DNA from: Hysterangium stoloniferum
Lineage: Eukaryota; Basidiomycota; Agaricomycetes; Hysterangiales; Hysterangiaceae
Assembly: GCA_015178975.1 (NCBI GenBank)
Contig: WHVD01000279.1
Coordinates: forward strand, 1-64,000
Reading direction: 5' to 3'
DNA: 64,000 nucleotides
Part shown: positions 1 to 64,000 of the stretch, one piece after another
Layout: each line of letters begins with the position of its first letter
How positions within the stretch are numbered: position 1 is the stretch's first letter
The notes under the pieces: generated by a model
The model's database searches: none
What the model saw: only the letters and a program-made list of their open reading frames with translations
Told to the model about the DNA's origin: nothing
Translations under genes and position numbers: made by a program

Positions 1-600
1 AACAGTTACAGAAGGAAACAACAGTTACAGAAGGAAACAACAGTTACAGAAGGAAACAAAATGAAAAGAAACCTACAGTTTACAGAAGAAAACTACAGTC
101 ATAAAGGAAACTACAGTTACAAAGGAAACACCAATGGTTACAAAAGAATCAATGGTACAAAGGAATCAAAGGTTTCAAAAGAATCAAAGGAATCAACAGT
201 TACAAAGGAATCAACAGTTACAAAAGAATCCATGGTTACAAAGGAATCAATGATTACAGTTACAAAAGCAACAACAGCCACAAAGGAAAGTCAGCTCAGA
301 AAGGAATGATGGTAAAGACAGACAAAAGGAACAACAGTTACAAAGTAAACAACACTTACAAAGGAAACAATGGTTAAAAAGTAAACAACAGGAAACCTTT
401 GGAGAATGGAAACCAAGGTTACAAAAGAAACAAAAGAACAACAGTTACAAAAGGAATAAAGGGTACAAAAGGAATACATCACAAAGGTAATCACAGGTCA
501 GAAAAGTAATGATAGGCCCAGAAAAGCAATGATAGCTCACAAAAGTAATCACGGGCCTGAAAAGTAATCCCAGGTCAGAAAAGCAATGACAGTAGAGAAA
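1..600. repeat. short tandem repeat block, 17-18 bp unit
   Basis: Degenerate copies of a unit like CAGTTACAAAGGAAACAA run from the window edge to about 600, so the array continues to the left. Units differ mainly by AAAC/AATC and AGTT/GGTT changes. The open frames across it are low-complexity Lys/Glu/Ser/Thr translations and I do not regard them as genes. Confidence 0.85.
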
Positions 601-900
601 GACATTGATTGAGAGAAATTTGATAAGCATTCATTAAGCATGGATGGATCATTGCCATGACTTCATTTGCATGATTGGATTTCAAAAGGAAACAATGATT
701 ACAAATGGAAAAAGTGGTTAAATTGACTCTCAACTGCAAGTAATTACTGTGGTCATTCAATTTATTTATTTTGATTTAATGTATTTTATTTTGATTTATT
801 GAATTTTATTTTATTTCATTGTTTTTCATTTCAATTTATTTTATTTTAAAACATTTTATATTCATTTATTATATTTTATTTGAATTATTCTGATTTTTTT
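601..900. other. AT-rich spacer between two minisatellites
   Basis: The stretch 760-895 is built of ATTTTATTTTGATTTATT-like low-complexity sequence. I see no gene or RNA signal in it. Confidence 0.6.
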
Positions 901-2195
901 GAGGCCGATCAGAGGGGGACGGAGGAAGAAGGAAACAGTACACACAGCAGCTGGACAAAGAGAGAAGAAAACAGTACACACACTCACTGAAGAAAGGGTA
1001 CACACACCACCTGGAGGAAAGAGAGGGCTGGTCAGAGGAGGATGGTGGAAGAAGGAAATGGTAGACATACTGTAGGAAAGAGAGAGTAGGCCAATCAGAG
1101 GAACACGCACTGGGTGGAGGAAAGAGAATGGAGGCCAATCAGGGCAGGATGAGGAGAGAAGGAAAGGGTACACAAACCACCTGGAGGGAAGAGAGAGGGC
1201 CGATCAGAGCAGAATGGAGAGAGAAGGAAATAGTACACGCACTTGCTGGAGGAAAGAGAGAGGGGGCCAATCAGAGCAGGACGGAGGGAGGAGGAAAGGG
1301 GACACACACCTCCTGGAGAAAAGAGAGAGGAGGACGAAGGGAGAAGGAAATGGTACACACAGTGGCTAGAGGAAAGAGAGAGGAGGCCAATCAGAGGACG
1401 AAGAGAGAAGGAAACGGTACACACCTCCTGGAGGAAAGAGAGAGAACGAAGGGAGAAGGAAACAGTACATGCACCAGCTGGAGGAAAGAGAGAGGAGGCC
1501 AATTAGAGGAGGACAAAGAGAGAAGGAAATGGTACATGCACCTCCTGGAGGAAAGAGAGAGGAGGCCGATCAGAGGAGGACAAAGGGAGAAATAAATGGT
1601 ACACCCACTGGCTGGAGGAAAGAGAGGAGGACAATCAGAGGAGGACAAAGGGAGAAAGAAACAGTACACACACCGGCTGGAGGAAAGAGAGGAGGCCAAT
1701 TAGAGGAGGACAAAGAGAGAAGGAAATGGTACAGACACCTCTTGGAGGAAAGAGAGAGGAGGACAAAGGGAGGAGGAAATGGTACATGCACCGGCTGGAG
1801 GAAAGAGAGAGGAGGACAGGGGGAGAAGGAGCAGTACACACACTGGCTGGAGGAAAGAGGGGGGGCTGATCAGAAGAGAGAGGGAGAGAGAGGGAAATGG
1901 AATGTGCACTGGCTGGAGGAAAGAGAGAGGAGGCAAATCAGCGCAGGACAGAGGAAGAAGGAAATGGTAGATACACCGGCTGGAGGAAAGAGAGGGGGAC
2001 AATCAGAGGAGGACAAAGAGAGGGGAAAGGGAGTGCACACTGGCTCGAGGAAAGAGAAGGGGACAATCAGAGGAGGACAGAGAGAGGGGAAAGGGAATGC
2101 GCACCAGCTGGAAGAAAGAGAGGGGGCCAATCAGAAGAGGACAGAGAGAGAGGGAAATGGAATGCACACTGGCTGGAGGAAAGGAGGTTGTCTGT
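901..2195. repeat. purine-rich minisatellite, about 50-68 bp unit (block 1)
   Basis: About twenty copies of a unit with the landmarks GGAGGAAAGAGAGAGG, CCAATCAGAGGAGGAC and GAAGGAAATGGTACA. The distance between GGAGGAAAGAG landmarks is mostly 50-68 bp. One strand is almost all purine, so long open frames appear on both strands, but their frame drifts with unit length and they are not gene-like. Confidence 0.9.
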
Positions 2196-2860
2196 AATCA
2201 TTATAATATCAAATGTTTACTAATAAAAGCAAAATTGCTACAAAAATCCATCTTTAAATAGTGACATATCCTCTGAGAGTATTATATTGTTAACCACCAA
2301 TCATTAGAAACAATTATTCATATTACATCTTAAATAATTCAGAGTCAATTAATAGAACCTGTTGTATATAGTTTTCCAATTTATGTAAATACTTGCTAAT
2401 ACTTTTGTTGTTGATTTGTTTTTTAAAAACTAAACTGTAGTTATTTCCTAGTAAAATATGTGAGATGTCATTGGAAATTTTTCATTCTATAGCCTTCTTT
2501 ATTAAGTGAAACCACCTATATATTCTGGGTATGTTGAATCAAGTAGAAATCTGTTCAGATTGACAGATCCATTCCGAAGTAATACATATGTATTTAGAGG
2601 TGCCAATGATATACATATGCATGGAATGGACTATCTAAAGGTATCCATTTTTTAAAAGTATTAGTGTTTCAAACTACTAATTTTTTTCATTGTCTACTTG
2701 TGTCCGGAAAGATTCTTTAGTTTGTAATGTATGAGAGAGTTTAAAACTTTCAAAAAGTTTTAAAAACCAAATTATGTTTGAATCACATCCCAGATGTTTA
2801 AATGACCTTTAGAGTTATATTAGAATTTGGTATACTTAATAGTTTTCAGATATCCTCCAA
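2196..2860. other. AT-rich unique insert splitting the minisatellite
   Basis: This 665-bp AT-rich sequence lies between two blocks of the same minisatellite. I found no open frame, terminal inverted repeat or target duplication. It could be an insertion into the array or an original gap between two arrays. Confidence 0.5.
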
Positions 2861-3195
2861 AGAGAGAGGAGGCAAATCAGTGCAGGACAGAGGAAGAAGG
2901 AAATGGTAGACACACCGGCTGGAGGAAACAGAGAGGGTCCTGATGAGAGGAGGACGGAGAGAGAAGGAAACGGTACACGCACCTGGAGGAAAGAGAGGAG
3001 GATGATCAGAGGACAAAGAAAGAGGAAATGGTACATGCACTGGCTGGACAAAAGAGAGAAGAGCTCAATCAGAGGAGGTCAGAGAGAGAAGGAAACAGTA
3101 CACACACTCGCTGGAGGAAAGAGAGAGGAGGCGGATTAGCGCAGGATGGAGGGAGAAGGAAAGAGTACACATATCACCTAGGGGAAAGAGAGAGG
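2861..3195. repeat. purine-rich minisatellite (block 2)
   Basis: Five or six more copies of the 901-2195 unit in the same orientation, with the same GGAGGAAAGAG and CAGGACAGAGGAAG landmarks. Confidence 0.85.
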
Positions 3196-3640
3196 GTGCG
3201 CCGTGAATGGGAGTGGGTGCGCAGTGGATGGGTGCGGGTGGATGGGTACGTGGTGGATGGGTGCGGGTGGATGGGTGCACAGTGGATGGGTGCACGGTGG
3301 ATGGGTGCACAGTGGATGGGTGCGTCGTGGATGTGTGCATCGTGGATGGGTGCGCGGTGGATGGGTGCGTCATGGATGGGTGTGCAGTGGGTGGGTGCGT
3401 CGTGGATGGATGCGTGGTGGATGGGTGCATCGTGGATGGGTGCATTGTGGATGGGTGCATCATGGATGGGTGCATCGTGGATGGGTGCATCGTGGATGTG
3501 TGTTGTGGATGGGTGCGTGGTGGATGGGTGCGCAGTGGATGGGTGCATGGTGGGGTGTGCAGTGGGGTGCGCGGTGGATGGGGTGTGGGTGTGCTGTGGA
3601 TGGGAGTGGGTGTGCCGTAGATGTGCCGTGCCTGTACTCC
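3196..3640. repeat. 15-bp minisatellite, GATGGGTGCACAGTG type
   Basis: About 28 near-perfect copies of a 15-bp unit with C/T and A/G transitions at a few positions. Because 15 is a multiple of three and the unit has no stop, several frames on both strands are open across the block. They translate to Trp/Met/Gly or His/Pro repeats. I treat this as noncoding. Confidence 0.88.
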
Positions 3641-4348
3641 CTTGCTTATGTACAATTTTGACTAATCCGCCCACATGGAACCACCAAGCAACTTTACTAT
3701 ACATATATGGATGATGATGATATATTTCACCTTGATAATGCATGATTATTTCACATCACATTTTGTCATTGTTGGAGTTTAAAATGTCATGTGAATATCA
3801 CGTGATCTCTCACACGTTGTTTGATTGGACAAATATAATTTGCCCAGATTCTTTAGTGATCGTAGGTCTCACCCAGTGTCACTATGTGACAATCTCCCCT
3901 TATTGTTCACTGGCATCTTTTCCTTCTCTTCATCTCTGTTCCTTCATCTCCCATCTCACAGGATGCTTACAGCATCTTCAACAGTACCTTTTATTTGTTG
4001 AACCTCTGAACTCGAAGGAGCAGGATGACCGGCGGGCCACTTCATTGGCCACACGATATTTATGATATGGCACATTCGGCCACTGCTGGCTTCGATGGGT
4101 AGCCCATTTACTTGCAGAAGTAACAGCAACCGGCAGCGCTCCAAGCTCTTTTTGCCATGCCCGCCCCAGCTAGTGATCCAAGAACTCAGCTTCACTCGAC
4201 TTTATGCTGGTGTGCACCAGCATTCGCGCCGCTTCAAGCCTACACGCCACCACACCCACTCCCTCAGTGCTGAGTGAGGACAACGTTCAAGTCCGCTCCT
4301 CTATGACAAGTCCGAAGCATCCCGGGGGCTTGCCCCCCACGGGTCACA
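3641..4348. other. no recognisable gene; possible transposon remnant
   Basis: Moderately GC-rich sequence from 3900 to 4348 ends in a C/G-rich palindrome (GGGGGCTTGCCCCCC, about 4325-4340) directly before an LTR-like AT-rich stretch. None of the short frames resembles a known protein. Confidence 0.4.
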
Positions 4349-5867
4349 GCCTTGTATTATATTATTATAATGAAATATTATTATATTTATAATTAACTAA
4401 AAATAAATATAATAATTATATAATAATATAAAAATCGGCCACCTGGTGTTTATTACACGGTGCGCAGGAAAATTGTCACAATGAGTGACAGCCATCACAA
4501 CAGGTGACAGTTGTCACAAAGGCGTGCAATGGTCACAAAGGTGCACAACAGTCACAAAGGCATGTGACAGTCACAAGATGTGAAGAGTGTCATACGCGCA
4601 CAGGCGCGAGAGCATTATGTCATCATATATGCTACTACAGCAAAAACCGGAAACTCTCTGGAATATTCCAGTGGCTTCCAAAGGGACAGTAGATAATAGG
4701 TACTAATAGTATTGTGGAATATTCTATAAGATTCCAGAATGTTCTATTATGCCAAGAACATTCTATAGTGTCTTAGAAGTAGTTAGAACCTTCCACAATG
4801 CTCTAGAAAATTCTAAATGACATCATTCAATCTTCTAGAATCTTCTAAATGTCTCAGACTAAAATGTATATAAGGAGCTCAGCTCCAGCCTTGAATATCA
4901 TATCATATCATATCATCTCATCAACCCACCACCACATCTATGTGTCACTGCAGCAAGCAGCCTACTCCACCCCAATCTGGGCAGTTGGACATCTACATAA
5001 TTCCACCTCAATCTGAGCTGTTGACTGATCTGTTGTTCTCCCTGTCACCTCAATCTGAGTTGTTGACTTTTGTTCCCCCTTGCCACTTCTTAATTGAATA
5101 GTTGGCTTTTATATATCTGTTGCCACCTCAGTTAGAGTTGTTGGCTATCAACCTATAATATATAAATAATCTCATACTATAGTCAACTCTTAATTGAGTA
5201 CTGATTATTAGTTTTCCTTACATTGTTATTTGTATTCTAAGACTTCAGTCACCTCTAGTTGAGTAATTTGACTGTCTATTACATTACAAATAATCCCTGT
5301 TCTATTGCTCATTTATTGTGAATCAGTAAAGCATATTCACAAAACATCTTGAGTGTTTGAGCATAAATAAATACTGAGAATATTCTCACAGAATCCTTAA
5401 GACTACATTAAGATCTGATAAGTTAGTATCATAGTAGACCCTGTAGGTTAGTGTAAATAAAGCATATATTAGCCAAATAGTGTTTTATTCTATATCTAAT
5501 CTTTTGACCTGTTTATAAATATTTTTACTGTTTGATAAATAGTATAAAATATATATAAACTAGCTAGTATTGAAGTTAAATCTAGCTTCAGAATCAGTAA
5601 ATTGTTATTCTTATTTTACTAGTTGTTGTCACAGAAAAAGAACAAGCTTGCACAAGCAGCTCTCAAAACCTTCTTTGCAAAGTAGGGTGCATATATTCAA
5701 GTAAACTCTTGACTTCAGGGATTCTAAGTCTATTTAGGCTGCCACTGATTAATATCAAATACTTAAATTATTTTACCTTGCAGTGAATTGAGTATTTGCA
5801 CATTTTGATAGAGCATTGGACTCCTTTTTCAGAAAATAGTATTAAAATAAGGCTAATACATTACAAA
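4349..5867 (+). repeat. LTR-like sequence with TATA box, ends uncertain
   Basis: Starts TGTATTATATT and appears to end in TAATACATTACA, so it has TG...CA ends. It carries a promoter-like TGTATATAAGGAGC at about 4866-4880, a short CATATCATATCATATC tract after it, and internal copies of CCACCTCAATCTGAGTTGTTG between 4950 and 5150. Upstream, 4470-4580 has repeats of GTCACAAAGG. I could not find a matching target duplication, so both boundaries are provisional. Confidence 0.45.
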
Positions 5868-6198
5868 GTTCTAACCGTTCTATATACAAAGAATATTGAC
5901 CATTTAGGTACGACACATAGTTGTATTGACTGTCTAAGTCTAATACACACTGAACGAGTATTGACTACTTAGTTCAATACATTTGAGCGAAGTAGCTATC
6001 TAAAGTATGTAGAGTAGAGAGCTAAAACGAATAAAGGGAATGAACTGTTAGGTGCCATTCCGAATGACTGCTCGAGTGTAGAAAAGAGTAATGAGAGTCG
6101 AATAATAGAGTAGCGTGGATGTGGTCCACGTGGATTGAGATATAGGTGGAGTTTCAACTGGTACAGTTTGAAACTCTGATTGTGTAGATAGTTGAAGC
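5868..6198. other. no recognisable gene
   Basis: Contains loose repeats of TATTGACTACTTAG (5890-5980) and an imperfect palindrome around GTGGTCCACGTGGA (6120). It is the left flank of the solo LTR that follows; the interrupted sequence resumes at 7457. Confidence 0.4.
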
Positions 6199-7451
6199 TG
6201 TGATGTATCCAGTTGATTTTCACAAATTTTCCCTTAATTTTCCCGAATTTATTTCAATTTATTTCCATTTATTTTATTTTATTTATTATTCCAAGAATAT
6301 GGCTATTTCCTTTTAACTTCACATACTCAAAAGCTTCGAATGATGTCACATTACATAATCAAAGCCTAGAGCGGTCGAAATATAAATATAATAAAGCCGG
6401 GTTATCTAATTCTAGGCAGCCAGGTTTTTATTATATTATATTACTACATATATGCGCATTATTATCGTGTGATCATGTGACGACAATGTCACGATGTATT
6501 TACAAATCGTCGCGAGTAGTTTTTGCAGCCGCCCGGCCGCGTTTATTTCCGTTTCGGCCACCTGGCTTATTCTGCTTCCACCCTCGGTCATCCCAGGTTT
6601 ATTTTATGACTCGACCAGTTCAGATCTTCGGTTCGGATCTTCGAGTCATGTGAGGAGTATGATATCATAGCGGAATTATGGAAACTTCTTAGAAGTTTCT
6701 AAAAGTTTCCTAATTAGTTATTTAGTTATTATTAAGCAGAACTCTCTACATGTATAAAAGGAGGCCTAAATCACTGAATAAAACAATCTATTTTACTACT
6801 ATCAACAGCACCAGCTCAAAGCTTATCTAATCATCCTAAGGACAAAAATAGCCTTAGTCTGATATCTAACTGCAAGCACCTACACTTGCAGCATCTTGAA
6901 CTCTTTCTCTTGAACTTAGCTAATTCATCTAAGTTCCCTCAGCTTCCCGGAAAACCTTTAGGCTTACTAATCACTTAAGTAAATATAAATTCTTATTACT
7001 GAAATCCCTGCCCGTTTAGGTTATTCAAGAGCCCATTTTAACAGCACAGTTAATCGATCTTTAAACAAATGCTTGGATATTCGACTCTCGGACAATCTCT
7101 CTATTTATAAATTATTTAACAGCTTGTTAAATCTTTATAAATAGTAAACTAAAAGGCTACAAGAAAGCGAAGGCTTACAACAAGTTTCTGCCAACTTATT
7201 GCGCATACATTCAGCTCCTGAACCTTTATTCTCAAGGAGAACTTAACTTTCATAGAGCATGTCACTACAAGTTCATCTGAATTTGTCAAGAGACCAAACA
7301 AATATTGACTTTAGTTGTTTAAGCTTAATAGCGCAGCTAATTAATCTATCAGTATTTAAATTACTGGACCTTTATTTGTTTATTTCTTGAATCCCTTGCC
7401 GTGTCAACATTTGTTAACTATTTGAGAGAGTAAATAGCCAGATACCTTACA
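6199..7451 (+). mobile_element. solo LTR (family L1) with 5-bp target duplication
   Basis: A 1253-bp LTR starting TGTGATGTATC and ending ATACCTTACA. It is flanked by GAAGC at 6194-6198 and at 7452-7456. A TATA box (TGTATAAAAGGAGG) lies near 6750. The same family occurs in reverse at 55780-57101, sharing the blocks around TAGCCTTAGTCTGATA and GCAAGCACCTACACTTGCAG. There is no internal coding region, so this is a recombined solo LTR. Confidence 0.85.
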
Positions 7452-7456
7452 GAAGC

Positions 7457-8600
7457 CCATCTGTGACGGTCGAGACGATACCCCAATCACAACTTACAGG
7501 AAACGAACTGGGTGTCTGGGTAAGTCGTGGTTGTGGGGTAAAAAGTGTCTGAGTTTTAACTATGGGTGCTAGAATACATAAGTCTGGCATGTATACACCC
7601 ACAAGAGTCGATGTACCGCATACATAGGTCGTCGAACTAATTATAAGTGTATAATAAAATAGAGAGAGAGTAGAAATAATAAAGGAAATATAGTATGAGC
7701 TCATCCAGACTATATTTCCTGAGTATATTTCGCCATACCTCTCACACATGTGCCCCATGGTACATTTTATTGCCTCTGAGCAAAAATCTTTTGTGCCAAT
7801 CTGCATACTATTGCCTTTGAGCGAATTGTTAGTGTGCCATTTTGCACCATCATCTACTATTGCCTCCGAGCACATTTTTTTGCCATCATTTCTCTATTGG
7901 CCATATTCCTTTTTGGATTGCCTTTTCCACAGTCTAACCCAACCATTCTAAGGGGAAATGGACCAAACCACTCTGAATGGTCATTTTGGAGACAAAATTA
8001 ATGGCACATTTATTGAGTATAAAACTCACCTTTCATTTCCTCAACATGTGATCCTTCTATTGTAACAGGTGTATGTATAATCAGGAAGCAATAATCCTTG
8101 CCAGCTTAATGGCACATTTATAGGGTACAAACCCGAAACTTTTTTTTTGACATGCGACCACTTTGCTTTTGCAGGTGCATAATCAGGGAGGAACAACCAC
8201 TTTTCAGAACAAGACCTTAAAACCATAACAGGGTAGAAAACTTTGAAATTTTCCCTTACATGTGGACTTTTTTTTAAGCCAAATCTGACTCTGGAATACC
8301 CTCAATCATCTACTACATCAATGCTCGTATGAACTAATTATATCGACACCTATGAGACCTATATGGGCCGAGGAGGAGAATTCTGGACCTACATTATATG
8401 ACCCAGCAAGCTCTATTTTGGACCTACATACATTATACAACCCAGCAAGCTTTATTTTGGATCTACGTTATATGACCCAAAACATTTTTTGGACCTACAT
8501 TATATGACCCAGCAAGCTTTATTTTGGACCTACTGTACATTATACAACCCAAAAATCCACTTCACTTATATGGATAACTGGTAACAATTAGTTTTCACAG
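7457..8600. other. gene-free sequence with several short tandem duplications
   Basis: Three local repeat groups are visible. 7750-7890 repeats ATTGCCTCTGAGCA-like motifs. 8000-8220 carries two roughly 100-bp copies beginning TAATGGCACATTTAT and ending near ATAATCAGG. 8375-8555 carries four copies of GGACCTACATTATATGACCC with CAGCAAGCTTTATTTT. I found no gene. Confidence 0.5.
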
Positions 8601-9376
8601 TCTATCCCATTATCTCAACTTCCTTCAATGCACTGTAGCAAACCATCAAACCATCTATTGCCAAACCTGAAGCGACAATCCATGACATATCATTTTTTAG
8701 TGGAACCACTCAGGGAGGTGATTTCACCTTATGCCTACTGACTTTGTCCAACTTCATTTTTTCCTCAATCTCTGGCAGTGGAGACTCCCATGCATGAGGA
8801 AGAGTTTGTTATTTTTTGTCCACACTGAGGAGTGTTGGAATGTGTACACCATAAACAACAGATCCCGGGTCAACATCTATCTTTTGCAATAACAATGCCA
8901 CTATTTCTTTATCTGAAAACCTGCTATTACATTCTCACGTGAAGCACATCAACACCAAACCACTCAAACCATCAAAATTTGGCAAGATTCGCAGTTTTAT
9001 ATGTAGGTCTTTGATGAAGGAAGCACCATGCGAGGAGGAGTTAAATGGTGAGGAGTTTCAAGTTGACCGACCCCAAGACCATCTAATCTCAGACATAGGC
9101 ACCTGGTATCCATAACACACCATTAGTGGTGCCTAGCAATATATACAGTCAAGTATATAATCTGGAACTACAGTAGTATTACCTCAGTCCATTATACAAT
9201 AAACAAGACTGAGGTAAGTAAAGATTGTTATGTATCAGTACTTGATGTAACCAATAAATGTTTATTAGTTACATTTAGGTACATAAAATATATTAGTCCA
9301 TTATACAATAAACGAGACTGAGTTACATTTAGGGTCTTGATTTCTAACAACCTATACTACTTGGAATTCTCGATCG
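8601..9376 (+). mobile_element. shuffled Ty1/copia remnant with LTR end
   Basis: Pieces resemble the copia fragment at 33940-34630 but are out of order. An LTR start TGTTGGAATG lies at about 8834. An RNase H-like stretch follows at 8875-8965, reading NNNATISLSENLLLHSHVKH. An LTR end (ACGAGACTGAGTTACA ... TCTAACA) closes it at 9376. No intact frame remains. I infer an old deleted element. Confidence 0.6.
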
Positions 9377-9608
9377 TAAAATCATGTTGGGTACCTTAGC
9401 GAGCCCCATCAAGGTTCCTTGTAAAAAAAAGTCCCTGATTGGAGAATACAGAAACCTTGAGACGTACTTTATCTCCTTGGTAGCGGGAAGAATTCTTGGG
9501 AATGGGGGCCCCACGACGCAGCTGTGTACTGACAGATGGTGAACAGAAATGTGCCAAAGTCTTCCAAACGCTCTGGTCTTCCCGCTAACTTACCCAATTA
9601 AAATAATC

Positions 9609-9741
9609 TGTTAGATTGAGTAATGCTAGCAATGCTTCCCAGGGTCAGGTAGTGTAATGGTTAACACCCCTGCTATATATGCAGAAGCCCTGGGTTCAAT
9701 CCCCAGTCTGGCCATTCATTTTCTACACTTTTAACATAATC
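9609..9741 (+). mobile_element. 133-bp insertion carrying a tRNA-like Pol III unit (SINE-like)
   Basis: Comparison with the empty copy at about 53040-53055 (reverse) shows extra sequence between AAATAATC (9601-9608) and ACAGTCATTTTCAGG. The insert ends in ACATAATC, so a 6-bp ATAATC duplication is present at both edges. It contains a complete tRNA-like cloverleaf and a TTTT run just after it. There is no long A-tail, so SINE status is only a suggestion. Confidence 0.6.
9643..9713 (+). tRNA. tRNA-like gene, apparent anticodon UAU, possibly non-functional
   Basis: A 71-nt cloverleaf folds by eye. The acceptor stem GGTCAGG/TCTGGCC pairs 7 of 7 with two G-U pairs. The D stem is GTGT/ACAC, the T stem CTGGG/CCCAG with loop TTCAATC, and the anticodon stem CCTGC/GCAGA has four of five pairs. 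A box (TAGTGTAATGG) and B box (GGTTCAATCC) match Pol III consensus, and TTTT follows at 9718. The 7-nt anticodon loop TATATAT puts A where U33 is expected, which argues for a degenerate tRNA or tRNA-derived repeat. The body otherwise resembles fungal tRNA-Gln. Confidence 0.6.
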
Positions 9742-9784
9742 ACAGTCATTTTCAGGTATTGTTGTAAGCATGGCTACAACAAGA

Positions 9785-10227
9785 ACCCTTGGTTAGTTAC
9801 ATAAGCATACCCGTCTTTTCGTTCATAGAGCAATACCGTGGTCCTATCAATGTGACCCGGACCCAGCCTATATGATGACTGGCTTTCAATTGTCAGGGTC
9901 TGGTACGTTACCCACATTTAGTTCATTCTTCGTTAATCACTTTGGGTATATATCATGTTTGTTATAAACTTATATAACATACTTCTAGTAATCTGAGGCC
10001 CGTCAGCGGTGACGGTGTGGCGCTGGCACACAATATATATTGACTCCGAATCCCCAAGGCTAGCCATAATATCACTTATAAACATTGTGGGGGTCGCCCT
10101 CATCTTCGGAGTCACCCTCATCGCAGGGGCTGTCCTCATCGTTGGGGCGGGCGTAACTATTGGGACTGTTGGTGCCGTCATCATTGGTGCCGTCCTCATT
10201 GTTGGGGCGGGCGTAACTATTGGGGCG
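9785..10227 (-). pseudogene. copied 3' end of the esterase-tail gene (copy A1)
   Basis: Reading on the minus strand, the acidic tail ...DEGDPHNVYK ends at a TGA at 10072-10074. This matches the end of the gene at 18246-20840 (...DEGDSDNIYR, TGA). The 3' flank is shared with 17137-17400 and, in reverse, with 52800-52990. The 5' side runs straight into VPS15-like sequence at 10228. No upstream coding part is present, so it is a fragment. Confidence 0.6.
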
Positions 10228-13200
10228 ACCGTAACTGCCCTTGTTCGAGGCGCTGCATTGCGAACATTAATGCAAGTGGTATGCGCATTATTAATTTATT
10301 ATCTAGGTTTTGTGTCCTCATGATCTTATTAGCTAATGCTTGTCAAAGCGATTACCCCCTCCAAGGAAATCTAGGTGCCTCCGCATTTATTGCAAGAGAA
10401 ACAAAGAATCTGCCCTCAACAGATGTCTGGTGTATACTATATCCTTCTTTAAAACATTTCTTCCGTTCGGATCTGCGAAGTATAAGCGAGAGGGGTCTCC
10501 TTTTAACGTTGAAAACTCCTGTATATTATTAGATCACTACAAATCGCCCCTATATTCATCAGTTCATCACATCTTTCATACAGCTTTCACGCCAAGTGTT
10601 CGATGCGGCAGTGCTTTGGGCGGTAAAAGCCGATAAGACTAATTTCCAGAAAGCTCAAAGCTCAAAAGGTAAGACCACTCCGAAGGATGAGACACCCAGG
10701 GAGACTTGATATCCAATAGAAAATCAGGAGCTACTCGTACAGCTTCAAACCGGACAGAAGAGTATGTGACCAGTTATTCTACTTGTTATATTCCTGAATG
10801 ATAATAAAGGGATGAAGCTAATATCTCCAAAGCTTCAAAAGCTTGGGGTGACTTCTACTGACGAGATAAAACTTTTAACAGTTCGTGACTATATCATTAA
10901 ACTTTCCAATGTGCTATCAAGGTGAGATGTATCAAGGACACTGATCGACATATGAGACTGACATGATCTAGTTTTGCTACACGGTCGAAAGAACCGGAAC
11001 CCGTGACTATATCATTAAATCTTCCAATGTGCTATCAAAGTGAGATATATCAAGGACACTGATCGACATATGAGACTGACATGATCTAGTCTTGCTACAC
11101 GGTCGAAAGAACCAGAACCAGAAGCACTGGCGCAAACGACGTCTGGCGTCGAGCTCCAGAAGCTCAGCGTTGTCCCACAAACTATATTCATCACGACGAG
11201 ACCCTCCGAAGTTTCCACTAAAGCGGGATCGTCACGGCGGTCAACACTCGATAGCCATGGACGTCACGGATTGCACAACAGTCCACGCCTACCTCGTATG
11301 GGTAGCCTCGAGCACATGAACCTCTTCGATGATTTGGGACGTAGACCAGCCGTCATAAATATATCCTTGCCTTCTCTCACGATCGCGAGCGCGCCGCTTC
11401 TATGTAATCCGTGCGCCCCAGCAGTATCATGCCGCCGCCGCCCAACCCTCCTGAAAATAGACCTGCAAGCTCCTCCGATTCCGTGGTACCCAGCACTATT
11501 GATAGTTCCTCATCGACCTGCACATGGGGAGCACTGACTACCAGAAAGCGCCTGCGGCGGTAGGCTCGGTGAAGGCCAACGTGACTGGCTTGTTGGTTGC
11601 CCCATCCATTTCGCGGATGGGGATTGAGGTAGAGGAAGATTATACGATTCTGTCGGGACGGTCTTCGCCTGTATCCAACGTCGGTACGGTGCAGGCTGAT
11701 CATCGCTCCGTGCAGTCAACAAAGCCGTTCTCCATGATGTTCAGTGGGTGCAATTGATATTGGCTGCGACGTGTGTGCAAGTTAACTTCTCTGCGGTTTA
11801 GAACCGCGAGACACAGGCATCAATACCCTCCTGGGACAACTCTAAGATGAGAACTCCCGTGAAGCAATGGTTGATTTCGGACCAAAGGTCCATGAAGGAC
11901 CTGTCCGTCGACGAAATACCCCACGACAAATGCGTTTTCGATGCAAGGAAGCCAGCGTCGACCAGAAGCGTCTCTGATTGCGAATCTCGTATCGCACTCC
12001 GCAACGGTCAATGGCATCGCTGTCGCGCCAGACCATGCATTTTTTGTGAGGTTTTCAGATGATAAGACTGTGAAGGTGTGGGATACTGCGAGATTGGCAA
12101 GGAATGTGACTAGTAAACCGCGGCAGACGTGTTCGCAGTATCATGCGCGTGTGACAGTGGTATGTATGCTTGAGGGTGTGTTTTGCAAGTGCAGGTGACG
12201 ATGGGAGTCTCCATGTTGTAAGAGCGCATGTATCATCCAGTGGGTCGATGCCCAAGTATAGTAAACTTCAGGTAGTAAGAGAGCATCGAGTAGACCATGC
12301 AGAGGGATACATCACATCTCTAGCGCATTACAATACAGGTAAATCTTTACTTATTTAACAAGTCATCTACCTCTTTCTAACTCGTGTCTTTTAGAAACCA
12401 CCTTCAACATCATATATGCTACTACACGTGCTACTATTGTCGTCCTCGACCTTCGCACTATGCGAATATTACAGACCATAGAGAATCCCCGGCACCATGG
12501 ACCAATTGGTACCTTCTGTGTTGATTGGGCAATGGTTGCTCTCGAGGTCCGACCTTCCGCTCAATCAGAGGGAATGGTATTTATTGAGCCATGGGAGATC
12601 GAAACGACAAGCTTAGTTGAGACATATGAAACTCGGGAATCTTCCCGTGACACATTGACATCTACGGTGCAGATCGGGGCTGCTCCCTCGGTCATCTCCG
12701 AAATAGAGCCTGAAAAGAATCCCGCGGCTGCTAGTGCGGTCCTTGTGCGCTCCCGCACTGCGCTCTCATCCCCCGACGGTGCAACTCCGTCTGCTAGTGA
12801 GACGGATTCGTCGCGACAGACGTCTGCATGGACACAGCCTGATGTATGGGCAATGGTTGGGGTGTAGATTTTTCAGTCTTTCAGGTTCCACCCTATCTGA
12901 TGCGGGTATTGAACACATTGGGGAAGGTGGGGGAAGTATATTAAAAACAGGGGGAGGCGGTTTCATCGTGATGTTAGAGTACGATATTACAGCTCTTACA
13001 TAGTCTATGATGTTCCCTATATTTTTCTGATATTTGTAGTATTTTTCCCAGCACTGTAGGTGCAGTATTGAGTGAGTTACCTAGTAAGGTAACTGATGTG
13101 TAGGTGCTTAGGTAAGCACCCTATAGTATACTCCACTGTGGGTGTGGGAAAGTCTCCTTAGTGTTTACTTTCCTCACACTCACAGGTATGTAGTTATTTC

Positions 13201-13702
13201 ACAGTTGAATACACTTAGTGTTTACTTTCCTCACACTCACAGGGTGTTTGTCAAGAGTTATTCAACTGTTTCAATACGTGACAGGCTCGGAAGATAGAAC
13301 ACTGCAGCTGTAAGATTTGAGTAGTATGGAACGGTCTACTGTATTGACTGGATTTTATATCGATGGCGATAAGGCATCATTCAGGTAAGTCTATTTGGAA
13401 TCCCTTGGTTCATTTGCCATATGTATTAACAATCACGCTCCACTTCTTCTTAGCACGACTAATGACACCATCGGTTCCGAGACTATTACTCATGTTGAGA
13501 CCACCAGTCACCCTGGTGGCAGCCAGAATCAGCAGACAGCCTGAAGGACGAATCTCATCATCAACCACCACCAGCATCTGCTGAAGGCTCACCAAGACTG
13601 TTTAACAGCCCTTGCATGTATAGATTCACCCTTCCGCGGCGGTATCGTCAGCGGTGACAGGTCTGGTGTTGTGAAGGTCTGGCGCGTAGAGAAAGCCCAA
13701 TG
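10228..13702 (+). pseudogene. VPS15: VPS15-like regulatory subunit of PI3-kinase, degenerate copy A1 (no kinase domain)
   Basis: VPS15 is the pseudokinase/HEAT/WD40 scaffold of the class III PI3-kinase complex in autophagy and vesicle sorting. Visible parts in order: a HEAT piece ALVRGAALRTLMQV (10237 on), a jump to ASAFIARETKNLPSTDVWC (about 10375), YPSLKHFFRSDLRSISERG, LSRQVFDAA, then WD40 pieces DDKTVKVWDTA (about 12060), RILQTIENPRHHGPIGTFCV (about 12465), a linker at 12600-12860, and the last blade SGDRSGVVKVWRVE ending at a TGA near 13700. Compared with the copy at 30748-33370, the HEAT part after VKAITPS is deleted. Frameshifts occur throughout, although putative introns remain (for example 12341-12394). 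The kinase half is missing. It looks dead. Confidence 0.75.
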
Positions 13703-13728
13703 ACAACAAAAAATTTTGTTTCTATTAG

Positions 13729-16700
13729 CGGTTTTTGCCGCAGGTCGTGTATCTAATTCCCTTTTCAAATTCTTTTTGTCACATCGACTGGCACTTTGTT
13801 CCATTTGATGCGTAATAACCGCATCAAATTCAAGGGATTCTATGTAGAGAGATATTGTGTCGGGAAAAGAGGGCGGACTGCATTCGCTACTCTTTATTAA
13901 ATCGAAATTGAGTTAGAGGTTAGCGAAGAGCGCCGGCCGCCCGGCGAACATCACAATGACCGTGTTAGGACCCGGAAGCATCCTTCTTTTGGTTATCTTG
14001 GCATGCGGGTCGTATTATTGGAGGGTAACAAAGCAACCCCTCAGTAGGACTTTAAGGAAGAGGGAACTGTGTGGTATGCCGTGTTGGCGTGATGAGACGC
14101 GTGGGAATGGGGATGGGTTTCTTGGCTCTCAGCCTAAACCACGTGCGCTTCTACTCCGACTTGAGTTCAAAACCCTGCATCCCTCCTAATTTGGATTGTT
14201 CTTAATATAGTTCAGTTAATTATTTCACCGGCCGGTTTCTTGTGTCTGCGGTCGGAGCGCGAATATTAGTACGGCGACTCAACCTCCTGCGTATAAAGCC
14301 CTCCCTGGTTCCACCACTCTCTTCTCGCCCTTTCAACTCCCCCCTTCAAGGGTTATCTACTTCCGCCACCATTGTCCTCCCTGCCACACTCGGGTCGCCC
14401 TTCTCCTGCTGCCTCTCTGCCCTCGTCCCAGCTTTCTCTTCCGGTTCAGTCTGATGTTGATTTGTCTATTCGTTTATCTACTGCCACCAAGCCATTGTCC
14501 TCCCTGCCACACTCGAGTCGCATCTACTCCCTCTCTGCCCTCGTCCCATCTTTCTTTTCTGGTTCAGTCTGAAGTTGATTTGTCTACTCGTTTATCTACT
14601 GCCACTAAGCCATTGTCCTCCCTGCCACACTCGGGTCGCCTTCTCCTGCTGCCTCTCTGCCCTCGTCCCAGCTTTCTTTTCCGGTTCAGTCTGAAGTTGA
14701 TTTGTCTACTCGTTTATCTACTGCCGCCAAGCCATTGTCCTCCCTGCCACACTCGGTTCGCACTTCTCCTGCTGCCTCTCTTCCCTCGTCCCAGTTTTCT
14801 CTTCCAGTTCAGTCTGAAGTTGATTCGTCTACTCGTTTTATCTACTGCTGCCAAGCCATTGTCCTTCCTGCCACACTTGGGTCGCGCTTCCCCTGCTGCC
14901 TGCGCTGCCTTCTCTTCCCTCGTGTCGGCCTTCTCTTCCGGTTCAGTCTGAAGTTGATCTCTCTACTCATTTATCGCCTTGTTCTCGACAGTATTTGTTC
15001 CCTCATAGGTTGTCTTCATGGCTAGGTATGTATTTTGCGTTAATCTAATATACTGCTATTCACATCTGTTATTTGCAGGTTCTTGTTATTCCACCTCGCC
15101 CGGCCTAAGTAACCCAAATGGAGTGAAGGCGCCCCATATTGAGAGCACGAGCTCGTGGATATCGTCGCCTCGCCGCAAGCTCCTTTGGGAGATTTGACGG
15201 GTTGGCACGGGGTATGCTTATTTCTGATGGGTTGTGGGAGGATAAGGCGTTTATCTTCATTACTAGGTACGTATCTTTCGTTCTCTCAACTTCTTATTCT
15301 CACCAACAGAGCTCGGTTCCTGGCTCCCGACCCCTGCGGGGGTCGGGCGACTGTGAGTCCCGTAAGTGTCTTGTTTTTGTCCTAGTATTATACGTACTAA
15401 TAGACCGTTTTGCTTTTTTCTGTGTTTTCGCCTTTTTTTATTCATATTTGGGGAATAAACACTCTCGAGACCAAGATAATTTAATGTGTATACATATATG
15501 TATTGAGCAAGTACACAGAGTACTATTATCAGTTGTACGCACTTCGGTCACCACCCCAATTGTGCACTTTGCCAATATTTCACAAAACCGTGTTGCAACG
15601 TGGGCGCTGTTGATATGCATACTTTAAGATCAATATTTAAATAATAATAATAATTTTTTCAATTATTAAAGGCATCGCGAAGCAGTAAAATAAAAGTCGA
15701 AGCTTGAGGGGGGATGTCATGCCCTGCAGAGCTGCGACGGAGTTTCGACACGGTTCGGACGACAGTCTCTGGGGTGCAATCGAGGTCAACTTTTTTACCT
15801 CCAATAACAATCGTACGCAAAAGCCGCGGGAATGGATCGATGGAGGGTAATCACTATAATTTAATCCATTCAGCGAATGAAGTCTGGGAATGGAAGTGGA
15901 ACGAGGGCATGTGTTTGTGTTAGCATGTAGACAAGGTTCGATCATAGAATTGCCAATCAAGATCGTCAACCATGCAGGGTCGCGTTCATTCGGCATGGGC
16001 TTGGAGGTTTTTCCGGTTGTGGCCTAATTTGGGACATCCTTGCTCGCCGCTCACTCGCGTTTAATCACCCTGTCCTCCTGCCTTTGCAGTTATAAATGGG
16101 GGGTTCTGTACACGAGTGGCTGCATCAGCCTTCAAAGTTGCAACGAGCCAAATGCGTCCTTGAATCGACCTGAAACCTTTCCAATACTTTTTGATCTTGG
16201 ACCGCCACACGCCACAATGTGCGCTTGATGTTACAGCGATGCGTACACTATACGGTGTGTTCCTTCCACTGGCGAAACTTCCCGGGCCCTTGAATCAGTG
16301 CACTGGTATGGACGATTGCTAGGAATATAGTGCTGGCTTTGAACAACTTTATGGATAGGTCGTTCTCACGCAGAAACTTCGAATCGTCGAATTACTACGA
16401 ATTTCAGAATCCCAGCACTTTTACCACGACCGCCGAGTCTAGTTGGCTATTTCTGATATTAATTTTTTTGCGCTGGCCTGCCAGGGTAGCATGCAATTAA
16501 TTCTGGGCTTGAGGTTCTTCGAAAAGCTGAGCTGGCTGGCGTTTCAACAATATCCGGAGGAGATCTATCGTAGAGAGGAGTGTGTGCATGTCTCAACACA
16601 CTAAGATGTAATGCTACAAATCAAACCGTCGATAATTCTGCTTTTTCGCCACGGTCAAGGATTGTCTTGAGCGTGTATACCCTTTTCTGGGTTATTTTGT

Positions 16701-17136
16701 GGATCGGTCGTGAAGCCAGCGACCAGGATTAACCCTGTCTGCCCACAAGGAGACGACATTTCTCGCTTGTGGCTAGAACGCGCAGTGAATCTTGGTTGAT
16801 TTGTCCTTGAACTCGCTGGACTCGGAGAGATGGATTTCACGATGAGTAAAACTAAGCATTTGCGCCCCCCAAGTAATCTGTCCAGGTGTGGATCCGTTAT
16901 TATTTGGATCCGTCATATCTTATTTACATACACATTCTTATTTCATTCCCGTTATTTTTAATCTTCTATCTTTCAAGTTTGTACAAGCCATTCTTTCAAG
17001 GCTGAGCCGACTCGTCGAGATACCAACCCATCACCCTCATTTAGTAGTAGGTCAAAGGAATCACTTGGCAACCATTATTAAATAATGCTATTGCGCGTGA
17101 ACATGATATTTCCTTGAAGGACTTTATAAACAAGCG
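13729..17136 (+). repeat. dispersed repeat X, copy A
   Basis: A 3.4-kb unit found inverted at 27487-30747 and in part, inverted, at 53523-53655 plus 60930-61715. It is not obviously protein-coding. A promoter-like GTATAAAG lies at about 14291, followed by a C/T-rich start region and a 122-bp minisatellite. Two plausible introns follow: GTATGTATTTTGCG...TTTGCAG (about 15026-15079) and GTACGTATC...CAACAG (about 15268-15310). The segment 15650-15850 differs from copy B and begins with a purine tract before TGTCATGCCC, so it may be a truncated LTR. A second TATAAATG lies at 16092. It could be a non-autonomous transposon or a transcribed noncoding unit. Confidence 0.65.
14341..14960 (+). repeat. 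122-bp minisatellite inside repeat X
   Basis: Five copies with the landmarks ATTGTCCTCCCTGCCACACT and GGTTCAGTCTGAAGTTGATT, spaced 123, 118, 122 and 124 bp. Because spacing is not a multiple of three, the Ser/Leu/Pro-rich frames shift between units. It is therefore unlikely to encode protein. Related arrays lie at 29270-30110 and 61030-61540. Confidence 0.85.
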
Positions 17137-17511
17137 AGTGGATAGGGCCCTTAGTTACATAAGCATACCAGAGCAATACCGTGGTCCTATCAATGTGACC
17201 CGGGCCCAGCCTATATGATGACAGGCTTTCAATTGTCAGGGTCTGGTACGTTACCCACATTTAGTTCATTCTTCGTTAATCACTTTGGGTATATATCCTA
17301 TTTGTTATAAACTTACATAGCATATTACTACTAATATGAGGCCCGTCAACGGTGACGGTGTGGCGCTGGCACACAATATATATCGACTCCGAATCCCCAA
17401 GGCTAGCCATAATATCACTTATAAACATTGTCGAGGTCGCCCTCATCTCCGGGGTCACCCTCATCGCAGAGGCTGTCCTCATCGTTGGGGCGGCCGTAAC
17501 TATTGTGGCAA
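17137..17511 (-). pseudogene. copied 3' end of the esterase-tail gene (copy A2)
   Basis: Nearly identical to 9785-10227: the same 3' flank and the same start of the acidic tail read on the minus strand. It again runs straight into VPS15-like sequence, so the joined tail/VPS15 arrangement was duplicated as one piece. Confidence 0.6.
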
Positions 17512-18176
17512 CCGTAACTGCCCTTGTTCGAGACGCTGCATTGCGAACATTAATGCAAGTGGTATGGGCATCTAGGTTTAGTGTCCTCATGATCTTATTC
17601 GCCAATGCTTGTCAAAGCGATTACTCCCTCCAACGCTTCTATTTTTCCCGAGTATATTTTCCCAAACATTCGACACCTGTACAAAGATCCCGACGTTTTC
17701 GTTCGGTGTACTCTGGCCCAATGTGTTGCACCGTTGTCCGATACAAGCGTACGGTATTTAGAAATGGGCCAGGCGATGAAGGCTCATGAGACATTTAAAC
17801 TGGCTCATACAGATGAATATGACGATGCACTTCACGAGGTGGGAAAAATAGTATTTCTGTGCTTTTTGATGCTCAGATGCATCTTTATCTAGGTTTCTTA
17901 CGATGCCAGTCTACAAGACTTACAATTATCCATTCAAGACTTATTAATTTCATTATTGATCAATCGATCGTGAAACGCACCGTACTACATAACGTCTCTT
18001 CGCTCTGTGTTTTCTTTGGACGGCAGAAGACGAATAATGTATTGCTTGGGCACATGATCAGATATCTCAATGATCAAGATTGGCTTCTGCGGTATGCATT
18101 TTTCGAGACGATTGTCGATGTTACGAGGTGTGTTAGCGGTCGAAGCTTAGAAGAGTATATTTTTCCAATGTTATAA
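17512..18176 (+). pseudogene. VPS15: VPS15-like fragment, copy A2 (HEAT region only)
   Basis: Encodes the HEAT part that copy A1 lacks: LRTLMQV, LVKAITPSNASIFPEYIFPN, DPDVFVRCTLAQCVAPLSD, RYLEMGQAMKAHETFKLAH, an intron after ...DALHEV (GTGGGAAAA... to about 17892), TVLHNVSSLCVFFGRQKTNN, and NDQDWLLRYAFFETIVDV. It stops at a TAA near 18174. This block is largely clean, but it is cut off at both ends. I infer a gene fragment carried by segmental duplication. Confidence 0.75.
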
Positions 18177-18344
18177 ATATTAACATCTAGTAGATGGTGT
18201 CACAATTAATATATATTGACTCAAATCCTAAGGCTAGCCATAATATCACCTATAAATATTGTCAGAGTCGCCCTCATCTCCGGAGTCTTCTTCATCTCCG
18301 GAGTCTTCTTCATCTCCGGGGTCTTCTTCATCTCCGGGGTCACC

Positions 18345-18490
18345 TCCGGGGCCGTCGAAACTGTCGGGGTCGTCGTAACTGTCGGGGTCGTCGTAACTGT
18401 CGGGGTCGTCGTAACTGTCGGGGCCGTTGTAACTGTCGGGGCCGTTGTAACTGTCAGGGCCGTTGTAACTGTTGGGGCCGTCGTAAGCGT
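18345..18490 (-). repeat. 18-bp repeat encoding DSY(N/D)(G/D)P
   Basis: Seven or eight copies of an 18-bp unit (forward strand GGGGTCGTCGTAACTGTC type) within the tail exon of the esterase gene. The unit is a multiple of three, so the hexapeptide frame is preserved. Confidence 0.85.
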
Positions 18491-18977
18491 TGAGGTCATC
18501 ATCACCGTTGCTGCCGCCGTCAACGTTGTCACGCCAGCTACCCTCGCCCACCTCACTTTGAAGAGGATTCCACTCGTCCGGATTGGCCTGGTAGCCTTCG
18601 GCGTTACTCGGGCTAATGCCTTGGGGAGTAATCGCCTCATTCTGCGATGGGAAGTAGCTGCGGTTCATTGGGGAGGTTGGTCCGGGATGGAAAGCGGGAT
18701 GGGAAGCCTCGGTTTTGAAATTAATCACGTTATTACCTCCGACGGCGACATCGTCACCGTCGTCACGAGATAGAACGCGTTGCGCTAGAGAACCCAAGAA
18801 AGCTCTGAAAAAAGAATTAGAAATAAACAATATGAAATGAATAATGAACTTACAGGCCTTCTCTGACCACATCCATCGCAAGTTCACGGCGATCAGCCGG
18901 TCGCCGGAGCCAATAGCCTCAAGTATCCCGTGACGTTGCGATGGCTCAGTTCTCGCCATTATTGCGAAGGTTGGTCC

Positions 18978-19660
18978 GGGATGAGAAGCGGGATGAGGAG
19001 CGGGATGAGAAGCGGGATGAGAAGCGGGATGATGAGCAGCGGGATGATGAGCAGCGGGATGAGCAGCGGGATGAGAAGCGGGATGAGAAGCGGGAGAGCA
19101 GCGGGATGATGAGCAGCGGGATGAGAAGCGGGATGAGAAGCGGGATGAGCAGCGGGATGAGAAGCGGGATGAGCAGCGGGATGAGCAGCGAGATGAGCAG
19201 CGAGATGAGCAGCGGGATGAGAAGCGGAATGAGTAGCGGAATGAGTAGCGGAATGAGTAGCGGGATGAGAAGCGGGATGAGAAGCGGGATGAGAAGCGGG
19301 ATGAGAAGCGGGATGAGTAGCGGGATGAGAAGCGGGATGAGAAGCGGGATGAGAAGCGGGATGAGCAGCGAGATGAGCAGCGAGATGAGCAGCGGGATGA
19401 GAAGCGGGATGAGAAGCGGGATGAGAAGCGGAATGAGTAGCGGGATGAGAAGCGGGATGAGAAGCGGGATGAGAAGCGGGATGAGAAGCGGGATGAGAAG
19501 CGGGATGAGAAGCGGGATGAGTAGCGGGATGAGAAGCGGGATGAGAAGCGGGATGAGAAGCGGATGAGAAGCGGGATGAGTAGCGGGATGAGAAGCGGGA
19601 TGAGAAGCGGGATGAGAGCGGGATGAGAAGCGGGATGAGAAGCGGGATGAGAAGCAGATG
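18978..19660 (-). repeat. 12-bp array (GGGATGAGAAGC), about 57 units, encoding ASHP
   Basis: A near-perfect 12-bp array with occasional 10- and 11-bp units. It sits inside the tail exon, where the unexpanded duplicate at 18681-18712 has only about two units and reads EASHPAFHPGP. The unit lacks stop codons in all frames on the minus strand (ASHP, LLIP, FSSR), so slippage leaves an open frame whatever the phase. The flanks 18700-18977 and 19660-19935 are duplicates of one another. Confidence 0.9.
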
Positions 19661-20959
19661 GGAAGCCTCGGTTTCGAAAATGAGCACGTTATTACCTCCG
19701 GGGGCGACATCGTCACCATCGTCATGAGATAGAGCGTACTGCGCTGCAGAACCCAAGACAACTCTGAAAAAAGAATTAGAAATAAATAAAATATAATAAA
19801 ATATAATGAATAAAGAACTTACCTGGTTGGTCTCCCAAGTTCATGGCGATCAGCCGGGTTGCCTAAGTCAAGTATCCTGTGACGTTGTGATGACGCAGAT
19901 TTCACCATTTGCAGTAATTTCTGAGACAATTGAACATAATCATGATCATCCATAGACCTAAACTGCACAAGGCCTGTGATCCTTATCGAGCCTGATGACC
20001 TCTTCATTTACCGATCCAGGCAGACTCGCGGACAAGAAGGAGACATGCTGCGAACTGATTGTCAATACCATGCAGGTGTGGATAGTAAAACGACTTGCTG
20101 TTGATGATCCGCCCCTGCCCGCAGTTTGGTATGTCTCATAACAGTAGATTGTGAGATAACCACGATTAGCGCTGACCGCCGTATATTGTGTCAGCTGTTG
20201 CTGTAGCATTTCAGAATGCAATTTTAAATGCTTTAATATTGGGTCGCGATTCTGAGATTTAACTTCGAGGCAATCAAAGAGATAGTGAGTCCAACATGTT
20301 AGATTAATGCCCAGGTGGGGTGTCCCAAGGTAAATGATACCACGAGTTGCAATGGCGATAGCCTTGTGGTCCGGAAGATGCCTGTCACCGTGGAGGGAGG
20401 CTTGGATCAGTGCCTACAATGTACGAGTCAGTCATAGGAAAGGAGATTATGTCATTACCACCAAAACTATGTGCAACAAAGATCATAGGCCGCTTCTACG
20501 AGAGATTAGGTATCGAAGCCTAGGATATGAGTAGGCAACCTACGTTGGTCTTTGTTCTGATTCTGAAAGTGGACAATGCCACCCGAAAGTGGATGGCTAA
20601 GTCGGATATAGTCTGTTGAGATCTTTTCTTGCCGTGCGTGCGTACATCGTAGCCGTACGTTAGAATCCTCGCATTAAGAATGGATTTTGGCAAGAAATCC
20701 CGAAGCCAAAGAGCACTGTTGGGGGGCAGTGAAGGACTTTGCATGGTGTCCATCGAGACCGTGGATGGCGACGATGCTACGAGTGATAAGTATGAATGTG
20801 AGAAGGCCGCACTAACTGACTCACTCCACGGCAGAAGTATCTCCAGGAACGAGCACTTTGATCCCATAGAAAGGTTCTTTATTAGTGGGAACCGATGGTT
20901 TAGAAGGCGACAAGACAGTAGACATTTTTACGGTGGTGAAAGCGTAGACTGATTAATCG

Positions 20960-22360
20960 GTATGCCTTTAAAGACATATAGCTGCTGTGCTCTCCGCAGC
21001 ATCGAAGGCTTCGCAACAAAATCCTGGCTAGCGAAAAGAATAGGGGGAGTTGCGATGAGCCACAGCCAGAGTTAGATGCAGCGACTCCCTTTCACCCCAA
21101 AGCAGCAGGATAAAACATTCACATGTCTTTCGGTGGCAAAAGTGTGATGGATGGTTGAGGCGAAGACAATAGACGACGAGGCAAATAAGCGTCACAAGTA
21201 TATAAAGGCATATAGCTGCTGTACTCTCCGCAGCTTCGAAGGCCTCGCTACATGGCTAGCGAAAAGAATAGGGGAGTTGCGATAAGCCCCACCGCGTTTT
21301 TGTCACAGCCAGAGTTAGATGCATCGACTCCCTTTCACCCCCAAAGCAGCAGGATAAAACATTCACATGTCTTTCGGTGGCAAAAGTGTGATGGATGGTT
21401 GAGGCGAAGACAATAGACATGTTTATTGGCAGTGAAAGCCTATACAGTGACGAGGCAAAGAAGCGTCCGACAAGCCCCAATATTTGCGGTGCAGCAGTAA
21501 TGGGCCCGAGACTGGCCGGCCACTCGCTGCCTTTTTTAGTCTTAACAGGAATTCCAAAACGTCATCCGAAGTTCGGGGTGTCAGTGAAGTCCCTAACATC
21601 GGAAAATGATAGCAATTGAAGCTTGTAGCATTTCGAAAGTGTGATGGATAGTTGAGGCGAAGACAATGGACATGTTTGTTGGCGGTGAAAACCTACACAG
21701 TGACGAGGCAAAGAAGCGTCCAACAAGCCCCAATATTTGCGGCGCAGCAGTAACGGGGCCCGAGATGGGCTGGCCACTAACTGCCTTTGTTAGTGTTATG
21801 TAACGGGAAATCCAAAGCGTCCTCCGAAGTCCGGGGTGTCAGTCAAGCAGAACGCTGTCCCCAACATCAGAAATGATAGCAATTGAGGCTTGTAGCATTT
21901 CGAAAGTGTAGGCGAAGACAATGGACATGTTTGTTGGCGGTGAAAACCTACACAGTGACGAGGCAAAGAAGCGTCCAACAAGCCCCAATATTTGCGGCGT
22001 AGCAGTAACGGGGCCCGAGACTGGCTGGCCACTAGCTGCCTTTGCTAGTGTTAACAGGAATTCCAAAGCGTCCTCCGAAGTTCGGGGTGTCAGTCAAGCA
22101 GAACGCTGTCCCCAACATCAGAAAATGATAGCAATTGAGGCTTGTAGCATTTCGAAAGTGTAGGCGAAGACAATGGACATGGTTGTTGGCAGTGAAAAAC
22201 CGATACAGGGACGAGGCAAAGAAGCGCCCAACAATATTTGCTGCAATGGCCCGAGACTGATTGCCTTTTTTTTAGTTTTAACAGGAATTTCAAATACGTC
22301 CTGTATCAGTGAAGCAGAACGCTGTCCTTGACATCAGAAAATAATGGCAATGGAAGCTTG
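20960..22360 (+). repeat. about 250-bp tandem array of an unidentified sequence
   Basis: Four copies start near 21405, 21655, 21905 and 22160, with landmarks GACATGTTTGTTGGCGGTGA, AAGCGTCCAACAAGCCCC, CCAAAGCGTCCTCCGAAG and GCTTGTAGCATTTCGAAAGT. Two related units with AGCTGCTGT(G/A)CTCTCCGCAG lie at 20980 and 21200. The unit spacing varies (244-255 bp) and no frame is kept. The sequence next to the esterase domain (20880-20950) shares the GGTGAAAG motif, so the array may derive from the 5' flank of that gene. Confidence 0.75.
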
Positions 22361-22907
22361 TAGCATTTTTTCTTCTACTTGACTCTATATCGAAATACTA
22401 TGATATGTCAAAGTATGGAATCCGTCAGCCTTTCTAAACAAAATGTCAAAAAAAAATTGTTCCCCGGCTTGCATGGGGGATATTTAGTTCAAAAGACCAG
22501 GGTCGCATCGTTAGACCCACTTAAGGGAAATAGCGTACGAAAATGGACATCGAGAGAGCAAAGACCACAACATTTAGCTAGCCTACAAGATAAATACGTC
22601 CCAAACAAAGCCCCGACCGCCGATAACAAACAGGTGATTCAAAACAGGGATGATACATTGACACGAGAGAGAGGGGTGTACGTAACACGGTACGATATTG
22701 ATATCAATAAGAAAAGTAAAAGCAAGCAAGTATGGTAAGCGCTGGAGAGTGTTCGAGATGGAATCCTTATAGTGATATGCCATAGAGAAGAGAAGAGAGC
22801 CGGGGAATGCTTTAGTAAATCCTGAACCTTTTTATGTAGGAGCAGTGGGGAGATGTCCTGCGCATTAGGGAGCTCATGCCTAGGAGGGGTGACCAGAGTA
22901 CGCCTAT
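22361..22907. other. no confident gene; 3' flank of the membrane-protein gene
   Basis: Contains one plus-strand open frame at 22379-22738 (119 codons, Lys-rich) with no recognised domain, and the presumed 3' UTR of the minus-strand gene that ends at 22908. Confidence 0.4.
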
Positions 22908-25102
22908 TTACCCTGCCTGCTCCACTGGCGACAAGGGAGTAGCAGGAGTCGCCGGCGCGACAGTAATAACAGGCACAGATAAACGACGCGATGACGACGC
23001 CTGCCACTGTGAATGCGAGTGTTGCGATGACGGAGGAGTCGGCGGCGGCGTAGGAACCGACTTCGCAGCGGCCGTCGTAGGCACGCCGGGTATGTACAGC
23101 GCCAATGACGGCAGAGCAGGCGTGTCCGCGCCGGCGTCGGGAGGGTGTCCGACTGTGAATGTCGTATTCGGAGTCGAGATGGACGCAAACGACGCATCCA
23201 TGAGCGACGCAAGCGATGTATCCCCCGACATATCATCAGAATCAGCCGTTTTCTCTCCCGCACCCGACAATGGCATCCTCCCACCAACAGGGGTCTCCGC
23301 CCCCGCTACCGGGTCGCTACCGTCCTCCCCGGCCGCCTCCAGCGACGGCCGCCCCAACGACTGCGGCGCAGTGACCATCCCCGCCGTCTCCCCATCATCA
23401 CCCCCCACCGACCTCAACGACGTCTGCGAGTCCCCCGGCCCCGGCCCGCGCCCAAACCCAGGGTTCCCCGGCGCATCAAACGGCGGCGGCGGCGTCCCCC
23501 CGCGCCCCGCCGCCCCCCCACCAGCAGCCCCTCCCGGCTCTGCGCCATCGCCGCGTCCCCGTACGGCACGCCAAACCTGCCCACCGACTCCCGCGAGCTG
23601 ATAAAGCGCATCTGCTCCGCCGTCGGCCCGCTCGACGGGTACTGGAACGCGGTCCGCGTCAGCGTGTGCGGCAGCGGCGCCGAGATGCGCGAGGAGAGCG
23701 AGAGCGTCGAGGTCGACGCCGCGGGGTTGTGGTGGTGGCTGTGGCCGAACGAGACGGGCGGGTGTGGCGATGCCGAGCGGATGCGGCTGGCGGGGACCGA
23801 GGTGCTGGACGCTGAGCGGAGGTGGGAGGACGTGGTGCTGTGTGCGGTGATGGCGCTCGTGTGTGGTGGCGAAGCGGGTGGGCTGGACGGCTGGGAGGGC
23901 GGTATTTGGGGCTGTGATGCAGCTGAGGTCGCCGGAAGCGTGCTGGGGAGAGGCGGGGGCGCGGTGGTGTCTGGCAGTCCATCGCTGTTGGAATGGGCGC
24001 TGGATGTGGCAGTCATAAGACGCGACAGTCGCGACGTGATGCCCCAAATACCACTTCTTGCTCGACGCCGACCGGAGGAGGTGCGCGATGCGTGCGTCGC
24101 CGAGGTCCCTGTGGCATGTGAGTCGGTGCTGCGCGCATCGCTAGGGCTAGCCAACTGGGCACCCGAACTCGATATCTCGGTCATTTCAACGCTATGCGAC
24201 GTATTTTGATGCTGGTCGTCCACAACTTCAAAATACGCAGGTGCATTTCCCAATGCGCGGAGCTCCTCGGCGCTCGGGTGGGGCACATCCACGCTCCGAC
24301 GAAGCAGCCCTTCGTGGCTGTCGTCTGATCCGATCCGTACCGTGTCAAAGCTCTGGCTCCGACGCACCTGGACGGTTTGTGGCGGAGCGAGATGGTGCTG
24401 GGGATGCTCTTCCAGCAGCGGCGTGCGAATATTCGACTGGCTTCCTTCCTGCTCTTCATTGAGTGTCGGCATGGGATCTTCAGGTTCCTGTGTGCTCCTG
24501 CAATACGAGATAAGCACGTAGCCCCTCCAAGACGGATACCAGCAGCAGCAGCAGCAAGAGTGGTGTCGCATACCTCGCAAGAACAATCTCCTGCTCCCCC
24601 GGATCCTCATTATACGCCGGCAACGACTTGGTCGAGATCTGGCTCGGCGTGCGCCGCGTCCTTCTCGGTCGACGCGTAGTCGTCGTCCCGGTCCCATTCG
24701 CGCCCACACCATTGCCCTCGGTCGCCGCATTCCCATTAGCCCTTCTCGCAGCCAACATGGCAGCATTCAACCTGCGCCGCTTGACACACGAGAAGAAAAT
24801 CATCCCGGCGACGACGGCAATGATCCCGAGCAAAGGAAGCTGTGGACACACGAACAAAAAGGCATAGTCAGAAATGGCGATCAATCACACATGGCACACG
24901 CTGGAACGTGACGCAGACAAGGCAAACATACCCATATTTGCAGGCTCATGCTGTTCGCAGGCGGAGGAGAAGGAGTTGTGACTCTTGGATGCAGTGCTTC
25001 CACGCCGGTATTGCTCTCTGGCGTCCTGCGCCCCACGGGAATAGCGCAGACATGTACGAAGATAACCAGGGAGATATACACTGGAATTCGAAGAGATACC
25101 AT
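22908..25102 (-). CDS. single-pass membrane protein with signal peptide and long Ser/Pro-rich cytoplasmic tail, function unknown
   Basis: Three exons read on the minus strand. Exon 1 (24932-25102) starts MVSLRIPVYISLVIFV, a good signal peptide, followed by a short Pro-rich outer segment. An intron (24840-24931, GTATGT...CACAG, phase 0) joins it to exon 2 (24574-24839). Exon 2 gives the membrane helix LPLLGIIAVVAGMIFFSC, a stop-transfer KRRR and the motif TPSQISTKSLPAYNEDPGEQ. After a second intron (24498-24573) exon 3 carries EPEDPMPTLNEEQ, IRTPLLEEHPQ, then a long Ser/Thr/Pro tail. Near 23511-23520 (a run of seven C) the frame must change by one base to reach the more plausible C-terminus (FDAPGNPGFGRGPGPGDSQ ... 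PLSPVEQAG, stop at 22908). The change is either a real frameshift or an assembly error. I recall the SQIST-SLP-Y motif from basidiomycete proteins of unknown function. The gene is much more GC-rich than its surroundings. Confidence 0.7.
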
Positions 25103-25419
25103 AGGCGATGAAAGGCACTCTGTACTGTAGTTTACAGTTTATATTGTAAATGACCAATAGAACCCTCGTCCTCGTCGCCGTGGTCGTCGTGTACGATAGA
25201 AGAGAAGATTATGGATTCGTCGGTGACAGCCGTAAGATCTAAGGGCATGCATGGTTAGATCTCGGTAAAAATACCACAGCCTTGTAGCGCCGGCCCATGA
25301 TTGTCTGAATCCGCCCCCACACAAAGCTATACAAGCCTTCACTTCCCTCCACACATCAAACACAATGACTGCACCTGCTCCAATGATCTCCAGCGAAATG
25401 TAACATATATGCAGGATAG

Positions 25420-25880
25420 AACAAAATGAGATCCAAACAGGGGATCAGGCTCAGTTGATTGGCAAAGGAAGCTGTGTAACAAGGGACACGGCAGCCCGTA
25501 CGAGGCTCAGGACCTTACCCACAACCCCCACAACATTTGTTCTATCTGCACTATTAATAACGACCTAATTCTCCATGGGATTATTGGCGTCAGAATGCTT
25601 ACAAGTGAATTGGCGAACTGTGCGAGGTCGCATGGCAACTTACTGCGGTGACTCAACCCCGAGATACCCTGGGGTAGCTGGTGTCTTTCGTCGAGGTACA
25701 AATGCTGATTTTAATGGCGCACCGAAGAATGGCTTTGTTCGTGCTTGTATACAGACTGAGTCCTCCAGCGGCACTCCGATAAACGAGCGACTAGACCCTG
25801 CAGGTTGTAGTGAGTCTTGGTGAGTTCCCATCCTTTCCCGCTTCCCACTGGTGGCATGCACGAGTGCATTTTTGGGCTGG
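25420..25880. repeat. direct repeat D, copy 1
   Basis: Matches 26865-27330 over about 460 bp in the same orientation, for example GACACGGCAG(C/T)CCGTACGAG, GCACTATTAATAACGACC and GCACCGAAGAATGGCTTTGT. The open frames it holds (25507-25701 and 25640-25861, minus) are not recognisable and are interrupted in the second copy. Confidence 0.8.
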
Positions 25881-26864
25881 TAGACACGATCTTATATTTT
25901 CAAAGTCGAAGGAAACCTTTGATTTTATGGTCAACGGAGCTTTTATTTATAATAAAAACGATAATGAAAATCTACTCGCTTATTTATAAATAGCATAGGC
26001 ATTGTGTACTTGGTACAGCTTACATTGTCAATGACCAATAGAACCCTTGTCCTCGTCGCCTTGGTTCACACGCAAGTATTCACTTCCCCAAACACAATTT
26101 GACTTCACCTACTCCAATGATCTCTAGCGAAATGTGATATGCAGGATAATTAATGAACAAAATGAGACCAAACAGGGGATTAGCCTCCGTTGATTCCATC
26201 AAGGTCAATTCTTTCGAGCTCGATATTTTTACTTTTCATGCTTTTTCTTTCTTCCGCGATCCTCGTGTTAGAATATAGGGCTGTGCGAGGTGTTACACCC
26301 GCAATATGCCGCCCCATTGTTCTTTTGATTTTAGATTACCCCTGTGGTTATTGTTCTCAAGGTAGTATAGTTTTCTTGTACTCACGCTATCCGTTTGCCT
26401 CCTACGAGAGACACAGAGGTCAAACGGAAATTATATCCATCTTTGCTTATGATTCTTATGGGTTTCATGAATTGATTTCAACACCTTTGTCTGTAATATG
26501 ACAATTCTTGACTCTTGTGCAGCTTTCTCTTATATTGTACTCCCTCTCAAGACCAACCTCTTCAAGCCTTATATCAGACTCAGTTCTCGTACCACAGACT
26601 TGACTTTGAGAGGCTTGATTAACGCTTGAAAGAGTCTTGAGAGAGGACAATAATGCCACGAATAATAGGTGATGTGAATGATCATAGATTACATGAAACA
26701 AAGTAGCATAGTTTCTCTGGGGGCCTTTCCACCCCCTAGCCGCAGTTAGCCATTGTTGCTTGAAGCGGGATACAAATATAACAAAAAAAATAAAAAATAA
26801 AAAATAACACACCTAACAAGGGTCGGGACAATGAACCATTAGAGAAAACTACGTCAGACTGAAT
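25881..26864. other. no recognisable gene between the direct repeats
   Basis: 26010-26065 repeats the sequence of 25135-25180 (CAATGACCAATAGAACCC, CTCGTCGCC), showing that the duplicated unit reaches from about 25130. 26190-26501 and 26465-26812 hold low-complexity hydrophobic frames. A poly-A/T tract is at 26780-26805. Confidence 0.45.
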
Positions 26865-27330
26865 AATCTACGTACAACAGGCCAAGCCTAGGGATAGGAA
26901 GCTGTATAACAAAGGGACACGGCAGTCCGTACGAGCTCAGGACCTTACCGCAACCCCGCAACATTTCTTCTATCTGCACTATTAATAACGACCTAATTCT
27001 CCATGTGATTATTGGCGTCAGAATGCTTACAAGTGAATTGGCGAATTGTGCGAGGTCGCATGGCAACTTACTGCGGTGACTCAACCCCGAGATAGCTTGG
27101 GGTGGTTGGTGTCTTTCGTCGAGGTACACATGCTGATTTTAATGGCGCACCGAAGAATGGCTTTGTGCGTGCTCGTATACAGACTGGAGTGGTTCATGGG
27201 GTACTCCGATAAATGAGCGACTAGGCTGCAACACGTACCCTGCAGGTTGTAGTGAGTCTTCGTGAGTCTTCGTGAGTTCCCATCCCTTTAAGCTTCCCAC
27301 TGGTGGCATGCGTAAGTGCATTTTTGGGCT
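26865..27330. repeat. direct repeat D, copy 2
   Basis: Second copy of 25420-25880 with point changes and an insertion near 27195-27270, where GAGTCTTCGT occurs twice in tandem. Confidence 0.8.
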
Positions 27331-27486
27331 GGTAAAGAGCCTCCTCTAGTTCTTGATCTTGTATTTGCAAAGTTGATAGAAGCCTTGATTTTATGGTCAA
27401 CGGGATTTTTATTCATCTTGCAAGTTATTATAAATTCTCATCAATAAACAAAAATAATAAAAAGGAGAGCTGGATGAAAATTTACT

Positions 27487-30400
27487 CGCTTATTTATAAA
27501 GTCCTTCAAAGAAATATCATGCTCACGCGCAGTAGCATTATTTAATAGATTGCAAAATTATGCCTTTGACCTGCTATGAAATGAGGATGGTTGGTATCTC
27601 GACGAGTTGACTCAGCCTTGAAAGAACGGCTTGTATAAACTTGAAAGATAGAAGATTGAAAATAACGGGAATGAAATAAGAATGTGTATGTAAATAAAAT
27701 ATGACGGATCCAGATAATAACGAATCCACACCTGGACAGATTACTTGAGGGGCAAATGCTTAGTTTTACTCATCGTGAAATCCGTCTCTCCGAGTCCAGC
27801 GAGTTCAAGAACAAAATCAACCAAGATTCACTGCGCGTTCTAGCCACAAGCGAAAAACGTCGTCTCCTTGTGGGCAGACAGGGTTAATCCTGGTCGCTGG
27901 CTTCACGACCGATCCACAAAATAACCCAGAAAAGGGTACACACGCTCAAGACAATCCTTGACCGCGGCGAAAAAGCAGAATTATCGACGGTTTGATTTGT
28001 AGCATTACATCTTAGTGTGTTGAGACATGCACACACTCCTCTCTACGATAGATCTCCTCCGGATATTGTTGAAACGCCAGCCAGCTCAGCTTTTCGAAGA
28101 ACCTCAAGCCCAGAATTAATTGCATGCTACCCGTGCACGCCAGCGCAAGAAAATTAATATCAGAAACAGCCAACTAGACTTGGCGGTTGTGATACAAGTG
28201 CCGGGATTCTGAAATTCGTAGTAATTCGACGATTGGAACTTTCTGCGTAAGAACGACTCTATCCATAAAGTTGTTCAAATCCAGCACTATATTCCTAGCA
28301 ATCGTCCATACCAGTACACTGATTCAAGGGCCCGGGAAGTTTCGCCAGTGGAAGGAGCACGTCGTATAGTTCTTTTTGTACCTATCGTTGTAACAAAGTA
28401 ACTCAAGCGCACATTGTGGCGTGTGGCGGTCCAAGATCAAAAGTATTGGAAAGGTTTCAGGTCGATTCAAGGACGCATTTGGCTCGTTGCGACTTTGAAG
28501 GCTGATGCAGCTACTTGTGCATAGAATAGCCCTTTTATAGCTACAAAGGCAGGAGGACAGGGTGACTAAACGCGAGTGAGCGGCGAACAAGGATGTCCCA
28601 AATTAGGCCCATGCCCAATGAACGCGACTCTGCATGGTTGATTATCTTGATTGGCAATTCTATGATCGAACCTTGTTTACATGCTAACACAAACACATGC
28701 CCTTAGTTCCACTTCCTTTCCCAGACTTCATTCGCTGAATGGATTTAATTATAGTGATCCCAGATTTATAACATTTAAATAATTATTATCAGGTATACAT
28801 ATTATAAAAACGGCGAAAACATGACATAGAAAAAAAAGCAAAACAATCTATTAGTATTTATAATACTAGGACAAAAACAAGACACTTACGGGGCTCACAG
28901 GGGTCGGGAGCCAGGAACTGAGCTCTGTTGGAGAATAAGAAGTTGAGAGAACGAAAGGTACGTACCTAGTAATGAAGACAAACGCCTTATCCTCCCACAA
29001 CCCATCAGAAATAAGCATACCCTGTGCCAACCCGTCAAATCTCCCAAAGGAGCTTGCGGCGAGGCGACGACATCCACGAGGTCGTGCTCTCAGTATGGGG
29101 CGCCTTGACTCATCATTTGGGTTACTTAGGCCGGGCGAGGTGGAATAACAAGAACCTGCAAATAACAGATGTGAATAGCAGTATATTAGATTAACGCAAA
29201 ATACATACCTGGCCGTGAAGACAACCTATGAGGGAACAAATACTGTCAATAACAAGACGATAAATGAGTAGAGAAATTAACTTCAGACTGAACCAGAACA
29301 GAAAGCTGGGGCGAGGCAGGGGAAGTGCGACCCGAGTGTGGCAGGGAGGACAATGGCTTGGCGGCAGTATATAAATGAGTAGACAAATCAACTTCAGGCT
29401 GAACCGAAAAAGAAAGCGGGGACGGGGCAGAGGGGCAGCAGGGGAAGTGCAATCCGAGTGTGGCAGGGAGGACAATGGCTTGGCGGCAGTAGATAAACGA
29501 GTCTCTGCCCTTATGACAACTTTCTCTTTTGGTTCAGTCTGAAGTTGATTTGTCTACTCGTTTATCTACTGTCGCCAAGCCATTGTCTTCCCTGCCACAC
29601 TCGGGTTGCACTTCTCCTGCTGCATCTCTGCCCTTGTCCCAGCTTTCCTGTCCGGTTCAGTCTGAAGTTGATTTGTCTACTCGTTTATCTACTGCTACCA
29701 AGCCATTGTCCTCCCTGCCACACTCGAGTTGCATCTACTCCCTCTCTGCCCTTGTCCCAGCTTTCTCTTTTGATTCAATCTAAAGTTGATTTATCTACTC
29801 ATTTATCTACTGCCACCAAGCCATTGTCCTCCCTGCCACACTTGGGTCTCACTTCCCCTGCTGCCTCTCTGCCCTCTTTCTCTATCGGTTCAGTCTGAAG
29901 TTGATATGTCTAGGCCGCAGGGGAAGTGCGACCCGAGTGTGGCAGGGAGGACAATGGCTTGGCAGCAGCAGATAAACGAGTAGACAAATCAACTTCAGAC
30001 TGAACCGGAAAAGAAAGCTGGGACGAGGGCAGAGAGGCAGCAGGAGAAGTGCGACCCGAGTGTGGCAGGGAGGACAATCGCTTGGCGGCAGTAGATAACC
30101 CTTGAAAGGGGGGGGTTGAAAGGGCGAGAAGAGAGTGGTGGAACCAGGCAGGGCTATATACGCAGGGTTGAGTCGCCGTACTAATATTCGCGCTCCGACC
30201 GCAGACACAAGAAACCCGCCGGTGAAATAATTAACTGATCTATATAAAGAACAACCCAAATTAGGGGAATGCAGGGTTTTGAACTCAAGTCGGAGTAGAA
30301 ACGCACGTGGTTTAGGCTGAGAGCCAAGAAACCCATCCTATTCCCACGCGTCTTATCACGCCACCACGGCAAAAGCTGCATACCACACAGTTCCCTCTTC

Positions 30401-30747
30401 CTTTAAGTCCATACATATCCTTGTTTCTAATGAGGGGTTGCTTTGTTAACTTGTCCAATAATACGACCCACATGCCAAGATAACCAAAAGAAGGATGCTT
30501 CCGGGTCCTAACACGGTCATTGTGATGTTCGCCGGGCGGCCGGCGCTCTTTGCTAATCTCTAACTCAATTTCGATTTAATAAAGAGTAGCGAATGCAGTC
30601 CGCCCTGTTTTCCCGACACAATATATCTCTACATAGATTCCCTTGAATTTGATGTGGTTACCCATCAAACGGAACATAGTGCCAGTCGATGTGACAAAAA
30701 GAATTTGAAAAGAGAATTAGATACACGACCTGCGGCAAAAACCGCTA
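27487..30747 (-). repeat. dispersed repeat X, copy B (inverted)
   Basis: Reverse-oriented counterpart of 13729-17136, from the ACTCGCTTATTTATAAAGTCC edge to the AGTGCCAGTCGATGTGACAA edge. Its minisatellite (29270-30110) contains an internal inversion: 29515-29905 runs in the opposite direction to the units on either side. The piece corresponding to 15650-15850 of copy A is replaced by unrelated AT-rich sequence near 28745-28800. Confidence 0.8.
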
Positions 30748-33370
30748 ATAGCGCAGTATCCCACACCTTCACGGTCTTATCATCTGAACACAAAGAACGC
30801 ATGGTCTGGCGCGACAGCGGTGCCATTGACCGTTGCCGAGTGCGATATGAGATTCGCAATCAGAGACGCTTCTGGTCGACGCTGGCTTCCTTGCATCAAA
30901 AACGCGTTTTGTCACGGGGTATTTCGTCGACGGACAGGTCCTTCATGGACCTTTGGTCCGAAATCAACCATTGCTCCACGGAAGTTCTCATTGTAGAGTT
31001 GTCCCAGGGGTATTGATGTCTGTATCTCGAGGTTGTAAACCGCAGAGAAGTTAACGCGCATACACGTCGCAGCCAATATCAATTGCACACACTGAACCTC
31101 ATGGAGAACGGCTTTGTTGACTGCACGGAGCGATGATCAGCCCGCACCGTACCGACGTTAGATACAGGCGAAGGCCGTCCCGATAGAACGTATCATCTTC
31201 CTCTACCTCAATCCCCATCCGCGAAATGGATGGGGCTACCAACAAGCCAGTCGCGTTGGCCTTCACCGAGCCTACCTGGTAGTCAGTGCTCCCCATGTGC
31301 AGGTGTGGCCTCGTACGCGATGAGGAACCATCAATAGTGCTGGACACCACGGAATCGGATGGGCTTGAAGGTCTATTTTCAGAACGGTTGGGCGGCGGCG
31401 GCATGATACTGCTGGGGCGCACGGATTACATAGAGGCGGCACGCTCGCGATCGCCGTGGATAGTGAGAGAAGACGAGGATTGATTTGTGACGGCTGATCT
31501 ACGTCGCAAATCATCGAAGTGGTTCATGTGCTCGAGGCTACCCACACGAGGTAGCGTGGACTGTTGTGCAATCCGTGACGTCCATGGCTATCGAGTGTTG
31601 ACCGCCGTGACGATCCCGCTTTGGTGGAAACTTCGGAGGGCGTCGTCGCAATGAATATAGTTTGTGGGACAACGCTGAGCTTCTGGAGCTCGAGGCCAGA
31701 CGTCGTTTGCCCCATTGCTTCTGGTTCTGGTTCTTTCGACCGTGTAGCAAAACTAGATCATGTCAGTCTTATATGTTGATCAGTGTCCTTGATATATATC
31801 TCACCTTGATAGCACATTGGGAGGTTTAATGATATAGTCACGGGTTCCGGTTCTTTCGACCGTGTAGCAAAACTAGATTATGTCAGTCTCATATGTCGAT
31901 CAGTATCCTTGATATATCTTACCTTGATAGCACATTGGAAGGTTTAATGATATAGTCACGAAGTACTAAAAGTTTTATCTCGTCAGTAGAAGTCATCCCA
32001 AGCTTTTGAAGCTTGGAGATATTAGCTTCATCCCTGTATTATCATTCAGGAATATAACAAGTAAAATAACTGGTCACATACTCTTCTGTCCGGTTTGCAG
32101 CTGTACGGGTAGCTCCCTGACTTTCTATTAAATATCAAAGTCTCCCTGGGTGTCTGAGCCTTCGGAGCGGCCTTACCTTTTGAGCTTTGAGCTTTCCAGA
32201 AATTAGTCTTATCGGCTTTCATCGCCAAAAGCACTGCCGCATCGAACACTTGGCGTGAAAGCTGTATGAAAGATGTGGTGAACTGATGAATATAGGGGCG
32301 ATTTGTAGTCATCCAATAATATACAGGAGTTTTCAACGTTAAAAGGAGACTCCTCTCGCTTATACTTCGCAGATCCGAACGCAAGAAATGTTTTAAAGAA
32401 GGATATATTATACACCAGACATCTGTTGAGGGCAGATTCTTTGTTTCTCCTGCAATGAATGCGGAGGCACCTAGATTTCCTTGAATGTTATTTGCACTCA
32501 AAAAAATACTGGCAGTACACACCTTCTCTGATCCATATATTCGGATGATAAAGGAAGCTCAAAGTGTCACTCATGAGCTCCCACAGACGCATTCTTTGGA
32601 AGCGACCCAGTTCACAAAGACTGAGAACACGAGCGACAACAGTTTCTTCATCATCTGCAAAGAACAGCACTTGTCAATGGGAGGCACTGGGTGGGGAAAA
32701 AAGTTTTACCAGATAAAGCTTGGATCATCACTGGAAAAATATACTCTTCTAAGCTTCGACCGCCAACACACCCCGCAACATCGACAATTGTCTTGAAAAA
32801 TGTATACCGCAGAAGCCAATATCGATCATTGAGATGTGATCATGTGCCTGAGCAATCCATCATTCGTCTTCCGCCGTCCAAGGAAAACACAGAGCGAAGA
32901 GACGTTGTGTAGTACGGCGCGTTTCACGACACTCGATCGATCGATCAATAAGAAAATTAATAAGTCTTGAATGGATGATTGTAAGTTTTGTAGACTGACA
33001 TCGTAAGAAACCCAGATAAAGACGCATCTGAGCATCAAAAAGCACAGAAATACTATTTTTCTCACCTCGTGAAGTGCATCGTCATATTCATCCGTATGAG
33101 CCAGTTTAAATGTCCCTGGCCCATCTCTAAATACCGTACGTTCGTACCGGACAATGATGCAACGCATTGGGCCAGAGTACACCGAACGAAAACATCGGGA
33201 TCTTTATACAGGTGTTGAATGTTTGGGAAAATATACTTGGGAAAAATAGAAGCGTTGGAGAGAGTAATCGCTTTGACAAGCATTAGCCAATAGGATCATG
33301 AGGATACAAAACCAAGATAATAAATTAATAATGCGCATACGACTTGCATTAATGTTCGCAATGCAGCGCC
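30748..33370 (-). pseudogene. VPS15: VPS15-like gene, degenerate copy B (no kinase domain)
   Basis: Read on the minus strand from 33370 downward it carries: LRTLMQV; LVKAITLSNASIFPKYIFPN and DPDVFVRCTLAQCVASLSG (33283-33170); RYLEMGQ; an intron; VVKRAVLHNVSSLCVFLGRR (about 32920); VVARVLSLCELGRFQRMRLW and LSFLYHPNIWIREG (about 32640-32530); ASAFIAGETKNLPSTDVWC and YPSLKHFLRSDLRSISERS (32470-32350); LSRQVFDAAVLLAMKADKTN; LELQKLSVVPQTIFI (about 31690); and the WD40 piece SDDKTVKVWDTA (about 30780). There it joins repeat X abruptly, about 1.6 kb short of copy A1's end. Frameshifts, and loss of the kinase domain and last blades, make it non-functional. Confidence 0.75.
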
Positions 33371-33907
33371 TCGAACGAGGGCAGTTACAGCGGCCCCAAC
33401 AATGAAGACGGCCCCAATGATGACTGCCCCAATAGTCCCAATGGTGGCGATGGCCCCAACAGTTACGGCCGCCCCAACAATGAGGATGGCACCAATGGTG
33501 ACGGCCCCAACAGTCCTAACAGATACGGCTGCCCCAACGATGAGGACGGCCCCAACGATGAGGGTGACCACGGCGATGAGGGCGACCCCGGCGATGAGAG
33601 CGACCTCCGGCGATGACAGCGACCCCCAGCGATGACAGCGACCCCGGCGATGAGGGTGACACCGGAGATGAGGAGATGAAGGTGACCCCGGAGATGAGGA
33701 GATGAAGGTAACCCCGGAGATGAGGAGATGAAGGTGACCCCGGAGATGAGGAGATGAAGGTGACCCCGGAGATGAGGAGATGAAGGTGACCCCGGAGATG
33801 AGGAGATGAAGGTGACCCCGGAGATGAGGGTGACACCGGAGATGAGGGTGACACCGGAGATGAGGTGACACCGGAGATGAAGGTGACCCGACAATGTTTA
33901 TAGGTGA
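33371..33907 (+). pseudogene. copied acidic tail of the esterase-tail gene (copy B) with minisatellite
   Basis: Plus-strand reading gives an Asn/Pro/Asp/Gly-rich segment (PNDEDGPNDEGDHGDEGDPG) and, after frame changes, ends ...DNVYR-TGA at 33905-33907, like the gene end at 18246. Between 33650 and 33890 a roughly 26-bp unit (GGTGACCCCGGAGATGAGGA, then GATGAA) repeats about seven times. It is a further expansion of the acidic-tail codons. Confidence 0.65.
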
Positions 33908-33939
33908 TATTATGGCTAGCCTTGGGGATTCGGAGTCGA

Positions 33940-34352
33940 TCTGCTCCCGTTACACTATGCCTTTACTTTGGGTTCTGGCGTTATCTCATGGGGCACCAAG
34001 AAGCAGAAAACCGTTGCAGCCTCATCATGTGAGGCCGAATATGTCGCTGCTTTCGAGGCGGTCAAAGAGGGCACTTGGATCCGTGCCTTACTCAATGGCA
34101 TTGATTCTTTTGTACGACCTCCACGACCATCTTTTGTGATAACAATGCAGCTATAAATTTATCTGAAGATCCACTACTCCATTCCCGTGTCAAACACGTC
34201 AATATTAAATATTACTTCCTCCGCGAATGTGTTCACGCAGGTGATTTCACTCTTCAGTATGTCAACACGAAGGATAATCTCGCTGACATTTTTACCAAAC
34301 CCCTTGAACCATCAAAATTTATCCGCCTTCGTGGATTCTTGGGGCTATGCTA
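33940..34352 (+). pseudogene. Ty1/copia polyprotein C-terminus (RNase H), truncated
   Basis: Two overlapping frames encode the RNase H end of a copia polyprotein: GSGVISWGTKKQKTVAASSC, EAEYVAAFEAVKEGTWIRAL, then after a one-base shift near 34135 CDNNAAINLSEDPLLHSRVK and NTKDNLADIFTKPLEPSKF, ending ...GFLGLC at a TAA (34350-34352). The 5' part of the element is missing. The junction at 33940 lies inside the 3' flank of the acidic-tail copy. Confidence 0.85.
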
Positions 34353-34380
34353 ACTCGACCCTCCCATGCATGAGGAGGAG

Positions 34381-34630
34381 TGTTGGAATTTGAGCATCAT
34401 GAACAACATCAAACTCCGAGACAAATGGTACGGCTGTTTTTAGCCACACAATGGGACTGCTAACCCTTGTACCACTCGCATTGTCTCTACTATCCCCATT
34501 GTTCTTTTGATATATATTAGTCGTGCTTCCTATCATACTAAACCTCAGTCCGTTATACACTACCGTTATACGAGACTGAGCTACCGTTATACGAGACTGA
34601 GCTACAATATTTAGGTCTTGCTTTCTAACA
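34381..34630 (+). repeat. copia 3' LTR
   Basis: 250 bp from TGTTGGAATTTGAGC to CTTTCTAACA, TG...CA ended, 28 bp after the copia stop codon. It has a short internal duplication (CGTTATACGAGACTGAGCTA twice, 34560-34605). The same LTR end occurs at 9376. Confidence 0.8.
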
Positions 34631-34668
34631 CCATCCCCCAGTTCTGGACAGCAGGTACGTCGTCCACC

Positions 34669-35100
34669 ATGTGTGCTAACAGCAATATGGCGTCTGATAA
34701 CGCACCCCGATTTTTTGGTTTTGAAGCGAGATCCAGGGCCAGGTCAGCCCCATGAAATGGCGCACCGTGTGAGTCGGGGCAAGTCGCAGCGTACAGCTGC
34801 ATTCTAAACGAAACGGTCACCAAGCAAAGAGCAGCGGTCGTCAAGTACAAATGCGATTGTGCAGGATGTGATGCCGCGCTGTTCTCGAGCAAGGAGAACG
34901 CGAGAGGACATGTGCGGCGCACGCACTTCAGGCAGCTGGATCAGAAGCCCTTCAAGTGTCTCCACCCAGAGTGGTATGTAGCTTATCGGAACAAGTCATT
35001 CGCACGCTGTAGCTAATATTGCTAAATGGCAGGTTTGCTTCGCTTTCAGCGGCTAGGAGACACGTCAAAGACAAAGCCAAAGCTCGGTATCCGGACTGGT
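34669..35100 (+). pseudogene. C2H2 zinc-finger gene fragment
   Basis: The frame ...VKYKCDCAGCDAALFSSKEN, ARGHVRRTHFRQLDQKPFKC, LHPEW gives one good C2H2 finger (C-x2-C-x13-H-x4-H). An intron (GTATGTAGC... to GGCAG, about 34975-35032) leads to FASLSAARRHVKDKAKARYP with a second, partial finger. The upstream frame from an ATG at 34669 meets a TGA after about 28 codons, and nothing continuous follows the second finger. It is a fragment of a DNA- or RNA-binding protein gene. Confidence 0.55.
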
Positions 35101-35329
35101 ATGCGTTTCACCATATTGCGTAGTAAATAACAGACTAAAGAAAGACTCTGTAGCAAGAAGCTGCTCGGGCGAAAGAATTATGTGTCGACGACATATAGAA
35201 AACGTTGTAAGGGCCGGAAGCATCTCGCAAAAGCCGGTCTCGTCGCTGGGGCGTAGCAAAGTACTCGTACATGCACAGACGCACCTTTCGGATAATCCCA
35301 GTCGACCACATCCGTATGCTTACTAACGA

Positions 35330-36900
35330 CAGCCCGAATGTCCCCTTGTCCCCTTTCAACACAGCATCATGTCCGCTCATCAGCACAGCACCTTGTTCCT
35401 CATTGACACCGCACCCTGTCCTCCATCAGCACAACACCTAGTTCCCCATTGACACAGCACCCTGTCCTCCATCAACACAGCACCTCGTTTCCTGTCATTT
35501 TCAACAACCGTATTCTCTATTCAACCAGAGCCTGCACTGGTCATTGCACTTCTACCCAAAACGTATCAGGTGTGCTGGTGGCTTGATTAATGTACAGACA
35601 GCGATGTCAATGTGCCATCCGTGATATTCTTTTCCAAGGCCTAAACAAAGCAAGTTGTACTTCGCTACTGCAATCAATCCAACGGGCGGATACAGTGCTG
35701 CTTATGATGTGGTTATTGATGCTGGTGGTTTGATGGTAAGTAGATGCACGTCAAGAAGTGACTCTCAGACCTATTAATCGTTGCACCAGGGGCATGCTTC
35801 GTCATAATGTACCTCTCTGCGTATGTCAAGTAATTCTCCCACTACTTGTTGATCTCCGTTCACGTCACTCATCATCCAGGTGCTTATGAGCCTGTCCACT
35901 CGTAACATGGATAATACCAGTAAACTACGCAAGGTCGCTGCGATGCAGAGCCTACAACCCCATCTCGCAGCTTGACGAAAGCATGATTGAGTGTGAGCAA
36001 GCTCCATGATTAGAAGTTAATCAGGGTACGTTGCTTCCATCAGATAAAAGGGTTCAGCTAGCTCACCTGATTGTGTGTTGGTAAGTAAATCCTCCTCAAG
36101 AAGCGACTCTCAGACCTATTTCTCGTTCGGCATTCTTCGTCATAATGCACCTCTCTGCGTACCTCTAATATCTCTCCCACTACTTGTTAATCTCCGTTGA
36201 CGTCACTCATCTGCCAGCATGAGCCTGTCCACTTATAACGTGGATGATACCAGTAAACTACACGGGCAAGGTCGCTGCGTTGCAGCGCCTACATCACCAT
36301 TTTGCAGCTTGATGGGGTTGTAGGCTCTTCATCGCAGCGACCTCGTATAATTTACTGGTATCATCCATGTTCCGAGTGGACAGGCTCACGAGCACCTGTC
36401 AGATCAGTGACATCAACGGAGATCAACAAGTAGTAGGAGAATTATTGGACGTACGCAGAGAGGTGTATTATGACGAAGAATGCCCTGGTGCAACGATTAA
36501 TAGGGCTGAGAGTCACTTCTCGAGGTGCATTTACTTACCACTAAACCACCAGCATCAATAACCACATCATCGGCAACACGGTATCCGCCCGTTGGATTGA
36601 TTGCAGTAGCGAAGTACAACTTGCTTTGTTTGGCGTTGGAAAAGAATACCACGGATGGCACACCGACATCGCTGTCTGTCATTAATCAAGCCACCAGCAT
36701 ACCTGATACATTTTGGGTGGAAGTGTAACGACCGGTGCAGGCTCTGGTTGAATAGAGAATGCGGTTGTTGAAAATGACAGAAAACGAGGTGCTGTGTTGA
36801 TGGAGGACAGGGTGCTGTGTCAATGGGGAACAAGGTGCTGTGTTGATGAGGGGACATGCTGTGTTGAAAGAGGACAAGGGGAAATTCGTGCTATTAACAG
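35330..36900. repeat. large imperfect palindrome centred near 36310
   Basis: The left arm (about 35340-36000) reappears reversed at about 36310-36890. Shared landmarks include GCAGTAGCGAAGTACAACTTG, TCAATAACCACATCAT and GATCAACAAGTAGT. A third, direct copy of the inner part lies at 36075-36310 and abuts the right arm head-to-head at the centre. Both arms end in a roughly 30-bp repeat (CAGCACCCTGTCCTCCATCA, 35380-35490 and 36780-36870). Confidence 0.8.
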
Positions 36901-39318
36901 CCTTTCAGCCACCGCCAGTGGTCAATAGTTCACTGGTCATGCATCACGCACGTCTCGGTTTCACATCGATGTCTTCAACATTTAGGCCAGAAAACCTGCA
37001 AGTATTAGAGGCGACAGACGACCACTTTAAAGTCTTCGAAGCCAGCTTTCGTTGATACTTTCCCCTGATTTACCTTAATCAATCAATCTTCTATCGGTAC
37101 CATCTTTGTTGTATTCAAAGCCTCTTATCCGACACGCGTAGTAGGCGAATCGGATCCAAGTGGAGGGTGGGATGACTGCGGCGTACTTCCACTAATATTC
37201 ACCAAAAGGAATCCAAAGAAATCGAGAATCATCAAGTCAGGACAATTTAAGAATAAAACCTAAGCACGGACACTATACACTGAGTTCTGATTCGCCGCAT
37301 GCATTGGGCCAAGCAATTTGAACAATGCAACTGGCTCGTCAATAACCCTCCACAGTTCATCGAGAGCAAACTCCAGCCACGCCTTCCACACGAGTGCACT
37401 GACTGGGCACGTTTTTTCACCGGCGCGATTGAAATTTTTGGAAATGATATCGAGCCTGTACTGGTATCTGTGAGATGTAGTCGATGTCATTGTGGATATC
37501 ACTAAGGGTGTGACCCCACCCAATCACATAAAATGTCCCCTGAGTTTGAAACCGAGAGCCATACCTTGAGGTTCTCGAGGCGCTAGGTGCACCGAGGCCA
37601 TGGAAACTATCGTCCATTTTAGTTCTTGGAACCATGGAATGTTTTATTCTCATGCGATGAGGGATCCCGCCGCTGGCCCCTGCGGTCAAAATTCCCTGCA
37701 TCTCTAGGACAGAACCCATCCGGATAGGATACGATATGAGCAAATAAAGGGGTGGGTCTTAGTTAAAAAAAAGTTAAAATAGAAAGAACTTCGACCCAAA
37801 GACTGGAGTGTGGGCCGAGGAGGCGAGGAGCGAGACCGTTCACAGGGTCCGCGGAAGGGGAGATTAACCAAGGAATGAAGTATAACGAATAAGTTTGGGG
37901 ATGGTGGTCGGACCCACTGTTCAAGACGACGAGCAGTGTGCTGCATGGTATGTATGTGGCGTGTTTGTTGATGTGGTGTGGTGTAGTTCCGACCTTCTAA
38001 AAAGAAAGTAGTTGCAGGTAATATGCAATGATGTGTGTTTCGGGTAGTGTGAACCTCAAAATAATCAATCTTTTTAAAAGGGCCAAACGCTGATGTGCTG
38101 AGCGAATATGCTGACGCGGGATGTCTAAGCTCGTTAGCTTGAGTACAGAGGGTCATGGTCGTGTCAATATTATGATGTGAACAAACACAAACACAGTATT
38201 CACACTGTTTCTACTTGCAGTGTGAACAGAACTGAGTGGACCTAGCTGGCCCGACCTTGACTCATCAAGCTGCTCCAAGATCAAATAGAAACAGCTGGCT
38301 TCCATATTCCGTTTACCCAAGCAAATCAGGCGCCGACTTGGTGTTCACATGTGATACAGGGTTTACACCAAACACCGAAGAATAACTAGATCCTCAATAG
38401 ATACGGTTAATATCTAGGTTAAAATTCATTGTGTTTGAAAAAAGACGGTTGTGGAAGCTTGGGAGATGGAGCAATCCAATTTGGCGTATCGGTCAGTTCC
38501 TAGAATATCAGCCTCTCTGCCACCGGTCCTCAAGTTCTATCGGCACACCACTCCACATTGAGGTCACAGCAGAGCACGGTGAATAACTGACGGCTATGGG
38601 TGACAAGTAGCAAGACGAGACGGATGCAACAATGATTTTGTAAGATGGAACTTGATGGCAATCACTTGCAAAAATTACTGACTCGCGGCCAACAGTAGCT
38701 GATCATTAAGTTCCACAATATCTGCTAATATAACGTACGCATTTCGTTAAAGGGAACACGTTTTTCTTCCGAGCGTCACGTAAAGGAAATTGTAGTACGT
38801 TAAAAAGAAACGTCAAATAATGTGTAGAGTTCAACTGCAATGAAAGATTGGGCGTACCGCGAGACTTCACGGCTCCATCCGGTCAGACCTGGAATGCGCG
38901 GCAGTGGTTGTGCTAAGATACAGATTCTTGATGAATCCTGTGGTCTTTCTTTGAGTACAATGGGTGAACGACGGGGTTAAGGGAAATCATAGGCGTGGGA
39001 AGTGGCCACGGGAAAAGCCTGGTGACTTGTCGTTCTCAGGCTCCACCGCACTTTAGGGCACTGTTTCCCCTTCTAAGCTCCGCCATTGTGAACACCAACA
39101 TCCCTCACTCCGAGAAAATTTCCAAACAATGATTCCTATCTTTAATCGTCTGAAATGACCTTTTATTTTATACTCCGAGAGCCAGAACCTCTGGGTTCTT
39201 TCTGGTGCCTGCCACCACCAGGATTTTGATGTATGGTTATGAGCCTACACCCAGAGCGCGGCTGCATCATACACGCAGACATTGAATCAAAGCCTGACAG
39301 ATATGACAGAAATTAACC
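36901..39318. other. no recognisable gene
   Basis: Several medium open frames (36840-37055 plus, 37260-37523 minus, 37704-38156 minus) have no domain I recognise and no matching intron structure. I see no tandem repeat or LTR here. Confidence 0.4.
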
Positions 39319-39376
39319 CACGTGCTTGAGAATAATCCCTCCAAGGCTGTGTGCAATGAAGATAATAGGCCGTTTC
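39319..39376 (-). pseudogene. fragment of a serine-esterase domain (nucleophile motif)
   Basis: The minus strand reads QKRPIIFIAHSLGGIILKHV and then a TAA. It is the same G-x-S-x-G block as in the gene at 18246-20840 (IFVAHSFGG) and closer to the usual family form. Neighbouring sequence is degenerate, so this is a relic of a second esterase-type gene. Confidence 0.6.
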
Positions 39377-40881
39377 TGAAGTACTTCCTATGAGGAAATC
39401 ACAAGTTCGCTACATATGAATTGTACAAACCCTAGTATCTGAGATTCGTCTGAAAGAAGTATCACTACTAGGTTGGGATCGTCTTCTCCTAAATGAATGC
39501 CATAATACCCGTAAACCCATATCCATAAATGAAGAACTAAACAGCCCAACGACTTCCACAAACAGCGCGCTTCGGGGGTCTCCTACAAAGTAGACGGCAC
39601 CTCACCCTCAGGATAAGGCAAAGCCTACGACGAAAGACAAATGTTGGGTGAGGATGGTTGAATGCGATTGTGGGCGAGTTGCGATATAATGGAAGATAAG
39701 TTGCCTGATGATCGAATATACTGACCAAAGTATTGAGCGCTATACACCCAGGAACCACCCCCACAAGCTACGCAAAATGCATGTTTTTTGTGTCCTTTTT
39801 TTCTGAATAGGAGATAATGCCGTATTCCGCATCTCGGATGGTATGCCGTGTCGAGGTCGGAGTCCACTGTTAGATACTGACCGACCTCAAACATGAAACA
39901 AGAGGAACGACGAGATAAAAAAACTAAAGGAATGATAACTTTCAGTCGTACTTTCTGACGACTGTAGGAGATTTTTGAGTGTCTAGTAACCGCCTGGTAC
40001 ATGCACAGAAGGTCATGGTGGTAGATGAGATGACCAATGCCACGCTAACCAAAGGAAGGATTAATGGGATCAGACTTGGAGAAAATATAAACACCTTGAG
40101 AGGTGGATGTTTTACGAGCCGACTGCAAGGCCCATCTGGCGTATGCCAGTGTTAATGGACAGAATCGAGTAAACCCTAAACTCTGTTTTGTTATGAGTCT
40201 TCTACAAAACCATTTACAAAATCATGTGCAGTCTTTTACAAAGAGTACAGGCTGCCGACAAGGGACGTTGGTAGCGGGAGAAATATAAAAGGATCGTAGA
40301 TGGCAGACAAGCTTTGGTTAACGCGCGCCACTCGTAGGCCATACCGAATTGAGTATACCTCAATGTGATTCTTGTCTTTGTCTCTGTCCGTATTTGGTGA
40401 GCGGACCCCCAGTGGAAGCAAATCCGGGGGCCGCAGGCTCCATTGCACAAAGCATGCTGATGGGGACATGAGTGAGCCCCAACAGCATGCCAAACTAGTA
40501 GTAAATACATGAAAATTCAATCTAAACTACGAGTTTTGGAGTATTAAAGGAGCAGGAAAGGGTGGGATGGTGGGAAAAAGAAAACTACTCAAGGCAAGGC
40601 TGAGCAAAACCTTGAGGACCGGCCACTCAGACGATGGTGGCAAGAGACAAATGCGACAGGAAAAGGTTCCACTGTAGCGGAGCTTAAATGGGGAAAACAC
40701 TCCCATTAGAAAGACCGCGGTAGTGTCAGGGGCGCTTATTGAAATGGAGTACTTTATATCGACCGTTTGAAGCGCCCAACTGACTCAGCAGCATGACTTC
40801 GCAGATATTAGCTGCGCCGAATCACAGATACCGTTTGTCTCAGGTATTATTAAATCAAAGTTTCTTATTCTAAACTGAGGC
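39377..40881. other. no confident gene; upstream region of the HEAT gene
   Basis: A minus-strand frame at 39625-40002 (125 codons, some Cys/His) has no recognised domain. The last 300 bases before 40882 are the presumed promoter of the HEAT gene; I see no clear TATA box there. Confidence 0.4.
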
Positions 40882-43800
40882 ATGCAAGCAGAGAAAGGAA
40901 CGACCAACCGTCAACCTTCGTCTACCAATGTTCCCTCAACCCCAACCGAGGCGGCATCCAGTGGCCATAATGGCTTAGAAAGCGAGGACGATAACCCCTA
41001 TAGCAAGCACGTTGAATCAGATTCAACCATATGGTCATTATATCTGAAGGAAACGGAGAAAGAGGACAAAGAACTTGCCAACTCATTGCAAGTTGGTGTC
41101 GACGAGCTTCTAATATTTGTACGTAGAATTCGTTTTCCTTCATAGATATTCACTTAATTCACAGCTTTTCAGGCGGGTTTGTTTGGAGCGATTCTTACCG
41201 CCTTCCTGATCGAAAGTAGGAAGGATTTGCAGGTAGATCCTGTTCAGGAAATCCTTCAGACACTTCAAAATCACTTCGCTGTACCTACCTCTCAGCCTTC
41301 TCAAGTCTCCAAATCATCCCTTATCGTCAACTATTTGTGGTTCATTAGTCTCGGTCTAACTCTCTTCAGTGCTCTTTGTGCCGTACTTGCAAGAGAATGG
41401 CTGGCGAAGTATATTCCTGTATCCCCCGGAAGTCGCTCAAGTGATGCATGTGAACGTCTCCTTCGTGTTCAGAGAGCACAGCAATGGCACCTCGAATCAG
41501 TTGTTACTGGAATCCCGCTTTTGATTCAACTAGCTCTCTTCCTTTTCTCTGCAGGTCTCGTGGTATTCACCTGGAATAGCAGTGTAGCGTTGGGCATTCT
41601 TATGCTTTTTTTGACCATATTTGGAATCGTTCTATATATTCTCGGCACCGTTTTTCCCTTGTTGTCCCCCGCTTGTCCCTTTCAGACAACAGCGTCACGG
41701 TTTTTCCCAGTCGTCTCTGCAAGCGCAAAGTATGACTCATTCAAATCAGACTACTATGGGTCTTCGCCACCGACAAGGACGGATTCATACAGAATCTCTG
41801 AATGGCTACAAAGCCTTTCTCGGCTCTTCGCCGAACTGCATGGCAAGCCTCCACAGGCCGAACTTGAAGCTAATGTCCTTGCATGGGTGATTGCAAACTC
41901 CACATCGGAGGAGGTAGTTAAGGAGGTACTTAGGGCCGTAGCAGGTGCCAAACCATGTGAACAATTGCGGATTGCCTTGTGCCAACGAGCCGTCACGGAG
42001 AAATTATGCAAAATTTTGGAGAACTGCTTTCACCTCACGGCAGGCGTCGTCACTACACGTGATGCAGCGCTTGCGGAAGTTTCTCTCCTTGCAATGTCAC
42101 GAGTCCTATCGCCGCCAACAGACAAACTCATGAACAAAGAGTACCTTACACCCTTCGGGACTCTCCTAGATGTTGGGGGACCATTACATCGGTTGGACAA
42201 TTTAGAGCCTTGTGTGAAGACACTGGGGTGGGCGGTTCATATTGGTATTTGGGTAAACATGGATGATGTCGTTAACCGAGAGGTGCCGACAGGCCCACAC
42301 GTTGAAACGGTGGCCACTATGGGTGCAGCACCATACGAGCGAAGGACTTTGATGACGGCGACTATTGATGGAGCACGGTCAGAAAAGGAGGGCTTACGTG
42401 TAACCTGCGAACGGTTAATGTTAGCATATTGGCATCTTAGTAGGGATTTTTTCCATGGCTCCGGCAAAGAAACTAATTGATGGGCAGCGGATTGCCGGAA
42501 AATGCTAAAAGAAAATGGTTTAATAGCAGGTAAACTGCGTATACCATGAGTCAAAACACACATACCTAATTATTATCACAACAGGAAAAGAAAAAGAGTG
42601 GTTGAAGAAAAGGGTTAAAAAAGCAGGTGGTTCTGTGGAACAATCACTAGTGGAATGTGGTAAGAAAATGCCAAGTAGAGGAGGAGTACGATATAATATG
42701 CACCGGTGTTCAGCTAGATTCCCAACTGGTATGGTCGGTGCCATTCCCGACATTGTGGCACTGTTGAAGGACTCTGAGTGGCGCGTTCGATCAAGGGCAC
42801 TAGCGGTCCTGGGGAAGATTTCAGAGCAAGGTACGCTGTGTGACAGTGGGATGGGAATCCAACTGACATTTGACCACAGCCGAATTTCAAGCGGCCATTG
42901 CGGGTGTCATTCCCGACATTGTTGCACTGTTGAAGGACTCTAACTGGCTCGTTCGATCAAGCGCTGTATCAGCCCTGGGGAAGGTTGCAGAGCAAGGTGC
43001 CATGTGTGACCATGGGATGGGAATGCAGCTGACATTTGACCACAGCCGAATTTCGAGCGGCCATTGCGGGTGTCATTCCCGACATTGTTGCACTGTTGAA
43101 GGACTCTGACTGGAGTGTTCGGTCAAGCGCAGTATCGGTCCTGGGGACGGTTTCAGTGCAAGGTGCCGTGTGTGACATTGGGATCGGCATCCGGCTGACA
43201 TTTGACCACAGTCGAATTTCGGGCGGCCATTGGGGGTGTCATTCCCGACATTGTTGCACTGTTGAAGGACTCTGAGTGGCGCATTCGATCAAGGGCAGTA
43301 TCGTCCCTGGGGAAGGTTTCAGAGCAAGGTGCGGTGTGTGACCATGGGATGGGAATTCAGCTGACATTTGACCACAGCCGAATTTCGAGCGGCCATTGCG
43401 GGTGTTATTCCCGACATTCTTGCACTGTTGAAGGACTCTGACTCTGACGTTCGATCAAGCGCAGTATCGGCCCTGGGGAAGCTTTCAGAGCAAGGTGCGG
43501 TGTGTCACATTGGGATGGGAATCCAGCTGACATTTGACCACAGCCGAATTTCGAGCGGCCATTGCGGGTGTCATTCCCGACATTCTTGCACTGTTGAAGG
43601 ACTCTGATTCTGGCATTCGATCAACTGGAGGATTTGCCCTGGGGACGGTTTCAGAGCAAGGTGCGGTGTGTGACCATGGGATGGGAATCCAGCTGACATT
43701 TGACCACAGCCGAATTTCGAGCGGCCATTGCGGGGGTCATCCCCGACATTGTTGCACTGTTGAAGGACTCTGACTGGGACGTTCGATCAAGCGCAGTATC

Positions 43801-46800
43801 GGCCCTGGGGAAGCTTTCAGAGCAAGGTGCGGTGTGTGACCATGGGATGGGAATCCAGCTGACATTTGACCACAGCCGAATTTCGAGCGGCCATTGCGGG
43901 TGTCATTCCCGACATCCTTGCACTGCTGAAGGACTCTGACTCTGACGTTCGATCAAGCGCAGTATCGGCCCTGGGGACCGTTTCAGAGCAAGGTGCAGTG
44001 TGTGACATTGGGATGGGAATCCAACTGACATTTGACCACAGCCGAATTTCGAGCGGCCATTGCGGGTGTCATTCCCGACATTGTTGCACTGTTGAAGGAC
44101 TCTGACTGGCGCGTTCGGTCAAGCGCAGTATCGGTCCTGGGGACGGTTTCAGTGCAAGGTGCCGTGTGTGACATTGGGATGGGCATCCAGCTGACATTTG
44201 ACCACAGTCGAATTTCGAGCGGCCATTGCGGGTGTCATTCCCGACATTGTTGCACTGTTGAAGGACTCTGACTCTTACGTTCGATCAAGCGCAGCATCAG
44301 CCCTGGCGAAATTTCCAGAACAAGGTGATCCAATAAAACTTGTCGAAGAATCTGTCTCAAGTCTCCACAGGGGAGTTTCTCCCTCTCGTCAGGGCTGAAA
44401 TATGTGCGGCTGTAGGATTGTCGGTGAAAGGACAGCCAACGCCGCGTGGGTCGCTTTCAATCCCACTGCAAAGTATTCCCATTCCCCCCTTTCCCCCTCT
44501 CATTCTGATCGATACTGCGGTAATCTAGCAAGTGTCTCCGATATGCGAGAGCCCTCCGGACTATCTACCCGTCCTCTGTCGTCAACTGTGGATCTTTTGT
44601 ATAGTACTGATAGTATTTCGCGTCATGAAGACATCAAGATCATTCAATGCGCAACAATTGCATGTATGTGAAGACCGGTCACATATTATTCATTCACTAA
44701 TTTCCATCCCACCTTAAAGCGCGGAATTTTTACCTTCCCTTATCCAGATTCGACCTCAGAGCGTTACAAGGGAAGCTCGCTCTGTTGACAGTGGTCACTG
44801 CTCTCCATACATTTGGTCCGTGCACCAATTTCTCATAAACTGGCATGATTCATGGACTTGCAGACGCATTTGGAACCGCCATTACCGCCGCCATTCCCGA
44901 CGTTGTTACACTGTTGAAGGACTCTGACTCTTACGTTCGATCAAGGGCAGTATCGGTCCTGGGGACGGTTTCAGAGCAAGGTGCGGTGTGACAATGGGAT
45001 GGGAATCCCGCTGATATTTGACGACAGCCGGATTTCGAGCCCCCGTTGCGGGTGTCATTCCCGACATTGTTGCACTGTTGAAGGACTCTGACTGGCGCGT
45101 TCAGTCAAGCGCAGGATCGGTCCTGTGGACGGTTGCAGTGCAAGGTTCCGTGTGACATTGGGATGGGCATCCAGCTGACATTTGACCACAGTCGAATTTC
45201 GAGCGGCCATTGGGGGTGTCATTCCCGACATTGTTGCACTGTTGAAGCACTCTGACTGGCGCGTTCGATCAAGGGCAGTATCGTCCCTGGGGAAGGTTTC
45301 AGAGCAAGGTGCGGTGTGTGACCATGGGATGGGAATCCAGCTGACATTTGACCACAGCCGAATTTCGAGCGGTCATTGCGGGTGTCATTCCCGACATTGT
45401 TGCACTGTTGAAGGACTCTGACTCTGACATTCGATCGAGCGCAGTATCGGCCCTGGGGAAGCTTTCAGAGCAACGTGCGGTGTGTAACATTGGGATGGGA
45501 ATCCAGCTGACATTTGACCACAGCCGAATTTCGAGCGGCCATTGCGGGTGTCATTCCCGACATTCTTGCACTGTTGAAAGACTCTGATTCTGACGTTCGA
45601 TCAAGCGCAGTATCGGCCCTGGTGACGGTTTCAGAACAAGGTGCGGTGTGACAATGGGATGGGCATCCAGCTGACATTTGACCACAGTCGAATTTCGAGC
45701 GGCCATTGCGGGTGTCATTCTCGAAATTCTTGCACTGTTGAAGGACTCTGACTCTGACGTTCGATCAAGCGCAGTATTGGCCCTGGGGAAGCTTTCAGAG
45801 CAGGGTGCGGTATGTGACATTGGGATGGGCATCCAGCTGACATTTAACCACAGCCGAATTTCGAGCGGCCATTGTGGGTGTCATTCTCGACATTCTTGCA
45901 CTGTTGAAGCACTCTGATTCTGGCGTTCGATAAAGTGCAGTATTTGCCCTGGGGACGGTTTCAGAGCAAGGTGCGGTATGACATTGGGATAGGAATCCAG
46001 CTGACAATTAACCACAGCCGAATTTCGAGCGGCCATTGCGGGTGTCATTCCCGACATTCTTGCACTGTTGAAGGACTCTGATTCTGGCGTTCGATCAAGT
46101 GCAGTATCTACCCTGGGGAAGCTTTCAGAGCAAGGTGCGGTATGTGACATTGGGATGGGAATCCAGCTCACATTTGACCACAGCCGAATTTCGAACGGCT
46201 ATTGCGGGTGTCATTCCCGACATTGTTGCACTGTTGAAGGACTCTGACTATTACGTTCGATCAAGCGCAGTATCGACCCTGGGGACGGTTTCAGAGCAAG
46301 GTGCGGTGTGTGACAATGGGATGGGAATCCAGCTGACATTTAACCACAGCCGAATTTCGAGCGGCCGTTGCGGGTGTCATTCCTGACATGGTTGCACTGT
46401 TCAAGTACTCTGACTCTTCCGTTCTATCAAGCGCAGTATCGACCCCGGGGAATGTTTCGGAGCAAGGTGCGGTATGTGATCATGGGATGGGAATCCAATT
46501 GACCTTTGACCACAGCTGAATTTCGAGCGGCCATTGCGGGTGTCATTCCCGACATTCTTGAACTGTTGAAGCACTCTGATTCTGGCGTTCGATCAAGTGC
46601 AGTATTTGCCCTGGGGAGGGTTTCAGAGCAAGGTGCGGTGTAACATTGAAATAGGTATCCAGCTGACGTTTGACCATAGCCGAATTTCGAGCCGCCATTG
46701 CGGGTGTCATTCCGGACATTCTTGCACTGTTGAAGCACTCTGACTCTTACGTTCGAGGAGGCGCAGTATGGGCCATAGGGATGGTTTCAGACCAAGGTGC

Positions 46801-47535
46801 GGTGTGTGACATTGGGATGGGAATCCAGCTGACATTTGACCACAGCCGATTTTCCAGCCGCCATTGCGGGTGTCATCCCCGGCATTGTTTTACTGTTGAA
46901 GCACTCTGACTCTGACGTTCGATCAGGCGCAGTATCGGTCCTGGGGAAGCTTTCAGACCAAGGTGAGGTTTGTGACACTGGGATGGGGATCCAGGTGACA
47001 TTTGACCACAGCTAAATTTCGAGCGGCCCTCGCGGGTGTCATTCCCGACATTGTTTCACTGTTGGAAGACACATATTTACACGCTCAAACAGAGGTTGTT
47101 GACTTGCTCGTTAAGCTAGCAGCTCATGGTGTGTGCCCTTGACGCGCAAGTTGAAACCTTCCCCTCACATGTTTTCAAAGAGCGCTTTCGTGAAGCTATT
47201 ATTGGCTGTAACCTACAACATCACTGTATATCCCTTGTTCATGCCGACAATGACGCAGTCATTTTAGCTGGTGGAAAATTGTTTGTAGCTTTTGCTCACT
47301 ATGGTAAGCTTTAATTCTTTGCATCATTGACTCCTTTCACCGTCTTGCAGGTTACCTTACCAACATTAAGCTGCGGATAGTCCTGTCTGCATTGTGCTAT
47401 CTATATTTACCCCGACCACCTCTGCAACACCATTGTATGCTGATTGAAATTCTCTTGAAATCTAGTAAGTGTTTGTATCCTGTAGTTGTAATAAATGCTG
47501 ATCTAGGTAGCTTGTGTAAGCCACACCATTCTTGA
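40882..47535 (+). CDS. DUF6535 membrane protein fused to a 24-unit HEAT repeat array, one repeat per exon
   Basis: Exon 1 (40882-41118) starts MQAEKGTTNRQPSS and ends SLYLKETEKEDKELANSLQV...LLIF. A 54-nt phase-0 intron follows. Exon 2 (41173-42529) continues AGLFGAILTAFLIESRKDLQ and three hydrophobic helices (YLWFISLGLTLFSALCAVLA; IPLLIQLALFLFSAGLVVF; LGILMLFLTIFGIVLYILG). This is the DUF6535 pattern of Agaricomycete proteins. A TGA at 42478-42480 interrupts exon 2, but an upstream donor (42440) joined to the acceptor at 42584 would remove it in frame. Exon 3 (42585-42830) holds the first HEAT unit. Nine 117-bp exons (42880-44324), a linker (44371-44472, 44529-44667, 44748-44815), fourteen 117-bp exons (44864-47128) and short final exons to a TGA at 47533-47535 follow. 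A TAA at 45931-45933 lies inside one repeat exon. The product would be about 1,700 residues. I infer a membrane-anchored recognition or scaffold protein; it may be partly pseudogenised. Confidence 0.75.
42880..44324 (+). repeat. HEAT exon array 1: nine 166-bp exon+intron units
   Basis: Units start at 42880, 43046, 43212, 43378, 43544, 43710, 43876, 44042 and 44208, exactly 166 bp apart. Each is a 117-bp exon followed by a 49-nt intron (46 nt after the last). The exon reads AEFRAAIAGVIPDIVALLKD, SDxxVRSSAVSALGKLSEQ with the splice after the first base of the next Ala codon (phase 1). The intron has donor GTGCGG, branch site CTGAC and acceptor CCACAG. Confidence 0.95.
44864..47128 (+). repeat. 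HEAT exon array 2: fourteen exon+intron units
   Basis: 117-bp exons start at 44864, 45028, 45192, 45358, 45524, 45688, 45854, 46018, 46184, 46350, 46516, 46680, 46846 and 47012. Introns are 47 or 49 nt; the short form lacks one TG of the GTGTGTGAC block. Unit 45854 has TAA in place of the TCA codon after V-R. Unit 45358 ends CAAC instead of CAAG before its donor. The last unit diverges after DIVSLLED and leads into the C-terminal exons. Confidence 0.93.
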
Positions 47536-47843
47536 AGTTGCTCATATTTTCTGCTTCATGATATATTTCATGGGTGATATTTCTTCTGAGCATATTCAGG
47601 CTTTGATCCTGCAAATGGATAGACATGGACTATTAATAACATTATAATTTACAATATAGTTTGTGAGTGGATGAATGATGAAAATTTTACCCACTACAGT
47701 ACATATGGCTTTTGCCAGATCTGTTAGGATCTTATCATTTTTGGACCCCCATGACTTGTTTTTTATTACAAAGCCCTTGCTGTCTTGTTATCAGAGTCTT
47801 CTCATGTCATTACCCCTTGCAGTGTCCCTGATACTTGTTTATA
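47536..47843. other. 3' flank of the HEAT gene
   Basis: AT-rich sequence between the proposed stop codon and the Tc1-like element. No gene seen. Confidence 0.4.
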
Positions 47844-48053
47844 CAGTGACTTACAAAATGTATCCAATGTTTTGCAGTTTCAGCTTGTATAGCTTATACC
47901 TCAGTAGATAAAATCATATAAATCACCAAAATATTTGTCAACATGCTCTATCATGTATAGTCCAAGGAACCATAAGGTTATTCTAATATCCATATATGGT
48001 AACAATATGAATATTTTAATAGAGAGGGGTCATTGGATACCTTTTGTAACTGA
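47844..48053 (+). repeat. left terminal inverted repeat of the Tc1-like element
   Basis: Matches the reverse of 49545-49756. It contains TTACAAAATGTATCCAATG at its outer end (47851-47869) and the reverse of nearly the same 19-mer at its inner end (48031-48049), a single base different. Confidence 0.88.
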
Positions 48054-48189
48054 CAGGCTTTTGCATGAAAATCATATGACAATGTTGATTGTTTGCACTT
48101 GTTTATATTTTTCAACATGTCATGTGATCATGCTATGCTAAAGTATAAGAAGAAGGGCTCTCACAACTAAGATTCTTCTAATTTCAACT

Positions 48190-49190
48190 ATGCATCCTCT
48201 GTCCTCTGCTGTCCAGCATGAGATCCTTTCTCTATTTGATGCTGGCCATTCTGCCGAACATATTTCCATTTCTACTGGATATAACTTTCCTACTATCTCT
48301 AGACTTCACTCTAAACATCATTCCCACCTTTCTAAGTCCTCTGGTGGTCATCCTTCCAAACTCTCTACAGCCAACATCTGTTTTGCACAACATCTTATCA
48401 GCTCTGGAAAGGCTGATACAGCTATAGATGCAACAAGGCACTTTGCACTATCACCAACCAGTTACTCAATCCTCAAACAGTACATCATGGACTCAAGGCA
48501 GCTGGGATGAAGCCTGTGGTAAAGAAGAAAAAGCCTCTTCTTTCTAAGAAGCATAGGAAGGAGAGGATGGACTTTGCTTTGATACATCAGAATTGGACTA
48601 TGGAGGACTGGAAGACAGTGGTGTGGTCTGATGAGACAAATCAATAGGCTGAGGTCAGATGGTAGGAAGTGGGTGTGGAAAAAGGCAGGGGAGGGCTTGA
48701 GTGACAGGCTGGTTGAGAGAACCCTGAAGTTTGGTGGTCGATCTTTGATCATATGGGGGTGCATGCTGTAGGGAGGGGTTGGTTATGTATGCAAGATTGA
48801 CGGAAGGATGGATGGCGATCTCTACATACAGATTCTAGAGTATGACTTGTAAGCCAGCCTCAGGGATTATGGTAAATCTGCAGATGATGTCATCTCCAGC
48901 AGGATAATGACCCCAAGCATACCTGCAAGAAGGCCCAGAATTGGTTCCAAGAAAATGGTTTCAGGGGTCTCTCATGGCCAGCACAGTCTCCTGACCTGAA
49001 TCCCATTGAACACTTATGGAATTACCTGAAGAGGAGGTTGGCAGGGTATGAGAATGCATCCCAGGAGATGGAAGAGCTTTGGGAGAGGATAGTGGAGGAA
49101 TGGTACAAGATTGATGCAAAGGTGTGCCAGGATTTGATTGAAAGTATGCCTAGGAGGGTTGCAGATGTATTAAATGTTAAAATCTGCTAG
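48190..49190 (+). pseudogene. Tc1-like transposase, frameshifted
   Basis: DDE transposase of the Tc1/mariner superfamily, which cuts and pastes the element at TA sites. The N-terminal helix-turn-helix region (MHPLSSAVQHEILSLFDAGH...) is open to 48510. A shift follows, then KKHRKERMDFALIHQNWTME and the first catalytic block VVWSDET (about 48625). Another shift and three stops (TAG near 48768, TAA near 48849) interrupt it. The second aspartate block appears as QQDNDPKHT after another shift (about 48900), and the third as SPDLNPIEHLWNYLKRRL (about 48990-49045). It ends VLNVKIC-TAG at 49190. At least three frameshifts make it inactive. Confidence 0.88.
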
Positions 49191-49220
49191 CCTGGGAATC
49201 ACAGTACGAGGACTCTCTAC

Positions 49221-49484
49221 TGTTGGAGCATAGCCACTAAGAGTAGAGTGAGTAGATACTAAGCCGGTGATATTGCTAGGCTTTCAGATGAGGGATCTAC
49301 TCCTCATCTGAACTAACTATATACTAGTATACATGGTCTGTGCACTGGTCTGTGCACGATGGTGTGCTACGGATCTAGTGAACTCTAACTAAATATATCA
49401 ATCACATGTGTGAACCGGCCAGAACCTATACAATCACAAGACGGGATATGAGATTACGATTAATCACGTTATCATATTCTAACA
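49221..49484 (+). repeat. LTR-like insert inside the Tc1 element
   Basis: 264 bp from TGTTGGAGCATAGCC to ATTCTAACA, the same end motifs as the copia LTR at 34381-34630, but the interior is unrelated by eye. I found no target duplication. It has no counterpart at the left end of the element. Confidence 0.4.
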
Positions 49485-49544
49485 TTAAAGGCAAAAGGTG
49501 GCTATACCAAGTACTAAATACAAGTAATTTCCTGCCTAATCTTG

Positions 49545-49756
49545 TCAGTTACAAAAGGTATCCAATGACCCCTCTCTATTAAAATATTTATATTGTTACC
49601 ATATATGGATATTATATAATGAACTTATGGTGCCTTGGACTATACATGATGGAGCATGTTGGCAAATATTTTAGTGATATTTATGATTTTATCTACTGGG
49701 GTATAAGCTATACAAGTTGAAACTGCAAAACATTGGATACATTTTGTAAGTCACTG
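49545..49756 (-). repeat. right terminal inverted repeat of the Tc1-like element
   Basis: Counterpart of 47844-48053, with the 19-bp motif at 49549-49567 (inner) and reversed at 49731-49749 (outer). Confidence 0.88.
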
Positions 49757-51320
49757 TATTTCACTCCCACCCTATTCCATTTCTGCTTTATCTGTTCCTC
49801 CATTTCCATCTCTATGTATACTCTTATTTTCCCACCTAGTATTGTTTCTTAGTACTATACATTAGTTTCTACAGTATCTCTCCCCACCTTGTCATCACTT
49901 CTCTATAATCCATCCTACACTTCACTGCTTTGATTGGCCTTCTGATCACCTGTCTTGATGTCCATGTATGTACATATATATACTACGCTTCTTCAGTTCA
50001 AAAATTGACTTAGATTAGTCCTTCTTAGTCTCTCACTTTCCTTTTCCCTGATATACCCTAAATGAGTGGTCTTTGGCAAGCCATGACCCTTTACCCTTTG
50101 ACTCTTGGTGATTTGGCCCTCCATGTTATGACCAGAAAACTTGCCAGACTCTGGGCACTAACTTATATACACCCGCACCCTACATGCACCAGTTATCAGT
50201 TTACCAGAATACCTGCCAGACTCTGGACATCAGACCTGTCCATGCTCGACCTTTGTTACTTCATGTATCAGTCACCAGAATACCCACCAGAACCCACACC
50301 TGTCTATCTCTGACCCTGTCCCATGTACCAGTCACCAGACCCCACTTGGAAAACCCAACAGCTCTCTAACTGAGTCCCATTCCCATTATGGTCAAATGAC
50401 CTGTCACATTTTGGACTCCACTCTGCTCTGTTCCATTCCTAACACCAAGTTTGGTATTTACTTATCTTGTTTCATGTTTACTAGTTTAGATTTAATTATT
50501 ACTGGATTTGGTATGACATACATTCCAAAGTGTATATAGTCTGGCAGATGTTGTACATACAATCCAGTCAGAAAATCAGCTTAGATTCTCCCCAGTAATC
50601 TCAGTACATTTCCACTCTAATCTCCTCTTTGAAACACACTGCTATGTATTTACCTCGTCGGGGCCCATGGGCTCCAACCTATCTATCTCAACCCCTGACT
50701 CATCTCCGCTTGACCCCTTGACTTCCACAGGATTCCTACAGTCAACCCTCCAACCTCACAACCCGCCAACTACCCCCAGACTCCCCAGGATTCCCATTCA
50801 CCCATCTGAAATTGGATGACACAATCTCATGAGGTGCAGCCTATAAGCTGAAGCCAAGTCCTACCAGCTTTCCCATGGGTTTCTCTGGAAACCCTCTGAT
50901 AAGCTCCACACACAACTCTTAACACTCCAGTAGACTAAACTAAGTGTTGATCCTCATTCATATTGTATTATCTGCTCTATTTGAAATACTGGAGCAACCT
51001 GACAGTTCATGCAAGGGTGCAACACATAAGTTGAAGTCAAGATCCACTATATTTATAGAGTCAGACCTCCCAACTAGTACAATTTCTATCATCAGCCCCC
51101 CAACTAGAGTTTTTCCCTTCTTCACTGCTTAGATCTTAACAGTAACTTGGCCCTCCAGTCAATTAAGCTAAGTATTGACTCTTGCTCATATTGTACTATC
51201 TGCTCTGTTTAAAATACCAGAGCACCCTGACAGTTTATGTGAGAGTGCAACACATAAGTTGAAGCCAAGCTCCATTACAGCTATTAGAGTCAGATCTCCT
51301 GACTAGTACAATCTCTATCA
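49757..51320. other. gene-free sequence with diverged LTR-like repeats
   Basis: 49757-50600 is C/T-rich and shows no gene; CCAGA/CACCAG motifs recur at 50190-50340. From about 50700 it carries three related stretches with ACATAAGTTGAAG(C/T)CAAG followed by CCTCCCAACTAG and TTAGATCTTAACAG (about 50830-50940, 50945-51150, 51165-51320). These resemble the 3' part of the solo LTR at 51326-52061 and are probably old LTR relatives. Confidence 0.45.
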
Positions 51321-51325
51321 TTGGC

Positions 51326-52061
51326 TGTTACGACCGTGTCGCAGCCGTTCGGCCCCGAGGTTATCGCCACCTATCGAACGATTCAAGTTATCGCTCAAGT
51401 CACCACATCGGAAACCATCACCCCCAATGCTGATGTATGCTTTCGCGGTGATCAAACTCTGTTTATGCCCACATCAAAATATACTCGTATTATCTGGTTA
51501 AACTTTTGATACATCCCTTTTATTATGTTGATCCATTCTATCCTATGTTTCACATATGTCTATCTATATTTGTAGTCCTCGAACTATTTCCTTTTACCGT
51601 AATTCCGCTCTTGGTTATCATCGGCCTCTGAACTAATCATAAACTTCCCGTTCCTAGTCGAGCTTATTGTCAATACCCTGTTCCGCTCTTCTCCTAGTTA
51701 GTATTTCCTAGATGCTTGATACTTGTATATGAACCCGCTGTAGTTGAAGTTACTAGGCAATCAGAATATCGACTCAGAATACCCTCATAGGTCTGTAACA
51801 GTCTCATACTAAGGATCTCCTCATCTGCCTTCGCGTGCGCTCGCCCACTCCTGGCCCCAACCCCTTGGCCTGACACTTGACTTGCCCTTCAGTCCCAATC
51901 GGTATCTCACCGAAAGGAACTCTTTAGGATTAGTCTTTGCCCGTCTGAAATTTAAGGACACACTACGGATATTTGCGAGGGCGCAGCACATAAGCTGAAG
52001 CCAAGTCCTTCCGATCGGTCCCTGTCGGCCACTGACATTAGTCAGTTTTCAGTTCTTAACA
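51326..52061 (+). mobile_element. solo LTR (family L2) with 5-bp target duplication
   Basis: 736 bp from TGTTACGACCGTGTCGCAGC, a start typical of Ty3/gypsy LTRs, to CAGTTCTTAACA. It is flanked by TTGGC at 51321-51325 and 52062-52066. Confidence 0.8.
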
Positions 52062-52230
52062 TTGGCCCTCCAATTAACTCCCCATCATTGGCCCTCCAAC
52101 TAGAGCACTCCCCCTCTTCCTGGCTTAGATCTTAACAAGATCCACTTGCATTTGCTACATTGCATCATTTGTTCTTAACTTATATATATATGTATTTCTT
52201 CTGTCTTTTGCCAGCTTTTGGAAATATCCC

Positions 52231-52720
52231 TGTTAAGAACTAAAAACTGACTAATGTCGGTGGCCGACGGGGACCGATCGGAAGGACTTGGCTTCAGCTT
52301 ATGTGCTGCGCCCTCGCAAATATCCATAGGTTGTCCTTAGATTTCGGACGGGCAAAGACTAATCCTAAGAAGAACCTTTCGGCGAGATACCGATCGGAAT
52401 CAAAGGACAAGTCAAGTGTCGGGCCAAGGGGTCGGGGCTGAGAGTGGGCGAGCGCATGTGAAGGCGGATAGGGGAATTCTTAGTATGAGACTGTTGCAGA
52501 CGTATGAGGGTATTCTGAGTCGATATTCTGATTGCCTGGTAACTACAACTACAGCAGGTTCATATACAAGTAACAGGCATCTAGAAAATACTAATGGGGA
52601 GAAGGGCGGAAAACGGTATTAGCATTAAGCTTGACTAGGAATGGGAAGTTTATGATTAGTTCGGAGGCCGATGATAACCGAGAATGGAAATTACGATAAA
52701 AGGAAATAATTCGAGGACTG
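52231..52720 (-). mobile_element. partial LTR of family L2 in inverted orientation
   Basis: Begins TGTTAAGAACTAAAAACTGA, the reverse of the end of 51326-52061, and matches it for about 490 bp to GGAAATAATTCGAGGACTG, where it is cut off. With the first copy it forms a large inverted repeat with a 170-bp spacer. Confidence 0.8.
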
Positions 52721-53310
52721 TCGTTAGTGAGTATACGGATGTGTTCGATTGGGATATATTGTGTCCCAGCACCACACTGTCCACGGCTGACAGGCCTCAG
52801 ACTAAATATGTTACATAAGTTTACAACAAATAGAATATATACCCAAAGTGATTGAAGAATGAACTAAATGTGGGTAACGTACCAGATCTTAACAATTGAA
52901 AGCCTGTCATCATATAGGCTGGGTCCGGGGTCACATTGATAGGACAATGGTATTGCTCTATGAACTAGCGAACACAACGACAGTATGCTTATGTAACTAA
53001 GGGTCTGTGTTGTAAGCCACGCTTACAACAATTCCTGAAAATGCTGTGATTATTTGAATTGGGTAAGTTTAGCGGGAAGACCAGGGCGTTTGGAAGACGT
53101 TTGTACATTTCTGTTCATGATCTGTCAGTACACAGCTGTTTCGTAGGACCCCTATTCTGAAGAATTCTTCTACAGAGATAAAGGATGTCATCCCCTGATC
53201 AGTAACTTGTTTTTTTACAAGGAACCTTGATGGGCCTCGCTAAGGTACCCAACATGATTTATGATCGGAAATTCCAAGTAGTATAGGTGTTGATACATTG
53301 CACAATTCGC
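52721..53310 (-). repeat. dispersed repeat Y, copy 2, without the tRNA-like insert
   Basis: Reverse match to 9355-9990, including the flank of the esterase-tail copies (ACGTACCAGATCTTAACAATT, CATCATATAGGCTGGGTCC). It gives the empty site for the insertion at 9609-9741. Confidence 0.75.
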
Positions 53311-53522
53311 ATAAGAGCAACCTACTCAAAAACCAAACAATGAAGGGCAAAGATGGTGGGAAGTTGTACAGACAAAGCCTATTAATCTAGAATACTTTCT
53401 TCTCAAGAAATAATCTATCAATTCCAATATAGACATCCCAGTGAAAATCTGCTCTGGAGAGATCTCGGGTGTGCCGAGAATGAAAGAACCACACAGGAGT
53501 GTTGTGCTGCCATGCAAGCCTC

Positions 53523-53655
53523 ATCCTCTCATAACCCATCAGAAATAAGCATACCCCCGTGCCAACCTGTCAAATCTCCCAAAGGAGCTTGTGGCGAGGC
53601 GATGACATCCACGAGCTTGTGCTCTCAGTATGGGGCACTTTGACTCATCATTTGG
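53523..53655 (-). repeat. dispersed repeat X, copy C, part 1
   Basis: Reverse match to about 15115-15245 (CCATCAGAAATAAGCATACC, GAGGCGATGACATCCACGAG). It is interrupted by the gypsy element and resumes at 60930. Confidence 0.8.
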
Positions 53656-53660
53656 ATTAC

Positions 53661-53994
53661 TGTCAGGGGACAATCTTAAGTTTTCCAATTTCACTTCTGA
53701 CTCTCCTTAATATAGTCTCCTTAATATAGTTTCCTTAATATAGCTTCATAAGTAAAGACTGAGGGGGGCACCTTGTTGTTATTACATTTTCAAACTCAGC
53801 TGCACCCTTTAGTTAGTCACCCACTAGCCGAGGATTCCTTAGACTTTTCTCTTCAGATTTCCTCTGCTAGGTAAGTAATGTTGTATTCTACATGTATGTA
53901 ATTAGATAGGTATAAACTCACTTCAGATTTCCTCTGCTAGTACCCCAACTCTGTCATAGTGCAAGTTAGTGTGGTCTATAGAGTCGCCCTTACA
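53661..53994 (+). repeat. 5' LTR of the gypsy element
   Basis: TGTCAGGGGACAATCTTAAG ... GCCCTTACA. It contains three short copies of CTCCTTAATATAGT and a direct repeat of TCAGATTTCCTCTGCTAG (around 53860 and 53923). Confidence 0.93.
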
Positions 53995-54132
53995 GAAGAA
54001 AAGTCTCTCATCGAGTGACTGGAGCTACTGCCACAAATTTTCAAGCTATATTCAATATCGCGAGTTCGACATCTCTACAGATCTAACTAACTTTGAGTTT
54101 GCATGCATTTCTCTCCCCTCATTTTTACCATC

Positions 54133-55271
54133 ATGTCGGCTTCTATGACCGATCCTCACCAGGTGCTGGAACAGCACAGTAGCGACATTCACGAACTCCA
54201 AGCCTCCCAGAAACAAAATACAGACTTGTTGCAACAAATCCTCCAGCAACTTACTGTACAATCGCAACCGCCAGCGAATCCTCCACAACCGACAGCGTTA
54301 CCTACATCGATTCCTCCTGCCGCTTCGACAAATTCAGGTCCGAAGGTCCCACTCCCGAATGCGTATGACAGCGACCGATCCGGTGGATGTACCTTTTACA
54401 ACTCGTGTCTGTTATACATCAGCATGAACGGATTGAAATTTCTAACAGACGAGATGAAAGTGCAGTGGGTGGTGTTGTTCATGAAACCGGTCGAGCCGCC
54501 CTTTTTGCAAACCGGCTCATGAAATCGTGGAGCCAAGGAGAGACGGTGGTGTCATGGGAGACCTTTGCGCAGACTTTCAAACATGAATTCTTCCCAGCCG
54601 ATGAAGCAGCTACGGCTCGCATCAAGCTAGAAGGGGCGACTTACCACCAAGCCAGATGGACCGTTGATGAATACATGGATGAGTTTCAAGAACTCATTGA
54701 CCTTGCAGGTTACAAGGACCCGCTAGCTATTGTCATGAAGTTTTGACACGGTCTCTTACCGAACATCCAAACTCAAGTTGCGATGATGGAAAACTGTCCA
54801 AAAGACGATGACGAGCAGGGCTGGTATGAAGCCGCTTCCCGCTTCGACCGAAATTGAAATGCAAATGAGATATTCCACTTGTCAGGCGTCACGATGCGAC
54901 CGGTCATGTTGAAACCCCCAATGCTCCCGCGCATCATCCTCCCACATCCCCCACACCCTACACTGACTCTACCTTTCTCAAAACCGATCGATGCGATGGA
55001 CGTCAATGCAACCAATGGCCGCGACCTTCCTTCGACCCTCTGCTTCGAATGTCGTCAACCGGGGCACTTCAGTCGAGACTGCCCACGTAAACTGCAGAGG
55101 ATCCGTTCGCTACTCACCAGCCTTGATCAGGAAGGACAGGACATGGCCATGGATATCCTGCTTGCTGAAGCAGATGTCCGAATTGCTTGTAGTAGGGTGG
55201 CTGAAACTGATGATTCTCCACGAGGGGCTGATCTACAGCCTGTTTTGGGTTTTCACGACAGCAGCGAGTGA
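54133..55271 (+). pseudogene. gypsy gag with CCHC zinc knuckle, frameshifted
   Basis: Starts MSASMTDPHQVLEQHSSDIH with a short coiled-coil-like Gln-rich segment (LLQQILQQL). A one-base frame change near 54490 leads to the capsid-like part WETFAQTFKHEFFPADEAA ... WTVDEYMDEFQELIDLAG. It is broken by TGA at 54744-54746 and at 54855-54857. The C-terminal part carries the nucleic-acid-binding knuckle CFECRQPGHFSRDC (C-x2-C-x4-H-x4-C, about 55040-55085). It ends at 55271. Confidence 0.85.
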
Positions 55272-55779
55272 AGGGTATGCCCTCGCTGCCACTTTCAAAT
55301 AGATTCAGTGTCCTCTCAGTTGATGATGTATGTACAGTTAATATATCTGAAATTGAACCTCCATTGAGTGAGGACACTGGAATTCAAGTCATACCTACTC
55401 CATCCAAGTCCCCTTCTGTCCATTCACATCGCAGAAGACCAGTTTGGGAACACCGTCTTCCAAAATCTTTCATTATTGCCTCAACCACAACTGCCAAATC
55501 ATTACACCTAAAAGTTGAACTCCAAACAACTGACACTGGTCTCCTCCAATCGACTCGTGCATTGGTTGATTGTGGTGCAACCGGTTTGTTCATCGACCGA
55601 GACTATGTGCATGAAAATGGAATTGCCACACGATCACTCCTTTAACCAATCCATGTGTACAATGTAGATGGGACACCCAATGAAGCAGGTTCAATCACTG
55701 AAGTTGCTGAACTGGTCCTCCGCTACAAGGACCACTCAGAGAAGGCATTATTTGCAGTCACCAAGCTTGGGAAGGAATC
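55268..55779 (+). pseudogene. gypsy aspartic protease region, cut by a nested LTR
   Basis: The frame from 55268 reads to ...ALVDCGATGLFIDRDYVHEN, the retropepsin active-site block (D-x-G-A). A TAA stop follows at about 55643-55645, and the frame continues PIHVYNVDGTPNEAGSI ... ALFAVTKLGKES, where the nested LTR interrupts it. The sequence resumes at 57102 with LLLGYTWLRDHNPEINWQ, as expected for the region between protease and reverse transcriptase. Confidence 0.8.
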
Positions 55780-57101
55780 TGTAATGTATTCAGGGGATTC
55801 TCTTAGATAGCTCAATAGATGCTATAGTGTCACAGAGCTTCAACAATAAAACAAGCAAAGGTCCAGTAATTTAAATACTGATAGATTAATGAGCTGCGCT
55901 ATGAAGCTTAAACAACTCAAATCAATGCTTATTTTGATTATTGAAAGGTTCAATAGAACTGTATATGACTCTTTTAGCAAATACAAGAACTATTCCTTGA
56001 GAATAGGGGCTGGAAGCTGAATATATGCGCAGTAACTTGGCAGAGACTTGATATAAGAGCTTCGGATTTTTGTATGCTTATTTGTAACTATTAATAGTTA
56101 TTTAACAAGGTGTTAAATAATTTATTAATAGAGAAAATAAATTGTATTGGATTATCTGAGTGCTTGTACTTGATTAATTCAATAAACTTAGGGCTGGGCC
56201 TTGAGTAATCTAGTATTGACAGGGATTTCAGTAAGGATACTTAGATACTTATTAGGTTTATTATCTAATTAATAAGCCTAAAGGGTAGCTGTGAGGCTGG
56301 GGAACTTAGATGATTAGCTAAGTTCAAGAGTTGCTGACAAAGATTCAAGATGCTGCAAGTGTAGGTGCTTGCAGTGAGTGTATCAGACTAAGGCTATTAT
56401 TGTCCTTAGGATGATTAAATAAGCTGGTGCTGTGCTGCAAATGTGTGTGTGATAAGATTGTTTTATTGGAAACTTGGCCCTCCTTATATACATTTTGACA
56501 ACTCAATGATTAGCTAACTATTTAGTTTATGAGGTCATTAGTGAGATCATAATGACCTCATATTCTACTCATTATTTACCCTTTGTTTAACATGTGATTC
56601 CCTTCTCTGAGACAAGGGTTCTAACCTCTTGCTTGAACATGAAGGTTCAAGGCCGCGGTCCCGGGACGGAAGCAAACGATGAGTCGGCGGAACCTAATAA
56701 TGACTCGGGTAGTCACGTTCGTGACTTGTGTGACTCGGGTAGTCACATTCGTGACTTGTGTGACTCGGGTGGTCACATTCGTGACCTTTGTGACATCCCG
56801 ACACTGGAGGCTTATGTAATAAGTCACATGACTCCAAAAATGCGCAAACTAGGCTGCACAAGGTGCCGAAAGGTAATAACTAAGTAAATAAAATATAAAT
56901 AATTAGTTAAAAATTATAATAAATTAACTAAGATATAATAGCATAATATGAGTTCATATATGCTATTATTATGCGAAGTTAAAAGGAATAGAGCCTATAT
57001 TTCACAATAAAAATATAATAAAAATACAATAAATTCGAAAGAATATTAAATAATCCACAGAAAATTAAGAGGATATTATGATATGATGCTGATACATCAC
57101 A
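55780..57101 (-). mobile_element. solo LTR (family L1) nested in the gypsy element
   Basis: 1322 bp, forward-strand ends TGTAATGTATTC and GATACATCACA, flanked by GAATC at 55775-55779 and 57102-57106. It is the reverse-oriented relative of 6199-7451. A TATA box (reverse of CCTTATATACATTT, about 56483) and three copies of an 18-30 bp motif GTGACTCGGGTAGTCACATT (56700-56790) are visible. The insertion is younger than the gypsy copy it splits. Confidence 0.9.
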
Positions 57102-57106
57102 GAATC

Positions 57107-59105
57107 CCTCTTACTTGGCTATACCTGGCTTCGGGATCACAATCCTGAGATAAATTGGCAGACACAAGAAGTCAAGATGACTCGTTGCAACCCACACTGT
57201 AAAGAGTGTAAAATCTCAACCCTCCAGGCACGTGAAGAGATCAGATGTTTACAAGCTTGCAGAGATGCCCCAGCCCCAATCTTCACATCTGAGGAGATAG
57301 AAGAGCCAATTCCTGACTTGTTACCTGATCAGCCTGATGAAGTGGAGGACCAAATGGAGGACTCAATTGAAGATGGAGATCGGGTATTTGTCACAGTGCT
57401 GCACCCAGAACTGACTCCAAGTCAGATTCGAGCATCTGCTACAGTGTCTCAGCGATTAGCAGAGGCTAGTGCAAAGTTCAACACACCAAGTCCAAAAGGT
57501 TTCCAAGATGTCGTCCCAGAGTATCTCCACACCTTTGAAGATGTGTTTTCTAAGGAGTCATTTGATTCACTACCAGATCGAAAACCTTGGGACCATGCAA
57601 TTGAACTAATCCCTGATGCAAAATCAACCAACTGTAAGGTCTACCCTATGTCCCTCAATGAGCAGACAGAGCTGGATATCTTTATTGCTGAAAACTTGGC
57701 AACTGGTCGGATACGTCCTTCTAAGTCACCCATGGCATCCCCAGTTTTCTTCATCAAGAAGAAGGATGGCTCCCTTCGACTTGTCCAAGATTACTGTATA
57801 CTGAATGACCAAACCATAAAAAATCGATATCCACTCCCACTCATCTCAGAGCTGGTAAATCGATTGAAAGGGGCACGGTATTTCACAAAGCTTGATGTGA
57901 GATGGGGCTACAACAATGTTCACATAAAGGAGGGGGATGAGTGGAAAGCTGCCTTCTGAACAAATAGAGGGTTGTTTGAACCCTTAGTCATGTTTTTTTG
58001 TCTCACTAACAGCCCAGCAACCTTCCAGACTATGATGAATGATATTTTTCAGGATTTGATCGCTGAAGGAGTCGTATGCGTCTACCTGGATGACATCCTC
58101 ATCTTTACCAAGACACTTGAGGAACATCGTCGTGTCCTATTGCTGGTCCTTGAGCGTCTTTGTGAGTATAAGCTCTACCTTAAGCCAGAGAAGTGCAAGT
58201 TCGAAAGAACAAAGATTGAATACCTGGGCCTAGTCATATCGGAAAACCAAGCAGAGATGGATCCAATCAAGGTGTCAGGTGTGCGTGATTGGCCCACTCT
58301 TTCAACTAGCCGGAAAGAGGTACAAGCCTTCCTTGGGTTTACCAACTTCTATAGGTGATTTATAGCAGATTTCTCCCACCATGCACGACCACTGTTTGAC
58401 CTCACAAAAAAGGAATCAGCTTGGAGGTGGACTATGATAGAGGACCAAGATTTCCTTTTCCTCAAGGATCTGGTTACAAATGCACCGATTCTGACAATGC
58501 CTGATGACTCAAAACCATTTTGAGTTGAAGCTGACTCATCAGACTATGCCACTGGAGCAGTCCTCTCACAACAGCAGGATGATGGAAAGTGGCATCCTGT
58601 TGCCTTTTACTCAAAAAGCCTGTCAGCTGTCAAACACAATTATGAGATCCATGACAAAGAGATGCTTGCAGTGATCCGTGCCTTTGATGAGTGGAGACAT
58701 TTCCTAGAGGGGGCACGACACTCAGTGGAGGTGTGGACTGACCACAAAAACCTTGAGTACTTCATGTCCTCAAAGAAGTTAAATTGAAGACAGGCCCGAT
58801 GGTCCCTGTTCCTGGCATGTTTTGATTTCCAACTGCACCACCGACCAGGACGCTCAATGGGCAAAACTGATACACTCTCTCGCCGGCCTGACCATGGCTC
58901 TGGTGAGGGTGACAACTCAGACATAACCCTACTAAAACCAGAGTTTTTTGCAATTCGAGCCATGGAGGGTGTGTCAATACATGGGCCAGAACGTGAATTC
59001 CTCACTGCTATTCGTCAAGGAAATGAGAAGGGTGAACAGGAGGAAGCAGTGATCACAGCAGTGAAGGAACTTCGAAAATCTGGGGCCAATCCATCAGATT
59101 AATGG
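57107..59105 (+). pseudogene. gypsy reverse transcriptase and RNase H, multiple stops
   Basis: Reverse transcriptase blocks are clear: GRIRPSKSPMASPVFFIKKK, DGSLRLVQDYCILND, RYPLPLISELVNRL, FTKLDVRWGYNNVHIKEGDE, then after a TGA (57957-57959) the catalytic VYLDDILIF (about 58080-58105) and YLGLVISENQ. RNase H follows with VEADSSDYATGAVLSQQ, FYSKSLSAVKHNYEIHDKEM and VWTDHKNLEYFMSSKKLN, and TGA codons at 58356, 58521 and 58785. Each of these TGAs stands where family members usually have Arg. A TAA at about 59101 precedes the integrase. Confidence 0.9.
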
Positions 59106-60445
59106 AATGGTCAGAGGAGGATGGACTGGTATTGTATTGGGGAAAAATATATGTACCAACTGACCCAGAACTGAGGTGTAGAATTGTGGAACAGCATCAT
59201 GACTCTCGGGTCGCTGGCCATGCAGGATGATGGAAGACCTTAGAGCTGATCAGTCGCAACTTTTGGTGGCCAGGCATATCACGATATATAAGGCAGTATG
59301 TCAAGACCTGTGACATCTGTTTGCGCACCAAGTTCCAACGTCGAATGCCAATTGGGGAATTACACCCAAATGCCACACCAGAAGATCGATGGGATACAAC
59401 TAGTGTGGACTTCATAGTTGACCTACCTGAATCCCAAGGGTATGATTCAGTGATGGTGATTGTAGATCTCATGACAAAGCGTGGACACTTCCTACCTACA
59501 CATAAGACTGTTGACTCTGTTGGTGCAGCTTGGATCTTTTTCAAGGATGTGTGGAAGCATCATGGACTTCCACAGCGAGTTATCTCAGATTGTGGATCAC
59601 AGTTTGCAAGTCAATTCACTCAGGAATTATACCGACTCCTTGGTATTCAACCAGCCTATTCCACAGCCTACCACCCTCAGGCTGATGGGCAGACTGAACG
59701 AGTCAACTAAGAGTTGGAGACATATCTACGGATTTTTGTAAATCAGTGCCAATCAGACTGGGTTGATCTTCTCCCACTTGCAGAATTCCAATATAACAAC
59801 CATATCCATGCATCTACACAACAGACACCATTCATGTTAGACTGTGGACGTCATCCACAAATAGGTTTTGAACCAGACCTTTGATCCAACAAGGTAGAAT
59901 CAGTAAATGATTTTCGAGATCGAATGGCTGAAACTCTTGAAGAGGCAAAAGCAGCACTGGCTAAAGCAAAGGATGAGATGACAAAGTACTATAACCGTCG
60001 ACGAACCCCAGCACCAAACTTCAAGGTAGGAGACCAGGTTTTCCTAGATGCCAGTGACATTCAAATGGCCCAACCCTCAAAGAAGCTTTCACACCTTCGA
60101 TTAGGGCCATTTAAGGTACTTGAACAGGTCTCACCAATTGCCTATAGGTTGGAACTGCCCAGGTCAATGAGTAGACTTCACCCAGTCTTCAATGTGGTGA
60201 AACTGACACCGAAGATTGAGGATCCGATCATTGGCCACCATGCTAAACCACCACCAGATCCAATAGTGGTGGAAGGAGAGATTGAGTATGAGGTTGAGAA
60301 GGTATTGGACAGTAGATGGAGATATGGGCGAATTGAATACCTCATAAAATGGCAAGGTTTCAGCATGGAACATAATAGCTGGGAACCAGGACATAAGGTA
60401 TTCGCCCCTGCCTTGACAGCCACACACAACATCCAGAGGCAGTAA
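59106..60445 (+). pseudogene. gypsy integrase with C-terminal chromodomain, multiple stops
   Basis: The N-terminal HHCC zinc region (EQHHDSRVAGHAG ... VKTCDICLRTK) has a TGA at 59228-59230. The catalytic core shows the DDE residues in TSVDFIVDLPESQG, VISDCGSQFASQF and YHPQADGQTERVN, followed by TAA at about 59708. Another TGA lies at about 59882. The last frame (59924-60445) is intact: RRTPAPNFKVGDQVFLDAS, RLHPVFNVVKLTP, and the chromodomain EYEVEKVLDSRWRYGRIEYL, IKWQGFSMEHNSWEP. Chromodomains of this group are known to steer insertion to heterochromatin. Confidence 0.9.
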
Positions 60446-60590
60446 CAATCCAGGGCCCTATTTGAGGATTAAGGCAACCTCCAACCACCACAGTACAAGT
60501 GACCCAGATTCCAAGGTTTCGAAAGGTCAAGCCTGGACTCTACTGGCAGCAATACCATGTCGGGACGCCATACCTTAAAAGGGGGGGTGA

Positions 60591-60924
60591 TGTCAGGGGA
60601 CAATCTTAAGTTTTCCAATTTCACTTCTGACTCTCCTTAATATAGTCTCCTTAATATAGTTTCCTTAATATAGCTTCATAAGTAAAGACTGAGGGGGGCA
60701 CCTTGTTGTTATCACATTTTGAAACTCAGCTGCACCCTTTAGTTAGTCACCCGCTAGCTGAGGATTCCTTAGACTTTTCTCTTCGGATTTCCTCTGCTAG
60801 GTAAGTAATGTTGTATTCTACATGTATGTAATTAGATAGGTATAAACTCACTTTGGATTTCCTCTGCTAGTACCCCAACTCTGTCATAATGCGAGTTAGT
60901 GTGGTCTATAGAGTCGCCCTTACA
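60591..60924 (+). repeat. 3' LTR of the gypsy element
   Basis: 334 bp, starting directly after the purine tract, same ends as the 5' LTR. Confidence 0.93.
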
Positions 60925-60929
60925 ATTAC

Positions 60930-61715
60930 TTAGACCGGGCGAGGGGGAATAACAGGAACCTGCAAATAACAGGGGAGAATAGTAGTATATTAGATTAGTG
61001 CAAAATATATACCTTGCCATGAAGACAATAAATGAGTAGAGAAATCAACTTCAGACTAAACCAGAAGAGAAAGAGGAGATGAGGGCAGAGAGGGCAGTGC
61101 AGGCAGCAGGGGAAGTGCAACCCAAGTGTGGCAGGGAGGACAATGGCTTGGTGACAGTAAATAAAACAAGTAGACAAATCAATTTCAGACTGAACCAGAA
61201 GAGAAGCCTGGGATGAGGGCAGAGAGGCAGCAGGGGAAGTGTGACCCAAGTGTGGCAGGGAGGACAATGGCTTGGCGGCAGTAAATAAAACAAGTTGCCA
61301 AATCAACTTCAGACTGAACAGGAAGAGAAAGCTGGAACGAGGGTAGAGGGGCAGCAGGAGAAGTGCAACCCGAGTGTGGCAGGAAGGAAAATGCCTTGGT
61401 GGCAGCAGATAAACGAGTGGACAAATCAACTTCAGGCTGAACTGGAAAAGAAAGCTAGGACGAGGGCAGAGAGGCAGCAGGAGAAGTGCGACCTGAGTGT
61501 GGCAGGGATGATAATGGCTTGGTGGCAGTAAAGAACCCTTGAAGGGGGGGGGGGTTGAAAGCACGAGAAGAGAGTGGTGGAACCAGGCTAGGCTTTATAT
61601 GCAGGAGGTTGAGTTGCCATACTAATATTCGCACTCTGACCACAGACAAAAGAAACCCGCCGGTGAAATAATTAACTGACTTATATTAAGAACAACACAA
61701 ACTTGGAGGGAATGC
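60930..61715 (-). repeat. dispersed repeat X, copy C, part 2 with minisatellite
   Basis: Continues copy C after the gypsy insertion: GAATAACAGGAACCTGCAAA (about 60948), the 122-bp minisatellite reversed (61030-61540, about four units), and the promoter-like end with GGCTTTATATGCAGG near 61588 and GTGAAATAATTAACTGAC near 61660. Confidence 0.82.
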
Positions 61716-61947
61716 AGGGGGCATGCTTATAACCTCTGACCAAAGGCCAGCGCCTATCATGTAATCAGTTCACATGGGTCGTTAAGTTACTGGCAGGCTG
61801 TTGGCTGGCATCATTCTTCTAAGTCATGAGTGTCCATTTTAGTTTGGATCCCAGATTTTGAGATTAATCTTTTTAGACCAGGAGGGTAACAGCTAATTAC
61901 AATTAATTGAATCTGAAGGTATTAAAGAGGGATAGTCAGGAAATAAA

Positions 61948-63931
61948 TTAACTCTGTGTAGCAAAATCTGGGTGCAAAAATAAAGTATCTTTAGCTACAT
62001 GTTTTAGTGCATCTGTTGCAGCAAGAAGACGTGTTAATGACTCTCTGGAGATCCCATCCAACTTCTCTGTGGAATCAACCCCCTGCCACATATCCGTTGA
62101 CCCTATAAACTTAATTCCATCTTGGACCTTGGCAATTAGACATCTTTTAGTGGTGCATTGATCTTCCAAAGACTCTGCATCTTTGTCGACGTCATGACTG
62201 CGATGGCCCAGCACAATTATGTGTGGAAGGGATATAGTGTAAATTGTGACTCTGTGAACCAAAAACATGTGCTTGCATGTAAGAAGTGACTGCCTGTGCA
62301 TAGGACAAGTACAAGAAGTAAATTTGTCATCCATCAGTTGAACGATATATGAGGTATCATTGTCAGAAAAGGATAGAACTTTAACCTGTTAAACTTAAAC
62401 CATGAGTGTATGAAATAAATGAATCAAAATTAAATTAAATTCCTACTGTGCCATCCATGAGGTCTTCAGCTGTCGCTTCTGCTTCTGCAAAAGGAACAGT
62501 TTCTGCAAGCTTTTGGCCAGCCAATTCAGCTTTACAAAGGTGGTGATTTAAAAACCCTAGGCCACAACGAATATGTGAGCACATGAAGTCAGGCTCAACA
62601 TCTTCAGCCAGGATCCGGATTAGATAGTCAATGTGCTGTGGTCATCCTCGTCCAATGTAGTTTATCTTGATGCCAACTCTCAATAAAATTGTTGGTATCG
62701 ATGCCATAATGGGCATGCTAAGTAGCAGATCAGCCATCTACATAAGTCATAGCAATAAATAAAAATAGAAAAAGGCCAAACCCACCTTCCGCCATGCACA
62801 AGCCCAACGCTGTTTCTTGTGAATCCATTCATCTTCCATGTATTTGACCCATACCCGCTGATCACCAAACTCATACTGAATGAAAGTCCATTGTTTCTCG
62901 AAGTCATGTGGGGTTTCAGATTGGAGGAGAGTGGCTAAGTGGGCCCGGAGATCTCTGAGCAGCTCTGCCTGATCTTCTTTGCATCACATGTGTTTGAAAG
63001 AAAACTAGAAGAGTCAAAGTGAGAAAGGAGAAGAAATGAAGGAGAAAAGAAGGGAGAAAACCTTTGTGATGATATTCTTCTCCCAAGCTTGCCAGAGATG
63101 CCAATGACAGTAGAGGATGCAAATCACATGATCATTGAATGCTTTGTTGATTCCCAAAGCCTCAGTGTCTGAGCAGTCAATCATAAATGTATTGGGATCA
63201 AGATTGCATTCCTTTCGAAGCCATTTAAGATAGTGTTCAAGGGGACAACTATTATGACATAAATAGGTAGGAAACAAGTAAATAAATAATCTGCTTACTG
63301 AGACTCAAGATTGGTGAGCATGAAAGCCAATGGCACACCTCTTCCAGTAACTTGGTCACATGTTAGAATGGTATTAAGGAATACTTTCACCTGGCTTTCA
63401 CCATGGCAGGTATTGTTAACTTTTGGGAATTTGGTAAACGAGTGGCAAGGACTCAGGGCTATTAATAAGCGGGTTACTAGGCTATATAAGGATGAGTCAT
63501 GTATAGTAGTACTCATCCATTTACAACGAGTTAACTCTTACCTATTCAGACAAACGGAAAGTTATACGGTCTAAGAACAGCACCACTGAAAACTTAACAG
63601 GTATTGTGTGTTGAATCAAGGCAAATAACATCTCCATATTCTACAATTAGCTACAATTAAATCAAATGTGAATATTAAATAAAAATGGATTCAAAAATAG
63701 ACATACTTTGCATTGCCAAGGGGAGCAGAAGGCAAGGGTGAATCCATTGCGAGACTTCTCCCCAGGTGTAGGCTCATAAAGTGTAAACCAGCCCTTTTCT
63801 TGCAGACGCTTCATCCAGAGCTCAATACTCTCACCAAGTGCCGGGGTGAGGACGGTATCAACCATAGCCTTGTGATGGATAGCATTGAAAATATCCATTG
63901 CAGAGATCTTGATACTATATGGCAACATCAC
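61948..63931 (-). pseudogene. Mutator-like (MULE) transposase with SWIM zinc finger, probably degenerate
   Basis: Minus-strand exons in order: MDIFNAIHHKAMVDT ... LWMKRLQEKGWFTLYE ... FTLAFCSPWQCK (63931-63700, donor GTATGTC); NNTCHGESQVKVFLN ... TGRGVPLAFMLTNLESQ (to about 63300); HYLKWLRKECNLDPNTFMID, CSDTEALGINKAFND, YCHWHLWQAWEKNI (about 63240-63060), the MULE core with the second aspartate and C-x2-H; FEKQWTFIQYEFGDQRVWVK; NNFIESWHQ; DYLIRILAEDVEPDFMCSHI; and the SWIM finger CTCPMHRQSLLTCKH (about 62310-62270), ending at 61948. A frame change and a stop near 62640-62700 are not explained by a good intron. The family is expanded in Agaricomycetes. The 5' end may lie beyond 64000. Confidence 0.75.
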
Positions 63932-64000
63932 AGCATCCGGGGTAATCTATATAGAACAATGTCTAAATGTGCTGATCAATTAAATCAAAATATTACATAC

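Follow-up and report, generated by a model that had tools for sequence, protein, structure and literature searches.

The stretch of DNA analysed here (the window, 64,000 nt at the start of a Hysterangium stoloniferum contig) contains a gene in which a DUF6535 module is followed by two arrays of HEAT repeats, with each repeat in its own 117-bp exon. By sequence comparison, this gene is a member of a multigene family of the ectomycorrhizal fungus, and the paralogs show variation in unit number together with unit exchange both within and between genes. We consider it probable (about 0.6) that these DUF6535-HEAT genes form a germline-diversified, membrane-anchored recognition family. The features of the window gene and its surroundings are as follows.

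40793..40843, + strand: short first coding exon, common to the paralogs (upstream alignment inspected visually; 11 paralog rows cover this part)
40882..41118, + strand: exon 1, start of DUF6535 (gene model and paralog alignment)
41173..42439, + strand: exon 2, rest of DUF6535 and a helical region (Pfam DUF6535, E 4.3e-34)
42488..42529, + strand: exon 3, 42 bp, phase 1/1
42585..42659, + strand: exon 4, 75 bp, phase 1/1
42714..44324, + strand: HEAT exon block A, 10 exons of 117 bp and 9 introns of 49 nt
44371..44815, + strand: conserved coding linker, exons 44371-44472, 44529-44663 and 44720-44815 (102, 135 and 96 bp)
44864..47128, + strand: HEAT exon block B, 14 exons of 117 bp, introns of 47 or 49 nt
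45854..45970, + strand: unit 17 (block B, unit 7), with an in-frame TAA (unit translation)
47181..47464, + strand: two C-terminal exons, 47181-47303 and 47351-47464
48888..49190, + strand: DDE_3 transposase fragment, downstream and outside the gene (Pfam match)

The window holds 24 HEAT core motifs at a spacing of 166 or 164 bp, delimiting 10 + 14 exon-like units, one more than the 23 exons counted in the preliminary description. Its claim of an identical exon length holds for all 24 units, each measuring 117 bp between AG and GT, as does the exact 166-bp period of the first array (9 of 9 intervals in 42714-44324). It had also given phase-1 introns of 46-49 nt; the phase and range stand, with introns of 47 or 49 nt inside the arrays and a single exception, the 46-nt intron 3' of unit 10. 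As a correction, the three-exon coding linker divides the two arrays. HEAT profiles match the units significantly (Pfam PF02985/PF13646, E 4e-54 and 2.6e-45).

The spliced model comprises 33 exons (40882-47464) and 1666 residues, including one internal stop. Its first intron is phase 0 and all others, including every array intron, are phase 1; the other genes were checked for unit length and splice sites. With every repeat on a separate 117-bp phase-1 exon, the reading frame is kept at any unit number. The model ends at a donor site, so that neither the last exon nor a stop codon was located; 3' of the last unit, three close paralogs share 97.8-98.2% identity with the window gene across 444-448 nt. 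In the paralog alignment, inspected by eye, indels within the linker exons are multiples of 3 and the remaining indels lie in introns. Several other readings of the structure were rejected. Further GT dinucleotides lie 5, 7 and, often, 9 bases after the array donors, where the first two would break the frame and the third is missing from the 47-nt introns. If the DUF6535 frame is continued into exon 3 with no intron between, most paralogs show a stop on visual inspection, which a 48-nt intron removes. A higher-order period of 496 bp in block B was not general in a lag analysis.

The fusion to DUF6535 that had been proposed is borne out by a PF20153 match of 152.9 bits against a curated cut-off of 23.9. 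Hydropathy predicts membrane helices at model residues ~71-95, 129-154, 185-214 and 213-249. Exon 2 matches DUF6535 alone, and among 25 of 33 families listed for the longer protein, which include alpha-solenoid families and DUF6535, there is no NACHT, NB-ARC, LRR or ROC. The ATG at 40882 is not conserved: the window gene and C201 have ATG, against ACG or ACA in the 10 further rows that cover the site. The window's short first exon is 10 nt shorter than that of the paralogs and therefore out of frame with exon 1. All 12 genes for which the whole DUF6535 exon was fetched have it open, and a median pairwise dN/dS of 0.39 (maximum 0.55; 66 pairs, 12 genes) indicates purifying selection on it. One gene, C32, was excluded from this comparison as it was fetched without most of DUF6535 (a cut piece with 13 stops in frame as cut). 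In the open-access literature searched, one paper was found for DUF6535, which has it as a table entry. A fold search with a Mycena venus model (pLDDT 78) listed long alpha-solenoids, among them importin alpha and catenin, with TM-scores by query length of at most 0.27 among the 50 matches listed, which held nothing informative for the membrane module.

Twelve paralogs were fetched from the same genome, giving with the window gene 13 genes and 388 units; the comparison is thus among paralogs of one genome. The layout of block, linker and block recurs in all 13, with 384 of the 388 units exactly 117 bp long, in line with the earlier claim of one HEAT repeat per symmetric exon, which the window gene model also supports. 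Splice sites at the units are equally regular (AG at 383/388, GT at 384/388), and, on the sequences compared, chance is excluded as the source of the 117-bp units. The change in unit number that had been anticipated is found among the paralogs, which carry from 22 to at least 44 units each; the arrays of C517 and C201 run to the edge of the fetched stretch, which makes their 44 and 42 units lower bounds and the last unit of each no true end, and the count of 24 for C545 may be 23, two unit matches overlapping. Copy number in this one genome is high. Setting the best 52 of 75 DUF6535 rows against at least 51 hand-picked array positions gives a rough figure of 36/52, in which adjacent DUF6535 rows may share one array and missed positions lower the count. 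The window contig was considered as a haplotig of contig C2 and this was rejected: the RPB2 family forms three loci, on one contig each (C519, C223 and C100), and near copies are therefore read as paralogs. The seven public protein models found for Hysterangium stoloniferum contain the arrays only as fragments, and among the 24 rows retrieved with the DUF6535 end none carries the name of this species, so the family may have been overlooked. Among the titles and abstract openings listed from the open-access literature for DUF6535, HEAT exon arrays and expanded fungal repeat families, none indicated an earlier report.

Coding constraint on the length and frame of the predicted exons is clear. 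Treating changes shared by descent among kin units and introns as independent, we found 2 stops in 333 inner units where the exon base-change spectrum would predict 99 and the intron spectrum 116, a changed exon length in 4/388 units against ~208 expected at the intron rate, and a branch-like CTNAY in 314/359 introns against 59 after one shuffle each. The inner units leave out the 4 units that are not 117 bp and the first and last unit of each block, and the expected stops are scaled to 2549 single-base codon changes. Of the introns, 28% vary in length. Fungal donors follow a GTRNGT-type consensus, from which the most usual array donor, GTGCGG (230/359), departs. Over all inner units, N/S from the consensus is 1.02, near neutral overall. 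Between units, the divergence of the most variable codons, picked on the same data, is 2- to 3.5-fold that of the intron, and the other codons match the intron. An intron inside every unit that diverges approximately like the constrained codons offers an internal gauge of selection on the exon.

The alphaRep proteins, artificial HEAT binders with engineered 31-residue units, vary at positions 18, 19, 22, 23, 26 and 30 according to the text available from PMC3754942, which correspond to 22, 23, 26, 27, 30 and 34 of the 39-residue Hysterangium unit, the repeat type being common to both. Four of the five most variable codons fall on these positions (p ~0.001), where mean entropy among the family units is 1.82 vs 0.93 elsewhere (random sets, 0.0014). 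Agaricomycetes also have 'armadillo-type' DUF6535 proteins, such as the 1679-aa P0001 of Mycena albidolilacea, which is 41% identical across 89% of a 1041-residue query. P0001 resembles the window gene in having DUF6535 and, joined by a linker, two blocks of HEAT units that are mostly 39 aa long but, compared as a protein, has its repeats homogenised to another consensus. Its entropy at the same positions is 1.76 vs 0.62 (random sets, 0.0004; 17 units, the last unit's length being assumed). Among 240 inner units with a 49-nt intron behind, pN/pS at the alphaRep positions is higher than elsewhere in two nested sets (1.08 vs 0.69 in 52 pairs, 1.35 vs 0.70 in 76), yet the 26 closest pairs, at most 6 nt apart, show no excess (0.56 vs 0.96, p 0.36). 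These values may hint at selection on the positions of the predicted binding face. Since natural HEAT variation guided the choice of the alphaRep positions, the agreement points to an exposed variable face, not to binding.

Unit exchange is shown by comparing the array sequences. The window gene and its closest paralog (C2:1474000) have an exon-2 dS of 0.02, yet 24 vs 27 units, and the nearest paralog switches along the gene. A near-identical membrane exon with different unit numbers, together with a nearest relative that changes along the gene, indicates that units have been exchanged between paralogs. Within genes, the blocks have identical units in common, and there is also a shifted three-unit run. 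The 'recognition array' of the preliminary description is helped by this exchange and by the variability of predicted binding positions in two lineages, recognition itself staying at the level of interpretation. Under the recognition reading, the N-terminal DUF6535, with its several predicted membrane helices, would anchor the protein at the membrane, and the two blocks of 39-residue HEAT units with their conserved linker would form a solenoid with a variable binding surface. In the germ line, exon units would undergo unequal crossing-over and gene conversion and so diversify this surface, and the varied partners recognised may be nonself, microbes or host plant molecules.

A rather unlikely account is that this is a scaffold or trafficking family in which the exon-intron unit behaves as a 166-bp minisatellite, recombination expands and homogenises the units, and exposed positions drift with no role in recognition. 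The tandem unit with its nearly constant period, the near-neutral N/S and the lack of excess at alphaRep positions in the closest pairs all fit it, and solvent-exposed variable sites are expected in any HEAT repeat. Against drift of this kind, stops are avoided and the frame is guarded, the top variable codons (again, picked on the same data) outpace the intron, Mycena varies at the same positions, and the copy number in one genome is high.

It is still less probable that the symmetric exons serve combinatorial alternative splicing, giving many array lengths per gene in one mycelium, as is reported of the brown-algal ROCO genes. All units and linker exons of the window model are phase 1/1 and the donors are weak and nearly identical, as such splicing would have it, but germline changes alone account for the pattern. 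Least probable of all, we think, is a family of decaying dispersed repeats, with most copies, including the one in the window, being pseudogenes from segmental duplication in a transposon-rich genome. The window copy may indeed be decaying, given the TAA in unit 17 and the 10-nt deletion in its first exon. Decay is also seen in a C157 unit with a stop and a broken acceptor, in two loci (L029 and L030) that were considered as intronless arrays and proved to be broken relic arrays, and in flanks rich in transposons. General decay is nevertheless at odds with 2 stops where ~100 would be expected, with 11/13 genes having no stop in any 117-bp unit and with a DUF6535 exon that is open throughout.

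Exon-modular repeat arrays are already known from brown algae and Tetrahymena, and the fungal DUF6535-HEAT version is a new variant of them. In the sections available from PMC11378527, brown-algal ROCO (LRR-ROC-COR) and NB-TPR genes have one repeat per exon, with fixed length (72 bp in ROCO) and intron phase, and are proposed immune receptors with shuffled exons and site selection on the concave face (see also Zambounis 2012, as cited there and in PMC6564038). With exons predicted from splice sites, the Hysterangium arrays share the single repeat per exon, the constant length, the single intron phase (in the window model) and the shuffling of units, but use HEAT, phase 1 and DUF6535 where the unrelated brown algae have LRR or TPR, phase 2 and ROC-COR or NB. 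Alternative splicing is reported for the algal genes in the same sections, whereas the fungal family is known here from DNA. Tetrahymena LRR genes, as far as the available text of PMC6564038 goes, likewise have arrays of equal-length exons (exactly 90 bp) in one phase and varying number, with ectopic recombination proposed; they differ in being LRR, phase 2, of a ciliate and far more numerous (exons of this kind number nearly 50,000 across 10 species).

Within fungi, a close parallel in the available portions of PMC4986451 is the NLRs with highly conserved WD, ANK or TPR(HEAT) repeats, for example in Podospora, which act in nonself recognition and whose concerted repeats are swapped within and between paralogs, with polymorphic number and variable concave positions. 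Exchange within and between paralogs and varying number are common to both systems; however, fungal NLRs have a NACHT or NB-ARC domain, which is absent from the families listed for the window gene, and those portions mention no intron between repeats. An unlikely extension is that fungi possess a recognition repertoire outside the NLRs, made of membrane-anchored DUF6535-HEAT receptors whose symmetric exons are shuffled among many paralogs in the germ line, and perhaps also spliced combinatorially in each mycelium, independently of brown algae and ciliates. With the probable recognition family as such, DUF6535 would gain a concrete, testable role, and fungi and the HEAT fold would join the lineages that use one repeat per exon for the fast diversification of binding proteins.

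The array of 117-bp HEAT exons proposed for this locus in the preliminary description is real: 24 core motifs were found, each inside 117 bp bounded by AG and GT. The exons are indeed equal in length, but they number 24 (10 + 14) rather than the 23 first counted. The exact 166-bp period described for the first array recurs in all nine of its intervals, and across the 24 units the core-motif spacing is 166 or 164 bp. Introns, put at 46-49 nt, measure 47 or 49 nt between units, and phase 1 holds for all introns of the spliced model but the first. The joining of DUF6535 and HEAT in one gene was borne out by Pfam, which matched both families in the model protein (DUF6535, E 1e-44; HEAT, E 4e-54).

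Features of the gene in the window
42714-44324, + strand: first block (block A), 10 HEAT units, core motifs at exact 166-bp spacing
44864-47128, + strand: second block (block B), 14 HEAT units, core motifs
40882-47464, + strand: gene model, 33 exons, 1666 residues including one internal stop, conserved splice sites

One unit is a 39-residue HEAT repeat, the family consensus for 38 residues being EFRAAIAGVIPDIVALLKDSDSDVRSSAVSALGKVSEQ and the remaining residue straddling the exon junction. The linker between the arrays consists of three coding exons, and indels in the paralog alignment, judged by eye, are multiples of three in exons and not in introns. The DUF6535 part has about four membrane-like segments by hydropathy. 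The last exon of the window gene was not found, the 3' end of the model being a donor site. The window copy is not clean: unit 17 carries an in-frame TAA, and the short upstream first exon, common by eye to 11 other genes with sequence there, is 10 nt shorter and frame-shifted. The ATG at 40882 is present in the window and in the copy on contig C201, while the ten other copies with sequence there have ACG or ACA. Directly 3' of the gene lies a DDE_3 transposase fragment (48888-49190, +; Pfam), Tc1-like by eye, adjoined by an open frame (48142-48510) in which no Pfam family was matched. Positions 55780-57000 are repeated DNA, with at least 36 matches elsewhere in the genome at 95-99% (40 of 5505 candidates scored).

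Hysterangium stoloniferum belongs to the Phallomycetidae and is described as ectomycorrhizal (PMC7550596). Its 111-Mb genome holds 75 DUF6535 matches and many array loci; of the best 52 among these 75 matches, 36 are followed on their own strand by a HEAT-unit match no more than 10 kb downstream, a rough count based on a hand-picked list of array positions. The family sample comprised the window gene and twelve paralogs, complete or almost so. The layout of block, linker and block is found in 13 of 13 genes, with a linker of 525-552 bp and 22 to at least 44 units per gene, and 384 of the 388 unit matches are exactly 117 bp. Seven public models from this species contain pieces of such arrays; compared by a simple pattern, they agree with the spliced reading at 27 unit junctions and keep an intron-like piece at 3. 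In the public model P0032, DUF6698 and HEAT units are joined (Pfam), probably as an annotation artefact; its tail resembles, by eye, a retroelement remnant, yet no Pfam family was matched there.

DNA upstream of the gene (36900-40800) is common, piecewise, to four other loci with the same gene (one on C32, three on C2), at 80-98% identity, falling to about 70% in a handful of short pieces; these are segmental duplications. Two further loci, L029 on contig C1 and L030 on C140, are relics of HEAT-exon arrays in which the third unit is shortened, and among the DUF6535 matches used none lies within 10 kb of either; the relic on C140 is covered, by eye, by the public model P0027. The genome's best DUF6535 match (C441:1294290-1294880) has no HEAT-unit match within 10 kb among the array positions used, so some DUF6535 genes may lack arrays of this type.

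Across the 333 inner units (117-bp units without the first and last of each block), codons depart from the consensus by 2549 single-base changes, of which 800 are synonymous and 1749 are replacements. Replacement relative to synonymous change is near neutral overall (1.02), which counts against coding. Two stops were seen in these units against 99 expected from the exon base-change spectrum or 116 from that of introns, and exons with changed length number 4 against about 208 expected at the intron rate, both expectations counting changes common by descent repeatedly. Only 4 of 388 exons are not 117 bp, one of these out of frame, whereas 101 of 361 introns are not 49 nt. The DUF6535 exon is open in all 12 genes fetched over its span, with a median dN/dS of 0.39 and a maximum of 0.55 (66 pairs). 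Over the 388 units, GT is present at 384 donors and AG at 383 acceptors, and of 359 introns 314 carry a branch-like CTNAY in their final 25 nt, compared with 59 after one shuffle each. The commonest array donor, GTGCGG, is weak by the fungal donor consensus and counts against splicing.

Variation is greatest at codons 23 (18 residue types), 22 (19 types), 21, 27 and 34. In alphaRep, a family of engineered HEAT binders, the library variable positions are given as 18, 19, 22, 23, 26 and 30 (PMC3754942), which map by alignment to alphaRep structures to positions 22, 23, 26, 27, 30 and 34 of our unit. Four of the five most variable codons are alphaRep positions (p about 0.001, with the top five selected post hoc), and mean entropy is 1.82 at alphaRep positions and 0.93 elsewhere (random sets, 0.0014); positions 26 and 30, although alphaRep positions, do not rank among the variable ones in this family. 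In P0001, a DUF6535-HEAT protein of Mycena albidolilacea, the repeat consensus is unlike that of H. stoloniferum; its most variable positions are 26, 22, 23, 21 and 30, with mean entropy 1.76 at alphaRep positions and 0.62 elsewhere (random sets, 0.0004; 17 of the 23 anchored units, taken as 39 residues long). Per-site divergence is 0.081 in introns, 0.17-0.28 in seven variable codons that were picked from these very data, and 0.07-0.09 in the remaining codons. Among disjoint nearest pairs, the alphaRep positions give a pN/pS of 1.08 in the set of 52 pairs and 1.35 in that of 76, where all other positions give 0.69 and 0.70; the 26 closest pairs, nested within these sets, show no excess (0.56 vs 0.96). 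These data suggest selection without proving it.

The change in array length that had been predicted was seen between paralogs of one genome: the window gene and C2:1474000 carry 10 + 14 and 11 + 16 units despite an exon-2 dS of 0.02, with 5 to 16 differences per 117 bases between aligned units. The RPB2 family, whose three loci are each single, argues against reading such near copies as alleles of two nuclei, and we therefore read the copies as paralogs. The nearest relative of the window gene switches along its length. Before the array the window gene is 98.95% identical to C2:1474000; in the linker it is 97.6% identical to C32 and 95.6% to C2:1474000; its last four units are 1-5 bases from C2:1404000 and C32; and past the array it is similarly near to three paralogs (97.8-98.2%). 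Identical units occur in both blocks on C377, and on C157 units B9-B11 of block B equal B14-B16, while 9 of 13 genes contain no two identical units. Positional identity is kept by the first unit of either block and the last of block B, and less by inner units. Inner-unit distance is 0.155 within and 0.178 between genes, and 157 units have their nearest neighbour in the same gene and 143 in another, with 33 ties; given this slight gap and these near-even counts, exchange is about as visible between genes as within them.

We propose that the DUF6535 module would serve as a membrane anchor, as hydropathy and a Mycena venus homologue model (pLDDT 78; long helices, then an alpha-solenoid) suggest, and that the HEAT solenoid would present the variable face. 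Since each unit forms a single exon in phase 1, units could be exchanged unequally and the frame would stay open, so that arrays could lengthen, shorten and swap units. Changing arrays would be suited to recognising partners that themselves change, an argument made for fungal NLRs carrying concerted WD, ANK and TPR repeats (PMC4986451) and also for brown-algal ROCO genes (PMC11378527).

Repeat shuffling is reported in fungal NLRs, which have NACHT or NB-ARC (PMC4986451), whereas the window gene has DUF6535 and Pfam matched neither NLR domain in exon 2 or among the best 25 of 33 families for the longer protein. One repeat per exon of fixed length and phase is described in LRR genes of Tetrahymena (90-bp exons in phase 2; PMC6564038) and ROCO genes of brown algae (72-bp exons in phase 2; PMC11378527), while the window gene has HEAT, 117 bp and phase 1. 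As far as literature titles and abstract openings show, this layout is new in a fungus, for HEAT, in phase 1 and with DUF6535. Since the layout itself is known in Tetrahymena and brown algae, we rank the family as a variant rather than as wholly new.
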